Assembly: GCA_019359715.1 (NCBI GenBank)
Contig: JAHHGS010000011.1
Coordinates: 62,001 to 126,000 of the forward strand
Direction of reading: 5' to 3'
Length of the DNA: 64,000 nucleotides
Origin: Aphanocapsa sp. GSE-SYN-MK-11-07L
GTDB taxonomy: Bacteria > Cyanobacteriota > Cyanobacteriia > Thermosynechococcales > Thermosynechococcaceae
A program made the translations under genes and the position numbers. The notes beneath the pieces are model-generated. The model was not told where the DNA came from. It saw only the letters and a program-made list of their open reading frames with translations, and made no database searches. Below are positions 1-64,000 of this stretch, in pieces (within the stretch, counting starts at the first letter, position 1; each line of letters opens with the position of its first letter).

Positions 1-66
1 GCGGCGGCGAGAACGCTAAAATAATCGACAGGTTGGACGAACAATCAACTGTTGCAGGACATACCG

Positions 67-708
67 ATGACGACGGTATACACAACAGAGTGCCTATTGC
101 GAATTCTGGCAGATGAGTATCGAGCCTGTGTGAATGGGCAGCGCCTCAATCTGGCAGCGACGGTTTCTGGCGTCAACCCACTGATCGATCAGTTTTTGAA
201 TGCAGAAGGGATTCAGAAATTTACGGCCTACCTTGATTTTCGAGCCGCCGTTCACCGCTATCAGCTAGAGCATCAGGTTTCTGGAATTGTTTGGCGACAT
301 ATTGCGATCGCCGATCAAACCCTCAGCTATCCAGAAGTAGACGAGCAGTTAATTGCATTGCCCAGTGACCTCAAAATTTTGCAGGCAGCTAAACCGGAAG
401 TGCTGAACTTTTGGCAGCAGATTGTTTCGGGTGATCAAGATGTCCAAACTACGGCAATGGATCTCTACTTGGGGGTGAACCGAGGGCAAGACTACCAGGC
501 GATCGGCGAAGCTGATGTGAAGCAAATTGCTCAGCGCACCGAATGGGCAAGCTTGACCAAGCACCAACACATCAACTTTCTGGAGTTAGTCTTGCAGCTA
601 GGCTGGGGCAAACCGAACGAAGCCCTCTACAAGCGGGGCTGGCCAGAGTCAGGCAGTGAGTTTGTCTATGCGGTCAGTCCTGGTCATGCGCCAATTAGCT
701 TGGCTTGA
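67..708 (+). CDS. Hypothetical cyanobacterial protein
   Basis: I do not recognise this 213-residue protein. It is soluble: no signal peptide, membrane segment or known motif is visible, and it is rich in short helical stretches. I start it at the ATG at 67 rather than the in-frame TTG at 52; neither has a convincing ribosome site. It is followed by 83 bases before the peptide-binding lipoprotein gene on the same strand, so the two could be cotranscribed, but nothing in the protein suggests a transport role. Base composition resembles its neighbours and a HIP1-like site lies inside it, so it looks resident. Confidence 0.6.
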   Translation: MTTVYTTECLLRILADEYRACVNGQRLNLAATVSGVNPLIDQFLNAEGIQKFTAYLDFRAAVHRYQLEHQVSGIVWRHIAIADQTLSYPEVDEQLIALPSDLKILQAAKPEVLNFWQQIVSGDQDVQTTAMDLYLGVNRGQDYQAIGEADVKQIAQRTEWASLTKHQHINFLELVLQLGWGKPNEALYKRGWPESGSEFVYAVSPGHAPISLA

Positions 709-791
709 TGCGGCTGATTCTACGGCGGCAGGGCGATTATTGCCAAAAAATCTGCGATTCTGGTAAAGATTAGGTATCGAACAGTCAGCTT

Positions 792-2561
792 ATGTCGGGA
801 TTTCGGCGAGCGATCGCAGCAGTCATAGCATTAATAACGGCGATCGCCCTGACGGGCTGTAGCTTTGACCAATTGCGAGTGCAGGCGGCCCAAGTGCCAA
901 CCTTGGTTTTAAGCAGCCTCTCTGACCCCAAAACCTTTAACACTGTGGTTAGCCAAGAACAGAGTGAGGTGTTTGGGTTAATCGAAGAAGGTCTGATTAG
1001 CCAGAATGGGATCACAGGTGAAATTGAGCCTGCCTTAGCGGAATCGTGGCAGTTTTCTGCCGACAAAAAAACGATTACCTATACGCTGCGGCCAGGGTTG
1101 AAGTGGTCAGATGGCGAACCCCTGACGGTTGACGATGTGGTTTTTACTTACAACGATGTTTATCTGAATGAAAACATTCCTTCTGATGCAAGAGATGTGC
1201 TGCGAATCGGCAGGGAAGGAAAATTTCCTAGCGTTAAAAAGCTCGATCAGCGACGGGTCGAGTTTACAATTCCCGAACCCTTTGCACCTTTTTTAAGAAT
1301 CACAGGCATTGGGATTTTGCCTGAGCACATTCTGCGATCGGCAGTTACGACCAAGGATTCAAAGGGTCGAGTCAAATTCATCGCCATGTGGGGGGTTGAT
1401 ACTAATCCAGCCGAAATTGTCGTGCCTGGCCCGTTTATGATTGAGAGCTACACCACAGGTCAACGGGTGATTCTCCGGCGCAACCCCTACTACTGGCGTA
1501 GAGATCAACAGGGAAATGCTCTGCCCTACATTCAACGAATTGTCTTACAGATTGTTGAAAATCTAGACACCCAACTGTTGCAGTTTCGTTCCGGCGGATT
1601 AGATGAAGTTGATGTATCACCGTCCTATTTTTCATTGCTGAAGGCAGAAGAGAAACGCGATCGGTTCACAATTTATGATGGCGGGCCGGCCCTCACCCAA
1701 TCTTTTATCTCCTTTAATTTGAACAAAGGGCGACGGCAAAATGGTCAACCCCTGGTTAACCCAATCAAGTCAGCTTGGTTTAATAACTTGGCCTTTCGGC
1801 GGGCGATCGCCCATGCCATCGATCGCCAGCAAATGCTCAACAACATCTATCAAGGTCTAGGGGAACCGCAAAACTCAACGATTGCGATTCAAAGCCCCTA
1901 TTACCTTTCGCCTCAACAGGGGCTAAAGGTGTATGACTATGACCCCAAAAGAGCCAAAGAACTCTTGCAAGCGGCAGGCTTTCAATACAACTCCCGTCAG
2001 CAACTCCTCGACGCAGAGGGCAACCGAGTCCGGTTTACGCTGATTACAAATGCTGGCAACAAGATTCGGGAAGCCATGGGGGCCCAAATTAAACTGGATT
2101 TAGCCCAAATTGGCATTCAGGTGGACTTTAACCCGATCGCTTTCAATACCTTAGTTGAAAAAATCACCGCAGGCCTGGACTGGGAATGCTACCTGCTGGG
2201 GTTTGCTGGGGGTGGGATTGAGCCGAACGGTGGAGCAAATACTTGGCTGCCAAACGGCGGGCTACACGCTTTTAACCTCAAGCCTCGCCCAGGGCAACCG
2301 CCCCTGATTGGGCGGGTGGTTTCAGACTGGGAGCAGCAGATTGGCGAGCTTTACATTCGGGGCGCACAGGAACTTGATGAGACGAAGCGGAAAGCGATTT
2401 ATGCCGAAGCTCAACAGTTGATTCAAGAGAATCTACCGATGATTTATTTGATTAATCCGCTGGCTTTGCAGGCTGTGCGCGATCGCATTCAAGGAGTTCA
2501 GTTTTCAGCCTTGGGCGGCGCTCTTTGGAATATCTATGAGTTAAAACTAGCCGCAGATTAG
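792..2561 (+). CDS. ABC transporter substrate-binding lipoprotein, family 5 (oligopeptide/dipeptide type)
   Basis: A 589-residue extracytoplasmic solute-binding protein of the DppA/OppA family (SBP_bac_5). The N terminus is a lipoprotein signal with a lipobox L20-T-G-C23, so it should be anchored in the periplasm through Cys23. Family hallmarks are visible: an early EGLI segment, 'YTLRPGLKWSDGEPL' near residue 97, and 'FRRAIAHAIDRQQ' near residue 337. Family members deliver peptides, nickel or similar ligands to a two-permease, two-ATPase importer. No permease genes are present here; the matching double ATPase may be the protein at 49648-51294. Ligand unknown. Confidence 0.93.
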   Translation: MSGFRRAIAAVIALITAIALTGCSFDQLRVQAAQVPTLVLSSLSDPKTFNTVVSQEQSEVFGLIEEGLISQNGITGEIEPALAESWQFSADKKTITYTLRPGLKWSDGEPLTVDDVVFTYNDVYLNENIPSDARDVLRIGREGKFPSVKKLDQRRVEFTIPEPFAPFLRITGIGILPEHILRSAVTTKDSKGRVKFIAMWGVDTNPAEIVVPGPFMIESYTTGQRVILRRNPYYWRRDQQGNALPYIQRIVLQIVENLDTQLLQFRSGGLDEVDVSPSYFSLLKAEEKRDRFTIYDGGPALTQSFISFNLNKGRRQNGQPLVNPIKSAWFNNLAFRRAIAHAIDRQQMLNNIYQGLGEPQNSTIAIQSPYYLSPQQGLKVYDYDPKRAKELLQAAGFQYNSRQQLLDAEGNRVRFTLITNAGNKIREAMGAQIKLDLAQIGIQVDFNPIAFNTLVEKITAGLDWECYLLGFAGGGIEPNGGANTWLPNGGLHAFNLKPRPGQPPLIGRVVSDWEQQIGELYIRGAQELDETKRKAIYAEAQQLIQENLPMIYLINPLALQAVRDRIQGVQFSALGGALWNIYELKLAAD

Positions 2562-2683
2562 TATTCAGGCCCAGCTTGGGGGCAACTCCCCAGAAATCAG
2601 CGGGGTATCACCCTGTCGGGACTTCATCGACAAACGTAAAAATAGATACAAGATACATAAGAACTGGCTAGGTTAGAAGTCCT

Positions 2684-3073
2684 ATGGATTACCTCTACTA
2701 CTTGGGAAATGCTAGCTTAACTCTCCGAGTTGTGCAGTATCTCAATCGGCATCAAACGTTTCCGATCAGCTTCATCACCGTGATTCACCAAGTTGATGGC
2801 TGGGTGGTGCGAGTCAAGATGTCCCAAAAACTTACTCCGCAGCAGGCGGGAGATTTTCATGCCTTCATGAGTGAGTTGGGCGTTGCCTATCAGCCAGGGA
2901 TTCCGCTCAAGATGGCTTTGTGGGCTTTAGAAACTGGGCAACCGATTGTGGAAGTCATGCAGCGCTACCAAACGGCAATTGTTTCCCACGGCTGTCCGGA
3001 TCGGACTGAAATTGAAGAGTTCCGCGAACAATTTATCCAGGGTTTAGGCTACTGCCCCGAAACGCTGGCTTGA
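2684..3073 (+). CDS. Hypothetical cyanobacterial protein
   Basis: A 129-residue soluble protein that I cannot assign to a named family. It begins at the ATG at 2684; no strong ribosome site is seen. The sequence has alternating strand and helix character, with 'WVVRVKMSQKLTPQQAGDF' in the middle, but no catalytic motif. It lies alone on the + strand between the binding lipoprotein and a strong terminator at 3126-3166, so it ends its transcription unit. Confidence 0.6.
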   Translation: MDYLYYLGNASLTLRVVQYLNRHQTFPISFITVIHQVDGWVVRVKMSQKLTPQQAGDFHAFMSELGVAYQPGIPLKMALWALETGQPIVEVMQRYQTAIVSHGCPDRTEIEEFREQFIQGLGYCPETLA

Positions 3074-3125
3074 TTTTTATAGCCCCTTGCGATTTAATCC
3101 ATTAGTTTTTTAATCCATTTTTAAA

Positions 3126-3166
3126 TAAAGCTTGAAAGCCTCGCAGTGCGAGGCTTTCAAGCTTTA
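3126..3166. terminator. Bidirectional terminator hairpin
   Basis: A perfect inverted repeat with 20-base arms (3126-3145 and 3147-3166) around a single G, folding with a minimal loop at the centre. It ends in TTT on the + strand and reads the same on the minus strand. It sits between two convergent genes, the + strand gene ending at 3073 and the ABC ATPase gene ending at 3262, and can end transcription from both sides. Confidence 0.8.
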
Positions 3167-3261
3167 AACGGTGTTTAATCCACGTCAGGATTGCGATCGC
3201 CAGCCTTCGTTCAACAATTTATTCAGGCCACCAGAGTCGATTTTGGGCGTCTGGTTGCTCA

Positions 3262-4356
3262 CTATCGAACGATGGCTCCGGTGCTGGCATCAAAAACGAG
3301 CAAAGCATTCAGATCAAAACCCAAGGTTAAGCGATCGCCAATCTGAGGATAGATTTCGGTTTTAGTGGTCAAGTTGAGGATTTGATCAGAATTGGGCAAG
3401 ACAACCCGCAGCATATTTTCCCGCCCCAGCGGCTCCACTAACTGGGCGATCGTCTCTAGTGTGGCGGTTGTTTGATCTGGTTCAGAACTGGAGATCACCT
3501 GTAAATACTCAGGGCGAATGCCCAAATCGAAGGAATGCCCCTGGGCCGAGTTGAGCAACGGAATCAGCCGAGCCGGGCAAGGCAGACGTTGCCCTTGGAT
3601 ATAAAAGCTGCCTGCGTCATAGACAGCTTGCAGTAAATTCATCGGTGGGTGCCCTAGAAAACAGGCCACCATCCGATTAACTGGCTGGTTATAAATCTGC
3701 TGGGGGCTGCCAATTTGCTGAATTTGTCCCCGCGACAAAACAACAATTTTGTCCGCTAGAGTCATTGCCTCCATTTGATCGTGGGTGACATAGATGGTGG
3801 TAATGCCAATTCTTTGATGCAGTTGCTTTAGTTCAGCCCTGGTTTCATCCCGCAGTTGGGCATCCAGGTTCGACAGCGGTTCATCCAGCAAGAAAACTTG
3901 TGGTGAACGGGCGATCGCCCTCCCTAAAGCCACCCGCTGCTGTTGCCCACCGGAAAGCTGCTTCGGTTTGCGCTGTAGCAAATGGGCAATATCTAAAGAC
4001 TTGGCAACAGATTGAACCTGCGCTTGAATCGTGGCTGCGTCAGCTTGCCGCATCTGTAAGCCAAAGCCCAGATTTTCGGCCACCGTCATGTGGGGATAGA
4101 GGGCATAGTTTTGAAACACCATTGCCACATCCCGCTGCCGGGCAGGCACTTGGTTAACAAGCCGATCGCCGATGTAGAGGTTGCCTGTAGTTGGTGCGTC
4201 TAAACCAGCAATCATTCTCAATATGGTTGATTTTCCGCAGCCAGAGGGGCCAACCAGCACCCAAAACTCACCGTCTGGGATTTCAAAGCTAATCTCCTCA
4301 ACAGCAGTGGTTGATTCAAATTTGCGGGCAACTCGTTCTAAACAGACTCTGGCCAT
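3262..4356 (-). CDS. ABC transporter ATP-binding protein, sugar type (MalK/UgpC family)
   Basis: A 364-residue ATPase subunit of a carbohydrate importer. Walker A GPSGCGKST is at residues 36-44, the signature LSGGQ at 134-138 and Walker B VFLLDEP at 154-160, followed by the H-loop 'YVTHDQMEA'. The C-terminal third is the TOBE/MalK-like regulatory region, giving the usual full length for UgpC/MsmK proteins. Such ATPases often serve several sugar permeases and are encoded away from them; no permease or sugar-binding gene is adjacent. It is transcribed toward the terminator at 3126-3166, divergently from the glycosyltransferase operon. Confidence 0.93.
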   Translation of the reverse strand: MARVCLERVARKFESTTAVEEISFEIPDGEFWVLVGPSGCGKSTILRMIAGLDAPTTGNLYIGDRLVNQVPARQRDVAMVFQNYALYPHMTVAENLGFGLQMRQADAATIQAQVQSVAKSLDIAHLLQRKPKQLSGGQQQRVALGRAIARSPQVFLLDEPLSNLDAQLRDETRAELKQLHQRIGITTIYVTHDQMEAMTLADKIVVLSRGQIQQIGSPQQIYNQPVNRMVACFLGHPPMNLLQAVYDAGSFYIQGQRLPCPARLIPLLNSAQGHSFDLGIRPEYLQVISSSEPDQTTATLETIAQLVEPLGRENMLRVVLPNSDQILNLTTKTEIYPQIGDRLTLGFDLNALLVFDASTGAIVR

Positions 4357-5210
4357 GCGATCGCCTCAGTACTAGCCATCCTTAATTTGCCATGCATTGT
4401 CCAAACTTTGGTCTGTTAAGTCTACATTGTTGGTGCTGGCGGCTTCTCGTATTACGGTGCGGTTGGATTGCTCCTAGACTCGCCATAGACGACAGTAAGC
4501 CACAAGGGGTTGGCGACGAATTTCACCGTTCTCGCTAATTTTGAGCCACTTTAATTTGTAAAACCAATTGATTGCACTCCTAGTTAAAGCAACCATAGAT
4601 TGGATTTAATCAGCTATCTTCAGCGCCATCTGCTAAAAGCAACTAGGATCAATTTAGGTATGAAGCGCTACAGTTTTTCTCTCTGAAATGGTCAGAAAAA
4701 TGTATTAAAAATAACCATTGACTAACGATTCACCAGCCAAAATAGCAGGATCAATCCATCACTCAACCGATGGACTATTGCATCGTCGTCCTTAGCATTT
4801 CCCTATCTCTTTCGATATAAATTGCAGAGCCATAAGTACGGTTGATTTTTCCAAAATGCTTTCCTGGTCGGGATTTTGGAAAAATTAGTGCGGATTACCG
4901 AACCCGTAAAGATTTGCCATTTTGTGAAATTTATATTAAAGTTTCTTCAAGTGTGTTAGCAAAGTTTATTCAGACTTCTGTTTGCTTGCACTTCAGGGTA
5001 GGGTAGTGAGCTACAGGAAGTAAGTGTTAGCAACACGGGAGAATTTTAGGCTCTGAAATATTGAGTTTCTGAGGTTCGTAATTTAATTCTTAAAACGCGA
5101 TTTTTCGTTGAAACTAGTTTGAGGCTAGCCGCTTCCTAGCGGTTGTTAGGTCTGAAATTTATATCATTTTTATTTCTCTCAACTAATCGGTTATAGGAAG
5201 GAGGTTCGTA
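4357..5210. other. 854-bp gene-free leader between divergent genes
   Basis: No gene is supportable on either strand. The stretch is AT-rich and separates the divergent ABC ATPase gene from the glycosyltransferase operon. It contains a perfect 13-base inverted repeat (4845-4857 and 4873-4885, loop of 15) which could form a hairpin in a transcript. It ends in a textbook Shine-Dalgarno site, AAGGAGG at 5198-5204, six bases before the ATG. I could not identify a consensus promoter. The length suggests a long regulated 5' leader or several promoters. Confidence 0.6.
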
Positions 5211-6293
5211 ATGAAGATTGCCCAGATCGCCCCACTGTGGGAGAGCGTTCCACCGCCAGCCTATGGCGGAGTTGAGCTAGTTGTTAGTATTTTGACCGAT
5301 GCCTTGGTCAGCCGCGGTCATGAAGTAACACTATTTGCTTCTGGAGACTCAAAAACACAAGCTAAGTTGGAGGCAGTTCACTCTAAGGCACTGCGTCTAG
5401 ACGCTGGCATTAAAGAATGCAGTATCTATGAAATGCTCAACGTGAGCCGAGTTTATGAGCAGGCTGATCAATTTGACATTATTCATTCTCACGTCGGATG
5501 TGCAGCTCTGCCTTACTCTGGTTTGGTAAAAACTCCGACTGTTCATACGCTACACGGTATTTTTACGCCAGACAACGAGAAGCTGTTCACCCACGCGCGC
5601 AACCAACCGTTTATTAGTATTTCGGATGCTCAACGGGAAGCAAGGCTGGGCTTAAATTATGTTGGTACGGTTTATAACGGAATTAATCCAGAGCGCTATC
5701 AGTTTTATTCCCAGCCAGCAAATCCGCCTTACCTGGCTTTTTTAGGGCGGATTTCGCCGGAAAAGGGCCCCCACTTAGCGATCGAAATTGCCAAACGGTC
5801 AGGTTGGCACCTCAAAATTGCCGGCAAGGTCGATGTCGTCGATGTTGACTATTTTGAGCAGGAAATCAAGCCGCTAATTGATGGTGAGCAAATTGAGTTT
5901 TTGGGAGAAGCCAACCACGCTCAGAAAAGCGTTTTGATGGGAGGGGCAGTCGCTACCCTGTTCCCCATTACTTGGCGTGAACCCTTTGGACTCGTCATGA
6001 TTGAATCGATGGCAACGGGGACACCCGTGATTGGTATGAACTTAGGTTCTGCGCCTGAAATCATTGCGGATGGGGTTAGCGGTTTTCTCTGCCGTAACGT
6101 TGATGAGTGCGTCGCTGCCCTTGACCGAGCCGCTGTTCTTGATCGGCGTGCCTGCCGAGATCATGTGCTGACTAAGTTCACGGATGACCGGATGGTCGAT
6201 GGCTATGAGGCAATTTATCAAAGCATTTTGACAGAGCGCTACTCGCGCAATGGTCATAGCCGGATGGCGACGACAGTCGGGATTAATCTATAG
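5211..6293 (+). CDS. Glycosyltransferase family 4
   Basis: A 360-residue retaining GT-B glycosyltransferase. The N-terminal Rossmann domain starts 'MKIAQIAPLWESVPPPAYGG', typical of cyanobacterial GT4 proteins; the C-terminal domain has the EX7E catalytic/nucleotide motif as EPFGLVMIES. Start is fixed by a strong AAGGAGG ribosome site. It is the first gene of a three-gene operon with a second GT4 (50-base gap) and a debranching-type glucosidase, so it probably acts in synthesis or remodelling of a soluble or storage saccharide rather than in the surface-polysaccharide locus at the other end of the window. Donor and acceptor are unknown. Confidence 0.92.
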   Translation: MKIAQIAPLWESVPPPAYGGVELVVSILTDALVSRGHEVTLFASGDSKTQAKLEAVHSKALRLDAGIKECSIYEMLNVSRVYEQADQFDIIHSHVGCAALPYSGLVKTPTVHTLHGIFTPDNEKLFTHARNQPFISISDAQREARLGLNYVGTVYNGINPERYQFYSQPANPPYLAFLGRISPEKGPHLAIEIAKRSGWHLKIAGKVDVVDVDYFEQEIKPLIDGEQIEFLGEANHAQKSVLMGGAVATLFPITWREPFGLVMIESMATGTPVIGMNLGSAPEIIADGVSGFLCRNVDECVAALDRAAVLDRRACRDHVLTKFTDDRMVDGYEAIYQSILTERYSRNGHSRMATTVGINL

Positions 6294-6343
6294 CGTTTGC
6301 CCTAGGTCTAGGGCGAAGCATTTAAAATTGGGAGGGTAAGGTT

Positions 6344-7675
6344 ATGTTTAGTCTAAACAGACAGCCGATCGCGTTGATTTCTGATCACGCTGATCCAGCC
6401 GCCGAAATTGGGCTAGAAGAGGCGGGTGGACAGAATGTGTACGTGCGCCAAGTGGGGGAACATCTCGCTCACCTCGCTTGGCAGGTGGATATGTTCACTC
6501 GCAAGGTTAGTTCAGAACTGCCAACGATTGTTCAACATTCACCGCATTGCCGCACTATTCGGCTCTCGGCCGGGCCAGAAGCGTTTGTGCCCAGAGACCA
6601 ACTCTTCGAGCACATGCCGGAGTTTGTGGAATCGTTTCAGCGGTTTGAAAGCAAGCAAGGCACGAATTATCCGCTGGTTCATACTAACTACTGGCTTTCT
6701 GCTTGGGTCGGGCTGGAGTTGCAGAAGAAGCGAGGGATTCAACTTGTTCATACCTATCATTCTCTGGGAGCGGTTAAGTATCCGGCAGTGCTTGACCGGC
6801 CAGCGATCGCCGATACCCGTCTAAACGTTGAGCGAGAAATTTTAGAGCAAGCGGCTTGTGTAGTTGCCACCAGTCCCCAAGAGCGAGAAAATTTACGCAC
6901 ATTAGTTTCTCTGCTGGGCCAGATTGAAGTCATCCCCTGTGGAACGGATACAGAAAACTTTCGCCCTATGCCTAAAGCTGAGGCTCGCCGGCAGTTGGGG
7001 CTCGATTTACAAGAGCAAGTTGTGCTTTATGTCGGCAGATTCGATCGCCGCAAGGGCATTGAGACCGCCATCCGAGCCGGGGCTGCCTTGAAAGAGCAAG
7101 GCATCAACAACCTAAAGCTAGTGATTGTGGGTGGCAGTTCGCCCGATCTGCCCGATGGAAAAGAGAGGGCACGGGTTGAGCAGATTGTCGCCGAGGTGGG
7201 CTTGCAGGCTGAGGTGCTGTTTGCGGGTCGGGTCGGACACGATTTGCTACCGCTCTACTACACTGCTGCTGATGTTTGCGTGATTCCTAGCCACTATGAG
7301 CCATTTGGACTGGTAGCGATTGAGTCTATGGCCTGTGGTACACCCGTTGTTGCCTCAGATGTTGGTGGCTTACGGTTTACGGTCATTCCAAATCAAACCG
7401 GCTTGCTGGTGCCCCCCCAAGACACCGCCAGTTTTGCTGAGGCAATTTACAGCATTTTGTCTGACCAACTCTGGGCTAGAAAGCTGAGGCGGCAGGCTTC
7501 TGTCACCGTAAACCAGCGATTTAGCTGGCCAGGCGTCGCCATTCAACTGAGTGAGCTGTATCGGCACGTCCTAGCGCAGTCAATTATGCACGAGCAGCCT
7601 TGGCCGCCTAAAATGGCTAGTAATCAGCTCACTTCTGCTCAGCGTTACTCATGGGTGAAAACAGTCAACCGATAA
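6344..7675 (+). CDS. Glycosyltransferase family 4, sucrose-phosphate-synthase-like
   Basis: A 443-residue GT4 enzyme. The N terminus carries the 'EEAGGQNVYVRQ' loop that corresponds to the GGQ-x-YV sugar-binding motif of sucrose-phosphate synthases and related enzymes; the C-terminal domain has EPFGLVAIES as the EX7E motif. A GGGAGG ribosome site lies about nine bases before the ATG. The last 25 bases overlap the following glucosidase gene in another frame, so the two are translationally coupled. A sucrose, glucosylglycerate or similar product is possible, but the specificity cannot be read from the sequence. Confidence 0.9.
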   Translation: MFSLNRQPIALISDHADPAAEIGLEEAGGQNVYVRQVGEHLAHLAWQVDMFTRKVSSELPTIVQHSPHCRTIRLSAGPEAFVPRDQLFEHMPEFVESFQRFESKQGTNYPLVHTNYWLSAWVGLELQKKRGIQLVHTYHSLGAVKYPAVLDRPAIADTRLNVEREILEQAACVVATSPQERENLRTLVSLLGQIEVIPCGTDTENFRPMPKAEARRQLGLDLQEQVVLYVGRFDRRKGIETAIRAGAALKEQGINNLKLVIVGGSSPDLPDGKERARVEQIVAEVGLQAEVLFAGRVGHDLLPLYYTAADVCVIPSHYEPFGLVAIESMACGTPVVASDVGGLRFTVIPNQTGLLVPPQDTASFAEAIYSILSDQLWARKLRRQASVTVNQRFSWPGVAIQLSELYRHVLAQSIMHEQPWPPKMASNQLTSAQRYSWVKTVNR

Positions 7676-9903
7676 AACCTGCAGACCGAATTGAAATTGA
7701 TGGGAGAGTTTTTGTCTCGGCGGCAGATATGCCGATCGCGCCTTGGAACTGTGTGATTAGCGATCGCCCAGTCACAACTCTCACCCTCAAAGACGATGAT
7801 TTATTTTTAGTCAGCGACACGCTCGGAAATATTTCTGGCGTGGGCTGTCGGGCCGAGGGAATTGAAGCCAGTATGGGGCTATTTTGCCGCGACACTCGCT
7901 TCCTGAACCGCTTGGAGCTGCAAATTGATGGGCGATCGCCCATCTTGCTTAGTAGTTCTGCTCACAAGGGGTTTTCCCTCTCAGCCCTCTGTTCTAATCC
8001 TCAAATTGATGACCAGATTGCGGCGGAAACGATTGGGATTCAGCGAGAAATTGCGATCAACGGCGGCCTGTTTGAAGAAATTCAAATCACCAACTACAAT
8101 TCGGTTCCAGTTAGCTTTAATGTTAGCCTCAGTTTTGACGCCGATTTCGTCGATCTGTTTGAGGTGAGGGGGTTTGGCCGGGAGCAGCGGGGTAAGCTGC
8201 TCCGGTATTTGCCCGACCAGCGACAGACCAGTCAACTCCCCAAGCACATTGTGCTGGCCTACCAGGGTCTAGACAGCAAGGTGCTAGAGTCCCGGATTCA
8301 GTTTCATGGCTGTCAGCCCGATCAAATCGTTGGCAATACGGCGATTTGGAACCTAGAGTTAAGCTCTCATAAGTCAGTTACCTTAGAGTATTACATTCAC
8401 CTGTTTGCCGATCAGCGGCTGGTTTCATCCGTAAACGCGCCGACCACGCTGATGCAGGCCAAGGCGGCTGAATTTTTGGAGCAGCAAACCTGGGCTGGCC
8501 AAATTACCCAAATTCAAACCGACAACAAATTTTTGAACCAGGCGATCGCCAGAGCCGAGCAGGACATTTACTTGCTGCGGCAAACCTTTGCTGGCAGCAA
8601 AGTCTTGGCTGCTGGAGTGCCCTGGTTTTCCACCCTGTTTGGGCGAGATTCAATTATTACCGCTTCGCAAACCCTGATTTTAGATCCGCTGATTGCCTGC
8701 GAAACCTTGGGGGTGTTAGCGAAATTTCAGGGACAAGTCGAGGACGATTGGCGAGAAGAAGAGCCAGGCAAGATTCTGCATGAAATTCGGCTGGGCGAGA
8801 TGGCGCGCTGCCATGAAATTCCCCACACGCCCTACTACGGCACCGTCGATGCGACGCCGCTCTGGTTGATGCTCTACGCAGAGTATTTTGCCTGGACAGC
8901 AGACCATAAGACCTTGGAGCGACTTTGGCCAAATGCGATCGCCGCCATGGATTGGATTGATCGCAACTGCAAACAAACGGGCTATCTGAGCTACAATCGG
9001 CGCTCCAAGCGCGGGCTAGTTAATCAGGGCTGGAAAGATTCGGGGAATTGCATTGTGAACGCGCAAGGAGAACTTGCGCAAGGGGCAATCGCCCTCGCGG
9101 AAGTGCAAGCCTATGTCTATGCCGCCAAGCTGCGGATGAGCGAATTGGCAAAGGTGAGAAAGCTGCCTGATTTGGCTGAGACCTGGCAGGCTCAGGCCAG
9201 AGACTTAAAGACGCGCTTTAATCAAGACTTTTGGCTGCCCAGCCATGATTACTGCGCTTTAGCCCTGGATGGTGCAGGACAACCCGTCGATAGCATTACC
9301 TCTAATCCAGGACACTGCTTGAACTTGGGCATTCTTGACCCCGAAAAAGCGCTCAGCGTGGCCGAGCGTCTGCAAGCTCCTGACATGTTCAACGGTTGGG
9401 GGATTCGCACCCTCAGCAGTCTTTCCCCTGCCTACAATCCGATGGGCTACCACATTGGTTCGGTCTGGCCCCACGACAACGGCATGATTACCCTGGGGTT
9501 GCGATCGCTCGGTTTAGTTGAACAGTCCTTGGAGGTAGCGTCAGGCTTGATTGATATGACGCTGGCCCAGCCTTATCAGCGCCCGCCAGAGCTATTTTGC
9601 GGCTATGAGCGCGATGGCGATAGTTTGCCGGTGCAGTATCCGGTTGCCTGTTCACCCCAAGCTTGGGCCAGTGGCACCGTCTTTCAACTGATTGCGACCA
9701 TGATTAATCTGGTGCCGAATGCTCCCGGTAATCAAGTCCACATTATCGATCCGGCGCTGATTGAATCGATCAGGACGCTATCGATTCAAAATTTACGGAT
9801 TGGCTCCACGCTCCTAGACCTAGAGTTTGAACGATCTGGGGATACAACCGCCTACCGAGTCAGTAAAAAGCGCGGCAACTTACGGGTTGTAATTGAGGCC
9901 TGA
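7651..9903 (+). CDS. Amylo-alpha-1,6-glucosidase family protein (glycogen-debranching type)
   Basis: A 750-residue protein with an N-terminal beta-rich glycogen-debranching domain (GDE_N_bis type, about residues 45-240) and a C-terminal (alpha/alpha)6 barrel typical of amylo-alpha-1,6-glucosidases. Barrel motifs include 'FGRDSIITASQ', 'NQGWKDSGN' and 'SVWPHDNGMI'. Family members hydrolyse alpha-glucosidic bonds in glycogen-like or small glucosides. The start overlaps the upstream GT4 by 25 bases, which points to coordinated synthesis and trimming of one saccharide. No signal peptide, so cytoplasmic. Confidence 0.9.
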   Translation: MGENSQPIKPADRIEIDGRVFVSAADMPIAPWNCVISDRPVTTLTLKDDDLFLVSDTLGNISGVGCRAEGIEASMGLFCRDTRFLNRLELQIDGRSPILLSSSAHKGFSLSALCSNPQIDDQIAAETIGIQREIAINGGLFEEIQITNYNSVPVSFNVSLSFDADFVDLFEVRGFGREQRGKLLRYLPDQRQTSQLPKHIVLAYQGLDSKVLESRIQFHGCQPDQIVGNTAIWNLELSSHKSVTLEYYIHLFADQRLVSSVNAPTTLMQAKAAEFLEQQTWAGQITQIQTDNKFLNQAIARAEQDIYLLRQTFAGSKVLAAGVPWFSTLFGRDSIITASQTLILDPLIACETLGVLAKFQGQVEDDWREEEPGKILHEIRLGEMARCHEIPHTPYYGTVDATPLWLMLYAEYFAWTADHKTLERLWPNAIAAMDWIDRNCKQTGYLSYNRRSKRGLVNQGWKDSGNCIVNAQGELAQGAIALAEVQAYVYAAKLRMSELAKVRKLPDLAETWQAQARDLKTRFNQDFWLPSHDYCALALDGAGQPVDSITSNPGHCLNLGILDPEKALSVAERLQAPDMFNGWGIRTLSSLSPAYNPMGYHIGSVWPHDNGMITLGLRSLGLVEQSLEVASGLIDMTLAQPYQRPPELFCGYERDGDSLPVQYPVACSPQAWASGTVFQLIATMINLVPNAPGNQVHIIDPALIESIRTLSIQNLRIGSTLLDLEFERSGDTTAYRVSKKRGNLRVVIEA

Positions 9904-10243
9904 AACCTCGATCCCGCAACCTCGCGCCATCGCGCCAGAAAAAAAGGGGCCTCAGATTCATTTCCGCCCAAAATTTGGGGAGCCACGGGGTATTCCTGGC
10001 GGAACGCTCTGCGACGGGGCGGCTGTGCCGGGATCAAAAAAACCGATCGAGAGATTGACGGCAATCGCAGGTTGCGGGAAGATTACTTTAAGTTAAGTTT
10101 TTGCCGAGCCAACTCATAAGTTTTGTTGCAAGTTGACCAATATCATTTCTCTTAGTCACAATTGATTTCAGAAGGTCTCGCAAGTTGCACTCCTGTTGAC
10201 GTTGGAATTTGATCTATCTTTCGCAATGGTTGGTCTTTAGCCC
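9904..10243. other. 340-bp spacer, nothing clear
   Basis: No gene or clear terminator seen. The first part is G+C-rich, with two 10-base complementary blocks about 150 bases apart near 9913 and 10069 (cccgcaacct and its complement), probably too distant to act as a terminator. The last 100 bases are AT-rich and should hold the promoter for the DUF2997-ycf35 genes. Confidence 0.4.
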
Positions 10244-10453
10244 ATGGAAACCTTGGAATTTGTGATTTACCCCGATGGCCGCGTCCTGGAGAGAGTGACC
10301 GGAATCACGGGGGCATCCTGCGCCGAGGTGACTGCTGCCATTGAAGCTCAACTGGGCAACGTGATTAGTCAGCAGAACACTTCTGAGTATTTTGCCCAGG
10401 AGGTTCAGCAAACTGGTCAAGCAACCACCCAAGTGAACTTTAGTGAATGGTAG
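10244..10453 (+). CDS. DUF2997 family small protein
   Basis: A 69-residue protein of the DUF2997 type: it begins 'METLEFVIYPDGRVLERVTG' and continues with 'GASCAEVTAAIEAQLG', a short beta-hairpin followed by a helix. The function of the family is unknown. It ends 46 bases before ycf35 and shares the operon with it; this pairing, with a ferredoxin nearby, is recurrent in cyanobacteria (from memory). Small size, acidic character and one Cys are consistent with a partner of an iron-sulfur or photosynthetic assembly factor, but that is inference. Confidence 0.85.
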   Translation: METLEFVIYPDGRVLERVTGITGASCAEVTAAIEAQLGNVISQQNTSEYFAQEVQQTGQATTQVNFSEW

Positions 10454-10499
10454 TTTTGCCGAGTTTTTTACACTTCAAATTTTTTACCTGAAAGCCGCT

Positions 10500-10886
10500 A
10501 TGTCACACTTCAGCCAAGTTAAGACTCAAATTCGCACCCTACCTGCCCTGCAAGCTGCTCTGACAGACTTAGGGATCGACTGGAAAGCTGGCCCGCACCC
10601 GGTGGCTGGCTACCGGGGACAAGATCGGACGGCCGACTTGGTGATTAACCAAGACAACGGCTATGGGGTTGGATTTAGTTGGAACGGTGCAGAGTACGAA
10701 TTGGTTGCAGATTTGGAATTTTGGCAACAGCCTTGGTCAATCGATCGCTTTTTGAACAAAGTCACTCAGCGTTACGCCTATCACACTGTAGTAAATACCT
10801 CGGCCCAGCAAGGGTTTCAGGTATCTGAGCAGCAGCAAACAGCCGATGGTGCCATCCGCCTGGTTGTCCAGCGGTGGAGCGCTTAA
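10500..10886 (+). CDS. ycf35: Ycf35 / DUF1257 family protein
   Basis: A 128-residue protein matching the Ycf35 family (DUF1257), which is encoded in cyanobacteria and in red-algal plastids. I start at the ATG at 10500 because family members begin with MSHFS; an upstream in-frame GTG at 10443 would add 19 unlikely residues and overlap DUF2997. Conserved parts are 'MSHFSQVKTQIRTL', 'YRGQDRTADLVI' and 'QRYAYHTVV'. Its function is not established. It is cotranscribed with DUF2997 and followed by a hairpin, then a ferredoxin gene. Confidence 0.9.
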   Translation: MSHFSQVKTQIRTLPALQAALTDLGIDWKAGPHPVAGYRGQDRTADLVINQDNGYGVGFSWNGAEYELVADLEFWQQPWSIDRFLNKVTQRYAYHTVVNTSAQQGFQVSEQQQTADGAIRLVVQRWSA

Positions 10887-10928
10887 GCCATCTTATAATT
10901 AAGACCAGCAAACCAAATTACCAGGTAG

Positions 10929-10960
10929 GGCGCAGCGTTCAGCAACATGGGCGCTGCGCC
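10929..10960 (+). terminator. Hairpin after ycf35
   Basis: Nine-base G+C-rich arms GGCGCAGCG (10929-10937) and CGCTGCGCC (10952-10960) around a 14-base loop, followed by TTTC. It lies 42 bases after the ycf35 stop and before the ferredoxin gene. The weak T-tract suggests partial termination, so some read-through into the ferredoxin gene is possible. Confidence 0.6.
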
Positions 10961-11018
10961 TTTCAAGTTAAAACTGTCTCTAGAACACTCGTTGATTGCT
11001 TAAGCCACTGGAGGTTGC

Positions 11019-11477
11019 ATGACTGAGGCTGCTCATCTTTCCATCCCTGAATCGACCAGCGTGGTTGAAGATCAACCGAGTGGACTTGAGCCAGAGTTAG
11101 GCGGTCTGCTGCGGCATCACTCAGATCAAACGGGATTTGAGCCAGAGCTAGGGGGTAGCTTTCGGCAGAAGGGCGTTTACGTGGATGAAGTGACTTGTAT
11201 TGGCTGCAAGCACTGTTCTCACGTTGCCCGGAATACCTTTTACATAGAGCCTAACTACGGTCGCTCTCGGGTGGTGCGCCAAGATGCTGACAGCCAAGAC
11301 CTAGTCCAAGAAGCCATTGATACCTGCCCGGTTGACTGCATTCACTGGGTTGACTTTACAGAATTAAAAAAACTAGAAGCAGAGCGACCTTACCAGGCGA
11401 TCGCGGTTGTAGGCGTGCCAGTTGACCATTCAGCCACTCGGCGGCGGCGCAAAGCCAAATCCACTGACTCTTGGTAG
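11019..11477 (+). CDS. Single-cluster 4Fe-4S ferredoxin with N-terminal duplicated motif
   Basis: A 152-residue ferredoxin. Cysteines 60, 63 and 66 (CIGCKHC) with Cys103 (in CPVDC) can bind one 4Fe-4S cluster; Cys107 is extra. The second cluster is lost: the first CxxCxxC is followed by SHVARNTF rather than xxxCP. Residues 22-32 and 39-49 are an internal repeat (GLEPELGGLLR and GFEPELGGSFR), unusual for a ferredoxin and probably a docking segment. It follows ycf35 on the same strand. Likely an electron carrier specific to cyanobacteria and plastids; the partner is unknown. Confidence 0.88.
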   Translation: MTEAAHLSIPESTSVVEDQPSGLEPELGGLLRHHSDQTGFEPELGGSFRQKGVYVDEVTCIGCKHCSHVARNTFYIEPNYGRSRVVRQDADSQDLVQEAIDTCPVDCIHWVDFTELKKLEAERPYQAIAVVGVPVDHSATRRRRKAKSTDSW

Positions 11478-11576
11478 TACACAGGCAATTTCGTTCTGAG
11501 CAAATTTGTCCTAAGCAGAAGATCTTAGCTATCTAGCAAAAACAGTGATGTCGCTAGTGGTAGCGGTAATCAACGA

Positions 11577-12098
11577 TCAACCTGTATAGGAAAACCCATA
11601 CGCTCTTATACAAGCGTCTTCAAACAGCTTGATCATTCGATCAGGATGTCTGGTAATGCTTCCATAGAAGTCTGAATCAGGAGGTAGCAAAATCAGCATT
11701 TGTTCTGGCCACCTCAATGTGACACATTCAAGCTGCCAACCGTCTTCTGTGATAGTTGGTAAACCGCCTCCAAATAGACCAGACATTCTAATGGTGCGAT
11801 CGCTGAGAATGCCAATCCCCTTAGCTTCCAGACTTGTCTCATTCTCATAAAACTCTTCATCGTCTCTTGCGACTTTTGTACCTGCTAGACAATCAATCAC
11901 TCCTCGACCCTGTAAAGAGACAACTAACAAGTTTTCAGAGTCTTGATCAAAGCCGACTGAGCGTAGTCCACTGACAGCAAAGGTAGCAACTCGTTTCCAA
12001 GGAGCGGGGACTTGATCGACCCTCAAAGAGAGCAGCTTTTTTTTCAAAGGCTTTAAGTGCTCGTACATGCCTGTAAAGTTCTCAATAACTTGAACCAT
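11577..12098 (-). CDS. Hypothetical protein
   Basis: A 173-residue soluble protein I do not recognise. It is acidic, with a central beta-rich part and no signal peptide or membrane segment. Start at the ATG at 12098; an internal ATG at 12068 is possible. It is divergent from the ankyrin-repeat gene with only 36 bases between starts, so the promoters must overlap the coding regions or be shared. It lacks HIP1 sites apart from one, and could be an accessory gene. Confidence 0.6.
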   Translation of the reverse strand: MVQVIENFTGMYEHLKPLKKKLLSLRVDQVPAPWKRVATFAVSGLRSVGFDQDSENLLVVSLQGRGVIDCLAGTKVARDDEEFYENETSLEAKGIGILSDRTIRMSGLFGGGLPTITEDGWQLECVTLRWPEQMLILLPPDSDFYGSITRHPDRMIKLFEDACIRAYGFSYTG

Positions 12099-12134
12099 AA
12101 CTCTACAATGGTGTTGCTGAGATTAATCCAGACC

Positions 12135-12617
12135 ATGACAAACCTAATTGCTGCTATTAAGGCAGAAGACTTGGCGCAGATAGAGGCGCTGCTGCAAACT
12201 GGAATCGACTTGAACGCGGGGGACAACGGCGATGAATTGCCCTTGGCGATCGCGGCTGAACTGGGGCAAATTGAAATCTTAAAAGCCCTCCTGTCGGCGG
12301 GTGCGGATGTGAATGCCTCTGATGCCGACGGGTGGGGAGCGCTGATCGCGGCTGCAAGCTGTGGGTTTACAGAAATCGTTCAACTTTTACTCAACCAGGG
12401 CGCGAATGTCGACACGCAGACAGAGTACGGGATGACTCCGCTGATGGCCGCCGCCGCCAATGGGCATTTACCAGCGGTTGCAGCATTGCTGCGAGCAGGC
12501 GCTAATTTAAATTGTAAAGACAAAAATTCTTGCACCGCTTTAATTTGGGCAGCTCAAGAAGGGCAGACTGAGATTGTCCAAGCCCTGAAGGCAGCCCGCC
12601 AATCTGCCGAAATTTAA
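12135..12617 (+). CDS. Ankyrin-repeat protein
   Basis: A 160-residue protein built almost entirely of four to five ankyrin repeats: repeated helix-turn-helix units with the consensus 'LPLAIAAELGQIEILKALLSAGADVNA', 'TPLMAAAANGHLPAVAALLRAGANLN' and a C-terminal 'TALIWAAQEGQTEIVQAL'. Such repeats bind proteins. I start at the ATG at 12135 (MTNLIAAIK) because upstream in-frame starts at 12057 and 12108 would overlap or abut the divergent gene's start. Cytoplasmic; partner unknown. Confidence 0.85.
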   Translation: MTNLIAAIKAEDLAQIEALLQTGIDLNAGDNGDELPLAIAAELGQIEILKALLSAGADVNASDADGWGALIAAASCGFTEIVQLLLNQGANVDTQTEYGMTPLMAAAANGHLPAVAALLRAGANLNCKDKNSCTALIWAAQEGQTEIVQALKAARQSAEI

Positions 12618-12742
12618 TTTGTCTTGATGAGCTGACTAGCAGATTTGAGTCGCTAATTCCACAGCAGTGCTGACAGGTGGGCTTGATCGGGGCATCCCCT
12701 TAAGCACTCAACTCGTTCAACCCCTTTTCACCGTCGCTCTCA

Positions 12743-14527
12743 ATGGCTAATGTTGTCAGTCAGTCGAATCAATTGCTTGCGATCGCGCTCTCATTAACGA
12801 GCTTCGATATTCTTTTAATTGTCTTGATTCTACTCGGCATTGTCTCGGCCGATTGGCTGCTGGGCGTTAGCTTTCGGCGATCGCGGCGTTGGCTTGCCAC
12901 TCGGGCGACCGATCAGCAGCGCCATTGGTTAGACCTGGCGTGGAGTTTTTTATACGTTGGGGTTAGGCTGCTGCTGTGGGCCGGGGTCTTAGCTTGGGGC
13001 ATCATCGTTGTGCCAGGGCTAGACCCCTTAGAGCACATCATGCTTGAGGCGGCCTTGGAACTGGCCAAAATTGGGATTAAGCTGCGCGACGTTTCCTTGC
13101 TGACCCTTGATCGGAAACCCGTCACGCTGGGCAATCTGTTGCTGTTTGTGGCGGTTGCCCTGGGGATGCTCTTGCTCTCGCGTTGGCTGAGTGGCTGGAT
13201 TAAACGGCGGATTTTGTCGCGGCTGCGCCTTGATCGGGGCACACAAGAAGCGATCGCCTCGGTGATTGGCTATCTGCTGGCTGCCCTCAGCTTTATTATT
13301 GTGCTCCAAACGGTGGGGATTGACCTCAGCTCCTTGGCCGTGATTGCTGGTGTATTGGGAATTGGATTTGGGTTTGGCTTCCAGCTTTTGGCCAGTAACT
13401 TTATCAGCGGCTTGGCAATTTTGCTAGAGCAGCCGATTAAAGTTGGCGATTTTATTGAAGTTGACGGACTGCTCGGTACCGTAGAAAAGGTTGCCATTCG
13501 CTCCACTGTCATTCGCACGAATGATGGGCTGTTTGTGATTGTGCCTAACAATCGCTTTATTGAAAAAAATGTCGTCAACTGGAGCTATCGCAACCCGAAT
13601 AGCCGGATTCACATCCCGGTCACGGTTGCCTACGGCAGCGATACGGTGTTGGTGACAGAAGCCTTACTGGCAGCCGCCCGCCAAGATGCGCGGGTGCTGG
13701 TGTATCCGTCGCCCAGCGTTTGGTTCAAGCGATTTGCCGAAAGCGCCTATGAGTTTGAACTCCTGGTCTGGATCAATCGTCCCCAGGATTTTGACCCGAT
13801 TAAAAGTGCCCTCAATTTTTTGATTGAGCACGAATTGCGGCAGCGCGGAATCGAAATGCCATTCCCACAACGAGAGCTACACATCCGCAACCCCACCGCC
13901 CTGCGCCAGCTTTTGCAGCCCGATCAGCCTAGCCAAACCAGTGAGCTTGCCGACTCTAGCCATTTTCCCCGCCAGCGATCGCCGATTGATGCCCGTCAGC
14001 AAACCCTCAGCTCAATGCTGCGGCAGGTGATTTATTTTGAACAATGCTCTGACTCAGAGCTACGAATGTTGATTGAGCGGGGCTATCAAAAGTTCTTTCT
14101 GGCTCGGCAGGTAATTTTTCGGGAAAAAGAGGCGGGAAATACTTTTTACATCATCCTTTCAGGGGCAGTCGAAGTATTCTCAGAGCAGCTAGAGCAAGCA
14201 AATACAACCCGCAACAATCCGACTGGCGTGATTGCCATCCTCAGCACTGGCGATTTTTTTGGTGAAATCTCTTTGCTAACCGGCTTGCCACGCTCTGCCA
14301 CAATTCGAGCCAAAGAAGACACAACCTTGTTTGTAGTTGACCACAATGCCCTGCAAGTGCTGCTGCAAGAGCACAGGGGATTAGCAGAAACGATCGCTAC
14401 CGCCCTTGTCCAGCGTCAGCAAGTCCTCCAAGACTTAGGACTCCTCGAACAAGCTCACCTCGATACCAATCAAGAAACCGCCCTCGACTGGATTCGCGAT
14501 CGGATTAACACCCTCTTCGGCCTTTAG
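12743..14527 (+). CDS. MscS-family channel with C-terminal cyclic-nucleotide-binding domain
   Basis: A 594-residue inner-membrane protein. Several hydrophobic segments cover residues 8-220; the MscS pore helix and beta domain follow, with 'GVLGIGFGFGFQLLASNFI' around residue 200 and 'VGDFIEVDGLLGTVEKV'. From residue 424 a cyclic-nucleotide-binding domain follows, with the phosphate-binding cassette FGEISLLTGLPRSATIRA near residue 506. This is the bCNG-type architecture, where ligand binding rather than tension may gate the pore. The conserved E and R of the cassette suggest that it can bind cAMP or cGMP. Confidence 0.93.
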   Translation: MANVVSQSNQLLAIALSLTSFDILLIVLILLGIVSADWLLGVSFRRSRRWLATRATDQQRHWLDLAWSFLYVGVRLLLWAGVLAWGIIVVPGLDPLEHIMLEAALELAKIGIKLRDVSLLTLDRKPVTLGNLLLFVAVALGMLLLSRWLSGWIKRRILSRLRLDRGTQEAIASVIGYLLAALSFIIVLQTVGIDLSSLAVIAGVLGIGFGFGFQLLASNFISGLAILLEQPIKVGDFIEVDGLLGTVEKVAIRSTVIRTNDGLFVIVPNNRFIEKNVVNWSYRNPNSRIHIPVTVAYGSDTVLVTEALLAAARQDARVLVYPSPSVWFKRFAESAYEFELLVWINRPQDFDPIKSALNFLIEHELRQRGIEMPFPQRELHIRNPTALRQLLQPDQPSQTSELADSSHFPRQRSPIDARQQTLSSMLRQVIYFEQCSDSELRMLIERGYQKFFLARQVIFREKEAGNTFYIILSGAVEVFSEQLEQANTTRNNPTGVIAILSTGDFFGEISLLTGLPRSATIRAKEDTTLFVVDHNALQVLLQEHRGLAETIATALVQRQQVLQDLGLLEQAHLDTNQETALDWIRDRINTLFGL

Positions 14528-14622
14528 CAATAATGATGGAAATATTATACGTAAGTAATGATCCGCATGAATTACAGCTCACCAGTTCTTGTAGATCGCT
14601 ACCTTGTATCGCACCGCTGCCT

Positions 14623-15834
14623 TTAACCCAAGAGTTCGTTGTATATGGTCAAAAGGTCGTCTGTTGTACGCTCGAATGAGTAGTACTTTTCAACAAAAGC
14701 TCGACCAGCATGCCCCCAATCTCGCCATTTTTCAGGCTCATCCACAGCACGTTGTAATGATATTCGTAGTGAGTCTATATCGCCTTCGTTTGCTAACAGT
14801 TCATGTTGCTCTGGGCAAAGTCCCTCAGGAACGCCATTATGTCGGGTCGTAATCACAGGCAGTCCAGAAGCCTGAGCCTCTTGGATCACAAGACCCTGCC
14901 CTTCTTTATCACCGTCTGGACCCGTCACACAAGCAAGCGCAAACAACTGGCATAGACTAAAGTAGTGCCTAACTTCAGCCTCATTGGCCGAGCCATGAAA
15001 GTAGACGTTATCTTGAACCGAATACTGGTTAGCAAGGTCTTTTAATGAACCGAGCGCTTCTTGGCTGCCTCCTCCCACAATGTGTAGCTCAAGTCCTTGG
15101 GGGGGAGGTTTTACCTGAGCAAATGCTGGAATCAAAATTTGGAATCCTTTTTTAGGTGTCAGTCGTCCAATACTTAATATTTTCAACTTATCTGCGGAAG
15201 GAATCCTTTCAATAAAAGGGAATTTGTGGACATCAACCCCAATTCTCCATCTTCTCAGGGCACTTGCAGGACATCCGATCGCGATTGCCCGATCTGCTGT
15301 GAACTGACTATTCGCCGTGTACAGAGCATTACTCCTGAATAAGCGAGCATAACCGGGTCGATCAATCTGGTTAAGATTAACGTCAAAGCCGTGAAATGTC
15401 ACAACGAGGGATGACTCAAGGCCGACCTTGATTAGATCGCTACCAAAAACACCGTGGGGACCAAAGTGGCAATGAATCAAATCGAAGGGGAGAAGCTGTC
15501 TTACTTGATCTGACTGGCGCAGTAAGTATCCGGTTAAAACCTGTTCACTGGTGACCCAAGGAGAGATAGATCTCAGGGTAGAGTAAGGATAGCGGACTAT
15601 CCCTCGCAGAAAAGCAGCAGCAGTTGTGATCACCTTGTCATAAGCCGCAGAATTATTCCCCAACTCTTCTACTTTTGAGGATGGGAAGCCGACTTGCTCT
15701 AAGAGTGTTCGATCAATTTTTCCACGGCAAATCACCTGAACATCAATGCCACGAGCCAGTAATTCTCGAGCATGATTGAGTATGAAGGTTTCAGATGTAG
15801 TTGGAAAGCGCCCCGTAATAATGGCGATGCGCAT
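14623..15834 (-). CDS. Glycosyltransferase family 4
   Basis: A 403-residue GT4 protein starting at the ATG at 15834 (MRIAIITGRFPTTSETFI); a longer in-frame version from 15930 adds 32 residues with no resemblance to the family. 'FHGFDVN' and 'SIGRLTPKKGF' mark the two Rossmann domains, and EGQGLVIQE is the EX7E motif. It resembles colanic-acid-type transferases that act on exported polysaccharides. It stands alone, downstream of a terminator that separates it from the preceding hydrolase gene. Confidence 0.9.
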   Translation of the reverse strand: MRIAIITGRFPTTSETFILNHARELLARGIDVQVICRGKIDRTLLEQVGFPSSKVEELGNNSAAYDKVITTAAAFLRGIVRYPYSTLRSISPWVTSEQVLTGYLLRQSDQVRQLLPFDLIHCHFGPHGVFGSDLIKVGLESSLVVTFHGFDVNLNQIDRPGYARLFRSNALYTANSQFTADRAIAIGCPASALRRWRIGVDVHKFPFIERIPSADKLKILSIGRLTPKKGFQILIPAFAQVKPPPQGLELHIVGGGSQEALGSLKDLANQYSVQDNVYFHGSANEAEVRHYFSLCQLFALACVTGPDGDKEGQGLVIQEAQASGLPVITTRHNGVPEGLCPEQHELLANEGDIDSLRISLQRAVDEPEKWRDWGHAGRAFVEKYYSFERTTDDLLTIYNELLG

Positions 15835-15957
15835 AATATTGTTTAAATTTAAATGAACTTCCGCATGATTCAAAACCCTGGATAAGAAAGTAGCACTTTC
15901 AGAATCAGTCGGATTTTTCAGCCTAATCAATTTAGCAGAAGAATTCCTGCCTTACCC

Positions 15958-15988
15958 TTAAGCACGATCCAATCTGGATCGTGCTTAA
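15958..15988 (-). terminator. Terminator hairpin containing the hydrolase stop codon
   Basis: Perfect 13-base arms (15958-15970 and 15976-15988) around a five-base loop. On the minus strand it lies at the very end of the hydrolase gene: the TAA stop (15985-15987) is part of the stem. A translating ribosome would therefore cover the hairpin until release. No long T-run follows. Confidence 0.6.
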
Positions 15989-17019
15989 ACGGGGTGGTCT
16001 AAGTCCGCAGCCGTTTCTTCTAGAATAATTCGGCTGGGGCAAAGCGCTTGAACGAGGGGGCTAGTTTGCCAATTTTGAGTCAGCAGGAGGCTGATTAATT
16101 TGGCAGATCGATCGCTGGCCGGGGTATCTAGTAGCCCCAGATAGAGGCTAGCACTGTGATAGCTATTGTTATTGATGCTGCCCAATAGCTGACTGGAATT
16201 GTCTAACAGGTTTTTGAGCTGACTTTGCAAATTGTTCCACAAGCCAACATTTCGCAGATTGCTCAGGGACTCCGCCACGACATCTTGGCGATGCTGAATC
16301 AGCACGGTTTGCGATCGCATCGCCACGGGCAAGTCAGCAAACAGAATCACTGGCCCATAGCCAATCAGTCGGATTTGGTTGACCCAATGATCGTAGTCGC
16401 CAAAAAACCGCTGCAAAATGTGGAGGGCGATCGCGGCAATAATTGTGCCCTGGCTATGGGCAACCACAAAAATTTCAGCTCCGGCTCGAATGCCTTTGAT
16501 CATTTCATAGGCTAGGCGGAGAGTCGGGCGGGGGGCACTAGCCGGATAGCTGCCGTAAAAATAAGTTTCAAACTCTGCCCAACCCATTTTCTGGATAAAG
16601 GGCAAGCGGCGAATCAGTTCGGGGTCTAAGGACATTGGTGGCGCTAAATCGGTTACTGCCGTTAGAACATCGATGGCTGGATTTAAATCGAGCTGGCATA
16701 ACTGCTTGAGTAAATCAGCATAGCTTTGCAGCCGAGCCTGACTCTCAGGGGTTTGATGCTCCGGCCAAAATCGAAACAGTTCAGCTTTGCCGATTAGGCT
16801 TTCTAGCAAATCTGATTGAAAACCATTGGTGCTATTGTGAATACCAATCACATCAAACGGTTGCTCTAGGGTCAGCCAAACCAGAGATTCTAAATCTCGC
16901 TGCTGATTTTCAATTGGACTTGTCACCCCATTTATGTGCAGAAGCAGCTTCGGGCGACCCGCTGGCTGAGCGGCGGGGTAATAAATCAGGTGCCCGTCTT
17001 GCTGTTGTTCGGTTGCCAT
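15985..17019 (-). CDS. Alpha/beta-hydrolase-like (lipase-type) protein
   Basis: A 344-residue soluble protein with a lipase-like nucleophile elbow, 'EIFVVAHSQGTIIAAIALHIL', giving the G/A-H-S-Q-G motif around the presumed catalytic serine. An N-terminal 'LLLHINGVTSPIENQQRDL' strand-loop could form the oxyanion region. Otherwise it is unlike named families; a role in lipid or ester hydrolysis is inferred from this motif only. The ATG at 17019 is preferred over TTG at 17025. A CRP-type palindrome lies 29 bases upstream (17048-17063). Confidence 0.7.
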   Translation of the reverse strand: MATEQQQDGHLIYYPAAQPAGRPKLLLHINGVTSPIENQQRDLESLVWLTLEQPFDVIGIHNSTNGFQSDLLESLIGKAELFRFWPEHQTPESQARLQSYADLLKQLCQLDLNPAIDVLTAVTDLAPPMSLDPELIRRLPFIQKMGWAEFETYFYGSYPASAPRPTLRLAYEMIKGIRAGAEIFVVAHSQGTIIAAIALHILQRFFGDYDHWVNQIRLIGYGPVILFADLPVAMRSQTVLIQHRQDVVAESLSNLRNVGLWNNLQSQLKNLLDNSSQLLGSINNNSYHSASLYLGLLDTPASDRSAKLISLLLTQNWQTSPLVQALCPSRIILEETAADLDHPV

Positions 17020-17047
17020 ACTCAATCCGATAAAAAATTTTCTAACT

Positions 17048-17063
17048 TGTGATCCATATCACG
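17048..17063. promoter_or_regulatory. CRP/SyCRP1-type binding site
   Basis: TGTGA (17048-17052), six bases, then TCAC (17059-17062): TGTGATCCATATCACG matches the TGTGA-N6-TCACA consensus of CRP and the known cyanobacterial SyCRP1 sites in nine of ten positions. It lies 29 bases upstream of the minus-strand hydrolase start, and its centre is about 60 bases before a likely start point of a + strand transcript (see next entries), the spacing used in class I activation. Confidence 0.6.
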
Positions 17064-17103
17064 GAGTCCAGGGAGCGAACCATGCATACTGAAGAAGACT
17101 CAG

Positions 17104-17177
17104 TATTATCCGAGTCATCAACAGGGAACACACAACGAGCCGGCAGACTGTATTGTTTGTCGGTTTTTTTTGTTTAA
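17104..17177 (+). ncRNA. Candidate small RNA with intrinsic terminator
   Basis: Between two minus-strand genes there is a + strand intrinsic terminator that neither gene needs. A TATTAT -10-like box is at 17104-17109; transcription from about 17116 would give a ~57-nt RNA ending in a nine-pair stem (17140-17148 with 17155-17163, two G-U pairs) and eight T. An unpaired ACAGGGAACACACAACG segment precedes the stem. It does not contain the ACTCCTCACAC core of Yfr1. A 31-codon ORF (17082-17177) also spans it but runs through the terminator. Confidence 0.45.
17140..17171 (+). terminator. Rho-independent terminator on + strand
   Basis: Stem ccggcagac/gtttgtcgg with a six-base loop, followed directly by eight T (17164-17171). 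Orientation is + although both flanking genes are on the minus strand, which is the main evidence for a transcript in this spacer. Confidence 0.7.
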
Positions 17178-17183
17178 ATTTAC

Positions 17184-17783
17184 CTAGCGCATGGTGCCCA
17201 TTGTGTGTTTCCAGGCCAACTCCTTGCTCAGCACCGCCAAAGCTCGGCGATCGCTGCTGCCAAACAGCGGGCTAATCTCCTCTAGAACCTGAGCCATGAG
17301 CTGAGACGCAAAGGCTCCCCCCGCATTTAGCAGATGGCTGTAGTAGCAAAACTGGGGCTGCTGCTGTTCATTCAGATGAAAAGCATGCACCTCTTGTTCC
17401 GTCATTGTCCAGACTGGCGTATTCGCTGGCACAACAATCCGGGGAATTCCCTGCTGCCCATACCAAGCTTGCCCTTGCTTATCGAGGGTGCCAATTAACA
17501 CCGTCCAGAGCAGCGTCCGAGTTTCACTGATTAAATCTGGCGTGAACAGCAGGTCTGGCTCACTGGCTAGCCGCGGCCCGGTATTAAAAAACATTGGGTT
17601 GAAAAGCTGTGAGTTATAAATTAACCCGACCGCCCAGTGGCGATCGGCGGTTTCCAGTTTGACAAAACTGCCAAACCCGTAGTCTTCCGGCTGGGGTGGT
17701 TGGTTAACTTCCATCCCATCGTCAACTTGGACGACGTAAACGCAGTGAGAGTCTGATTTAACAACTTTCCCCAGTTTGGTCAT
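17184..17783 (-). CDS. HAS-barrel-like hypothetical protein
   Basis: A 199-residue protein. The first 70 residues ('LGKVVKSDSHCVYVVQV', then 'FGSFVKLETADRHWAVGLIYN') resemble the HAS beta-barrel found at the N terminus of HerA-like ATPases and in stand-alone cyanobacterial proteins. No ATPase domain follows; the remainder is helical. Function unknown. It is encoded 141 bases downstream of the Hsp70-like gene on the same strand, so the two could be one unit. Confidence 0.6.
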   Translation of the reverse strand: MTKLGKVVKSDSHCVYVVQVDDGMEVNQPPQPEDYGFGSFVKLETADRHWAVGLIYNSQLFNPMFFNTGPRLASEPDLLFTPDLISETRTLLWTVLIGTLDKQGQAWYGQQGIPRIVVPANTPVWTMTEQEVHAFHLNEQQQPQFCYYSHLLNAGGAFASQLMAQVLEEISPLFGSSDRRALAVLSKELAWKHTMGTMR

Positions 17784-17924
17784 TGATGCATTTGCTCCAG
17801 TCTAAGAATCAGTTCGTTATCCGGTGGCTAAACCTTAATTGTCTTGAGTGTACTGCTGAGTCAAAACCGCTACATATACCACATAGCCGTCGTCAGCCTG
17901 AATGATTCGTGAACTGGCATTGCG

Positions 17925-19514
17925 CTAGCGGAGTTGAGCTACAACTTGCTGGTCTAATAGCCGCTCCTCGGTTAATAGGTCATCAACGGTCATTCTGAGC
18001 GTGCGTTGGCCATCGACTTGAAACAAAACCTTAACCCGATCGCTGCCCGGATACCCCGGTGGCGTCAGTTGGGCAATTTTACGCCCGCCCTCTCGGTCAT
18101 TCAGGGGCTGCACTTGGCCGGCGGAGAGGCTGCGAGTAATTAGGCGATCGCCGTCAAAGTAAACCTCGGTGCCGCCAGCTTCGCTGCCCAGTTCGCCAAT
18201 AATTAACTCAATGCTGGGCTGCCCGGCCACAGATGCCCCTAGCACCAGTTCGACCGGCTCTGCCATTGGGTAGGCTTGCCCGGCCCGAATCAGCGGGTGC
18301 CAACTGTGCTGGTTTTGCCGCCGATCCCAGTAGCGAATCCCGTAGCTGTGGTAGAGAAAATCTTGGAGTTCAATCCCCTGGGTGAGCTGCAAAGCGCCTT
18401 GGGCGATCGCCTCAAACGGGCGATGGCTGCAAATTTTTTTAAGCTCAAAATATTGTTCGACCCAGGTTTGGACGGCTGGAATTTGGGTTGTCCCGCCGAC
18501 CAGCAAAACTGCGTCAATATCAGCAACTTCAATTCCTTGCCGACGGGCTTGCTGCAAGACTTGCTCCATGCTTTCGTCGAGGCGCTCAAAAAACTGGTGC
18601 TGATTGAGAATCTCTTCAAAGCCAAGGCGATCAAGGCTAAGTTCAATGCTGTCGAAGGTTTCCGGGTTGAAATAAACTTCAGTGGCCTGCGGTTGCAGCG
18701 AAAGCTGAATCTTTAAGCGCTCAGCTAGGCGAGTCGTCAACACGCTGGGCGCTAGCTCTTGAGTGGTCGCGAAGTAATCAACCAGCCAATGATCAAGATC
18801 GGTGCCGCCCAGGTTTTGTCCGGCTTTAGCCAGCACCCGCGCCGTTTTGACCGGCTGATTTTGACTCTCCCCTAAAAACTTTTCGCCCCACTTGAGAATA
18901 AAACCGACCGGCTTGCCTTTGCTGCTGGTATCGAGTTGAATCAGCGACAGGTCAAGGGTGCCGCCGCCGAAGTCCACCACCAGCAAAATTTCCCGCTCCG
19001 CCATCCCATAGCCCAAGGCAGCCGCGGTTGGCTCGTCCAGGAGCCGAATGTGTTCAATTTGCAGGTTCCGGCAAACTTGGCTCAACCAGTGGCGATAGGC
19101 TTCAAAGCTGTTCACGGGCACGGTTAAGACCAAGGATTGCCCCAAGTCAGGATAACTGGCCCGCAGGGGCTGCAAGAGGTGATTCAAAAACCACTCTCCG
19201 ACTTGCTCAAACGTCACCGTCTGCCCATCCAGTTCTGGCAAGAAGCCCTGCACCGTGGAGCCAATTCCCCGCTTAAAGCCGCGAAAAAAGCGGGGGTCAG
19301 TGCTGAGGTCTAAACCGCGATCTCGCACCTGCTGCCCGACCCAAACTTTGCCCTCTAGGGCATTTTCGACGTAGGCCAAGCTGGGAATTAAGTCGGGATT
19401 TTGCCCAATCCGCAACCCTAAGCCAGACAGACTGACAATTTCGGCTTGCTCGGCGGCGGGGTTCCAGCGCGCAATCACAGTATTACTGGTGCCAAAGTCG
19501 ATCGCGTAACTCAA
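17925..19514 (-). CDS. Hsp70-like (DnaK-type) ATPase, lacking a full substrate domain
   Basis: A 529-residue actin-fold ATPase. Phosphate loops are visible as 'AIDFGTSNTVIARW' at the N terminus and 'LVVDFGGGTLDLSLI' near residue 180; the adenosine motif is 'VLLVGGTTQIPAVQ' near residue 337. The nucleotide-binding domain is complete, but what follows (about 130 residues, beta-rich) is shorter than the DnaK peptide-binding domain plus lid and ends without EEVD. It is one of the non-canonical Hsp70 relatives common in cyanobacteria. The start is TTG, supported by GAGG seven bases upstream. Confidence 0.9.
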   Translation of the reverse strand: MSYAIDFGTSNTVIARWNPAAEQAEIVSLSGLGLRIGQNPDLIPSLAYVENALEGKVWVGQQVRDRGLDLSTDPRFFRGFKRGIGSTVQGFLPELDGQTVTFEQVGEWFLNHLLQPLRASYPDLGQSLVLTVPVNSFEAYRHWLSQVCRNLQIEHIRLLDEPTAAALGYGMAEREILLVVDFGGGTLDLSLIQLDTSSKGKPVGFILKWGEKFLGESQNQPVKTARVLAKAGQNLGGTDLDHWLVDYFATTQELAPSVLTTRLAERLKIQLSLQPQATEVYFNPETFDSIELSLDRLGFEEILNQHQFFERLDESMEQVLQQARRQGIEVADIDAVLLVGGTTQIPAVQTWVEQYFELKKICSHRPFEAIAQGALQLTQGIELQDFLYHSYGIRYWDRRQNQHSWHPLIRAGQAYPMAEPVELVLGASVAGQPSIELIIGELGSEAGGTEVYFDGDRLITRSLSAGQVQPLNDREGGRKIAQLTPPGYPGSDRVKVLFQVDGQRTLRMTVDDLLTEERLLDQQVVAQLR

Positions 19515-19983
19515 GGTCTAACCTCTTCATCACTTCTCTAAATTAAGCTCAAAGCTTAATTAGGCTGCATCCCCATATTTTACAAGGGCGCGGATTTTGT
19601 GCTTGCAGTTCTAGGTCAAACTTTATGTGACCTTGTCTCGAAAAAGTGGACATTCTCGAAGCGTCGATAACCCAGGAGAATGTTCACATGACACAAAAAC
19701 CCCGCAGGCTATTTACAGACGGAGCATCTAAATTGCATGATGATCGCCCTGATACCCTCGCTGTAAGGAAATCGCTTTGGAAATTTGAATGCCAATTAGC
19801 TTAGAGCTACAGTTTAGACGGCAAGCTTTTATCTAGTGCCCTTCCAGAAAATTTTATCTGACTGATGGACGGATCATAAGCTTCAAGTGCATAACTCCTG
19901 GCAGGTTTTAGCCTCTCCCTCAAAAACGGTTTGGAGCATTGTCGGAGGACTGTAGAATGCAGGCAATTGCTGACCTATCTTGA
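19515..19983. other. 469-bp spacer holding an insertion-sequence remnant
   Basis: Divergent promoters for the Hsp70-like and membrane-protein genes must lie here. The centre holds one insertion-sequence end and a broken transposase start, annotated separately. The rest shows no gene; no second insertion-sequence end was found. Confidence 0.6.
19626..19804 (+). mobile_element. Insertion-sequence remnant (left end plus broken transposase start)
   Basis: Positions 19626-19652 match the 27-base terminal repeat of the miniature element at 44017-44086 with only two changes (CTTGTCTCG in place of CTTGCCCCG). About 35 bases further, ATG at 19688 opens a 38-codon frame starting MTQKPRRLFTD, which resembles the start of OrfA in IS3-type transposases, and then diverges to a TAG at 19802-19804. 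No right end is seen. I read this as the left end of a decayed element. Confidence 0.6.
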
Positions 19984-21171
19984 ATGAAGATTCTTGCCCA
20001 ATCTGATACAACCTTAAAGCTGCAAACCAGCAAAGCCCATACTTGGGCAGGACTGCTGGTCTGCTTAGCGATCGCCGCTGGTGGATTTGCAGCGGTATTT
20101 TGGACGGGTCAGGTGAGATTAACCTGCGATCGATCTGGGGCTGAAGAGGGGAATCTAGCTGAAGTCAACTGCCAGCTTAAAAAAATGGGTTGGTTGGGGC
20201 TGCACAGCTTGCGGGCTGTCAATGTGAACCAGCTTCAGGGGGCAAACCTGAAAGAATCGCCAGGAGAAGATGGCTCAACCTACAGAATCTTTCTGATTAC
20301 TTCAACGGAGCAGATTCCCTTTCGGAACTACAGTCATTCTGGCTATCGAGATCAACGGGCGATCGTCGATCAAATTAACACATTCATCGCCAATCCTCAG
20401 TCCGCCACGCTCATCATTACTAGTACAACTATTTTAGAGTGGGTGGGGCTGATTGTCGGGGGTCTAGTCTGCCTAATTTGCCTCTCGGCAATTTATCAAA
20501 TCCTGATTGCTGCCGCTCAACCCACCGATATCAATCGGATAACATTTGAAAAAAACCAGTTTCGGCTGCTGGTTGAATATGGCAGTCTGCTGAATCGGGG
20601 CGCAACTGCCTACGCTTTGTCTGAGGTGACTAAGATACTGCTCAGCATTGAAGATGACTTAGCAACCGGTCTCCGCTTGGAGCTGCGATTTGGACAGGTG
20701 ATGACGCTCTGCCAATTATCAGCCAACCAAAAGTGGGCAAAGATCCAGCCGATCGCCGCTCAAGTTAGCGCCATCACTCGCTGCCCCTACCAAATTGTGC
20801 TGACTTCTAAATTTGTCTGGGATTTGACTGGCCAGCAAGCTGCCACATTTTCCTCATTGTTGAAACAGTTCAAGTTACCAAAGCTGTCTGTGCAAACTTG
20901 GATTTTTGACCCTGCAACTGAACAGGTAACTTGTGTCGAAGAAAATATCATCGTCCAGTCCTACGAGTGGCGGGCGATCGCCGATGTGCTTCCAACTGCT
21001 AGCGGTTCAAAAAAAGTGGATGCAATCAGTCAGAATCAACTCTGTTTGGTTTTTACTTCTGGGCAGGAGGTTATTGTTTACCGCTACACTAGCACCGAAG
21101 ATGGCCCATCAGGGGCAATAAAAGCCCAAACCGTAGCTCAATACCTGCGGGAGTTTCTCAAGCTGGCTTAA
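19984..21171 (+). CDS. Hypothetical membrane protein, two transmembrane segments
   Basis: A 395-residue protein of unknown function. Hydrophobic helices lie near residues 21-40 ('WAGLLVCLAIAAGGFAAVFW') and 150-175 ('ILEWVGLIVGGLVCLICLSA'). The ~100 residues between them contain two cysteines (in LTCDRSG and VNCQLKK) that could pair outside the membrane. The C-terminal half is soluble and may fold as repeated beta-rich domains. It stands alone on the + strand. Confidence 0.65.
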   Translation: MKILAQSDTTLKLQTSKAHTWAGLLVCLAIAAGGFAAVFWTGQVRLTCDRSGAEEGNLAEVNCQLKKMGWLGLHSLRAVNVNQLQGANLKESPGEDGSTYRIFLITSTEQIPFRNYSHSGYRDQRAIVDQINTFIANPQSATLIITSTTILEWVGLIVGGLVCLICLSAIYQILIAAAQPTDINRITFEKNQFRLLVEYGSLLNRGATAYALSEVTKILLSIEDDLATGLRLELRFGQVMTLCQLSANQKWAKIQPIAAQVSAITRCPYQIVLTSKFVWDLTGQQAATFSSLLKQFKLPKLSVQTWIFDPATEQVTCVEENIIVQSYEWRAIADVLPTASGSKKVDAISQNQLCLVFTSGQEVIVYRYTSTEDGPSGAIKAQTVAQYLREFLKLA

Positions 21172-21191
21172 GGAGATTTCTTAGAAAGATT

Positions 21192-21261
21192 GTGCCCTTC
21201 GACTGCGCTCAGGGCACGGCTGGATTGCGCTCAGGGCACGGCTGGCTGAGCGTAGTCGAAG
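21192..21261. repeat. Dispersed-repeat cluster with direct and inverted copies
   Basis: TGCGCTCAGGGCACGGCTGG occurs twice in tandem (21204-21223, 21226-21245). The outer parts, 21198-21213 and 21246-21261, are inverted copies of each other (15 of 16 bases). The TTCGACTGCGCTCAG core is a familiar intergenic repeat in cyanobacteria (recollection). It separates the + strand membrane-protein gene and the minus-strand antiporter gene and could also act as a terminator for both. Confidence 0.75.
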
Positions 21262-21338
21262 CCAGCGGGTAACTTTTTTGCTAGAAATCTACCTAAGAAG
21301 TCTACCCGTTGACTCGTCTCCAACAACCCGCCAGAAGT

Positions 21339-22571
21339 TTATAGTGCCACCCTTCTTTTTTCAATTTGGCGCTCATACCAATTCATCAGTGGGGTAGCGC
21401 TGATTCCATGCACGATCACAGAAAACACAATTGTCAGATAAGTCAGCCAAGCAATCTGCTCTCCGACTTCTCCACTTAATCCTTTACTAAACGCATAAGA
21501 AAGGTAATACACAGATCCAATCCCTCGAATCCCAAACCAGCCATAAAGCAAACGCCGAGAGAGATGGGAGTGATCGCCCAACGTACTTAGCCAAGCACCA
21601 ACGGGTCGAATGATGAAAAATAGCAAAAAGGCAACCAGTAAAGCTTCACCGCCAAATCGCATAATCGGCTCAATCCGTAGCAAAGACCCTAACAGTAAGA
21701 TTGTGCCAACCTCCATTAACTTCTCAATCCGTTCAGTGAATTCCAATTGGGAATGGCGCTTTTCAGGATTGGCGTGACTTTTTTGAACAACAATTCCGGC
21801 GACAAAAACCGCCAGAAATCCATACCCGTTAATCACTTCAGTTAACGAGTAAGTGACCAAAATTGTGCCCAAGGCAACGAAATCTTCCATTAGCGAATCG
21901 GCAGGGCGAAGCTGCTGTAAACGCTGTTCAATCCAGATGATGGTCTTAGCAATCACGACGCCGGCAAAAATTCCGGCTGCGATCGCCCAAAGCAAATCTA
22001 CCAACACCCATTCCTTAAACCAGGCTTGCCACTGGGAATTCTCAAGCCAGTAAAGCCCAAAGTAAACAAACGGAAACGCCAAGGCATCGTTCAAACCTCC
22101 TTCTGAAGTCAGTCCAAACCGGAGTTCATCTTGATCTTCCAAATCCAAAAGTTGGACTTCTGAGGCGAGGACAGGGTCAGTTGGCGCTAAAATTGCCCCG
22201 AATAGAATGGCACTTCCCCAGCTCAACTGGAGCAGCCAGTGACCGACAGCCGCTATCCCAAAAATCGAGATCGGCATCAGAAATCCAATCAGCCGAACTG
22301 TAGAATTCCAGGCCCAAAGTTGCAGCGGTCGGTTCATCTTTAAACCGCAGCTAAATAGCGACACAATCACAATAAATTCAGCCAATCGCTCTAAAAAATT
22401 AGCTTCTGGACGGAGCTGAATTAAATTCAATCCATAGGGGCCTAAAAGAATACCAACAATCAAATAAATTAAAGCAAAAGAAAGCGGTAAACGAGTAATC
22501 CAGCCTGAGCCTAATGTGACAAAAAGCAGAAGAATCCCGATTACCAGTAAGTCTAAAATATAAGTATCCAT
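21339..22571 (-). CDS. Cation:proton antiporter (NhaP/CPA1 type)
   Basis: A 410-residue integral membrane protein with about 11-12 hydrophobic helices. 'AILFGAILAPTDPVLASEVQLLD' contains the conserved TDP of the unwound helix and 'SEGGLNDALAFPFVYFG' holds the ND residues essential for ion exchange in CPA1 antiporters. It lacks the long cytoplasmic tail of some homologues. It should exchange Na+ or K+ for H+ in the plasma or thylakoid membrane and help in pH or salt homeostasis. Confidence 0.92.
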   Translation of the reverse strand: MDTYILDLLVIGILLLFVTLGSGWITRLPLSFALIYLIVGILLGPYGLNLIQLRPEANFLERLAEFIVIVSLFSCGLKMNRPLQLWAWNSTVRLIGFLMPISIFGIAAVGHWLLQLSWGSAILFGAILAPTDPVLASEVQLLDLEDQDELRFGLTSEGGLNDALAFPFVYFGLYWLENSQWQAWFKEWVLVDLLWAIAAGIFAGVVIAKTIIWIEQRLQQLRPADSLMEDFVALGTILVTYSLTEVINGYGFLAVFVAGIVVQKSHANPEKRHSQLEFTERIEKLMEVGTILLLGSLLRIEPIMRFGGEALLVAFLLFFIIRPVGAWLSTLGDHSHLSRRLLYGWFGIRGIGSVYYLSYAFSKGLSGEVGEQIAWLTYLTIVFSVIVHGISATPLMNWYERQIEKRRVAL

Positions 22572-22939
22572 GCCTAAAAAAGGTAATTACTCAACTTAGC
22601 GAGTTGGCTTAGCCTTTCGACTACCGCTCGATCGAGCGATTAAATTTGAACTTTTTAACGCTTGACTGAGTATCGATTATTTCCGTTCTCCAGAAGTTAT
22701 ACATCAGCCAAGGTGTAGATTATTATTGCCGCCACCTAAAACTACAGTGATTGAAACTAACTTTTCTGGCGGAAATACCCATTCTGTCGCTCAAATAATT
22801 CACCTTTAGGAAGACGGCTTCGCCTCTAACTCTGTTACCTTTGGCAACTTTAAGTTGAAGGGTCAAATTTAAATTTCAAATTTGAATTTGAGATGATTTT
22901 CCCCTTTTTAAGGGGGCTAGGGGGATCTAATCGACGCGC
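22572..22939. other. 368-bp spacer with palindromic elements
   Basis: No gene seen. It contains a perfect 14-base palindrome cgctcgatcgagcg (22625-22638), an AT-rich stretch of overlapping AAATTT repeats (22864-22890) and a hairpin-like CCCCTTTTTAAGGGG block at about 22901-22915 that resembles a common cyanobacterial intergenic repeat. The last may terminate transcription of the 75-residue membrane-protein gene ending at 22940. Confidence 0.5.
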
Positions 22940-23167
22940 TTACCAACCCAGACGAAACAACAAAACGATCGCGGCTGCAATCATGGCGGTGCCGGTTAAC
23001 CAACAAACGTAGCGATACCCAGCCGCGATCGTCAGCTTGTCTAAGCTGCTAGAAGTTTGGCTCGATTGCTGGAGAGTGCGATAGCGATATTCAGCCCAAA
23101 TTGGCGCTAGCAGTAAGAGCACGCCTAAAATGATGATCAGGGCTAACAAAAAAATCACCGGAGTCAT
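22940..23167 (-). CDS. Small membrane protein, two helices
   Basis: A 75-residue protein with hydrophobic segments at residues 3-24 and 53-72 joined by a polar loop. Family not recognised. It lies 83 bases downstream of rpiA on the same strand and may be cotranscribed with it. Small size makes the call less sure, but two well-formed helices and a normal ATG support it. Confidence 0.55.
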   Translation of the reverse strand: MTPVIFLLALIIILGVLLLLAPIWAEYRYRTLQQSSQTSSSLDKLTIAAGYRYVCWLTGTAMIAAAIVLLFRLGW

Positions 23168-23250
23168 GAGCTATACACAAAGCATGACGAAAGAATTTGC
23201 TTCTGAAAGACTGGATTCAAAGGCATATTCCAGCAAAGTGCTAATCGTAA

Positions 23251-23961
23251 CTACATCTCGCGAACGCTTGGCTGACCATCTTTGAGTTCACCAATTAACA
23301 CCAAATTAGCCAAACCGACAAAAATACCGTTTTCGACCACGCCGGGAATGTTATTGAGCGTCTGCTCTAAGCCAGCCGGGTCAGGAATTTCGGCAAACTT
23401 TACGTCCAGCACCATGTTGCCCTGATCGGTAATCACCGGCCCATCTTTTTTAACGCCCATCCGGAGTTCTGGCTGACCGCCTAACTTTTCGACGGCCCGT
23501 GTGACAGGAGCTAAGGCCATGGGTAAGACTTCAATTGGAACGGCAAAGGTGGAACCGAGACGGTCAACCAATTTAGAGCTATCGACCACCACAATAAACT
23601 CGGTCGCCAACCCATCCACCACTTTTTCGCGCGTGTGGGCAGCGCCGCCGCCTTTAATCAGATTCTTGTTGGGGTCAACTTCATCAGCCCCATCGATCGC
23701 AATATCAATATGATCGACATCATCAAGGGTGGCAAGGGGAATACCATACTGCTTAGCTAACACGGCCGCCTGAAAAGATGTTGGCACACCTTTGATGTCT
23801 TTGAGTTCGCCGGACTGGAGGCGATCGCCCAAAAACTGAATCACAAACGCTGTGGTTGAACCTGTTCCGAGTCCGACCACAGAGCCTGACTGGACTCGGG
23901 CTGCGGCTGCTTTGGCCACCTGCTGCTTCATTAACTTAACGGGGTCAACACCTGTACTCAT
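23251..23961 (-). CDS. rpiA: Ribose-5-phosphate isomerase A
   Basis: A 236-residue enzyme interconverting ribose 5-phosphate and ribulose 5-phosphate in the Calvin cycle and pentose phosphate pathway. Signature segments are '[16 protein letters not shown]' (phosphate loop), 'DGADEVDP' (catalytic aspartates) and '[11 protein letters not shown]' (with the catalytic Glu/Lys region). Length is normal. ATG at 23961 (MSTGVDP) is preferred to the in-frame TTG at 23967. Confidence 0.96.
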
Positions 23962-24216
23962 GCTCAAACCTCAATCTAAATTAGCTGGACTTGATTAAGA
24001 TCAATCCTGGTTCATTTTCTCAGGAATTGACCGTTAGGCGATTTCTAAATCTCAACTCCAAACCACCTGCTCACCTTGCCCTCAAAAACAGTAATTTGCG
24101 GCATTTCTTCGGCTCCTGTAACCTTAGCTATAGCAATCTTGAACTCAGTTGAGAGTCGGCCCATGCGATTGTGGCATGGCTGAGTCGGGTAGACAAGTAC
24201 GAGAAAGAGGTCACGG

Positions 24217-25011
24217 ATGGATCGGATTTACAGTTGGTTGACGAAGATGGTGCAGCCGCAAGCCTGGGGCAGACTCAGCCAGAAATGGCTCGGCATGATT
24301 GTGCTTTGCCTTTGCTTGTGGAGTTGCTCTCATCCGGTTCAGGCCGAGAATGTTGACCCCAAACTGAAAGAGCAAGTCCTGCAAATTATTCGGGAAAATC
24401 CTCAAGTCATCCTAGAATCTGTCCGAGCCTACGAAAAAGAGCAGCAGCAGGCGCGCGAACAGCAGCTAAAAGCTTTTCTGAACGACCTCAAAACAAAGCC
24501 CGATCAGGTGATTGGGCAGTCTCCTGTTCAGGGCGATCGCAAAAATCAGATTCTGCTGGTTGAGTTTTCTGATTTTCAGTGTCCGTTTTGCGCCAAAGCC
24601 CACGCTGCCCTAGAGGAAGTGAGACAAAAAAGTCCCGATCGATTTTCTGTAGTCTTCAAGCACTACCCGCTGACTTCGATTCACGACAATGCGATGCCTG
24701 CTGCCCAAGCAGCCTGGGCGGCGGGTCAACAAGGCAAGTTTTGGCAGTTCCACGCTGCCTTATTCAGCCGTCAAAAGCAGCTTGGTGAAGCGCTTTACGC
24801 TCAGATTGCCGAGTCCTTGAAGCTAGATATGCAAAAGTTTAATCGCGATCGGGCCAGTAGCGCGGCCGCTGCTGCCGTGAATCAAGACGTGGCTTTGGGC
24901 GAAAAGATCGGCATCAATTCCACTCCAAGTTTTTTTGTCAGTGCTGAAGGAATTGCGATTCCGATTCAATTTCCAGACCTGATTAATTTGTTAGAGAAGG
25001 GCAGTCAGTAG
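24217..25011 (+). CDS. DsbA-like thioredoxin-fold protein, exported
   Basis: A 264-residue protein. A hydrophobic stretch at residues 24-37 ('WLGMIVLCLCLWSCS') is a signal peptide or lipoprotein anchor. Helical residues 45-95 precede the DsbA fold, whose active site is C122-P-F-C125 in FSDFQCPFCAKAH; the cis-proline loop is 'NSTPSFFV'. It probably makes, breaks or rearranges disulfides outside the cytoplasm. GAGG six bases before the ATG supports this start. The last 29 bases overlap the convergent pseudogene. Confidence 0.9.
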   Translation: MDRIYSWLTKMVQPQAWGRLSQKWLGMIVLCLCLWSCSHPVQAENVDPKLKEQVLQIIRENPQVILESVRAYEKEQQQAREQQLKAFLNDLKTKPDQVIGQSPVQGDRKNQILLVEFSDFQCPFCAKAHAALEEVRQKSPDRFSVVFKHYPLTSIHDNAMPAAQAAWAAGQQGKFWQFHAALFSRQKQLGEALYAQIAESLKLDMQKFNRDRASSAAAAAVNQDVALGEKIGINSTPSFFVSAEGIAIPIQFPDLINLLEKGSQ

Positions 25012-25399
25012 AAGCTGGCAATAAGCCAAGGTCGGAGACTTTTTGAAGCGCTTGCTCAGCTTTGCTACCCTGTTTAATCGCAATTTGAATCAGAGCCATA
25101 ATCGATGAGCGACTACCGCTGTCGCAGTGGAGCAGAACAGGCGTAGGCAGGGCAGCGATTTGGGGAATCGCCCAGAGGACGAAATCTGGATTGATTGCTT
25201 TGAGCTGGGTCGGAATATTGAGGTACTGCAAGCCCAGCCGTTCTGCTTTTTGCTGTTGCTCGGTCAGGAAGCCAATTTTATCTGGCGATCGCAGATTCAC
25301 AATCGATCAATATCCTGCTTGAGCCAACTGCTGGAGATCTTCTAGGCTGGGCTGTCCGGCGATCGCCAACTCTGCGGTAATCTTCCTGATGATGGTCAT
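24983..25399 (-). pseudogene. Beta-lactamase-hydrolase-like (DUF442) phosphatase-type gene with in-frame TGA
   Basis: ATG at 25399 opens a frame (MTIIRKITAELAIAGQPSLE) that runs 30 codons to a TGA at 25307-25309, then continues in the same frame for 108 codons as 'SIVNLRSPDKIGF' and 'PVLLHCDSGSRSS'. The P-loop HCDSGSR fits the C-X4-R loop of DUF442/rhodanese-like proteins and both sides match one family, so a single base change has split the gene. Translation of the 3' part could restart at GTG 25300. It overlaps the DsbA-like gene by 29 bases, tail to tail. Confidence 0.75.
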
Positions 25400-25431
25400 C
25401 TTGCTCAACAGGTCAACAGGTTGATCGAACG

Positions 25432-25602
25432 CTACTTATGTTTATCAGATTCTCCTTCAAAGGGTTGCACTCCTGTTTTAGGATAGTCATCGTCATTGGG
25501 GCCAAAAATTCTAGCGACTGCCCCGGAGATGTAGCGCCCAATTTGCTGAACCAGTCCGGTCATTCCATCCATTGCCGTTTGTAATCTGCTGCTAGCCATC
25601 AT
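25432..25602 (-). CDS. Small conserved-looking protein, 56 residues
   Basis: A short gene with an excellent ribosome site, GAGGAGG (25604-25610 read on the minus strand) placed right before two consecutive ATG codons. The protein starts MMASSRLQTAMDG, has an amphipathic helix and ends with an acidic tail including RIFGPNDDDYPKTGVQPFEG. I do not know its function; I have a weak memory of similar short cyanobacterial proteins. It lies between the disrupted DUF442 gene and a response-regulator gene. Confidence 0.7.
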   Translation of the reverse strand: MMASSRLQTAMDGMTGLVQQIGRYISGAVARIFGPNDDDYPKTGVQPFEGESDKHK

Positions 25603-25719
25603 GCCTCCTCTCTGGTTTGAGTGAAAAATATGCTTTGATGGGCAACCCTAATCTCCCTCTACTTTTAGGTTACGAACAAAAAATGAAGAACTTGTGAGGA
25701 CACAATCAGTCCCAGCTTT

Positions 25720-26142
25720 TCAGCGGAGCTGCTCTGGCAAAGGCCAACCCAAAGCAGCCGCTATCTGTCCAGCCAATTCGAGGGGGTGAAAGGGTTTAGC
25801 GATCGCAGCGGTTAGTCCCATTTGGGTGTAGCGATGGCGATCGCTAGACTGCACCTTGGCGGTGAGCAGAATCACCGGAATTGATGCCGTCGCCGGATTT
25901 ACCCGCAATTCTTTAAACGTGGTCGGCCCATCCATATCAGGCATCATCACATCGAGTAAAATCGCATCGGGCTGCTCAATTTCTGCCATGCTGAGGCACT
26001 CTTGACCCGACCCAACCGTTAAGACTTCCCAGTCAGTCATAAATTCCAGGCAAATTTTCGTCACTTCCTGGATGTACTGCTCGTTGTCAACGACAAGGAT
26101 TCGCTTCGTTGGTCGGCTACTAGTCACGATGCCTCTCCGCAT
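25720..26142 (-). CDS. Single-domain response regulator
   Basis: A 140-residue protein consisting of a receiver domain: acidic pair around D19-N20-E21, phospho-acceptor D64 in 'AILLDVMMPDMDG', Thr/Ala switch 'LLTAK', and K116 in AKPF. No output domain follows, so it passes phosphate or binds a partner, CheY-like. An in-frame GTG at 26127 has a better ribosome site (GGAGAGG) than the ATG at 26142 and may be the true start, giving 135 residues. Confidence 0.92.
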   Translation of the reverse strand: MRRGIVTSSRPTKRILVVDNEQYIQEVTKICLEFMTDWEVLTVGSGQECLSMAEIEQPDAILLDVMMPDMDGPTTFKELRVNPATASIPVILLTAKVQSSDRHRYTQMGLTAAIAKPFHPLELAGQIAAALGWPLPEQLR

Positions 26143-26271
26143 CTTGGACTGTGGGCAATTCTATTCTCTCTTTTCGGTTGAGTCGTTGCTGAAAACTACA
26201 ACAGTCTGTAATTGTGAGTTAGCCGTCAAAATCATCGCCCGAAGATCAATAGACCGCCTGCACCGCCAGCA

Positions 26272-26814
26272 TTACAACCCTTCTGTTGACTTTCCCAACC
26301 CTACTTTCCGGCGTCCGAGTCGATGCTGCAACCATAACAGCGTCAACCCAACCGCAGGCACTAAAAGATCGGTGTAGAAGATGATGCCAGCATTGCCCGG
26401 CGCAAAATTGTTGTTGACAATCATCTGATAAACATGCCCAGCCGCAGCACCGAGCAGAAAACAGGAAACTCCAATCACGGCAGCAGCGCGAGCGCCAAAA
26501 TTCCTCCGAAAGGCCAGAAAGCCAATCGCTGAGAACCCTAGACTAGCCCAACCGACCTCTGCTTGGAAGGGGCTTTGGGCCCAACCAATGAATTTTGCCG
26601 CCATATCGCCAAAAAAAACGTGACAGACAAAGTTATAGAAAAACGACACTCCGACCGAAAAAAGCAGAAAGTAAGAGAATAAATCTTCGACCACCATCGC
26701 TGCGGTCAGCGGTCGAGACCGACGCCCCAAGGATAAGGCGGCGGCAATCAGTCCAAGCACCAAGAAGCTGAGCGTGAAATTTGCGAGCAGAAACCCAATT
26801 AAGACTGCCATCAT
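26272..26814 (-). CDS. DUF6790-type multi-pass membrane protein
   Basis: A 180-residue protein with about five or six hydrophobic helices. 'VEDLFSYFLLFSVGVSFFYNFVCHVFFG' and 'AAAGHVYQMI' resemble the DUF6790 membrane family; the conserved H and acidic residues within helices suggest a small-molecule or ion role, but the function is unknown. Two ATG codons at 26814 and 26811 are both possible. It is transcribed toward the response-regulator gene. Confidence 0.7.
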   Translation of the reverse strand: MMAVLIGFLLANFTLSFLVLGLIAAALSLGRRSRPLTAAMVVEDLFSYFLLFSVGVSFFYNFVCHVFFGDMAAKFIGWAQSPFQAEVGWASLGFSAIGFLAFRRNFGARAAAVIGVSCFLLGAAAGHVYQMIVNNNFAPGNAGIIFYTDLLVPAVGLTLLWLQHRLGRRKVGLGKSTEGL

Positions 26815-26861
26815 TTCGCCTCACGACTGATCTGCTTTTCCAAGGCTCACAATAGGGCAAT

Positions 26862-27071
26862 TTAACATTGAGATCGGCTCCAATACAAAGCATCAGAACT
26901 AGTATCATCACTGTTCAAACCAAACAACTGCTTCGTTTGCTCAGACCAGGTTACGCAATCCGTGAGCAGGTTCCAATCCCAAATGCCGATTTGAGCAATT
27001 TCAAGCGCCAACCGCAGTTGTTCTTGATTTGGATTGGCCTGAAGGATTGCCAGGTCAGGTTGGTTCTGCAT
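26862..27071 (-). pseudogene. PAS-domain fragment of a sensor kinase
   Basis: The 69-residue frame holds only the first half of a PAS fold: 'LRLALEIAQIGIWDWNLLTDCVTWSEQTKQLFGL' is the characteristic PAS start found in cyanobacterial sensor kinases. It then loses similarity and stops. No other PAS or kinase sequence is found around it in any frame. It is probably what remains of a deleted histidine-kinase or diguanylate-cyclase gene beside the regulator genes. Confidence 0.65.
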
Positions 27072-27170
27072 GCTGACTAGCCAAAGGAGCGCTGTAGGCT
27101 GGTCATAAATGGCAAGATATTAAGATATATTTTCCTGAAGCCCGATCTCGAAAAGAATTTGACTCTATCC

Positions 27171-29546
27171 TTAATAATTTGAACTTGATACTACAACAGA
27201 TTGAGCGATTTCTGCGCAGAAAACCCGATCGCGCCCTGCGGACTTGGCTCGATACAGCGCCCGATCGGCGGCTTGATAAAGGGTGTGCAGGTCGGTGCCG
27301 TTGGCGGGGAACTGAGACACGCCAGCGCTGAAGGTGAGGCAAGGTGGAGCACCGATGGGCTGAGCGGGCAATCCAGCAAAAGCTTTGTGGCGAAATAATT
27401 CTAGGAGATGGCTCAATCGCTGCACCCCCGCTTGCTGATGGGTGTCGTAAAGGCCAATCACAAACTCTTCACCCCCCCAGCGAGCCACCACATCTTCAGT
27501 CCGAAAAAACTGGTGCAGCAGATGCCCCACCTGGCGTAAAACCTCATCTCCAGTCGCGTGACCACAGCGATCGTTAATCAGCTTAAACCGATCCAAATCT
27601 AAGATCGCCAAGCAGAGGGAATGATTTTGCCGCTTAGCCAGATTTAAGAGATTTTCAAGATCCTGAGTTGATTTTTGCCGATTGGCCAACTTGGTGAGCG
27701 GATCGGTTTCGGCCAAATTTCGCAGCAGTTGAATCCGTTCTAAGCGATTGATAATTCGAGTGACTAGCTCCGGGCCAACAATCGGTTTACTGACGAAATC
27801 ATCTGCACCGGCGGCAAAGACTTGATTGACGATATTAGGATCGGAGTGAACGGTGAGAAATAAAATCGGCAAGCTGCTCCAGTGGAAATCATTCCGGACA
27901 ATCTGACACAAATCAATCCCGCTCAAATGCGGCATTTCAACATCCAAAATCAATAGGTCGGGCGAGCAGTCTTCTAAAGTTTGCCAAAAGTGCTGCGGGT
28001 CAGCCAGAGTGGTCACGCTCAGCCCCCAAGGCTCTAGCAGCGATCGCAGTCCGGCTAACAGGGCTGGATCATCGTCTACGACTAAGACTCTGGCTTTGGT
28101 CTGCTCTACCTGCTGCAAGACTTGGTTGACGGCTTCCAGCACCTGAATTGCCGAGGCAGATTTGGGCAAGAAGGCACGTCCGCCCAAATGAGCAAATTCT
28201 AGGCGATCGGCAAGCTGATCGTGCTCCGAGTAGACAACGACTGGCACGGGCGGCACCTGTTTACTCAGATCAGCTAACAGGTTGAAGCTATCGGTTGGGA
28301 ATGCGGCAATGTCGGGATCGAGCACCACGACATTCGCAGGATCAAGGCAGATCTGCGTCCTGGCCTGTTTGAGATGGGTTGCCACTTGAGAGCGGATGCC
28401 CCAAGTCGTGGCTGCCCTGGCGATCTGGTCGGCAATTGCTCGATCGGCTTCCACGATTAACAGCAATGGGCGATCGTCTGGCATCGTCGCCTCATTAGTC
28501 TGGGATTTCGCTTCCACCACCGTTCGCAGCGCTATTACCCAGTTCTGGAGGTCAATTACTTCTACCTCAGCCAAGGGGCGTTCCGCTTGCAAAACCTGTT
28601 CAATTTGGCGGGCGAGCTGAGATCCCGCTGGTAGCCCAAATATTCCTAGCGACCCAGCCAGCGTATGCGCTTCCTGCTTTGCCCGCTGCACTAGCTCTCC
28701 ATCTTGCTGCTCTGGCGCCTTAACGGCTTGCTCTAAGACCTCAACCTGTTGGCTGACTCGTTCTTTGAACTGGTGCCAAACATGATCAACCAGGGCTAGA
28801 GTCGGCTCAGCTATGCTTGCCAACCGGGTTTCTTGCTTTTCTAGTTTGGGTTGCTCCTTCAGCTTGGCTTGGGCTTGCAGTTTGAGCCGATACCCAATTC
28901 CATACACTGTTTCAATCAGGTTAGTAGGTGCTCCTACAGCTTTTAGCTTCTGCCGCAGTCCTTTGATATGGGTTCTGACTGCATCTTCTCCAGGGGTTTC
29001 TTCATAAGCCCAGAGATGCTCCAGAATCATGCCGCAACTGAAAACGCGCCGATGATTTCGCAAAAAAAGCTCTAGGAGAGCATATTCTTTCGGGGTAAGC
29101 AATAGGGGCTGACTGGCGTAGGTGACTTCACAACTGCCTGGATCAAGCTGCAAATCTCCCCACTCTAGGATCGGTTGGGAAGCAATGCCACCTCGACGCA
29201 GCAGGGCCCGGACGCGAGCAATCAGCTCCTCGACATTAAAGGGCTTCACCACGTAGTCATCTGCACCGGCATCTAGCCCGATCGCCTTATCGTGTCCGTT
29301 ATCTTGCCCAGTTAACAGCAGGATCGGCATCTGCAATCCCCGCGATCGAATTTGGCGACAAAGGCTGATTCCATCTAGCTTGGGCAAAATTAAATCGGTT
29401 AGAACCAGGTCATAGTCAAAGGTTTCGACCAAATTCAGACCTGTCTGACCATCTGTGGCCACCTCAACCGCATAATTTTGAGTGTTCAGAATAGCAACCA
29501 GCACCTGGGCCGTTAACTCATCATCCTCCACAACTAAAATCTTCAT
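27171..29546 (-). CDS. Multidomain response regulator: REC-wHTH-HPt-REC-REC-GGDEF
   Basis: A 791-residue cytoplasmic signalling protein. In order: receiver 1 (D51, K101), OmpR-type winged helix (about 133-222), HPt domain (H294 in QEAHTLAGSLG), receiver 2 (about 358-478, D410 and K462, weaker), receiver 3 (about 485-605, D535, K587) and GGDEF domain (about 612-780) with the active-site motif GGEEF at 691-695, so diguanylate cyclase activity is likely. It joins DNA binding, phosphotransfer and c-di-GMP synthesis in one chain and lacks its own kinase domain. Confidence 0.93.
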   Translation of the reverse strand: MKILVVEDDELTAQVLVAILNTQNYAVEVATDGQTGLNLVETFDYDLVLTDLILPKLDGISLCRQIRSRGLQMPILLLTGQDNGHDKAIGLDAGADDYVVKPFNVEELIARVRALLRRGGIASQPILEWGDLQLDPGSCEVTYASQPLLLTPKEYALLELFLRNHRRVFSCGMILEHLWAYEETPGEDAVRTHIKGLRQKLKAVGAPTNLIETVYGIGYRLKLQAQAKLKEQPKLEKQETRLASIAEPTLALVDHVWHQFKERVSQQVEVLEQAVKAPEQQDGELVQRAKQEAHTLAGSLGIFGLPAGSQLARQIEQVLQAERPLAEVEVIDLQNWVIALRTVVEAKSQTNEATMPDDRPLLLIVEADRAIADQIARAATTWGIRSQVATHLKQARTQICLDPANVVVLDPDIAAFPTDSFNLLADLSKQVPPVPVVVYSEHDQLADRLEFAHLGGRAFLPKSASAIQVLEAVNQVLQQVEQTKARVLVVDDDPALLAGLRSLLEPWGLSVTTLADPQHFWQTLEDCSPDLLILDVEMPHLSGIDLCQIVRNDFHWSSLPILFLTVHSDPNIVNQVFAAGADDFVSKPIVGPELVTRIINRLERIQLLRNLAETDPLTKLANRQKSTQDLENLLNLAKRQNHSLCLAILDLDRFKLINDRCGHATGDEVLRQVGHLLHQFFRTEDVVARWGGEEFVIGLYDTHQQAGVQRLSHLLELFRHKAFAGLPAQPIGAPPCLTFSAGVSQFPANGTDLHTLYQAADRALYRAKSAGRDRVFCAEIAQSVVVSSSNY

Positions 29547-29997
29547 CCTGAAAACTCTTTTAAAGAACAGAAGAACAGCAGATGCTCTCGATGTAAATTT
29601 CTCAGCCCAAACCTTGCTGCCAAACCGTCAGGTGAAACTGAGGGCTATTCCGGTGATTGGGCGCCTCAGTCAGGCTACTGCAAGAAAATTAACTCTGGAT
29701 TGTTGCGGTTAGCTCAGCTCGGCAATTTACCCACCAGTACCCGTTGCTGAAATCCCTCGATTGGCTTGCGATCAATCGAAGAAGTCTCAATCCAGTGACA
29801 ATCTTTACCTTTGTTTAGCGATTTTTAAAGTTACTCCTCCACAATGATTTTAGCTAAAGCTCGTGCATAGATTAAGCTTCTATCGGATGTCATTCCGGTC
29901 GATTTGGTTTCCAGGTAGGCATTGGCAAATACATTAATGATTAAAATCTCCCAGGAAATATATTGGACTAGTAATCAATGAAGTGGGGGGAGTAGAG
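29547..29997. other. 451-bp spacer between divergent genes
   Basis: I see no gene here. It must hold the promoter of the 791-residue regulator (minus) and of the deaminase (plus). No clear -10/-35 pair or strong palindrome was found. The final bases are a GGGGGGAG ribosome site before the ATG at 29998. Confidence 0.4.
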
Positions 29998-30483
29998 ATG
30001 GACTCAAGCGATGATCGGCAGTTTATCCGCCGGGCGATCGAACTCAGCCGGGTTGCGGCTCTGGAAGAATGTACGGGTGGCCCCTTCGGAACTGTGATTG
30101 TTAAAGATGGGAAAATTATTGCTGAAGGGTATAACAAAGTTGTGGCCGAAAAAGACCCGACTTGGCATGGTGAAATGGAGGCGATCCGGAAAGCCTGTAA
30201 GTCTCTCAACAGCTTTGATTTAAACGGCTGTGTCTTATACACCAGCGCTGAACCCTGCCCAATGTGCGCCGCTGCTGCTTGGTGGGCCAGGCTTGATCGG
30301 ATTGTTTATGCAGCGCGAGTTGAGGATGCTCATCAGTATGGAGATTTTGATGACACTGCCATTTACGATGATCTGCGTCATCCATCCCAAAACCGGAAGA
30401 TTCCCTACCAGGAGTTATTGCGAGAAGAAGCAATTTTAGTTTGGCAAGCCTATCAGGCAAAAGCCGATCGCATTGCCTACTAG
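29998..30483 (+). CDS. Nucleoside/guanine deaminase (CMP/dCMP deaminase fold)
   Basis: A 161-residue zinc-dependent deaminase. HGEME (HxE, zinc ligand and catalytic Glu) and EPCPMC (PCxxC zinc ligands) are both present. The sequence 'DDTAIYDDL' and C-terminal 'YQAKADRIAY' resemble guanine deaminases of the GuaD type rather than tRNA adenosine deaminase TadA. It likely converts guanine to xanthine in purine salvage. The ATG at 29998 has a GGGGGAG ribosome site; GTG at 29983 is less likely. Confidence 0.88.
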   Translation: MDSSDDRQFIRRAIELSRVAALEECTGGPFGTVIVKDGKIIAEGYNKVVAEKDPTWHGEMEAIRKACKSLNSFDLNGCVLYTSAEPCPMCAAAAWWARLDRIVYAARVEDAHQYGDFDDTAIYDDLRHPSQNRKIPYQELLREEAILVWQAYQAKADRIAY

Positions 30484-31017
30484 CAGTTTGTCCACTTTAG
30501 TTTTAGGGAGTTTGGGGCAACGCCTCGAATCGTCCCTGTTAACCTGGCTGATGATGCCAGCCGTGACTCGCGGGCTGAAGTTTTGGTCACACCCACTGCG
30601 CCGTTCCCTCGGCCTAAAAACTGATTTGATCGGAATTGTTTTGATCAGCCTGGCTCTGGGAATGATGGTGATCTTTTCAATCAAGTCAGCGGCAGATAGG
30701 TTTGCCAGATCGTCCTGACATTTGTCTACGTAGCTGAATCGAAACATCAGGAATTTTGTTTCTCCAGATCAAAAAACTATAGCTATTTTTATTCTGAAAA
30801 CACATGATTTTAGAGCAGTTGAAAGATTGGCAGCCCAAGCTGAAATACTGATCTAGCGCATGGAATGATGCTGAAAAATTAGTAGAAAAATGAATTAACT
30901 TTTAATGAGTTTATGGCATCCAGCTTTACTCGCGAAGATGATGGAACTGAAGCCAATATGTTCGGCTTCAGTAACAGTAACCATTAGATTCTTCTTGACT
31001 AAGGAAGGAAATTAATT
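30484..31017. other. 534-bp spacer with hairpin upstream of protease gene
   Basis: No gene that I would defend; an 81-codon frame (30473-30718, TTG start) with one hydrophobic stretch is weak. A nine-pair hairpin (30946-30954 with 30964-30972, loop of nine) lies in the presumed leader of the protease gene, about 45 bases before its ATG. An AAGGAAGG ribosome site lies near 31003. Confidence 0.5.
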
Positions 31018-32238
31018 ATGACTAATCCTAATAATTTATCAGCCAGAGCAATACAAACAACAGGTCGTTATTTGGTGCTGCTGCCTAGAGGGCAAGCCAA
31101 TGCTGGCATCATGTCGCTCAGAAATTCAACTGGAACTAGTGAAATTGACGATTCTGCTGTTAGCAACATTGGGGTTGCTGTCGTTGCCCTAGACCCCGAT
31201 CAATTGCAGTCTCTCAATGCTGCCGTCGCTGGGCCAGAACCAATATTGGCTGCTGAACCAGAACAAATTATGTATGCGATCGCAACTAGCGCGATCGGGA
31301 CAGTTGCGCCCGAACAACAATTAACCACTGCTGCTTTCTCTGACGGTGCCACCACTTGGGGGCTGCAAGCAACGAAAGTGTTCAGCAGTCAATACACTGG
31401 TGCAGGGGTTAAAGTCGCCGTCCTTGACACCGGTTTAGACTTAAATCACCCCGATTTTTCGGGTCGGAATATTACCCACACCTCTTTTATTACCGGTGAG
31501 TCAGTGCAAGACCTCCAAGGTCATGGCACTCATTGCATTGGCACTTCCTGTGGGCCTTTAAGTCCGCCCGACCCATCTTCTCCCATGCGCTACGGGGTTG
31601 CTCACAATGCAGAAATCTTCGTGGGCAAGGTTTTGAGCAACGAAGGTTCCGGGGCTGATGGCGGCATTTTAGCCGGAATTGATTGGGCCATTAGCAATGG
31701 TTGTCAGATTATCTCGATGTCGTTAGGAGCGCCGACCCGGCTGGGAACTCCCTACTCGCCGATCTACGAAGAGGTGGCTAAACGCGCCCTCAGTCAAGGG
31801 ACATTAATTATTGCGGCGGCAGGGAATGAAAGCAGTAGACCAGGTTTTAGCAATCCGGTTGGTCGTCCTGCTAACTGCCCTTCAATCATGGCCGTTGCTG
31901 CCTTAGATGGACAGCTACAAATTGCTGCCTTCTCCAATAGCTCAATGAATCCTGAAGGTGGCGGGATTGATATCACAGGGCCAGGTGTAGCCGTTTATTC
32001 TACTTGGTCAACCGATGCGCTGACCGTTTCACCCCCGAATGGTTTAGGCCCCTCAAGATACCAAACCATTGCTGGGACTAGCATGGCAACTCCCCACGTT
32101 GCCGGCATTGCCGCCCTCTACGCTGAAGCCACGGGGACGAGAGGCATGGAACTCTGGGCTGTCTTAATGCAGAATGCCCAGCGATTACCGCTACCGTCAG
32201 TTGATGTCGGCATTGGTTTAGTCCAAGCACCAGTTTAA
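31018..32238 (+). CDS. Subtilisin-family serine protease (S8)
   Basis: A 406-residue protease with all catalytic residues: D137 in VAVLDTGLDLNHPDF, H169 in GHGTHCIGT, oxyanion Asn in AAAGNES, and S355 in GTSMATPHVAG. Residues ~16-90 ('GRYLVLLPRGQANAGIM') look like an I9-type propeptide that would be removed on maturation. No signal peptide is visible, so it may act in the cytoplasm or leave by an unusual route. Strong AAGGAAGG ribosome site. It is followed by a separate I9-like gene. Confidence 0.93.
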   Translation: MTNPNNLSARAIQTTGRYLVLLPRGQANAGIMSLRNSTGTSEIDDSAVSNIGVAVVALDPDQLQSLNAAVAGPEPILAAEPEQIMYAIATSAIGTVAPEQQLTTAAFSDGATTWGLQATKVFSSQYTGAGVKVAVLDTGLDLNHPDFSGRNITHTSFITGESVQDLQGHGTHCIGTSCGPLSPPDPSSPMRYGVAHNAEIFVGKVLSNEGSGADGGILAGIDWAISNGCQIISMSLGAPTRLGTPYSPIYEEVAKRALSQGTLIIAAAGNESSRPGFSNPVGRPANCPSIMAVAALDGQLQIAAFSNSSMNPEGGGIDITGPGVAVYSTWSTDALTVSPPNGLGPSRYQTIAGTSMATPHVAGIAALYAEATGTRGMELWAVLMQNAQRLPLPSVDVGIGLVQAPV

Positions 32239-32536
32239 AGGGCATAAAGCTGAATCAAATTGATTGTCTTTGTTCCGATTTGGATTGTGAAACAGGACTC
32301 TGACAGACTTCTGTTTCACAATTCTTCTTTCTTTTACTCATCCAATAGGATTGCTATAGGATGGAAATCAGGGCGAGATAAAAACATGCCCAGTCGCTGA
32401 CGATCGCTAGGAGTTAGTACAGATTGAGTCTAAACTCTTGGATAGGATAATTTTAATTGTTTTGTATTTAGTTATATCTATTAATTTTGCGTACAATCTA
32501 TCGACAGCGAATCCATCTTTGCTTCAGGAGACTGAA
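32239..32536. other. 298-bp spacer between protease and inhibitor-like gene
   Basis: An imperfect inverted repeat, GAAACAGGACTCTGACAGAC... with its complement CTGTTTCACAATTC, lies at about 32288-32322 ('tgtgaaacagg' and 'cttctgtttcaca') and may terminate the protease transcript. The frame preceding the inhibitor-like ATG is open from 32438, but it is hydrophobic and unlike the family. Confidence 0.45.
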
Positions 32537-32776
32537 ATGCCTAAAGTTGAAGTATCGGTATCAGTTGATGATGCTTGTTTAAATCAAATCGAGCAAGTTT
32601 GCCAGCGCTTAAAGTCTTCTGGCATGGATGTCAAACAAACCCTATCTAGTGTTGGGGTGATTAACGGCTCAATTGAACCAGAGCGGCTTGATGGACTGAA
32701 CCAAATTGAGGGAGTGCGCTGCGTTGAACTCCAGCAAGGTTATCAGCTACCCCCGCCTAGTTCCCCGATCCAGTAG
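32537..32776 (+). CDS. Stand-alone I9/propeptide-like protein, possible protease inhibitor
   Basis: A 79-residue protein starting at the ATG at 32537, six bases after AGGAG. Predicted strand-helix-strand-strand-helix-strand pattern and the sequence 'VGVINGSIEPERLDGLNQIEGVRCVELQ' match the second half of subtilisin propeptides (strand, helix, then a V-x-x-V-E strand). The family is recollected as occurring next to S8 protease genes in cyanobacteria. It probably inhibits or helps fold the upstream protease, but I infer this from fold pattern and position. Confidence 0.7.
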   Translation: MPKVEVSVSVDDACLNQIEQVCQRLKSSGMDVKQTLSSVGVINGSIEPERLDGLNQIEGVRCVELQQGYQLPPPSSPIQ

Positions 32777-32880
32777 TTCCAGTTGTGGAGGGTTCCTCGC
32801 GATCGCATCCCCAGAGATCACGGCATTGAGTCGTTGAGCAGGATGCAGCACGATCGAAAGCTGAATATGCTAATAAAATA

Positions 32881-33411
32881 ATGGTCTACACGTTCAGCAG
32901 GACGATGGAAGTTCGAGCTGAGAGATTAGAAGATGTAGGCGCTGTTCACAGCCTGAATGTCGCAGCCTTTGGGCGAGTGAACGAAGCAGACTTAGTGGAT
33001 AAGCTACGCGGCCTAGCGTCTACGTTTTCCTTTGTTGCTGTTGAATCCGCCCAAATTGTCGGACATATTTTCTTTAGCCCGGTTGCGATCGCAGGATGTG
33101 CTAACGATTTATCAATTTTAGGCTTAGCGCCCGTTGCTGTCCTGCCTGAGCAGCAGCGGCAAGGGATCGGGACATTGCTGATTCGGCAGAGTTTGGCAAT
33201 GTGCGCTCAGTTCGGTTATGCAGCGGTTGTTGTGCTGGGCGATCCCAATTACTATTCTCGGTTTGGATTCATTCCGGCCAAAGCGAAAAGATTGGGATGT
33301 GAGTACACAGTTCCAGATGAGGCATTTATGGTCTTAGAGTTGGAGAGTGATGCGTTGAAGGAATGCAGTGGAATCGTCAAGTATCGTTCAGAGTTCCAAG
33401 CGTGTGTGTAG
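32881..33411 (+). CDS. GNAT-family N-acetyltransferase
   Basis: A 176-residue acetyltransferase. The acetyl-CoA loop 'VLPEQQRQGIGTLLIRQSL' (Q/R-x-x-G-x-G/A) and the preceding strand 'LGLAPVAV' are clear; 'VVVLGDPNYYSRFGF' is the typical motif B of YhbS-like members. Substrate unknown. The ATG at 32881 has no ribosome site; an in-frame ATG at 32905 (MEVRAERLEDV) begins exactly where the fold does. Confidence 0.88.
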   Translation: MVYTFSRTMEVRAERLEDVGAVHSLNVAAFGRVNEADLVDKLRGLASTFSFVAVESAQIVGHIFFSPVAIAGCANDLSILGLAPVAVLPEQQRQGIGTLLIRQSLAMCAQFGYAAVVVLGDPNYYSRFGFIPAKAKRLGCEYTVPDEAFMVLELESDALKECSGIVKYRSEFQACV

Positions 33412-33540
33412 CGCGATCGCCAGAGAACAAGCCGGTCAGAGTAGACTGGCAAATCGCGATCGCAAATCTTGTCACTGTCCAGCACCTGTCGCTTAAATTA
33501 ATTTAGAGTGATTAGGATGATCAGCACGGAAGGGAACTCT

Positions 33541-34116
33541 ATGACTGCCAAAATTCTTGCCTTTGCCGGCAGCGCCCGCCAAGATTCCTTCAACAAAAAA
33601 TTGGTCGAGATTGCGGCGGAAGGTGCCAAAGCCGCCGGGGCAGAAGTCACCTATCTAGACTTCCGCGAGTTGCCGCTGCCCCTTTATGATCAGGATCTGG
33701 AGGCGGCTGAGGGCTTACCCGCTAATGCTCGCCAACTCAAAGCATTAATGAAAGCCCATCAAGGATTTCTGATTGCCTGCCCAGAATACAACAGCTCAAT
33801 TACGCCCCTGCTGAAAAACGCGATCGATTGGGCATCTCGCCCTGAACCCGGCGAACCTTCCCTCGTCTGCTTTAAGGAGAAAGTTGCTGCTTTGATGAGC
33901 GCTTCACCCGGAGGGCTGGGAGGACTGCGCGGCTTGGTTCATGTTCGTTCTATTCTCAGCAGCATTGGTGTGTTAGTTTTACCCGATCAAAAAGCAATTG
34001 GGAATGCTGGTCAGGCATTTGATCAGAATGGCAACCTCAGCGATCAGTCTCAACAGTCCGCTATCATCCAGCTTGGGAGCCAGCTTGCTGCTATGACTGC
34101 TAAGTTGACTTCTTAA
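33541..34116 (+). CDS. NADPH-dependent FMN reductase (flavodoxin-like)
   Basis: A 191-residue flavoprotein of the FMN_red family. FMN phosphate loop 'FAGSARQDSFNKKL' and the second FMN loop 'CPEYNSSITPLLKNAIDWASRP' are diagnostic. It reduces FMN, quinones, chromate or azo compounds with NAD(P)H; the physiological substrate is unknown. The ATG at 33541 is chosen because a GGAAGGGA ribosome site precedes it and the fold starts right after; an upstream in-frame start at 33508 adds 11 residues. Confidence 0.92.
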   Translation: MTAKILAFAGSARQDSFNKKLVEIAAEGAKAAGAEVTYLDFRELPLPLYDQDLEAAEGLPANARQLKALMKAHQGFLIACPEYNSSITPLLKNAIDWASRPEPGEPSLVCFKEKVAALMSASPGGLGGLRGLVHVRSILSSIGVLVLPDQKAIGNAGQAFDQNGNLSDQSQQSAIIQLGSQLAAMTAKLTS

Positions 34117-34733
34117 CCCCGGAATCTAGCAAATCTCAGATCTAGTCCCTGCACCTTTCACAACTCATCCTGATCTCACAACTGCTTTGGGACTGCCATA
34201 GATGAATTCATGATCAAGGATTCAAAATATTGATGTGACTTAACCTGCTTTTAAGAAAAATATGGGGTAGTTTCTTAACGTTCGGATGGAATCATGAGTT
34301 CTGTGCAGTTGATGACAAGCGTAGGCAACTTAAAATCTGATGTACTCTCATGAGCTTTGGTGAAATATGAGTCTGACCCAGCTCCATCCTAATTTCATTT
34401 CTCCCTGTTCTAAATGCTTTTGCAAGGGCTTGGGCGTCTTATAACGCTGATTTGCTGAACTAGTTTTAAGCACCAGTAAAATCCTAAAGGGTTATCTTCC
34501 TAATGGCTTGAGGGTGGCATTTTGACAGATTTCTGCTCGAAATCAAGATTATTGGGCATGGCTAGCGACTCATTTAACTAGCATTAGCTACTTCTAAGCC
34601 GATTGAGTTGCTAATCTGCGATTCGACTTTTCGGATCACACTTTTCCGGGCAGGAGTTGTGCTTGCTACAGCTGCGATCGCTTTGACTTTGGATTGATTT
34701 CTAGTTGGGATTATTTTTTAGAAGAGGTTTCTC
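34117..34733. other. 617-bp spacer upstream of the phosphatase-RTX gene
   Basis: No gene found. It holds Pho-box-like octamers at 34239-34281 (separate entry). The last 100 bases contain a HIP1 site at about 34675 and only a weak ribosome site (AGAAGAGG) before ATG 34734. If the Pho boxes are used, the leader would be about 450 bases. Confidence 0.5.
34239..34281 (+). promoter_or_regulatory. Pho-box-like octamers
   Basis: CTTAACCT (34239-34246) matches the cyanobacterial Pho box consensus (C/T)TTAA(C/A)(C/T)T exactly; after three bases TTTAAGAA follows at the correct 11-base period, and CTTAACGT (34274-34281) matches seven of eight bases but is out of phase. A downstream gene encoding phosphatase-type domains makes SphR/PhoB control plausible. 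The distance to ATG 34734 (about 450 bases) is larger than usual. Confidence 0.4.
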
Positions 34734-37700
34734 ATGGCCACAGGCAATCATGTCATCTTTATTCACCCCGATGGCACCAGCCCGACTCAATTCGCTGCGG
34801 TTCGATTTATTGACCAGGGCCCGGATGGTCAATTGAATTGGGACAAGCTTTCTAATGCTGGGGTTTATTTGGGGCACATGCAAGACCAAATCACGGGCAC
34901 CTCTAATGGTGGGGCAGTCACCCATGCGACCGGTGTTAAAGTGTACGCCGAATCCTTTGGGCTGGGTCGGCTGACCAATGCGAATGGGCAACCCGTTGAT
35001 GTTGATGGCAACCTCATTACCACCAGTGGGCCTGGCACTCGGTTTGCCGATGCTCCCCTAACGGCTCTGTCTGGCCAGCAAAATCAGACGATTATGCAGG
35101 AAGCTGTAGCTGCTGGTAAGGCAACGGCGCTGATCAACTCGGGCGTGATTGCTGAACCTGGTACGGGGGCGTTTGCCTCTCAAGTTGGCTATGCCGATGT
35201 TCCAGAAACTGCAACTGGGTTTGAAGCTTTTCCAAGAGGTCAGTTTGCCCAGATTACAGAGCAAGTGGTTCGGTCGGAGATTGATGTAATTTTGGGCGGG
35301 GGGTTAATTAATTACCTGCCCGTCGGGACAACTCCACCGCCAGAAGCGGCTGCCCTCAATATCACAGCCGCCCAGCTTGATGCAATTTCCACCAGTTCAG
35401 CTCAGCGTCCAAACGTGAATCTGATCGACCTGGCTAAGTCCCTGGGTTACACCGTGGTGTATACCAAAGAGCAACTTGATGCAGTAGTTGCAGATCCATC
35501 GGTTACTAAGGTGTTAGGGATTTTTGCCGTTGAAGATACCTTCAACGATAATGTTCGCCGCTTTAGCAGCACAGATGGAACTGCCACCAATGTGAGTGGC
35601 ACCGAGGAAGGGCTGGGCTTGAACACTACGGCTCCAGAGCCATTCTATGTGCCAACTGCGCCGACCGTGGGGCAAATGCTAGCGGCCGCCAATCAGATCA
35701 TGGAGCGCAATCCCAAGTTTCAGCAAGGCTCTCTGACTGTTCTAGAAGAAGAAGGAACAGACAACTTTGGCAACATCAATAATGCTCCAGGTCAAATTGA
35801 AGCTGTGCGGCGGGCTGATCAGGCGATTGGGGTTGCGATCGAGATTGCCAACCAGAATCCGAACACCTTAGTTCTAACGGCTGCTGACAGTGAAGCTGGA
35901 GGCGTTCAGATTCGCGAAGGTGTGACCGTCCCAGCCGCGCCAGACGTGCCGACAGTGAGGGTAAATCCGACTTTAGAGACAGACCCAACCGATCTCAATC
36001 CGGTGGATGGCAGCACTGGCAGCACTAATAGTGCCGAGCAGCCCTGGACTGCGTTTACGTCCGAACCAGCCGAAAATGGCATGACTAGCGATTTTGGCAT
36101 GAGTTGGGTCGGAACTCCCGACTTTGCTGGCTCAATTGTGGCTAAAGCGCACGGTCTGAATGCCGATCAACTGCCAGCGACGGTCGATAACACAGATATT
36201 GATCGATTGATGTATCAAACGCTGTTTGAGGTTGAGTTGCCTTCCCCAGTTCCAGCCTCCCAACCTGAACCCGCTCCAGAGCTTAGCCCCAACCCAGATC
36301 GCCCCCAAACTGGCAATGTGATTTTTATTCACCCCGATGGGGCCAGCATTGCTTATTACGGAGCAACTCGGTTTGTTGATCAGGGCCCAGATGGCCGCCT
36401 CAACTGGGACAAAATGACCAACACCGGGGTTTACTTAGGGCACTTGAGCGATCAGCTCACGGGTAGCTCTGATGGCAGCGCTGTCACCCACGCCATGGGG
36501 ATTAAAGCTTACGGGGATTCCTTTGGGCAAGATGCCGATGGCAATGCCTATACTTCGCTGTCGGGCCAGGTGGGCACGACGATCATGGAAGAAGCGCGCG
36601 ACGCCGGCAAGGCGATCGCCATCATCAACTCCGGCTATATCGCTGAGCCGGGTTCTGGAGCCTTTTTAGCGGAAGTGGGCGATCGGTCAGAAGCCGCCGC
36701 CATCACCAAGCAAATTGTCGAGGCTGGGGCAGATCCAGAGGCCAGAGTTGTCGTCTTAGGCGGTGGGTTGATCAACTATTTGCCGATTGGCACTCAACCG
36801 CCGGCTGGAGCAAGTTCCTACACCACGACGGCGGCTCAGCTTGATGCCATTTCTGTCGATCCTCTTGATCGTCCGACTGAAAACCTAATTGAATTGGCTA
36901 AGTCAGTTGGATTCACGGTGGTTTACAACCTAGAGCAGCTCAAAGCCCTGCCGGCCAACACGCAAAAGGTATTAGGGATTTTTGCGCTCGAAAACACCTA
37001 CAACGATCAGACGGAAGAAGACTTGAGTCTGAATACTTCTAGCCCCACCCCGCTCTACGCGCCAGGTGCCCCCACCGCAGCCGAAATGCTGACCGAGGCT
37101 CTCCGAATTGTTTCGACTGACCCAGACGGCTTTATGGTGGTTCTAGAAGAAGAAGGAAGCGATAACTTTGGCAACGATAACAATGCCAGTGGGGCCTTAG
37201 AAGCAACTCGCCGGGCCGATGCCGCCTTGGGAGTGGCAATGGAGTATATCCGCAACGAAAGCCCTGAGACGATGCTGCTCACCACGGCTGACAGTGAAGC
37301 GGGCGGTCTTCAGGCTTGGCAGCCCACTCCCTTCGGGGCTGGACTGCCGCCAGGGCAAAATACTGTCCCGACGGTTGGAGTTAACCCAACTTCCACCACC
37401 ACGCCAGAGCGGGTCGCCCCAGTGATTAGCAGCAATCGCCTAGATGGGACAACGGGGAGCACTGCTTCCGCGACTCAACCCTGGATTCCCTTTCAGTCTG
37501 AGGCGGGAGCCGGCGGCCCAGCCACCCCTTTCCCAAATGCGAGTGGAGCAATGGGCAATTTCGGGATCGGCTGGGCCGGTACTTCTGATGCGCCTGGTAA
37601 CATGGTGGTCAAATCCTATGGCCAGGGATCAGACCTGTTAAGCGCGAATCGCTCCTTTGAGTCTGAGCCTGGCACATCCGTCGATAACACAGATATTTAT

Positions 37701-38564
37701 CGCCTGATGTATACCACCTTATTTGTACCCAATGGCACTAATCAGGCAGACTGGCTGCTAGGCACCCAACAGTTCGATAACGCCGATCAGATCTTTGGCT
37801 TTGGCGGCAGTGACAGCATTGACGGGCTGGGTGGCAGCGATCGCCTATTTGGGGGTGAAGGTAATGACACCGTGCAGGGAGCTACTGGCAATGACTTTTT
37901 GGCGGGTGAATCGGGCGATGACCACTTGCATGGTGGAGATGGCAACGATCGCCTAGAGGGAAATGCAGGCATTGATGTGCTGAGGGGTAATTTCGGCAAC
38001 GATACGCTGCATGGCGGACAAGATAAAGACTATCTGGAAGGAGGTAGCGGTAAAGATCTGCTGGTTGGCGATCTCGGCAATGACTTTTTGGTTGGCAGTC
38101 GCGGCAATGATTCTCTGCAAGGGGGCAGCGGTCGAGACACGCTCCTCGGTGATAACGGCGATGATATGCTGGTCGGCGGCGCTGATAACGATCGATTAAC
38201 AGGCGGCACTGGCAACGATCGCTTCTATTTCAAGACCAGTCAGGCGTTTGATGCCAGTAGTTTTGGCATCGATCGAATCATTGACTTCAATCGCAGCGGC
38301 GATCACACTGACCAGATTGTGCTCAGCCGCACCACCTTCACTGCGGGCACTCTCTTTGCCAGCGTCGAATCTGATCTGTTAGCCGCCACTAGCGAAGCCG
38401 CGATCGCGTTTAGCACTGATACCGGCAGGTTATTCTATAACCAAAATGGCAGCAGCTCAGGCCTTGGTTCCGGTGGGCAGTTTGCAATCCTTAGCAGCAT
38501 TAATGGCGACTCAATCAGTCAGACGAATACATTGCTGTCTACCGACTTTTTGATTGTGACCTAG
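34734..38564 (+). CDS. Tandem alkaline-phosphatase-type domains with C-terminal RTX repeats
   Basis: A 1276-residue protein. Two homologous alkaline-phosphatase (PF00245-type) domains, about residues 1-505 and 527-1010, are joined by a Pro-rich linker. Both keep a metal Asp (D13, D535 in IHPDG), the nucleophile position (S57 in GTSNGGAVTH; GSSDGSAVTH in copy 2) and EEEGxDN, but three histidines that bind zinc in the E. coli enzyme are replaced. Residues ~1021-1160 are RTX nonapeptides (GGxGxDxLx), so calcium-dependent folding and type I secretion are likely. There is no N-terminal signal peptide. Confidence 0.9.
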   Translation: MATGNHVIFIHPDGTSPTQFAAVRFIDQGPDGQLNWDKLSNAGVYLGHMQDQITGTSNGGAVTHATGVKVYAESFGLGRLTNANGQPVDVDGNLITTSGPGTRFADAPLTALSGQQNQTIMQEAVAAGKATALINSGVIAEPGTGAFASQVGYADVPETATGFEAFPRGQFAQITEQVVRSEIDVILGGGLINYLPVGTTPPPEAAALNITAAQLDAISTSSAQRPNVNLIDLAKSLGYTVVYTKEQLDAVVADPSVTKVLGIFAVEDTFNDNVRRFSSTDGTATNVSGTEEGLGLNTTAPEPFYVPTAPTVGQMLAAANQIMERNPKFQQGSLTVLEEEGTDNFGNINNAPGQIEAVRRADQAIGVAIEIANQNPNTLVLTAADSEAGGVQIREGVTVPAAPDVPTVRVNPTLETDPTDLNPVDGSTGSTNSAEQPWTAFTSEPAENGMTSDFGMSWVGTPDFAGSIVAKAHGLNADQLPATVDNTDIDRLMYQTLFEVELPSPVPASQPEPAPELSPNPDRPQTGNVIFIHPDGASIAYYGATRFVDQGPDGRLNWDKMTNTGVYLGHLSDQLTGSSDGSAVTHAMGIKAYGDSFGQDADGNAYTSLSGQVGTTIMEEARDAGKAIAIINSGYIAEPGSGAFLAEVGDRSEAAAITKQIVEAGADPEARVVVLGGGLINYLPIGTQPPAGASSYTTTAAQLDAISVDPLDRPTENLIELAKSVGFTVVYNLEQLKALPANTQKVLGIFALENTYNDQTEEDLSLNTSSPTPLYAPGAPTAAEMLTEALRIVSTDPDGFMVVLEEEGSDNFGNDNNASGALEATRRADAALGVAMEYIRNESPETMLLTTADSEAGGLQAWQPTPFGAGLPPGQNTVPTVGVNPTSTTTPERVAPVISSNRLDGTTGSTASATQPWIPFQSEAGAGGPATPFPNASGAMGNFGIGWAGTSDAPGNMVVKSYGQGSDLLSANRSFESEPGTSVDNTDIYRLMYTTLFVPNGTNQADWLLGTQQFDNADQIFGFGGSDSIDGLGGSDRLFGGEGNDTVQGATGNDFLAGESGDDHLHGGDGNDRLEGNAGIDVLRGNFGNDTLHGGQDKDYLEGGSGKDLLVGDLGNDFLVGSRGNDSLQGGSGRDTLLGDNGDDMLVGGADNDRLTGGTGNDRFYFKTSQAFDASSFGIDRIIDFNRSGDHTDQIVLSRTTFTAGTLFASVESDLLAATSEAAIAFSTDTGRLFYNQNGSSSGLGSGGQFAILSSINGDSISQTNTLLSTDFLIVT

Positions 38565-38602
38565 TTGTTTGTTAAGCATCGCGTAAACACAATCGCCTCT
38601 GA

Positions 38603-38661
38603 ACAATTTTAGTGCTGAGGAGTTCACTCTAACAGAATGAACTTCTCAGCACTAAAATTGT
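38603..38661. terminator. Bidirectional terminator hairpin
   Basis: Arms 38603-38626 and 38638-38661 pair over 24 bases with one G-U, around an 11-base loop; both ends carry AATTTT/AAAATT. It lies between the convergent phosphatase-RTX gene (ends 38564) and NIL-domain gene (ends 38712) and can serve both. Confidence 0.8.
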
Positions 38662-38711
38662 GACAAGTCTGGGACAACCCAGGCTTGAAGAGCTAGACCT
38701 CAGACTCGATA

Positions 38712-38990
38712 TCACCAGCCGTCCTGGTCAGTTTCACGCCAAACTTCTAGCCCCAAATCATTGATGTATTGCAGCGCAGTTTCAATCTGGGCATTGGTTC
38801 CCCGCAGCTCCAGATCAAACCAGCCGTCACCATTGGCATTGGCACCCAGAATCGCGGCTGTGATATTAACTGTGATCCGGTAATCAGACACTAACTGAGA
38901 AATTACCGGTTCCTGATGAAAATGCTTGGGAATACGCAGTTGAACCCGCCGTTGAGTAAATCGATTGTCATGCGTGATTGTTGTGTTCAT
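38712..38990 (-). CDS. NIL-domain protein
   Basis: A 92-residue stand-alone NIL domain: 'RRVQLRIPKHFHQEPVISQLVSDYRITVNITAAILGA...GWFDLELRGT' followed by a helix and 'LGLEVWRE'. NIL domains form a ferredoxin-like fold that binds substrates at the C terminus of methionine-type ABC ATPases; single-domain versions are common in cyanobacteria next to sulfur genes. No transporter or sulfur gene is nearby. Probably a small-ligand sensor. Confidence 0.9.
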   Translation of the reverse strand: MNTTITHDNRFTQRRVQLRIPKHFHQEPVISQLVSDYRITVNITAAILGANANGDGWFDLELRGTNAQIETALQYINDLGLEVWRETDQDGW

Positions 38991-39272
38991 CCTCTCCTAC
39001 GTTAATTTATAAATCTACGGTAAATAGCTAGGAATACCGTTTTATGCCACAAAATTGATAGTACACCGGGGCAAGGGTAAAAGGCAAGAAAAACTCCACT
39101 ATCTTGGTCGTCAAACAGTAGATTAAAAAAATCGCTCATCAGCAGTTTTAGACCTAGCATCCGACTTTTCCGACTTGGGATCAGCGGCTAAGCCCAGACT
39201 TTGCCCGACTGACAGCGCCGTGATCGTTGCTTAGGCTGGTGGCATCATCCACCTAAAACAACCGAGGAATCT

Positions 39273-40193
39273 ATGATTGCGCCGATCGCTGTTCGCCCCT
39301 TAATCTGTTCTGAATCTCCTCCTCTGCACCAAAGGCTGACCGCTCTAATTAACCAACATTTTTCCAAACCAATCCTCTGCGATCGCCTGCAAGACTTGCC
39401 CCAGCAGTTCGCCTTGCCTCACCCCCGCCCTTGGCCGGTAATTGCGTGGACAGATATTAACCCAGAGCAGGTAGTCGGGATTGAGCTAAAGGTCTTTCTG
39501 GCGATTTTAAAAGGGGCGATCGAGACTGAAATGCCAATTCGCGACTATACCCAAACCAGCCGCCAGTATCTTGAGCAACTCCACCCAGCGATGGCTAAAT
39601 TCGTCGGCGGTGAAGTTTCTGCTCAGGGTCAACTGCTCTCTCCCGGTTTATGGGAACGAGAAGAGCGCCGCCATACGCCTGCCCTGACCAAAATTTATAC
39701 CCAATTGGCAGGTGTGGAAATTGCCCCGACACCCTACAGCGCCAAGCCTTATCTGCCCAGCATTGACCCTCAAACTGACCTGTTGCGGCATGGGCTGCAT
39801 CGAGTTGCGACTGAGTATGGCGCTGCCTGTCTCTATATTTGGCTGATGGCTCACTCGACTGACCCGCTGCAAGCGGTTTTAGCCGAGTTAGTCAAAGATG
39901 AGGTCAATCACATGACCAAATTTTTAGGATTCGGGATCTGGTTTTTCCCAGACTTTTCGAGCCGGCAGGCGATCGCCATCCTGCTGAAACCCAGCCAGCA
40001 CCCCAGTCAGTTGCTGCGAACCCTGCGAAGAATGACCACCGTTTTAAATTGGTCGAGCTGGTCAATGAGCAATAAACTAAGCTTTGCCTTTACCTGTTGC
40101 AGCGTGCTGCATCGCCTCTGGGGCTGGCGTCAGTCGCTGACCCCAGAGTGCTTGGAGAACATGCTTGGCCCAGTGCCTCCCGCCTCAATCTAA
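39273..40193 (+). CDS. Ferritin-like diiron protein, acyl-ACP-desaturase-like
   Basis: A 306-residue mostly helical protein with a probable four-helix diiron site: Glu84/86 in 'AIETEMP', E131-R-R-H134, a Glu in 'VATEYGAACLY', and E-V-N-H in 'LVKDEVNHMTKF'. The E/ExxH pairs have the same order and spacing type as stearoyl-ACP desaturases and ferritin-like oxidases. Overall similarity to true desaturases is low, so a different oxidation (hydroxylation, cyclisation) is possible. It lies 45 bases before uppS, on the same strand. Confidence 0.7.
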   Translation: MIAPIAVRPLICSESPPLHQRLTALINQHFSKPILCDRLQDLPQQFALPHPRPWPVIAWTDINPEQVVGIELKVFLAILKGAIETEMPIRDYTQTSRQYLEQLHPAMAKFVGGEVSAQGQLLSPGLWEREERRHTPALTKIYTQLAGVEIAPTPYSAKPYLPSIDPQTDLLRHGLHRVATEYGAACLYIWLMAHSTDPLQAVLAELVKDEVNHMTKFLGFGIWFFPDFSSRQAIAILLKPSQHPSQLLRTLRRMTTVLNWSSWSMSNKLSFAFTCCSVLHRLWGWRQSLTPECLENMLGPVPPASI

Positions 40194-40238
40194 AAGCTCA
40201 AATAGTTGATCTATTCCAACATTCAAATCGGAATCATT

Positions 40239-41036
40239 ATGCTGCGATTTTCTAGCTTACCGGCACCTTTAGATCTGCATTGTTTACCCCAGCATGTTGC
40301 CGTGATTATGGATGGCAACGGGCGCTGGGCGACGGAGCGAGGGTTGCCGCGGGCCGCCGGGCATCGCCAAGGGGCAAAAGCCCTGAAAGAATTAGTCCGC
40401 TGCTGCAAAGATTGGGGGATTCCCGCCTTGACGGTCTATGCGTTTTCGACTGAAAACTGGCGGCGACCGACTGAAGAAGTTGATTTTTTGCTGCTGCTGT
40501 TCGAGCGGCTGCTGCGGCAAGAGTTAGCGGAAATGCAGCAGTCTGGCGTTAAGCTTTCGTTTGTGGGTGATTTATCAGCCCTGCCACCAGCTCTTCGGCA
40601 GGAAATGCAGCGATCGCACAATGCTACCCTGCACAATCAGCAGGTGCATCTGACGGTGGCGATCAACTACGGCAGCCGAGCTGAAATTACCCAAATTTGC
40701 CGTCAGTTGGCTGAGCAAGCCCAGCAGGGCAGGCTGAATCCAGCCGAAATTACCGAGGAGCTGCTGTCGGAGTGCTTGAACACGACCAGCCTCCCCCACC
40801 CCGATTTGCTGATTCGCACCAGTGGCGAAATGCGGCTGAGTAACTTTTTGCTCTGGCAGTTGGCCTATGCCGAGCTTTACTTTACCCGCATCCTGTGGCC
40901 AGACTTTGATCGAGCGGCGTTTTACGAGGCATTAGTCTCCTACCAGCGCCGCGATCGCCGATTTGGGCAGGTTTCTGCTTCTCAACCGAGGGTTGCAGGA
41001 CAGCCTATACCAGCGCTTGTAAGCGCGGATCGGTGA
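40239..41036 (+). CDS. uppS: Isoprenyl transferase (undecaprenyl diphosphate synthase family)
   Basis: A 265-residue cis-prenyltransferase. The catalytic loop 'VAVIMDGNGRWATERGLPR', 'YAFSTENWRRP' and 'LLIRTSGEMRLSNFLLWQLAYAEL' are all conserved, including the catalytic Asp and the RTSGE...RxSxFxxWQ motif. It makes the undecaprenyl carrier used for peptidoglycan and for the surface polysaccharide encoded at the end of this window. ATG at 40239 is used; an upstream in-frame start at 40206 adds 11 residues. The 3' end overlaps the convergent HAD gene by 32 bases. Confidence 0.96.
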   Translation: MLRFSSLPAPLDLHCLPQHVAVIMDGNGRWATERGLPRAAGHRQGAKALKELVRCCKDWGIPALTVYAFSTENWRRPTEEVDFLLLLFERLLRQELAEMQQSGVKLSFVGDLSALPPALRQEMQRSHNATLHNQQVHLTVAINYGSRAEITQICRQLAEQAQQGRLNPAEITEELLSECLNTTSLPHPDLLIRTSGEMRLSNFLLWQLAYAELYFTRILWPDFDRAAFYEALVSYQRRDRRFGQVSASQPRVAGQPIPALVSADR

Positions 41037-41670
41037 AATCTTGAATGCAAACCTCGGCTCCGACCGCTGCCAGTTCTGTCGCAGTGTGGGTTGTCAAGAC
41101 TCCCCAGCAAGTCATGCCCGCCCTGATCGCCGCTTCGACTCCGGCCACAGCATCTTCAAACACCAGGCATTGGGCAGGCTGGACGCCTAGCCGCTCAGCC
41201 ACCAGCAAGTAAACCTGCGGATCGGGCTTGCCCCGCTGGACATCGGTTTCGATCGCCCTCGCAGCAAAAAACCGCCCTAGTTCTTGGTGAGACAAGATCA
41301 AATCAGTGTTTTCTTTACAGGCAGATGTGCCTAAGCCCAGCTTGAGTCCGGCCGCTTCAGCCGATCGCAGAAAATCAACCAGTCCCGGCAGCCAAACAAT
41401 CTGATCGCGAATCAACTCTCGATAAATGGCTTCTTTTCCCCCGCCCCACTGTTTCACCTCAGCGGCTGTGACCGGGCGACCCAACACTTCTGCCAATAGC
41501 TCGCTGTTGCGCTTACCGCCCATCCGCGACAGGTCTTTAACCTGGGTGACAGCCAAGGCTGGGGTTTGGGCAACATAAATATCCCAGGCTTTTAGGTGAT
41601 AGGGCATGGTGTCGCAGAGCACCCCATCCATATCAAAAATGATCGCTTCCAGGGGCTGCATTTGTACCAT
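41005..41670 (-). CDS. HAD-superfamily hydrolase, beta-phosphoglucomutase-like
   Basis: A 221-residue HAD phosphatase/phosphomutase: motif I 'IIFDMDGVLCDTMPYHLKAW', motif II 'GLGTSA', motif III 'KPDPQVYL' and motif IV 'VFEDAVAGVEAA'. The cap domain and 'MGGKRNSELL' resemble beta-phosphoglucomutases, but sugar-phosphate phosphatases share them. It is tail-to-tail with uppS with a 32-base coding overlap. Confidence 0.9.
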   Translation of the reverse strand: MVQMQPLEAIIFDMDGVLCDTMPYHLKAWDIYVAQTPALAVTQVKDLSRMGGKRNSELLAEVLGRPVTAAEVKQWGGGKEAIYRELIRDQIVWLPGLVDFLRSAEAAGLKLGLGTSACKENTDLILSHQELGRFFAARAIETDVQRGKPDPQVYLLVAERLGVQPAQCLVFEDAVAGVEAAIRAGMTCWGVLTTHTATELAAVGAEVCIQDFTDPRLQALV

Positions 41671-41776
41671 TTTGCGTTTTCACTCACTGCTGATGTTGAT
41701 CGTCACGAACGCCTCTGAACGACTGATATTATATGCTAAGTTTTATGAAGATTTTACTTTAAGCCAATCCTGCACC

Positions 41777-42241
41777 ATGGAAATTCCTGCCGCCCTCAAG
41801 CCGATTTTGACCTTTTTTCATCCTGTAATGATGTGGATTCTGCTGGGCGTGTCGATTTATGCCCTTTATTTGGGCATTCAAATTCGCCGCACCCGTAAAG
41901 CCGAAGGGGACGCCAAGAAAGCTCTGATCCAAGGCAAGTTTAACCTCAAGCACCATCAAATTGGCTCGCTGCTGCTGGCATTGATGGTGATGGGGGCGAT
42001 CGGCGGCATGGGCGTGACTTACCTCAACAACGGCAAGCTGTTTTTTGGCCCCCATCTGCTGGCTGGCTTGGGGATGACGGGCATGGTAGCCTTGTCGGCC
42101 GGTTTGTCGCCCTGGATGCAAAAAGGGCAAGACTGGGCTCGCTACAGCCATATTGGGCTTAACTTGGGCATTGTTGGCTTGTTTGGCTGGCAGGCGGTGA
42201 CGGGGATGCAAATTGTCTGGCGGATTTTGAACCCTAGTTAG
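41777..42241 (+). CDS. DUF4079 family membrane protein
   Basis: A 154-residue membrane protein with four hydrophobic helices ('FHPVMMWILLGVSIYALYLG', 'HHQIGSLLLALMVMGAIGGMG', 'GPHLLAGLGMTGMVALSAGL', 'YSHIGLNLGIVGLFGWQAVTGM'). Conserved His residues at the start of each helix suggest haem or quinone binding, as in cytochrome b-type four-helix proteins. The family is cyanobacterial/plastid-like and uncharacterised. Start at 41777 fits the family; an earlier in-frame ATG overlaps the HAD gene. Confidence 0.88.
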   Translation: MEIPAALKPILTFFHPVMMWILLGVSIYALYLGIQIRRTRKAEGDAKKALIQGKFNLKHHQIGSLLLALMVMGAIGGMGVTYLNNGKLFFGPHLLAGLGMTGMVALSAGLSPWMQKGQDWARYSHIGLNLGIVGLFGWQAVTGMQIVWRILNPS

Positions 42242-42367
42242 GCTTGACGAAAAAAGCAGAAGGTAGAGGGTCAAGACCAGCGATTCCTTCTGCTCCCTGC
42301 CATTTATCTTCTGCCTTCCATAGTAAAATGACGTTCTGGGTTTTTTGTATACCACCACTCGCACGTT

Positions 42368-43948
42368 ATGCCAAAGGTTCTTGTTTCCGATCCAATCGAT
42401 CAGGCAGGTATTGATCTGCTGGCTCAAGTCGCTCAAGTTGATGTTCGCACCGATCTTTCGCCCCAAGACTTGATTCAGGCGATCGCCGACTATGATGCCC
42501 TGATGATTCGCTCTGGGACACGAGTCACCTCAGAAGTGATTGAAGCCGCCACCCAGCTCAAAATTATTGGCCGAGCCGGGGTCGGGGTTGATAACGTCGA
42601 TGTGCCCGCAGCCACCCGGAAAGGCATTGTCGTGGTCAACTCGCCGGAAGGCAACACGATCGCCGCCGCTGAGCACACCTTAGCAATGATGTTTGCCCTC
42701 TCTCGGTTCATTCCCGATGCTAACCAGTCGATGAAGTCCGGCAAATGGGATCGCAAGAGCTTTACGGGTGTGGAAATGTACAAGAAAACCCTCGGCATTA
42801 TTGGCCTGGGTAAAATTGGTTCCCATGTCGCGACGGTGGCCAGAGCAATGGGGATGAAACTGCTCGCCTATGACCCCTTTTTGTCCCAAGAGCGAGCCGA
42901 GCAGATTGGCTGTCGGCTGGTTGAGCTAGACCTGCTGTTTTCGGAAGCCGATTACATTACCCTGCATTTGCCCAAAACTCCGGAAACTTTTCACCTGATT
43001 AATGCCGACACCCTGGCCAAAATGAAGCCAACGGCCCGGATTGTTAACTGTGCCCGGGGCGGCATTATTGACGAGCAGGCGCTCGTGGAAGCGGTCAAGT
43101 CCGGGCAGATTGGCGGTGCCGCCCTGGATGTTTACGAGAATGAACCCCCTGGCGACTCGCCGCTGTATCAACTCGGCAAAGAAGCCGTCTTAACCCCCCA
43201 CTTGGGCGCTTCGACTGAAGAAGCTCAAACCAATGTGGCGGTTGATGTGGCTGAGCAAATTCGCGATGTCCTGCTGGGGCTGCCGGCCCGATCGGCGGTC
43301 AATATCCCCGGTTTGCGCCCCGATGTGCTCGAAAAACTCAAGCCCTACATGCAGTTGGCAGAAACCTTGGGCAACTTGGTCGGGCAACTGGCCGGCGGTC
43401 GGATTGAATCTCTGGAAGTTCGCTTGCAGGGCGAACTAGCCACCAACGACAGTCAGCCAATTGTAGTCGCGGCTCTGAAAGGCTTGCTGGCTCCGGCCCT
43501 GCGCGAACGGGTTAACTACGTGAATGCGGGGTTAGAAGCCAAAGAGCGCGGGATTCGGGTGATTGAAACCCGCGATGCTTCAGTTAGAGATTATTCTGGT
43601 TCGATCGCTCTGTCTGCCAAAGGCCCACTGGAAACTCGCTCGGTGGCGGGGGCATTGCTAAGTGAAAATGAACTGCGAATCACCGAGATTGACGACTTCC
43701 CAATCAACGTCGCTCCGACCCGGCACATGCTGCTGACGGTGCACCGAGACATGCCGGGAATTATCGGTAAAATTGGCTCGTTGCTGGGTAGCTTCAATGT
43801 CAACATTGCCAGTATGCAGGTTGGACGCAAAATGGTGCGCGGCAATGCGGTCATGGTGATTAGCCTTGATGATTTGCTACCCGAAGGACTCCTGACCGAA
43901 ATTATCAAAGTTTCTGGAATTCGCGATGCTTATATCGTCAACTTGTAG
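42368..43948 (+). CDS. serA: D-3-phosphoglycerate dehydrogenase
   Basis: A 526-residue enzyme, the first step of phosphorylated serine synthesis (3-phosphoglycerate to 3-phosphohydroxypyruvate with NAD+). 'GIIGLGKIGSHVA' is the NAD fold, 'NCARGGIIDEQAL' and 'TPHLGASTEEAQ' hold the catalytic Arg, Glu and His. An intervening domain and a C-terminal ACT domain ('TVHRDMPGIIGKIGSLLGSFNVNIASM') make it the long type I form. Confidence 0.97.
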   Translation: MPKVLVSDPIDQAGIDLLAQVAQVDVRTDLSPQDLIQAIADYDALMIRSGTRVTSEVIEAATQLKIIGRAGVGVDNVDVPAATRKGIVVVNSPEGNTIAAAEHTLAMMFALSRFIPDANQSMKSGKWDRKSFTGVEMYKKTLGIIGLGKIGSHVATVARAMGMKLLAYDPFLSQERAEQIGCRLVELDLLFSEADYITLHLPKTPETFHLINADTLAKMKPTARIVNCARGGIIDEQALVEAVKSGQIGGAALDVYENEPPGDSPLYQLGKEAVLTPHLGASTEEAQTNVAVDVAEQIRDVLLGLPARSAVNIPGLRPDVLEKLKPYMQLAETLGNLVGQLAGGRIESLEVRLQGELATNDSQPIVVAALKGLLAPALRERVNYVNAGLEAKERGIRVIETRDASVRDYSGSIALSAKGPLETRSVAGALLSENELRITEIDDFPINVAPTRHMLLTVHRDMPGIIGKIGSLLGSFNVNIASMQVGRKMVRGNAVMVISLDDLLPEGLLTEIIKVSGIRDAYIVNL

Positions 43949-44016
43949 ACAAATCCACAGACATAAGAGTTAACTCCTAAGAAACACACTCCGCGGTGCA
44001 GTTGCACGTTCATTTG

Positions 44017-44086
44017 TGTGACCTTGCCCCGAAAAAGTGGACAATTCCCAAGCGTTACCTGTCCACTTTTTTGGGGCAAGGTCACA
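44017..44086. mobile_element. 70-bp miniature inverted-repeat element
   Basis: Two 27-base terminal repeats (44017-44043 and 44060-44086), inverse complements with a single mismatch, enclose only 16 bases. The same terminal sequence occurs at 19626-19652 next to a transposase fragment, so this is a non-autonomous or internally deleted copy of that insertion sequence. Start TGTGACC and end GGTCACA. No clear target duplication. As an RNA it would form a very strong hairpin after serA. Confidence 0.75.
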
Positions 44087-44219
44087 ATCCCCACTCCTCT
44101 AATAGCTCGTCAACGGTCACAAACTCACCCTTCGCTTCAGCGATCGCTTGGCGTAATAAAGCTGAATCAATCGCATCTTCAGTCAATTCAGGTTCTTGAG
44201 AGCATCTTTCATGAGTCAT
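44082..44219 (-). CDS. Short ORF of toxin-antitoxin operon, ended by the miniature element
   Basis: A 45-residue frame starting at ATG 44219, overlapping the RelE-type toxin gene by 11 bases. The product is acidic (MTHERCSQEPELTEDAID... ending in VDELLEEWGL), like an antitoxin fragment or a regulatory partner. The TGA stop (44082-44084) lies inside the end of the miniature element, so the original C terminus may have been cut off or replaced by the insertion. Whether it is translated is unknown. Confidence 0.5.
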   Translation of the reverse strand: MTHERCSQEPELTEDAIDSALLRQAIAEAKGEFVTVDELLEEWGL

Positions 44220-44475
44220 TTTTGTAGGCCTGCCTGCGGTGGTCAATTTTGAGGACAAGGACAGTTAATTTCTTATCCTCAATCTGATACAAAATTCTGT
44301 AACTGCCCGTTCTCACTCTCCACACATTATCAGCCCCCTTTAGCTTGATCGCGCCGGAGGGACGGGGTTCACTCGCTAATCCTTGAAGGACTGGAACAAT
44401 TTGTTGTTTGATTTGCGGGGGCAGTTTCTTGAGCTGCCGCTCGGCTGCTGGAGCAAGAAAAACAGAATACGCCAC
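44209..44475 (-). CDS. RelE/ParE-family toxin
   Basis: An 88-residue protein with the RelE fold: 'YSVFLAPAAERQLKKLPPQIKQQI', 'GAIKLKGADNVWRVRTGSYRILYQIEDKKLTVLVLKIDHRR'. The basic C-terminal 'HRRQAY' is typical of the RelE ribosome-dependent mRNase subgroup. It follows the putative antitoxin gene by seven bases and overlaps the next short ORF. Confidence 0.9.
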   Translation of the reverse strand: MAYSVFLAPAAERQLKKLPPQIKQQIVPVLQGLASEPRPSGAIKLKGADNVWRVRTGSYRILYQIEDKKLTVLVLKIDHRRQAYKNDS

Positions 44476-44482
44476 GCTTAGC

Positions 44483-44830
44483 TCATGCCGCGATCGCCAT
44501 TTCCGTCAAAACTTGCTCCAAAGGCTTAACGCCCTTTTCCTGAGCCTCGGCGATCGCAGCATGAGCTTCAGCCAGGTCTAACGCATCTTGAAAGACTTCA
44601 AGCGCCCTAACTTCTACCACAGCCAAATTGCCTCGGCCGATCTGATCGAGCATTTCCGAGGTGGAATAGCCAAGATCTTTTGCCGTTTCTTGAACGCCTG
44701 CCCACCCTTCGTCAGATAAAGCTACTCCATGCCGCTTCTTGGGGGTGTCGTGCATGGGAGTTCGACCTGGTGATTGGCCTGGAATCAGATTCTTGAGGCT
44801 ATTCGGATTGATACTCCGTTTTTTAGGCAT
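44483..44830 (-). CDS. Putative antitoxin of the RelE-type toxin
   Basis: A 115-residue protein directly upstream of the toxin gene (seven bases apart). N-terminal 40 residues are basic and disordered (MPKKRSINPNSLKNL); residues 41-75 may form a small DNA-binding part ('SDEGWAGVQETAKDLGYSTSEMLDQIG'), and the C terminus is an acidic helix ending 'GVKPLEQVLTEM', as expected for toxin neutralisation. Assignment rests on position and this layout, not on a recognised family. Confidence 0.65.
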   Translation of the reverse strand: MPKKRSINPNSLKNLIPGQSPGRTPMHDTPKKRHGVALSDEGWAGVQETAKDLGYSTSEMLDQIGRGNLAVVEVRALEVFQDALDLAEAHAAIAEAQEKGVKPLEQVLTEMAIAA

Positions 44831-44939
44831 TATCCCTAAGATTTTTAGAGAGCATATCTATTAAATATCATAAGTTTTTGGATTTTTGTTCTATTTTGAT
44901 ATTAGCAATCTAAATATTTATGACTTAATATAGATGTTA

Positions 44940-45500
44940 TCATCGAAATACACGGGTGACAGCGACCTCCCCCAACGGCTGGCCAAACTGCTGAAGCCGC
45001 AGCCGCCGGGGAGACCCCGATAGTCCAGCAAGACTGAAAACTTTGACATTCTCTCCCCAAGCTTTGATTCCGGTATGCCCTACCGTATGGAGTCCTTTTT
45101 TCAGGATATTGATGGCAGCATTATGATCCCGATCTTGCACATGCCCACAATGCGGACAGATATGCGTTCGAGTCGAGAGCGTTTTCTTGACTGTTTCACC
45201 GCAGCTAGAGCAGGTTTGGCTGGTGTATTGGGGGGCAACAGCGACCGTCGCAACTCCAAACACTTTCCCAAAATACTCAACCCAACGGCGAAACTCTCCC
45301 CACGCGTCATCACTCATCGACTTAGCCAAGTGATGATTCTTGACCATGTTGCGGATCTGCAAGTCTTCCAATCTACATCCAGGACAAACTGAGCGGAGTA
45401 CCCATCCGAACGGCGCACGACTCGCACCCGATTGATTTTATAAAAGTTTGACAGCACTTGAAACGGCAAAAAGCGGGGGAAGATTCCGCCGCTTTATTGC
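44940..45500 (-). pseudogene. TnpB (IS200/IS605 OrfB) remnant
   Basis: The open frame 44940-45371 is the TnpB C terminus: 'NMVKNHHLAKSMSDDAWGEFRRWVEYFGK', zinc ribbon CSSCG...CPHCG and 'DRDHNAAINIL' with the RuvC Asp. Immediately upstream in another frame 'RVRVVRRSDGYSAQFVLDVD' (about 45375-45440) is the TnpB wedge region, so an internal deletion with frameshift has removed the first RuvC parts. Positions beyond about 45480 are less sure. No TnpA and no intact ends are seen. Non-functional as a nuclease. Confidence 0.75.
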
Positions 45501-45530
45501 CTGTGCTAACTCGTTTTTCTGTTGCTGAGC

Positions 45531-45558
45531 GTTCGACTGAGCGCTCACGCCGAAGTCT
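45531..45558. repeat. 28-bp dispersed repeat, copy 1
   Basis: Identical over 28 bases to 53796-53823; contains GTTCGACTGAGCGCTCACGC. Inserted just upstream of the TnpB remnant. Related in its GTTCGACT..GAGCG core to the repeat cluster at 21192-21261. Confidence 0.8.
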
Positions 45559-45624
45559 TGTCGAAGCATCCCACCCTTAAAAAAAGGTGGGCTTTCAAAC
45601 TGCGACATCCCCTGTAACAACAGA

Positions 45625-45669
45625 GATAATGTTTACGAACCTCGCAGAGCAAGGTTCGTAAACATTATC
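45625..45669. terminator. Perfect 18-bp-stem hairpin, terminator of the DyP peroxidase gene
   Basis: Arms 45625-45642 and 45652-45669 are perfect complements around nine bases and contain TAATGTTTACGAACCT. It lies 43 bases beyond the end of the peroxidase gene on the minus strand. Its A+T-rich base reads as ...ATTATC on either strand, so it may act in both directions. Confidence 0.7.
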
Positions 45670-45712
45670 TAGCCCAGCTACTGTGGCTAGCAACGGTGAT
45701 TCAAATCTAATC

Positions 45713-47125
45713 TTAGAGGCTCTTTAAGAAGCTAATGCAGGGCGAAAAGAAATATTCGCCGCCCTTCATGGTTACAAAGCCATGAAAGTCGATCGGCTTT
45801 TTGGTAGTGCTCCCCCAGTCAACTGGCTGCTGTTGTGGCGTTAATGAGCCTGCTCCTTGACCAATCACTGGGTCAATGCCCGTGGAAGGCTGAACAAAAT
45901 TGGGATTATTGGCCCAACTGACTTGGGTAAACTCAAACTGGTTTTCAAAGTTGCTTTGATAGGCCATAAATAGCAAGCCGACTCCACCGACGGGTTTGTC
46001 CTTCAGCTCAATAATTTTGCCTTCAGCATCGATTTCGGCGTTGCGGGTGCCATAGGTGATACCGCGACGGGCCATAATGTGCGATCGCTCCTGCTCTAAG
46101 GTTGCTCCCAAGGCTGTACTATCACCGCGGGGGTTCGTCTTCCGAATGTGGCCATGAAACGGACATTTGTTGCCACCTGAGTCATTTCTAAAGTCAAAAT
46201 TATTGCGGACTGGCTTGATTAGGCCATCTTCCCGCTGCAATACAACCGGGGTGCCATCTTCAAATCGACCGACAATCATTGCTCCTGCCAATTCTTCGTC
46301 GTCTCCTTTGAGACCGAGTTGCTCGGCAATTTCTTCTTCTCGGTCTTTGAACCCTTTGACATTTTGTTCCAGCTTGCGAAAGACAAAGTAACTGCCAAAG
46401 CTCAAGTCGGCTGAGGCTCCCCCAGGACAAGATACTAATACCTGTTTGAGTGGAAAGGTTGGATCCCAAATATCAATCCCATCCTTTTCGGTTTTCTCGC
46501 GCTCAATATCTTCTTGCAGCATCAACGGCTGGCTGCGACCATCGACATAGCCAAAATGTTCAATTCCATCCCCGTTAATATTCCGCATGGCCAGACCATA
46601 CTCAGTCCCAATAATTCTGACCGAAGCAGGCTTTTGCTGTTGAATTTTGGTATGCACTTCCCTAACCTGGGCTTCATTGGCGCCGCCCACTAGAATCATG
46701 CCGTGAATTTCATCTTGGAAACCGGGATCCCAATCGTCTATTTCAGGATCACTTAAAATATCTTTTCGCTGCTTTAAGCCACTCCGAAATGCAGGATCAG
46801 CGGGGACTTTATCATCTGCAATCCCTAAAGCTTTGTAGCCTGCGGCAGACAGAACCACACTCACAAAAACACCTGCATCTTGACGACTCATTCTGTAGGC
46901 TTTCGCATCCAGAAGCTGCTGATAAGCTGACTTGACACTTTGAGCCAGAACTCGCAGAAACCCTCTTCCTTCCTGAGGTTTTTGAGCATCAAGCGTAAAG
47001 AAAAGATTTTGGGTATAGTTGCGTCCGTGACCTTTTAAGATATTGCCTTGTAAGTCTTTTAGCATGGCAATTTCATCAGAATTTGCATGTTCCCAAGCTA
47101 GGGGAGCATTAAGATTAATCGGCAT
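45713..47125 (-). CDS. DyP-type haem peroxidase
   Basis: A 470-residue dye-decolorising peroxidase. The diagnostic GxxDG motif is FGYVDG (in 'EHFGYVDGRSQPLM'), with the catalytic Asp; 'KCPFHGHIRKTNPRG' contains the proximal His, and 'IMARRGITYG' the distal Arg. No Tat or Sec signal is present, so it is cytoplasmic, of the longer C/D-like type. It oxidises phenolics or dyes with H2O2; in vivo role unknown. It is flanked by accessory elements on both sides. Confidence 0.93.
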   Translation of the reverse strand: MPINLNAPLAWEHANSDEIAMLKDLQGNILKGHGRNYTQNLFFTLDAQKPQEGRGFLRVLAQSVKSAYQQLLDAKAYRMSRQDAGVFVSVVLSAAGYKALGIADDKVPADPAFRSGLKQRKDILSDPEIDDWDPGFQDEIHGMILVGGANEAQVREVHTKIQQQKPASVRIIGTEYGLAMRNINGDGIEHFGYVDGRSQPLMLQEDIEREKTEKDGIDIWDPTFPLKQVLVSCPGGASADLSFGSYFVFRKLEQNVKGFKDREEEIAEQLGLKGDDEELAGAMIVGRFEDGTPVVLQREDGLIKPVRNNFDFRNDSGGNKCPFHGHIRKTNPRGDSTALGATLEQERSHIMARRGITYGTRNAEIDAEGKIIELKDKPVGGVGLLFMAYQSNFENQFEFTQVSWANNPNFVQPSTGIDPVIGQGAGSLTPQQQPVDWGSTTKKPIDFHGFVTMKGGEYFFSPCISFLKSL

Positions 47126-47492
47126 ATATTTTCTCTCTCAAAGAATCTATAATGGGACAGATGGAGCTTATTTGCTACGATAAAATGAAACAGCTCTTAT
47201 CCTAGATATAGTCAGGAACAGGGAGCTAATTTATAGAGTTTAAAGGCTTGTTTCTAACCACAGGTTGATCAAAAATAAGCTCTAAATCAAACACTACTGT
47301 AATTACTTAGACAGTGTAAATACATTCAGCAATATACTTATCATTCTGTAATCCTAAATATTTTTCAGGCGCTTAGACTTAACAAGCATTGACCTAGCTA
47401 GTGAAGACTTAATACTTATTACATGCAATTTTTAAGCTGTATAAAACAGCAGAAGGGTAATTTTGAGCTTAAAATTAGCTGCTGATTTTCTG
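47126..47492. other. 367-bp spacer between divergent genes
   Basis: AT-rich region with promoters for the peroxidase (minus) and the acetyltransferase (plus). No convincing regulator site; no gene. The peroxidase ATG is preceded on the minus strand by a purine-rich AGAGAG stretch. Confidence 0.4.
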
Positions 47493-47990
47493 ATGGAGAT
47501 AGAAATACGGCTGTTTCAGAGACAGGATAGCGATCGGATCGCGCAACTCTTTCATCAAACTGTGCGTGAAGTGAACATACACGATTACTCAACCGCCCAG
47601 GTGCAAGCTTGGGCACCGGACGACCTCTACTTTAGAAATTGGGCAGAAGTTTGCTCACAGCGATTTACGTATGTTGCTGAGCAAGCAGGTATGATTGTAG
47701 GCTTTGGCGAACTAGAGTTTGATGGGCATATTGACTGCTTTTACTGCCACAAGAACTATCAGAATCGCGGGGTCGGGCGCAAAATCTATCAAGCAATTGA
47801 GCGGAAAGGATTAGAATTTGGGCTAGACCGTTTGTTTGTCGAGGCCAGCGTGACTGCAAAGCCATTTTTTGCCCGGATGGGATTTTTAATGATCAGGGAG
47901 CAGCAGGTGAGCTGTCGGGGAGAAATTTTTACGAATTATGCCATGACGAAACAACTCAGCAATTCCACGATCGCAGACCATCGCCCGTGA
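47493..47990 (+). CDS. GNAT-family N-acetyltransferase
   Basis: A 165-residue acetyltransferase. The acetyl-CoA loop is 'YQNRGVGRKIYQAIERKG' and motif B 'EASVTAKPFFARMGFLMI', typical of the YafP/ElaA-like putative acetyltransferases. The ATG at 47493 (MEIEIRLFQRQDSD) is favoured over an upstream in-frame TTG at 47463. The stop overlaps the start of the ROK gene by four bases (GTGA), so the two are translationally coupled. Confidence 0.9.
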   Translation: MEIEIRLFQRQDSDRIAQLFHQTVREVNIHDYSTAQVQAWAPDDLYFRNWAEVCSQRFTYVAEQAGMIVGFGELEFDGHIDCFYCHKNYQNRGVGRKIYQAIERKGLEFGLDRLFVEASVTAKPFFARMGFLMIREQQVSCRGEIFTNYAMTKQLSNSTIADHRP

Positions 47991-48877
47991 TTGAGCAAGT
48001 GATTGGCGTAGATTTAGGTGGCACGGCCATCAAGCTAGGCTGCTTTAATCGAGCCGGAGATTGCCTGCGATCGCTGAGCGTCCCCACACCTCAGCCTTCA
48101 ACGCCAGTCGCTGTCATGGTGGCGATCGCCCAAGCCATTCAGCAGCTTGACCCTGAACAGCAGGCGCTCGCAATCTGTGTCGGCAGTCCTGGCCCGGCCG
48201 ATGCTGCCGGACGGGTAGCCCGAATTGCGATTAATCTGGTCGGCTGGCAGGAAGTTCCCTTAGCCGACACCCTAGAAGCCCTGACCGGCCGCCCAACTCT
48301 GGTCGCTAACGATGCCAATTGCGCTGGCGTGGGGGAAGCCTGGTTGGGGGCCGGGCGCTCCTTCCAGCACTTTATTTTGCTCACTTTGGGAACGGGCGTG
48401 GGGGGAGCAATCATTATGAATGGTCAACTGTTTGTCGGCCGGAGTGGAGCAGCAGGCGAATTAGGCCTGATCACCCTTGATCCGAAAGGGCACCCCTGTA
48501 ACAGCGGCAATCAAGGTTCATTAGAGCAGCACCTTTGCATTCAGGCGATTCGGCGGCGAACAGGCTTAGAACCCGATCTGCTGGCTGCCAAAGCCCAAGC
48601 CGGCGATCCAGAGGCGATCGCTTTTTGGCAAACCTATGGGCAAGACTTAGCCGCTGGGCTAGCCAGCCTGATTTATGTTTTGACTCCAGAAGCCGTAGTA
48701 ATTGGCGGCGGGATCTCGGCAGCGACTGAGCTGTTTTTCCCCGCCATGCAGGCAGAAGTGGAGCGACGAGTCTTACCTACTTCCAGAGAGGGCTTACAAA
48801 TTCTCCAAGCTGAATTGGGCAACCAAGCCGGTATAGTCGGAGCCGCCAAACTGGCCTGGCAGCTTCTAGACAGTTAA
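47987..48877 (+). CDS. ROK-family sugar kinase (glucokinase-like)
   Basis: A 296-residue ROK protein: N-terminal phosphate loop 'VDLGGTAIKLGCFN', 'NDANCAGVGEAWLGAG' and second loop 'LTLGTGVGGAIIMNG', with catalytic Asp in NDAN. The zinc-binding CxCGxxGCxE motif is degenerate here (CNSGNQGSLEQ): the second and third Cys are Ser. It probably phosphorylates glucose or an amino sugar, without the structural zinc. The start is GTG, overlapping the GNAT stop. Confidence 0.92.
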   Translation: MIEQVIGVDLGGTAIKLGCFNRAGDCLRSLSVPTPQPSTPVAVMVAIAQAIQQLDPEQQALAICVGSPGPADAAGRVARIAINLVGWQEVPLADTLEALTGRPTLVANDANCAGVGEAWLGAGRSFQHFILLTLGTGVGGAIIMNGQLFVGRSGAAGELGLITLDPKGHPCNSGNQGSLEQHLCIQAIRRRTGLEPDLLAAKAQAGDPEAIAFWQTYGQDLAAGLASLIYVLTPEAVVIGGGISAATELFFPAMQAEVERRVLPTSREGLQILQAELGNQAGIVGAAKLAWQLLDS

Positions 48878-48898
48878 TAGGAGTATTGGAATTAAGAT

Positions 48899-49231
48899 TC
48901 ACTGTTGCAAGATCTCAATTATTTTTGTGATAACCTCATTTATCTTGTCTGTAGTCAAATTTCCTACTTTGTAAGCGATAATTTGTTCATTTGCAGTGAA
49001 CAATCGGTTGGATTTGACATAGCTATTTCTATTGAGACTTCCAGTTTCAAAATCATTATTTGAAATAGCAACTGCGTACTGATCATTTGTTGTCTGACTG
49101 GTAATCAGGCAAAGGATTAGATCATTGCGGGTGAGCGTCGCTACGACTAAAGCAGGTCGTCTTTTAGCATTCGTTAGATCAGAGAATGGGAAAGGAACAA
49201 CAACGATATCCCCTTTTACAAATGTTGCCAT
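48899..49231 (-). CDS. MazF/PemK-family toxin
   Basis: A 110-residue protein of the MazF (PemK) fold: 'FVKGDIVVVPFPFSDLTNAKRRPALVVA' and 'LNRNSYVKSNRLFTANEQII' match the family's conserved RNase surface. It is an mRNA interferase candidate. Its start overlaps the antitoxin gene by 16 bases. It ends 22 bases from the ROK gene, tail to tail. Confidence 0.92.
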   Translation of the reverse strand: MATFVKGDIVVVPFPFSDLTNAKRRPALVVATLTRNDLILCLITSQTTNDQYAVAISNNDFETGSLNRNSYVKSNRLFTANEQIIAYKVGNLTTDKINEVITKIIEILQQ

Positions 49232-49419
49232 GCCTCATCCTCTGCAGGAGTCAACCAATCTTCTGCTAGCAGTGGTTCACTTAATAAGCTGGTTTCTAGC
49301 TGCTCCTGTTGAATTTCTCTGGTTTTGACAAACAACAAAAAATCTAAGACTTCTTTGAGAGTCGAGTCAGAGGTTTTATCAATTTCATCTAGTAATTTTT
49401 CTTTGATGTTAATACTCAT
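49216..49419 (-). CDS. DUF2281-like antitoxin of MazF-type toxin
   Basis: A 67-residue acidic protein, 'MSINIKEKLLDEIDKTSDSTLKEVLDFLLFVK' then a disordered tail ending 'AEDEAWQHL'. This resembles the DUF2281/VapB-like small antitoxins often found directly upstream of MazF toxins in cyanobacteria. The two genes overlap by 16 bases and form one unit. Confidence 0.8.
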   Translation of the reverse strand: MSINIKEKLLDEIDKTSDSTLKEVLDFLLFVKTREIQQEQLETSLLSEPLLAEDWLTPAEDEAWQHL

Positions 49420-49647
49420 TTTGTGATCTCCTTTTTCTCCCTATTTGTCACGGCCTTCAACTGCCATACTCTAGTTTCCGATCAAGTCTTATGAGTCCGG
49501 GGTGAATTCCTACCGTTCAGGATGTCCACCTCATCCTCATTCTGGCTTATAAGCTTTTGTCCCGGATCAGCAAGCTTGAAAACACACTCTGGAATTACGG
49601 CATGACAAATAGTTAAGACGGATTATTTGTTTGGCGGGCGCGATAAA

Positions 49648-51294
49648 TTAAGAAGCTTGCAAGCGACTCAGTAGCGGTGCCGCTTGCAACAGGGTTTGCG
49701 TATAGGGGTGTTTTGGTTGGGTAAATAATTGATGGGTTGGGCCAATTTCGACAATTTGGCCGCCGTGCATGACGGCCAGGCGATCGCAAAAGAAACGCGC
49801 TACCCAGAGGTCATGGGTGATAAACAGATAGGTGAGGTTAAATTTCTGCTTTAGCTCCAGCATTAAGTCCAGCACTTGGGCTTGGATGCTAGCATCGAGC
49901 ATACTGACTGGCTCATCGCAAATCAGCAATTTGGGGTGAGTAATTAGGGCGCGGGCGATCGCCACTCGCTGCTGTTGCCCGCCGGACAGGTCAGCCGGAT
50001 GACGGTGGTAGAACTCGCTAGGGTCTAAGCCGACCTGAGTTAACATTGCTTCTACCTGCTGCTGGGCAGCGGCAGGGGTTGCTAAACCATGCATCAGCAG
50101 CGGATCAGCAATGCTCTGCCCGATCGTCATTTGCGGATTTAAGCAGGCATGGGGGTCTTGAAAAATCATTTGAATTTGCCGTCGCTGCTGACGCATTTCC
50201 GTCCCACACAGGCGGGTTAGCTCAGTTCCCAAAAAGGTGACTTGACCCGCTGTGGGGCGAATCAGTTGCAGAATCGTCCGAGAAAGCGTGCTTTTGCCGC
50301 AGCCCGACTCGCCCACTAAACCCAGCGTTTCGCCTGGATAAAGCGTTAAATTTACTCCATCGACGGCTTTAATTAACGTCGACGGCTGCCCCGACAGCAG
50401 CCGCGCCAGCGGATTCGACTCCAGGCTGTAGTGCTGTTTGAGGTTTTGAATATCTAGCAAAGGAGTGCTGACGGCTAATTCAGGTTTGGGCGCGATCGCC
50501 CCCGCTTGTAGGTGCAAAGCTGCTTGCATTAAAGCCTGCGTGTAAGGGTGCTGCGGGTTTTGCAGCAGGGCTTGGGCAGGGCCAGTTTCGACAATTTGTC
50601 CCTGGTGCAAGACGGCCACCCGATCGCAATACTCGCTCACCAGCGCCAAATCATGGGAAATCAGCAGCAGTCCCATCTGCCGCTGCTGGCAAAGTTGGGT
50701 TAGCTCCCGCAAAATTTGAGCCGCTACGGTCACATCTAGGCTGGTCGTCGGTTCATCGGCCACAATTAGCTTCGGGTCAAGCAGCAGAGCAAGGGCGATC
50801 GCTACCCGCTGACGCATCCCGCCGCTAAACTCGTGCGGATACTGCTGCCAGCGCTGCTCCGGGATTTTGACTGCCGCTAGCGTGGACAAAATCCGATCGC
50901 GGGCGGCTTGCTTAGACAGATCTGGACGGTGCGATCGCAGGGTTTCTAAGCAGTGATCTTTAATGGTCATCAGCGGGTCAAGCCGGGTCATTGGGTCTTG
51001 AAACACCAGCGAAACCGCTTCACCGCGAAACTTCCGCAGGGAATTTCCGCTCAAACTCAGGACTGATTTCCCATTAAAATCAATCTGCCCTGCCACCTGA
51101 GCACCCAGCGGCAAGAGCTGCAAAATTGCCCGCCCAATCGTCGATTTACCGCAGCCCGACTCACCGACCAGACCAAGGCGATCGCCGGGGTTGACCTGAA
51201 ATGAAACCCCATTTACCACCCAACTCTTGTCCGCTCTGCGGTGTTGAGGATAAGCAATCCGTAAATTGGCGATCGAGAGCAAAGATTGGCTCAT
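49648..51294 (-). CDS. Peptide/nickel-type ABC transporter, fused double ATPase
   Basis: A 548-residue protein with two complete ABC domains: 'GLVGESGCGKSTIGRAIL' with FSGGMRQRV in the first, 'GLVGESGCGKSTLSRTIL' with LSGGQQQRV in the second, each ending in the short 'HPYTQ' segment of oligopeptide-type ATPases. It is a DppD-DppF fusion, as in GsiA/YejF. It is an orphan: the family-5 binding protein at 792-2561 is a possible partner, and permeases must be elsewhere. Confidence 0.94.
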   Translation of the reverse strand: MSQSLLSIANLRIAYPQHRRADKSWVVNGVSFQVNPGDRLGLVGESGCGKSTIGRAILQLLPLGAQVAGQIDFNGKSVLSLSGNSLRKFRGEAVSLVFQDPMTRLDPLMTIKDHCLETLRSHRPDLSKQAARDRILSTLAAVKIPEQRWQQYPHEFSGGMRQRVAIALALLLDPKLIVADEPTTSLDVTVAAQILRELTQLCQQRQMGLLLISHDLALVSEYCDRVAVLHQGQIVETGPAQALLQNPQHPYTQALMQAALHLQAGAIAPKPELAVSTPLLDIQNLKQHYSLESNPLARLLSGQPSTLIKAVDGVNLTLYPGETLGLVGESGCGKSTLSRTILQLIRPTAGQVTFLGTELTRLCGTEMRQQRRQIQMIFQDPHACLNPQMTIGQSIADPLLMHGLATPAAAQQQVEAMLTQVGLDPSEFYHRHPADLSGGQQQRVAIARALITHPKLLICDEPVSMLDASIQAQVLDLMLELKQKFNLTYLFITHDLWVARFFCDRLAVMHGGQIVEIGPTHQLFTQPKHPYTQTLLQAAPLLSRLQAS

Positions 51295-51457
51295 GCGGAA
51301 CCTGGCTGGCCTAACACGAAAAGAATACCTTGGGAAGCGGGGAGCGATCTATTTGCATCGTGACGCTTTTTTTACGGATCATCTCCAAAAATAATGCCAG
51401 CCCCAAAGACTGGGAACTGGCAGGAGCGAAATATTTCAGAATATTTGCAGTAGCCGT

Positions 51458-52279
51458 CTAGACCACTGGCTCAACTCGCGAGTAGAAGATGCCTTGCACC
51501 TTCATCTCTTTCGCTTCGTGGGCGCCCATGTCATCATCAGACAGTTGTTCGCTTTCAAAGGTGCCAGCAATCTCGCCAGTGCGGCTGTTGACCTTAGACA
51601 CCTGCAAAGAAATCTTGCCTTTGCTCAGACCAAACCGCTTGATGTTAGACCGAGCCAACTCATCCTCGTTTGACTGGGGCAGTGCTACAGCCGTGTCATA
51701 GCCTGTGGTCAAACCTCGTCCTTTCGGGTCAAGAAAGTTAGACGTGCGATAGGAAGGCACGCTATATTCGCCTTCAAAGTCGGTCGAGGTGTTGATGCTG
51801 GTTAGCCCTGGCTGTGAATTAGCCACCAAATTCTTGACTGAAAACAAGAAGGGCACCCGTTCACCGCCTGGAAGCTGGACGGTAATGGCCTGGAAGTCAA
51901 ATCCATCTTCTTCGACAAAAGTGAGGCTACCATCACCATTAACTTTGAGTTGGCCTTGGACTTGGTCAATTGAAGAGGTGTAGCGAGTCATCACCTTTGT
52001 AGGCACAAACTCTGCCTCTTGCCGTTTGTTTTTCCCTTCTTCTTTTACCAAATAGGTTGTTGGCTGGAGGCAAAGACCCGTTACGGTGTAAGACTGATCC
52101 GGATCGATGGGGTACGAACCCCGTGCAGTTTCATCCAGGGTGGGGCAGCTATTGGCTAGCCCCGTTCCTCTAATCTGATCGTAGGTCATGGGGGTGCTAG
52201 CAGCCAAAGCACTGCCACCCAGGGTTAATACCCCAAAGCACACCGCCAAGAAAGCGACAACTAATGCGCGATATCTCAT
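51458..52279 (-). CDS. psbO: Photosystem II manganese-stabilising protein
   Basis: A 273-residue precursor. Sec signal peptide at residues 1-26 (MRYRALVVAFLAVCFGVL...ALA) is followed by the mature PsbO: 'LTYDQIRGTGLANSCP'-like start, the disulfide pair Cys in 'NSCPTL' and 'GLCLQP', and 'FLDPKGRGLTTGYDTAVALP'. It sits on the lumenal face of photosystem II and stabilises the Mn4CaO5 cluster. Start at ATG 52279; a longer in-frame version from 52369 adds 30 residues without family support. Confidence 0.98.
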   Translation of the reverse strand: MRYRALVVAFLAVCFGVLTLGGSALAASTPMTYDQIRGTGLANSCPTLDETARGSYPIDPDQSYTVTGLCLQPTTYLVKEEGKNKRQEAEFVPTKVMTRYTSSIDQVQGQLKVNGDGSLTFVEEDGFDFQAITVQLPGGERVPFLFSVKNLVANSQPGLTSINTSTDFEGEYSVPSYRTSNFLDPKGRGLTTGYDTAVALPQSNEDELARSNIKRFGLSKGKISLQVSKVNSRTGEIAGTFESEQLSDDDMGAHEAKEMKVQGIFYSRVEPVV

Positions 52280-52413
52280 GGTCAACCTCAGTACAAACAA
52301 GTTATGAATCCAAACAGCCAACCACTTAAGTGAGGACTTAAGCTGGGCTAGAGCAGAATATAGGGACATCCAGAGCCTAAATTACCCAAGCGGGTTAGCG
52401 TCCTGGTTCATAA

Positions 52414-52448
52414 TCACAAAATGTGATCAAATGTCCGCTCTGATTATA
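52414..52448 (-). promoter_or_regulatory. Possible psbO promoter and palindrome
   Basis: TATAAT reads on the minus strand at 52448-52443; no good -35 box is seen, and a leader of about 157 bases would result. Just downstream is TCACAAAATGTGA (52414-52426), a 5-base inverted repeat around three A, half-site similar to CRP-type sites but too closely spaced for them. Both elements lie within the divergent psbO/52522 spacer. Confidence 0.35.
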
Positions 52449-52521
52449 AGAAGCATTGAAGCTGTTAATGCTTTAATTTTAAAGCCCTAAGGGCCGCAAT
52501 TATCAAGGGAGGGCTGAGATT

Positions 52522-52827
52522 ATGAATGATGAAGCCAGGCGATCGCGGATTTCTCCCGATGCTGAGGCGATCGCCGAATCAACGCGCAGCTTAGCCCAAA
52601 CCTATCAAGGCAACAGCCTCCAATTGCTAAAATTGCTGCGATTATTAGAGAGCCTGCATCGTGAAATTCGGGATGATTTATTTCAGGCGGCTCTACCCAA
52701 TAACCGGCAGGCGCTTTACCATTTGTTAAGGGATATTGAACGAGAGGGGGGTTGGCCCTATATTCCGGTCGTTAAATTGAGGGAGCTAATCGCTCAAGTC
52801 GACGGCGATTTACTGGGGGAAAAATAG
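52522..52827 (+). CDS. Hypothetical cyanobacterial protein
   Basis: A 101-residue soluble, mostly helical protein, with 'LLKLLRLLESLHREIRDDLFQAALP' forming a long amphipathic helix and 'GGWPYIPVVKLRELI' near the end. Family not recognised. GGGAGGG ribosome site seven bases before the ATG. It ends 22 bases before the CDF exporter gene and is divergent from psbO. Confidence 0.7.
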   Translation: MNDEARRSRISPDAEAIAESTRSLAQTYQGNSLQLLKLLRLLESLHREIRDDLFQAALPNNRQALYHLLRDIEREGGWPYIPVVKLRELIAQVDGDLLGEK

Positions 52828-52849
52828 GGGTTTTTGAGGAGGTTGGCCA

Positions 52850-53770
52850 ATGTCGCACGGACATCATGATCGGCATCACCACGATCACGCCCCCCAAACC
52901 TACAATCGGGCGTTTGCAATTAGTGCTGCCCTCAACCTGGGGATTGTGATTTTGCAAGTTGTCTATGGGATTCTGGGGAATTCACTGGCCTTGCTAGCAG
53001 ATGCCGGGCATAATCTAACGGATGTGTTTAGCCTCCTGCTGGCCTGGGGAGCTAGCCAACTGGGGCAGCGCCCGCCTACCCAACGCTACACCTATGGGCT
53101 GCGACGCAGCTCAATTTTGGCGGCGCTGGTGAATGCTGTGCTGTTGCTGCTGATGATGGGGGCGATCGCCTGGGAAGCAATCCATCGTTTGGGCAATCCT
53201 AGCCCAATTGCGGAAGTTCCCGTCATGATTGTGGCTTTGTTAGCGATCGCGGTTAACGGCGGTAGCGCCTTGCTGTTTCATTCTGGGCGATCGCAGGACT
53301 TAAATCTGCGGGGCGCATTTTTGCATTTGCTGACGGATGCGTTTGTTTCGCTAGGGGTCGTGCTTTCCGCCATTGCCTCTTTACTAACGGGTTGGCGGTG
53401 GTTTGACCCCGTAATGAGCTTGGTGATTGTGGTGATTATTGTGGTTGGGACTTGGGAACTGCTGCAAGATTCGCTCAACCTGGCCCTAGATGGGGTGCCG
53501 GAGTCGATTGAGCCTTTGGCCGTCCGAACCTATTTGCAAGAACAGCCTGGAGTCCAAGAAGTACACGACCTGCACATTTGGGCGATGAGCACGACCGAGA
53601 CCGCGTTGACTGCCCATCTAGTCATGCCCGATGGCCATCCCGGCGATCGCTTTTTAACGGAACTCTGCCACAGCCTGCAGGACAAATTTGGGATTGAACA
53701 TACGACCCTGCAAATTGAAATCGGACACCCCAACTATCCCTGCAATTTGGCTTCCGATGCCCAAGTTTAA
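52850..53770 (+). CDS. Cation diffusion facilitator (CzcD/ZnT-like)
   Basis: A 306-residue metal/proton antiporter with six transmembrane helices and a C-terminal cytoplasmic domain. The N terminus is His-rich (MSHGHHDRHHHDHA). Metal site residues are visible as H-N-x-x-D in 'LLADAGHNLTDVF' and H-x-x-x-D in 'LHLLTDAFVS'; 'VHDLHIW' marks the C-terminal dimer domain. It exports Zn2+, Co2+ or Cd2+. Cotranscribed with the short gene before it. Confidence 0.95.
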   Translation: MSHGHHDRHHHDHAPQTYNRAFAISAALNLGIVILQVVYGILGNSLALLADAGHNLTDVFSLLLAWGASQLGQRPPTQRYTYGLRRSSILAALVNAVLLLLMMGAIAWEAIHRLGNPSPIAEVPVMIVALLAIAVNGGSALLFHSGRSQDLNLRGAFLHLLTDAFVSLGVVLSAIASLLTGWRWFDPVMSLVIVVIIVVGTWELLQDSLNLALDGVPESIEPLAVRTYLQEQPGVQEVHDLHIWAMSTTETALTAHLVMPDGHPGDRFLTELCHSLQDKFGIEHTTLQIEIGHPNYPCNLASDAQV

Positions 53771-53795
53771 ACTTGATTTAACGCCTTCTGCCCTC

Positions 53796-53823
53796 GTTCG
53801 ACTGAGCGCTCACGCCGAAGTCT
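53796..53823. repeat. 28-bp dispersed repeat, copy 2
   Basis: Identical to 45531-45558 over 28 bases. It lies in the 77-base spacer between the convergent CDF and WbpM-like genes. Confidence 0.8.
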
Positions 53824-53847
53824 GCCTTTTGACCTTCTGCCTTTCCT

Positions 53848-55776
53848 TCATCCATTCTGCTCGTGTTCGCCAGAAAAGCCTGATAAAACTGGTTTGGCAG
53901 CAATAATTGCTGCTGACGGGCGTTGAGAAGGCTGATAGTTAGTAACAATCTGCTTCAGCAATTGGTGAACTTGAACCCGATCGCGACCGTAACAGGCATT
54001 CAACAGTTGATCAATTTGAGGAAGTAGCTTCGGCCAGGGAATCCTATCTTCATAGGAGCCGTAGATTTTAGGATGGGCAGTCACCCAGGTATTGCTGGCA
54101 TCAATCAGCAGTTCTTCGTAAAGTTTTTCACCAGGGCGCAGACCTGTAAAACAAATTTCAATATCCTTGCCCGGTACCATCCCGCTCAGCTCAATCATTT
54201 GGATGGCCAAGTCGTAAATTTTGATTGGCTCTCCCATATCCAGCAAGAAAACTTCCCCGCCTTGGCCAAGACTGCCAGCTTGAATCACTAATCTGGCGGC
54301 TTCAGGAATCGACATAAAGTAGCGAGTAATGTCAGGGTGCGTGACGGTTAAAGCCTTGCCGTGAGCAATTTGCTGCCGAAAGCGAGGAATCACTGAACCC
54401 GTACTATCAAGCACGTTGCCAAAGCGCACCATAATTAGGCGAGTTTTAGTGGCTGGCTCGTTGGCCAGAGCTTGTAAAACTAGCTCTGCAATCCGCTTGC
54501 TGGCACCCATGACATTGGTGGGGCGGACGGCTTTGTCTGTGGAAATTAGCACAAAGGTTTCAACATCAGCCGCGATCGCAGTTTGGGCTGCCACCAGGGT
54601 TCCCAAAACATTGTTCATAATTCCCATTTCTGGGTTGATCTCGACCAAGGGAACATGCTTGTAGGCAGCAGCGTGATAGATGGTTTCTACCTGATAGCGA
54701 TCGATAATTTCATGGAAGCGATTTTGGTCTGTGACTGAGCCTAAGCAGGCCGCCAAATCAACTTCACGATTTGCTTCAGAAAGCTCGATTTGAATCTTGT
54801 AAAGCGCAAACTCATTTAATTCGTAGAGAATTAAACATTTTGGCTGATGTCTAATAATTTGACGGCAAAGCTCAGACCCGATCGATCCGCCAGCTCCAGT
54901 CACTAATACAGACTTGCCTTTGATGTTGATTTCTAGCAGTCGAGGATCAGGCGAAATTTCTTCTCGCCCCAACAAATCTGTGATGTCAACATCGCGAATT
55001 TCACTAATTGAAACCTTGCCTGAAACAACATCATCTAAATTAGGTAAGGTCTTGATATTGATCGGCAAATGTTTTAATCCAGCGATCACGTCTCTGCGAA
55101 TCTGGCGACTAACTGAGGGCATCGCCAATAAAACAGTTCTGACTTGATAACGATCGATTAAACTCTGAAAATGTTTAGGATTATAAATTTTAATCCCATT
55201 AATCATATGTCTTTGCAGTTCTGAATCATCATCTACAAAGGCCACAACTCGATACTGTCGGTTGTACTCTAAAGCATTGGCAAAACTAGATCCACCTGCG
55301 CCTGCGCCATAGATAATAATCCTTTCCGGTACATTTTTAAAATTGAGTGAATTAAGTCGAAAAATTAACCTGCCAGCAGCAAGCCGACTGCCAACAACCA
55401 GCAAAAAGGTTAAGCTGCCATCAGTAATAATGACCGCGTGAGTTAATTGCTTGAACCCAAACAAAAAATCAACAACTAAAGCAGCGGCGGTGCTAAATAT
55501 AGTTGCCTTCACCGCCAAAGAAAAAGACTTTAAGCCCGTATAGCGAGAAATGTTATGATACATTCCTATGGCATAAAAAATAATCAGTTTGACGCAAATA
55601 ATTAGAGCTACTTCTAGATAAGTATAAGGATCGAAAAGATAAGTAAAACTTTCAAAGTGCAACAGTAGTGAGATGTTAATGCTGAGACAAAACAGAAGCG
55701 CATCAAGCGTGCCAAGAATTGCTTTCTTGGCATTTCTGGAAATTTTTTCTAGAGCAAAAGAATCTAGATTTTTCAT
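53848..55776 (-). CDS. Nucleotide-sugar 4,6-dehydratase/epimerase (WbpM/CapD/PglF type)
   Basis: A 642-residue membrane-anchored SDR. Four N-terminal hydrophobic helices (about residues 15-125) are followed by a CoA-binding-like Rossmann fold ('IIYGAGAGGSSFANAL') and the SDR domain ('VLVTGAGGSIGSELCRQI', 'YHAAAYKHVPLVE'). The family converts UDP-GlcNAc to its 4-keto-6-deoxy derivative. As last gene of the WbpV-L-M-like set it supplies the precursor for a 6-deoxy-HexNAc (QuiNAc or FucNAc) sugar. Confidence 0.93.
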   Translation of the reverse strand: MKNLDSFALEKISRNAKKAILGTLDALLFCLSINISLLLHFESFTYLFDPYTYLEVALIICVKLIIFYAIGMYHNISRYTGLKSFSLAVKATIFSTAAALVVDFLFGFKQLTHAVIITDGSLTFLLVVGSRLAAGRLIFRLNSLNFKNVPERIIIYGAGAGGSSFANALEYNRQYRVVAFVDDDSELQRHMINGIKIYNPKHFQSLIDRYQVRTVLLAMPSVSRQIRRDVIAGLKHLPINIKTLPNLDDVVSGKVSISEIRDVDITDLLGREEISPDPRLLEINIKGKSVLVTGAGGSIGSELCRQIIRHQPKCLILYELNEFALYKIQIELSEANREVDLAACLGSVTDQNRFHEIIDRYQVETIYHAAAYKHVPLVEINPEMGIMNNVLGTLVAAQTAIAADVETFVLISTDKAVRPTNVMGASKRIAELVLQALANEPATKTRLIMVRFGNVLDSTGSVIPRFRQQIAHGKALTVTHPDITRYFMSIPEAARLVIQAGSLGQGGEVFLLDMGEPIKIYDLAIQMIELSGMVPGKDIEICFTGLRPGEKLYEELLIDASNTWVTAHPKIYGSYEDRIPWPKLLPQIDQLLNACYGRDRVQVHQLLKQIVTNYQPSQRPSAAIIAAKPVLSGFSGEHEQNG

Positions 55777-56119
55777 GTATTCAATTCAGGAACGATTTTA
55801 GCGATCTTGGACACCCTAAATTCGGAGCAATCTTAGGTCAGGCTAACCCCTCTTCCTCCTAATTCGGAGTAAGCTGCAAATTTAATCAGCTCAGAGATAT
55901 ATCAGGATACAACCCTGTATTTTTATCGGTAAGTCTTGCCGGCTAGACCTAATGCTCAACGACGCACTTTCACTGCCATGAAATCCCCCATAGTTTTACA
56001 GATTCAAATCTAAACCCTAAATCGTTAATGCCCAATGTACAATATTACTCTTGGCTAGTACTGGTGATCGATTGTACGATCACAATAAAAGCAGATATTT
56101 TGCCATTGCTGGCCTAGGG
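55777..56119. other. 343-bp spacer before the WbpM-like gene
   Basis: No gene. It holds a perfect 7-base inverted repeat GTGATCG-N6-CGATCAC (56064-56083), placed near the end of the WbpL-like gene and upstream of the WbpM-like gene: an operator or processing hairpin is possible. Two short copies of AATTCGGAG occur near 55820 and 55861. Confidence 0.5.
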
Positions 56120-57121
56120 CTAAGAGTGAACCCCGTAGGGGTTAAGCATCGCCCTAACATAGATTTCTCCCAGCCCTAAAAAAATAGGTAAGCTGGCTAG
56201 ACTCAACCATGCTCCTAGCTGTCCAAAGCTAATGATCAAGATCGCAATCAACAGAGTATAGATGATATAGAGGCTGGAAACTTGGGCATGGGTGCGTCCA
56301 GCTTGCTGTAGACGCTGGTAGAGATGCGTCCGATGGGCCTGAAAAATATTTTCGCGGCGAATTAATCGACAAACTAGGGTATAAATTGTGTCTCCGATCA
56401 GAGGTAGTGTAAGGGCTAACCCTACCCAAGTTTGACTGGCAGAATTGGCTTGCAGCAGAGCGATCGCAACGATTGCTCCCAGCACTGTACTACCGACATC
56501 GCCCATAAAGATCTTGGCAGGAGACCAATTCCAGCCTAAAAATCCAATCAGGGCTGCCACCAGTAGCCATAGCCAAGGCAAGTTGAGGTAAATTGCCAAA
56601 AATGCTAACTGGACTGCACTCACCCCTGCAAGCAGCCCATCCAGACCATCCATGAAGTTGTAAAAGTTAATCATGGCAGTCATCCCGATCGCGATTGCGA
56701 TCAAGCTAAACCAAGCTTTAGGATCTCCTAATTCCACCGGATGAGTTACAAACCAGAAAACGGAAACTACGGCTACACTGAGCTGCACCAGATAGCGCCA
56801 AATCGCCGGTAGGCTATAGAAATCATCTAAGAAACCAACGATGGCTAAGGGCATGAGTGCGACCCAGAATTTCACTGGATCAGGCAGGAGGATGTCTGCT
56901 GCCCCTAAACTTGGGATCCAGAAAGGGATTAAGTAAAGCAAGCCGTAAGCAAGCGCAAAACCGACAATGAAACCAATTCCACCGCCTCTGGGAGTGGGCT
57001 GGTGATGTGAACTGCGATCGTTGGGGATGTCGAGGAGTTGCTTACTAAACCTTTGCTGCACTAGGGCAGTGACGCTGATGCTGGTCAATAAACTGAAGCT
57101 AGACAGAAGCAGCAGCACCAT
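56120..57121 (-). CDS. Undecaprenyl-phosphate HexNAc-1-phosphate transferase (WecA/WbpL type)
   Basis: A 333-residue polytopic membrane enzyme of the MraY/WecA family. Conserved pieces: 'DIPNDRSSHHQPTPRGGGIGF', 'GFLDDFYSLPAIWRYLVQL' (metal Asp pair), 'INFYNFMDGLDGLLAG' and 'FMGDVGSTVLG'. It attaches the first sugar phosphate to the undecaprenyl carrier. Start at ATG 57121 (AAGGGG ribosome site); a longer frame from 57277 overlaps the epimerase gene. Confidence 0.94.
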   Translation of the reverse strand: MVLLLLSSFSLLTSISVTALVQQRFSKQLLDIPNDRSSHHQPTPRGGGIGFIVGFALAYGLLYLIPFWIPSLGAADILLPDPVKFWVALMPLAIVGFLDDFYSLPAIWRYLVQLSVAVVSVFWFVTHPVELGDPKAWFSLIAIAIGMTAMINFYNFMDGLDGLLAGVSAVQLAFLAIYLNLPWLWLLVAALIGFLGWNWSPAKIFMGDVGSTVLGAIVAIALLQANSASQTWVGLALTLPLIGDTIYTLVCRLIRRENIFQAHRTHLYQRLQQAGRTHAQVSSLYIIYTLLIAILIISFGQLGAWLSLASLPIFLGLGEIYVRAMLNPYGVHS

Positions 57122-57195
57122 AAATCTTACCCCTTGTAAACACCTGCAACCATTATGGTAGTGGGATGTGCAAGAAATAGTATTTTTAGACGAGC

Positions 57196-58167
57196 TCAGC
57201 TCAGGGTTTGCTGAGTTTGGCGGTACCAGTCTGCGGTTGCTTGTAAGCCTTGAGTGACCGGATAAGGAGGTTGCCAACCCAGCAAATTTCTAAATTTCTG
57301 GTCATTGATGGCCAGTGAACCGAGCAGCCGATCGATCATGCCTGACCGCCCGGTCAATTGACCCAACAAGCGCAAAAAGGAGGGGGGGCACGGAAAGAGA
57401 ACTGGACTCTTACCCAATCCAGTCGCCAAAATACGAATCAACTCTGGAGTAGACAACGCACTACTATCACTGACTAAAAAAGTTTGCCCTAGGGCATTAG
57501 GATGATCAAGACAAGCGATAATTGCATCTACTAAATTTTCAACGTAAATAAAACTCCGTTGATTGCGAACTGAACCGAATGGCAGCGGTAAACCCCGATC
57601 AATTAGCTTGAGTAGACGTTCCATATTACCTGGATTTTTAGGTCCATAAACCAGGGGAGGCCGGATGATCGTGTGCTGCATCTGGCTGGGCTGAGTCAAC
57701 TCAGCGATCGCCCTTTCGGCTTGCAGCTTACTCCACCCATAGCGAGTGTCCGGTTGACAGACAGATAGCTCAGTTAACCGCTGTTTACAAGTCGTGCCCA
57801 TCGCCCCAATCGAACTCAGAAAAATAAAGCGTTGAACTTCAGATTCAAGACACTGTCGAACTAAATTAGCCGTACCCTCAACATTCGTCTGCGTAAATTT
57901 AGCAGCGGCAGTTTTTGGATCATCGTTTAGCACGTGAGCCCGCCCAGCCAGATGAACAACAGATTGAATCCCACTTAAGGCAGATTGCCAATTCGTCAAG
58001 CCGTTAATTTCGCCCACAATAGCAGTCTCCACGCCCAGAGGCAGGTGATCAGCAACGGTTTGGCGCAGAGCAATCCGCAGCGGCAATCCTCGCACGACCA
58101 GCCCTTTGAGCAGATAACGACCAATGAAACCCGTCGCACCAGTGACCAATATCTGAGCAGATGACAT
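57196..58167 (-). CDS. NAD-dependent SDR epimerase/reductase (WbpV-like)
   Basis: A 323-residue extended SDR: 'ILVTGATGFIGRYLLKGL' binds NAD(P), with Ser in 'FLSSIGAMG' and Tyr-x3-Lys as YGWSK. The gene order before a WbpL-like transferase and a WbpM-like dehydratase is that of wbpV-wbpL-wbpM in Pseudomonas O-antigen loci, where WbpV reduces the 4-keto sugar to UDP-QuiNAc (or FucNAc). Assignment of the exact product is inference. Confidence 0.88.
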   Translation of the reverse strand: MSSAQILVTGATGFIGRYLLKGLVVRGLPLRIALRQTVADHLPLGVETAIVGEINGLTNWQSALSGIQSVVHLAGRAHVLNDDPKTAAAKFTQTNVEGTANLVRQCLESEVQRFIFLSSIGAMGTTCKQRLTELSVCQPDTRYGWSKLQAERAIAELTQPSQMQHTIIRPPLVYGPKNPGNMERLLKLIDRGLPLPFGSVRNQRSFIYVENLVDAIIACLDHPNALGQTFLVSDSSALSTPELIRILATGLGKSPVLFPCPPSFLRLLGQLTGRSGMIDRLLGSLAINDQKFRNLLGWQPPYPVTQGLQATADWYRQTQQTLS

Positions 58168-58252
58168 GCGGCTAAGTTCACTCTGGAGCGATCGTCAATA
58201 TATCGCAATTTTCAATCACCGACAGCAAGTTTTCTGATCCATCCTCAGTTTG

Positions 58253-59446
58253 TTAAGGAGGTTGAGAATCGAACAGCAAGGATTGATACTCTGCAAAGGC
58301 CCGCGAAAAACGATAGCAACTTTCATACAATGCCCGCGAGTGAGCACCCATTTCAGAAACCAGCAATGGTTGCTGGGCTAGGTTAGAAAAAATCTCAGCC
58401 AAAGCGACGGGTTGTCCAGGTGGGCAGTTGACTCCACAGTGATGGCTCAACAATAGCTGATCAAGATACGAACCAGGCACTGAAACTGAAACGATCGCTC
58501 GACCGGCTGCCAACATGCCATAGAGCTTACATGGAGCGATCGCGTATTCTGCACCTGCAACCAAACTCACTAACGAGACATCGCAAGCAGTCAAGGAAAG
58601 TTTAAGCTGCTCTCTAGGCTGAAAAGGAAGCAGCAAAAGGTTATCAAGCTGATGGGATGCTTTGGCATCTACTAATAGCTGCTTTTTGGCTCCATCACCC
58701 ACAAAAACAAACTGAATATGTTCCTGCTTGAGCAGTTGAGCAGCTTCAGCAAAAATTTCAATATCATGCAATCTGCCAATATTGCCAGAGTACAAAATTG
58801 TGAATTTGTCAGTTAAACCATGCTCCAAAGCAAAAGCATTCTCCTGTTTTGGGCAAGGCTTAATATCTTCGATCGCCCAATTCTCAATCACACAAAATTG
58901 CTCAGCCAAGCCAGTTTTGGTCGCTAAATAATCTCGCATGGCTTGGCTGAGCACAATCGTCTTAACTGAAAAGCGATAGGTGAGTTTAGAAATAAAATTA
59001 AATAGAGCAATCGGCAAACCCTCAGGAGCAATGATCTTTGCCAACACAGCCGATTCAGGGAAAATATCTTGAAGCAAAAAATAGTATTTTCCGCCTTTCA
59101 AAAGCCTAAACAAAATACCAATGATGCCTGCATAGGGCGGATTGGATGCAATCAAAACAGGCGTATCGCGATCAACACGGAACAAAACATGCAATATTCC
59201 GCCGATCAGGAACAAAATTGAGTCAATAATTTTAGAGATAACGCGATGACGATCAGCAGAAAAAGTAGCAGATCTGTGAATGGCAACCCCTTCTAAACCA
59301 GACTCAGCCTTAAAAGCTGGGCTAGATGTATAAACAGAGACACTGAAACCATTATGAGTAAAACCTTTCGCCAGGTCGGTCATTAGTTGAGCTGTGGAAG
59401 CTGAATTTGGATAAAAATACTGAGACAAAATACAGAGAGACTTCAT
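58253..59446 (-). CDS. Glycosyltransferase family 4 (WbuB-like)
   Basis: A 397-residue GT4 protein: N-terminal 'CILSQYFYPNSASTAQLMTDL', 'SNPPYAGIIGILFRL', and C-terminal 'ILYSGNIGRLHDIEIF', 'APCKLYGMLAAGRAIVS'. Similar proteins add deoxy-HexNAc residues in O-antigen loci and act at the membrane. It lies immediately upstream of the WbpV-like gene. Confidence 0.9.
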   Translation of the reverse strand: MKSLCILSQYFYPNSASTAQLMTDLAKGFTHNGFSVSVYTSSPAFKAESGLEGVAIHRSATFSADRHRVISKIIDSILFLIGGILHVLFRVDRDTPVLIASNPPYAGIIGILFRLLKGGKYYFLLQDIFPESAVLAKIIAPEGLPIALFNFISKLTYRFSVKTIVLSQAMRDYLATKTGLAEQFCVIENWAIEDIKPCPKQENAFALEHGLTDKFTILYSGNIGRLHDIEIFAEAAQLLKQEHIQFVFVGDGAKKQLLVDAKASHQLDNLLLLPFQPREQLKLSLTACDVSLVSLVAGAEYAIAPCKLYGMLAAGRAIVSVSVPGSYLDQLLLSHHCGVNCPPGQPVALAEIFSNLAQQPLLVSEMGAHSRALYESCYRFSRAFAEYQSLLFDSQPP

Positions 59447-59573
59447 ACAAAAGCTGACTGAGAACAGAGAAATAGGGCACGGAGAACAGGCGCAAGCGAG
59501 CCTTCTTGCTGGAATGAATTAACTTCGGCTTTCAGCCCTACGAAGAACTTGTTTACATTCAGTGCAAAGTGGT

Positions 59574-60374
59574 TTAGTCGTCTCTCAAAAATGACTCTAG
59601 ATCCATTCTTTGAAAAATTTCTAAGCAGCCACCAAAGGTAGAATTGACTATTAACCGATCATGGCTTTTATACACCTCTCTTGCCAATATATATGACATT
59701 TCACTTGCAGGTAGATCAGGCAATTGCCATTTGTCACCTCCTGCAAAGTAGTTTTTATCAAAATGATCTAAATCTTGATCTGAAGATTGAACAACTTTAT
59801 TTGCTGAACCTTTGCTGGTAAAGCTATGGTCACACCCAATTAAAGCTACTTTACTAAAACCCATATGAAAGGCAAGCTGGAGTGCAACATATGTTACTGT
59901 CCCTCCCTGATGGATGCTGACGGAACAGTTTTTAGCAAACGCTGGCTGATGAACAGAATGCAGGAAGGAAACGTTGTTTCTGCTTTCAATGAATTTAGTT
60001 CCATATTGGTCAATAAAAAGTGGAATTTGAGTTTGATTATAAAATTCAGAATTCTGCTCTATGACATATGAGTTAACAGCTACTATGCATGAAGGACGAA
60101 AATCTGACTCACTAAAAAGTAAATTGATTTTATTTAATCCGAAAGTAAATACTTTGTTGAGTAAAGAAAAATCGCTCTTTAATAAACTAGGCCCATTACA
60201 AAGAATAACGGCTTTTTCACCCTTGTGCTTATTTCTATAGGCATTTAGCCTTCTACGTGAACGCCAAGATTCTAGTCTTAAATCCCATTTTAATCTATTC
60301 AAAACAATGAAAGACGCATATCTGTAGGGATTGATAGTTGGATTAGTTCTTAGGTAAATATTATCGCTATCCAT
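59574..60374 (-). CDS. MptE-like / DUF115 protein in polysaccharide locus
   Basis: A 266-residue soluble protein with the MptE-like (DUF115) fold: 'KAVILCNGPSLLKSDFSLL' (phosphate loop), 'GGTVTYVALQLAFHMGFSKVALIGCDHSF' and 'NSTFGGCLEIFQR'. In archaea MptE is a pterin pyrophosphokinase, but bacterial relatives in flagellin and capsule loci transfer nonulosonic acids or glycerol phosphates; here a surface-polysaccharide transferase is most likely. A clearly more AT-rich base composition starts at this gene. Confidence 0.8.
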   Translation of the reverse strand: MDSDNIYLRTNPTINPYRYASFIVLNRLKWDLRLESWRSRRRLNAYRNKHKGEKAVILCNGPSLLKSDFSLLNKVFTFGLNKINLLFSESDFRPSCIVAVNSYVIEQNSEFYNQTQIPLFIDQYGTKFIESRNNVSFLHSVHQPAFAKNCSVSIHQGGTVTYVALQLAFHMGFSKVALIGCDHSFTSKGSANKVVQSSDQDLDHFDKNYFAGGDKWQLPDLPASEMSYILAREVYKSHDRLIVNSTFGGCLEIFQRMDLESFLRDD

Positions 60375-60402
60375 AGTTATTACATTAATCTTTTATTCTC
60401 AC

Positions 60403-61836
60403 TTAAAACTTTATGCTTAGTATAATATAGCCAACTAACGCTATGAAAGGAAACAAAGACGTGCTTTTTTCAAATTTCAAAATCTGTAAATTAAATGCCT
60501 TGTATGAATGTGTCGCTGAATACCAACAATAAAACCCTAAATAGCCACTTAGTGTTCCTATAGGAAAGGCAAAGATTCCAATCTGTCGAAATAACAGACT
60601 TGCAACCACAAGATAGATAACTCCTGAAACCCCGTTTGCAATATGCCATACTATATGATTGGTTGTGCTGTACAACTGAATATGCATACCTCCATAGCGT
60701 TCAGCAAACATACTCAAACCCATCAATCCCCATAGCAAGCTGTTAACGAACTCCGCCTTACTACCAATTAATTGTAGCAAAGGGCTAGCTACTACTCCAA
60801 TTCCAATAAATCCCACCACGTAACTCCAGTAGGCAAATCTCATTCCTCGCTTTGCAATGTTCACTTGCTCTGCTAGATTTCCATCTGAACGTAGCTTCGC
60901 CAACAAAGGGAGTTTACTATAAAATGGTGCCTGTGACATTAAACCAACTATTTGGATTAATCTTAAACTTAACAAATACGATGCAACCTCTAATGGTGTT
61001 CCTACCTGTGCATAAAAAACCCCACTAAGTTGAATTAACCCGTAGCTCATTAAAGCCCCCAAACCACTACGCCAAGCACTTGCCCATACTGCTTCAAAAA
61101 CGTCTGAATCAATTTTTTTGTGCTTGAAAATTTTGGATTCATTTTTTCTTATTGTTTTGCATAACCATCTATCTCTTAGTACATTCAGCACTAACCAACT
61201 CTGATTCGCAACTACTAGACCTAATAAACCACCGCCCAAAATCAAAACGAAGATGCTAGTCAATATTCCCGCAGTTGTGGTTAAAATCTCCCAACGACGT
61301 TGTAAGGCAATTTTATTTGCTCCCTGAAGATAGCTGCTATAACTGTTTCCTATAAGAGAAAAGGACGAAGCCATTAAAATTATCCCCCAAGCAATCCAAG
61401 CAGATTTTGAGTCTGGAACAATGGAGATAGGTTTTACTAATGCCCATGTACCAAAAATTGTGAGTAGAGAAATTGATACAGCTGTCAAACGCAAATATAC
61501 TATTTGCATGGTGGCGCATATTTTATCTATGGTTTCCCAATTTGGTGCTTTTGAACTATTAGACTTTTCGACATAACGCAAATCTTTTAGCTCCGATGTG
61601 CAACGACCACCCATGCCGTACGCAATTATTCTTGAAAAGGTAGGGCTAAAACCTACATCAGCCAATATTTGCAGCCCAATAATTGTGCCAAATAAATACC
61701 ACAAGGCAATTTCTTCTGTACTAAGACGAGTAAGAATTAATGGCAAAACTATTAATAGACTCGACGAGCGTGTCAAAAAACTACCCCAGGTCATTAAGGT
61801 AGGGGAGTCAATAATTCTAGAGAAAAATCTTTTCAA
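60403..61836 (-). CDS. Polysaccharide flippase (Wzx/RfbX type)
   Basis: A 477-residue membrane protein with about 12 hydrophobic helices, of the MATE-like O-antigen/exopolysaccharide flippase family ('WGSFLTRSSSLLIVLPLILTRLS' at the N terminus). It should carry undecaprenyl-linked repeat units across the inner membrane. The first residues may be misplaced: the frame opens with TTG at 61836 without a clear ribosome site. AT-rich, no HIP1 site. Confidence 0.88.
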   Translation of the reverse strand: MKRFFSRIIDSPTLMTWGSFLTRSSSLLIVLPLILTRLSTEEIALWYLFGTIIGLQILADVGFSPTFSRIIAYGMGGRCTSELKDLRYVEKSNSSKAPNWETIDKICATMQIVYLRLTAVSISLLTIFGTWALVKPISIVPDSKSAWIAWGIILMASSFSLIGNSYSSYLQGANKIALQRRWEILTTTAGILTSIFVLILGGGLLGLVVANQSWLVLNVLRDRWLCKTIRKNESKIFKHKKIDSDVFEAVWASAWRSGLGALMSYGLIQLSGVFYAQVGTPLEVASYLLSLRLIQIVGLMSQAPFYSKLPLLAKLRSDGNLAEQVNIAKRGMRFAYWSYVVGFIGIGVVASPLLQLIGSKAEFVNSLLWGLMGLSMFAERYGGMHIQLYSTTNHIVWHIANGVSGVIYLVVASLLFRQIGIFAFPIGTLSGYLGFYCWYSATHSYKAFNLQILKFEKSTSLFPFIALVGYIILSIKF

Positions 61837-61856
61837 GGAATGTAACTGTTGCTCAT

Positions 61857-62075
61857 TTACTGATTTTCGCTAAAGGGTAGTCTCCAAAGCGAAGTCGATC
61901 TATCGTGTACGACACTTTTACTCTTGAATTTTGAGTAAAGGCGTGGAAATGGCACTGTATCATATCTTGCTGAGCTTCTCTTATTTGCCCACACAATAAC
62001 TGTTGCAACTTCAGGAAAGCTTGCGTCTATCTTGATGTCAGAAATTTGCTTAGCAGCCAGAGGTAAACCTACTTT
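61857..62075 (-). pseudogene. Possible gene remnant (73 open codons without a start)
   Basis: In the 248-base spacer upstream of the flippase gene, one minus-strand frame stays open for 73 codons, from after a TAG at 62076-62078 to a TAA at 61857-61859, although the DNA is AT-rich. The product would include SFPEVATVIVWANKRSS and FKSKSVVHDRSTSLWRLPF. There is no ATG; one GTG would give about 48 residues. It may be the 3' part of a lost surface-sugar gene. Confidence 0.35.
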
Positions 62076-62084
62076 CTAGACCTT

Positions 62085-63008
62085 TTACAAACTACTTAAA
62101 CCAACAGGAATATATCTTGGCTCCCAAATACCTAACGGCATTCCAAATTTGTCTGACTTCTTATAAAATTCAGCCAAGTTTTGCTTTAGATAACTACAAC
62201 GGCGATATTTATCTAGAATTTCTGCTGGATTTTGAACCCTCTGCTTTTTAGCACCAAAATGCTTTTCCAAATCTGAAATTGAGAAACAATTACTCTGTGA
62301 CTGATCATGCCACCATGTCCCAGGCTGTTCTGTACCAGATGTTGTTACTGCCCATAGAGAATCTGGTTTCAATACTCTGCTGATTTCAGCTAAAGCAACA
62401 TCTAAATCTTGATAAGGTATATGTTCCCACGCTGATAGTGACACAACAGCATCAAATTGACCTGATGGTATTTCAGGCATCTTACATAAATTTCCAATAG
62501 TCCACTGGATAGAACCCAATGAAACATCTGATAAATGGGTTGATGAACGCCACTTGCTGTGAGATGCAGTGTAGTAACGAGAATTACAGAACTTGTAAAG
62601 TGACGTCTGTTTGACAAGATTTTTTAGAACTCTGCCAAAAGAAATATTACCCTTTTCTGTGGATATAAATTCTTTATAAGAAGTTGGTTTGAAACTTGGT
62701 AAAGTTTTAAGGTTGATTTGGTATCGATCGCAATAAGCAGTTGGAGGTTCAAAGAGAGCCATGTCTATATTAGTGACATGAAAGCCCATTTCCGCCAAAA
62801 GAAACTGCACAGGACCATGGCCACCACCAGCATCTAATATTTTCAGATTTCGAGACCAATTGTTAACTCTAGAATAAATCCAAGTTAAATCGGTAATATA
62901 GTGCCAACCTAATTGTGTCCGTCCAGTTTCTTTCAGAAAAGATTCAACGAAGCAGAAATCATTAGAAGTTAATTGCTCTTCGGGATCTATAAACTCATAA
63001 CCGATCAT
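62085..63008 (-). CDS. SAM-dependent methyltransferase, class I
   Basis: A 307-residue protein with the Rossmann methyltransferase motif I 'LKILDAGGGHGPVQFLLAEMG', motif II 'VTNIDMA' and 'FDAVVSLSAWEHIPYQDLDVALAEISRVLKP'. In a polysaccharide locus it probably methylates a sugar hydroxyl of the repeat unit, but the target is unknown. The ATG at 63008 (AAGGA upstream) is chosen over a TTG at 63041. Confidence 0.88.
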   Translation of the reverse strand: MIGYEFIDPEEQLTSNDFCFVESFLKETGRTQLGWHYITDLTWIYSRVNNWSRNLKILDAGGGHGPVQFLLAEMGFHVTNIDMALFEPPTAYCDRYQINLKTLPSFKPTSYKEFISTEKGNISFGRVLKNLVKQTSLYKFCNSRYYTASHSKWRSSTHLSDVSLGSIQWTIGNLCKMPEIPSGQFDAVVSLSAWEHIPYQDLDVALAEISRVLKPDSLWAVTTSGTEQPGTWWHDQSQSNCFSISDLEKHFGAKKQRVQNPAEILDKYRRCSYLKQNLAEFYKKSDKFGMPLGIWEPRYIPVGLSSL

Positions 63009-63072
63009 TTTGATTTCAGTTCCTTGAATTAAATAAAACAAATAAAAGATAATTGTTTGCTTTAATGTCAGA

Positions 63073-63858
63073 TTAAGTTAATCGAGTAACAAGTTGTTTG
63101 ACTTTAGCCTTAACTCTCTGTAGATTCGACGGTTTTTTAATTAACTTTTGATCACCATGAGGTTGATAAATTTTTTGAATGAGTTCGATTATCTTTTCTT
63201 CTTTATTCGATCTAGGAATTTCTCGCAGAAATAAATAATCTGCCTGCGAATTAAAAGAATTTTGATATCCCGTCCAGCCTGCGATCGCAAATCCTAAACT
63301 TTTTAGGTAACTTTTTACTTCGTTTTCAAGAATCATATCTTTGTACAAAGGATATCGATATAACTCTAACTCTAATCCAAGACAATCTTTTTCTAAATAA
63401 TCCTTCGCACCGTCAAGTATGAAAAATTCTCCGCTCTGAGTATCGCTTTTTAAGAAATGAAAAGGAATATGTTCGCCTAAAGATTGATAGAGTTCGACAA
63501 GAATTGTATCCAATTTTTTAACACTGCATTCAAACTCTTTTGTGATTTTAGAACGTTCGTACCAAGTTTCATTTAGTTGGCGATCTCCTTCTAGTTGGAT
63601 CGCTTTAAAATTTTCTTGTACCCATTCAAAATTTTGTTTTAGTAAAGAAGAACCCGTTCCCTGTTTACCTGAAACATAAAAAGCGGCCTCTCCATCAAAA
63701 TTCCAAACGGCACAATTGTAGGATAGTTTTTTTCCAGTTAATATAAAAGGCTCATTGGGTTCAAAACTCAAACTCCAGTCAATTTTATGTTTGTAAATCT
63801 CCCAAGGAAAATCGAAACCTCCAACCGCTCCAATATCGATAATATTTACTTTAAGCAT
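63073..63858 (-). CDS. FkbM-family methyltransferase
   Basis: A 261-residue protein. 'NIIDIGAVGGFDFPWEIYK' is the SAM loop, and 'KKLDTILVELYQSLGEHIPFHFLKSDTQSGEFFILDGAKDYL' is the FkbM signature. Such enzymes O-methylate sugars or polyketides; two methyltransferases side by side suggest a methylated surface glycan. 64 bases separate it from the following methyltransferase gene. Confidence 0.88.
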   Translation of the reverse strand: MLKVNIIDIGAVGGFDFPWEIYKHKIDWSLSFEPNEPFILTGKKLSYNCAVWNFDGEAAFYVSGKQGTGSSLLKQNFEWVQENFKAIQLEGDRQLNETWYERSKITKEFECSVKKLDTILVELYQSLGEHIPFHFLKSDTQSGEFFILDGAKDYLEKDCLGLELELYRYPLYKDMILENEVKSYLKSLGFAIAGWTGYQNSFNSQADYLFLREIPRSNKEEKIIELIQKIYQPHGDQKLIKKPSNLQRVKAKVKQLVTRLT

Positions 63859-63880
63859 AAAATTTTTTCAAAAGTATTTT

Positions 63881-64000
63881 TTAAACAGGATCGTACAGAC
63901 GTGACTTAATACCACCATCTAATTCTAATGATGCGCCATTAATAAACTTGGCTTGAGGAGAAGCTAAAAATAACGCAGCTTCTGCTACTTCTTCTGGTTT
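63881..64000 (-). CDS. SDR-family oxidoreductase, C-terminal end (cut by window)
   Basis: Only the last 39 residues are present: 'KPEEVAEAALFLASPQAKFI' followed by 'NGASLELDGGIKS', the invariant C-terminal end of classical SDR enzymes such as 3-oxoacyl-ACP reductase. The 5' end lies outside the window. As part of the polysaccharide locus it may act on a sugar or a lipid moiety. Confidence 0.85.
   Translation of the reverse strand, partial: KPEEVAEAALFLASPQAKFINGASLELDGGIKSRLYDPV

Follow-up and report, generated by a model that had tools for sequence, protein, structure and literature searches.

A conserved candidate small RNA with a predicted CRP-activated promoter in cyanobacteria

CyaR and Spot 42 are CRP-regulated small RNAs (sRNAs) of enterobacteria. 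The putative RNA described here resembles both in its predicted link to cAMP and in its design: a short intergenic RNA with its own CRP-controlled promoter (predicted here), hairpins, a conserved stretch left unpaired and, at its end, an intrinsic terminator. Unlike CyaR and Spot 42, it is cyanobacterial, and no sequence relation to them was found. The Rfam 15 covariance models gave no match at the element in the window, the whole 64-kb stretch of DNA analysed in this study (E up to 10), and none in six homologs (E up to 1). In cyanobacteria, published work connects cAMP-CRP with motility and pili and, in the case of Nostoc, with genes related to nitrogen, by way of protein-coding targets (PMC2633013). 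The study of the SyCRP1/AnCrpA regulon predicted protein-coding targets, without mention of sRNAs, and the promoters of that regulon have the same palindrome and the same spacing between site and -10 box as the promoter considered here (PMC2633013). Our literature search found no published description of the present RNA or of a CRP-dependent cyanobacterial sRNA.

Three described cyanobacterial RNAs offer further comparisons. Yfr1 and Yfr2 are also short and conserved, with a hairpin, a single-stranded motif and a terminator, and Yfr2 is multicopy, as is the present RNA in its tandem arrays. In contrast to the present RNA, Yfr1 carries the motif CACUCCUCACACC and, according to the main text of a survey of Nostoc 7120, is present in every genome analysed, whereas the present RNA occurs in a subset (PMC4734099). 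That main text does not include the present RNA; the supplementary table of the survey may list its Nostoc homolog without a name (PMC4734099). ApcZ is a cyanobacterial sRNA near an allophycocyanin gene, a location that the present RNA shares in some lineages only (PMC8136909). ApcZ derives from the 3' end of the apc operon (apcC) and is missing in Acaryochloris (PMC8136909), whereas the present RNA is intergenic, has its own predicted promoter and is found in Acaryochloris.

It is very probable, in our assessment, that the element is a stand-alone sRNA gene with a class II promoter activated by CRP-cAMP, most likely acting by pairing in trans. Judged from its sequence, it probably represents a new family of CRP-activated, trans-acting sRNAs and an unnamed regulator that ties cAMP signalling to gene control. 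It would belong to a known kind, the intergenic sRNA controlled by a transcription factor, without an Rfam family of its own. A conserved CRP-controlled sRNA would be a direct, testable post-transcriptional branch of cyanobacterial cAMP-CRP regulation.

The CRP-type palindrome TGTGATCCATATCACG (17048-17063, + strand) agrees with TGTGA-N6-TCACA at nine of ten positions. An exact TGTGA-N6-TCAC occurs only once in the window, at this place; a lone site per 64 kb is about what chance would give, but chance does not account for its constant position in homologous promoters. A palindrome with at least eight of ten matches precedes the -10 box by 21, 22, 43 or 44 bp in 105 of 117 non-redundant homologous promoters (<85% identical, each with a -10 box), a count that measures conservation and not an independent-sample probability, since the promoters share descent. 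Shuffled sequences gave a mean of 0.27 and a maximum of 2 at these offsets. The -10 box CATACT (17085-17090, + strand) is conserved as CATACT or CATAAT, with 1.6-2.0 bits of information at its best positions in the homologous promoters. It is separated from the end of the palindrome by 21 bp, an offset that is the same in homologs. In published CRP-activated cyanobacterial promoters the -10 box is found ~22 bp downstream of the CRP site (PMC2633013). The fixed spacing of CRP site, -10 box and start fits these promoters and supports a CRP-activated RNA gene. In 100 of 106 homologs, 6 or 7 nt separate the -10 box from the RACTC at the start of the first hairpin, which puts the start at 17097 and the centre of the site (17055.5) at -41.5. 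These distances predict a class II CRP promoter, from which the RNA would be transcribed by activation rather than repression. An independent argument for a start at 17097 comes from a homolog whose 5' hairpin loop is longer by ~50 nt (L022, 1497-1623, - strand) and in which the closing stem, the core and the CRP-21 bp-(-10)-6 nt-GACTC spacing are all retained. With site, -10 box and start nearly invariant in spacing across the 117 promoters, the RNA can be recognised by its promoter architecture.

Two sites are found in most lineages. The distal one, at 43 or 44 bp from the -10 box, is strong; the proximal one, at 21 bp, is degenerate (ATGATTAAGATCGT; consensus ATGATtaaGATCgt). A distance of 22-23 bp thus separates their centres, which lie on the same face of the helix. 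In the window's lineage the distal site is lost, and the strong palindrome occupies the proximal place. In most lineages the proximal site, which reads ATGAT-N4-ATCGT/C instead of TGTGA-N6-TCACA, may bind CRP weakly or may serve a second member of the CRP family.

The -10 box, the start of the first hairpin and the terminator delimit a predicted RNA of ~75 nt (17097-17171, + strand); the covariance model match in the window spans 17094-17171. In the predicted fold, a 5' hairpin (17097-17116) is formed by GACTC (17097-17101) and GAGTC (17112-17116), a helix shortened in Nostocales to three or four pairs. The core ATCAACAGGGAACACACA (17117-17134) is unpaired in the consensus fold, and the 10-mer GGGAACACAC within it (17124-17133) is invariant in alignments of 19 and 20 sequences; the core is likely the pairing region. 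A Rho-independent terminator follows (17139-17171), with a 10-bp stem (5' arm 17139-17148, 3' arm 17155-17164) and T8 at 17164-17171. RNAalifold gives both helices de novo, without a supplied structure. In an alignment of 111 distinct sequences, both sides vary in 11 of 15 pairs, compared with a shuffled mean of 4.7, and the terminator helix covaries, with such changes in 8 of its 10 pairs; this alignment was fitted to the covariance model and leans towards it, and a MAFFT alignment of 20 sequences agrees.

The original prediction of a near-perfect SyCRP1-type site and a + strand stem followed by eight T, between two genes on the minus strand, describes the locus correctly. Its proposal of a CRP-controlled + strand sRNA is strongly supported by the conserved unit, the fixed spacing and the varied neighbourhoods, while the promoter, its class and the length of the RNA had to be revised. 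The TATTAT that had been read as the -10 box is indeed at 17104-17109, but it sits in the loop of the 5' hairpin, and relatives have TACTAT, TGCTAT or CTCTAG there. The class I geometry (-61) gives way to class II, and the ~57-nt RNA to one of ~75 nt.

The unit is widespread in cyanobacteria. When 17026-17183 was used as a DNA query, 31 of 39 relatives matched (E≤1), 26 of them with the full RNA core, and the core was found at high identity even in distantly related genera among these genomes. The homologs show the same order in the same orientation: CRP palindrome, CATACT or CATAAT, GACTC hairpin, core and terminator. A covariance search across cyanobacteria, of the kind suggested together with the original prediction, located the RNA with model R1 in 48 of the 386 phylum genomes sampled (E≤0.001); model R2, built from 114 members, found it in exactly the same 48. 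The carriers include Thermosynechococcaceae, Acaryochloris, Leptolyngbya-type and Nostoc/Calothrix genomes. A pattern scan of named genomes matched at least 115 contigs from dozens of cyanobacterial genera, including Nostoc, Calothrix, Fischerella, Leptolyngbya, Nodosilinea and Acaryochloris. One pattern match, on a contig labelled Acidimicrobiaceae (L089), is without promoter features and is probably due to chance or contamination. A search for plasmid and phage copies of the RNA found none. Six loci (L085, L107, L128, L130, L138 and L146) hold between two and five copies in tandem, and every copy has a CRP-type promoter of its own; the array in L146 spans 2030-3319.

Along with site, -10 box, spacing, structure and core, all of which are conserved, a CRP gene is present. 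The host genome encodes a 249-aa CRP ortholog (L177:1378-2127) with PF00027 and PF13545. Its cyclic-nucleotide domain contains GEMAPLDDVPRST, and its recognition helix, ARETVTRVL, is close to RETVGRIL of E. coli CRP; NtcA is encoded separately (L176). Close CRP orthologs (E≤1e-70) occur in ~109 of the 386 genomes of the phylum, namely in 47 of 48 RNA-positive versus 62 of 338 RNA-negative genomes (Fisher p ~1e-28, not corrected for phylogeny). The ~62 genomes with CRP and without the RNA indicate that the RNA is not universal in the CRP regulon. One genome (G137) carries the RNA at 589244-589322 of contig 1 and gave no CRP ortholog at E≤1e-35. Having the RNA without a CRP match, it offers a natural test of CRP dependence.

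In the mechanism we propose, a cAMP-bound CRP of the SyCRP1/AnCrpA type, encoded elsewhere in the genome, would bind 17048-17063 and activate the class II promoter through its -10 box CATACT. RNA polymerase would initiate at ~17097 and terminate at ~17171, and the RNA would fold into the 5' hairpin, the accessible core ATCAACAGGGAACACACA and the terminator hairpin. At high cAMP, the core would most likely pair in trans with mRNAs. In one 2.59-Mb Thermosynechococcus-like genome (G005), we scanned all start regions for pairing with the core, taking accessibility into account. The core energies in this genome-wide scan were no better than those of shuffled cores, so the top-ranked candidates (the rplA leader, cpcG, a group 2 sigma factor and an HlyD-like gene) are no evidence for targets. 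The motif is not near rplA among the relatives listed, and an apcD-like mRNA, examined as a target in 10 loci, gave no signal. Relatives also contain near-complete antisense sites, which were considered and rejected. Those checked lie away from start codons, and the one in Thermosynechococcus is inside an ABC-transporter-like ORF, in antisense. Because targets were not found above shuffled controls, it is from the architecture alone that we infer action by pairing.

We consider it unlikely, though a reading to be taken seriously, that the RNA is CRP-controlled but works through protein binding or a small peptide instead of mRNA pairing. A protein might recognise the invariant 10-mer as its binding motif, and the scan of G005, which yielded no targets, would fit an action other than pairing. 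A peptide is contradicted by the sequences themselves: there is no conserved start codon in the RNA (any ATG or GTG occurs in 41 of 119, at differing places), and insertions or deletions between core and terminator disrupt every reading frame. A coding function was rejected on these grounds.

The gene neighbourhood bears on whether the RNA stands alone. The window has an alpha/beta-hydrolase-like ORF on the left (15985-17025, - strand, start at 17019 or 17025) and an ORF for an unknown 199-aa protein on the right (17184-17783, - strand). These neighbours are typical of the window's family and other genes are found elsewhere; in Nostocales the RNA neighbours purL and a lone allophycocyanin-alpha-like gene, probably apcD. 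It is very unlikely that the site serves the divergent hydrolase gene, with the + strand stem merely stopping read-through or antisense transcription, even though the hydrolase start is 36 bp from the CRP-type site and 13 loci of the window's family have the hydrolase gene to the left of the RNA. The distance between the site and the + strand -10 box stays at 21/22 or 43/44 bp even where the left gene differs, and the invariant core would be left unexplained. A class II promoter directed towards the hydrolase would also place its -10 box on the start codon: the published spacing of ~22 bp between site and -10 box (PMC2633013) puts a minus-strand box at ~17020-17026. The suggestion in the original prediction that the site also acts on the hydrolase gene is for this reason not favoured. 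CRP at the site may still repress the hydrolase by steric hindrance. It is extremely improbable that the element regulates a downstream + strand gene as its leader or attenuator, since the downstream gene is convergent in at least 101 of 160 loci, the window included, and a strong terminator with a T-run ends nearly every copy, against eight Thermosynechococcus-like loci in which a small + strand gene starts near the terminator. The varied neighbours, and the tandem copies with promoters of their own, argue for a stand-alone gene and against either a leader or a hydrolase-specific site.

With the stand-alone sRNA as the preferred reading, a broader role can be put forward tentatively. Somewhat doubtful as yet, it is that an ancient sRNA serves as the main post-transcriptional arm of cAMP-CRP in many cyanobacteria, acting on a conserved set of mRNAs via its invariant 10-base seed, with dosage set by tandem copies with two-site promoters. 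Tractable strains, for example of Nostoc or Thermosynechococcus, lend themselves to an immediate check of expression, targets and dependence on CRP.

Two further features were seen in this part of the window. A near-perfect inverted repeat, AAGCACGATCCA-ATC-TGGATCGTGCTT, without a T-run, is located at the 3' end of the hydrolase gene (15961-15987). An MscS-type mechanosensitive channel with a C-terminal cyclic-nucleotide-binding domain is encoded at 12743-14527 on the + strand, ~2.5 kb from the RNA.
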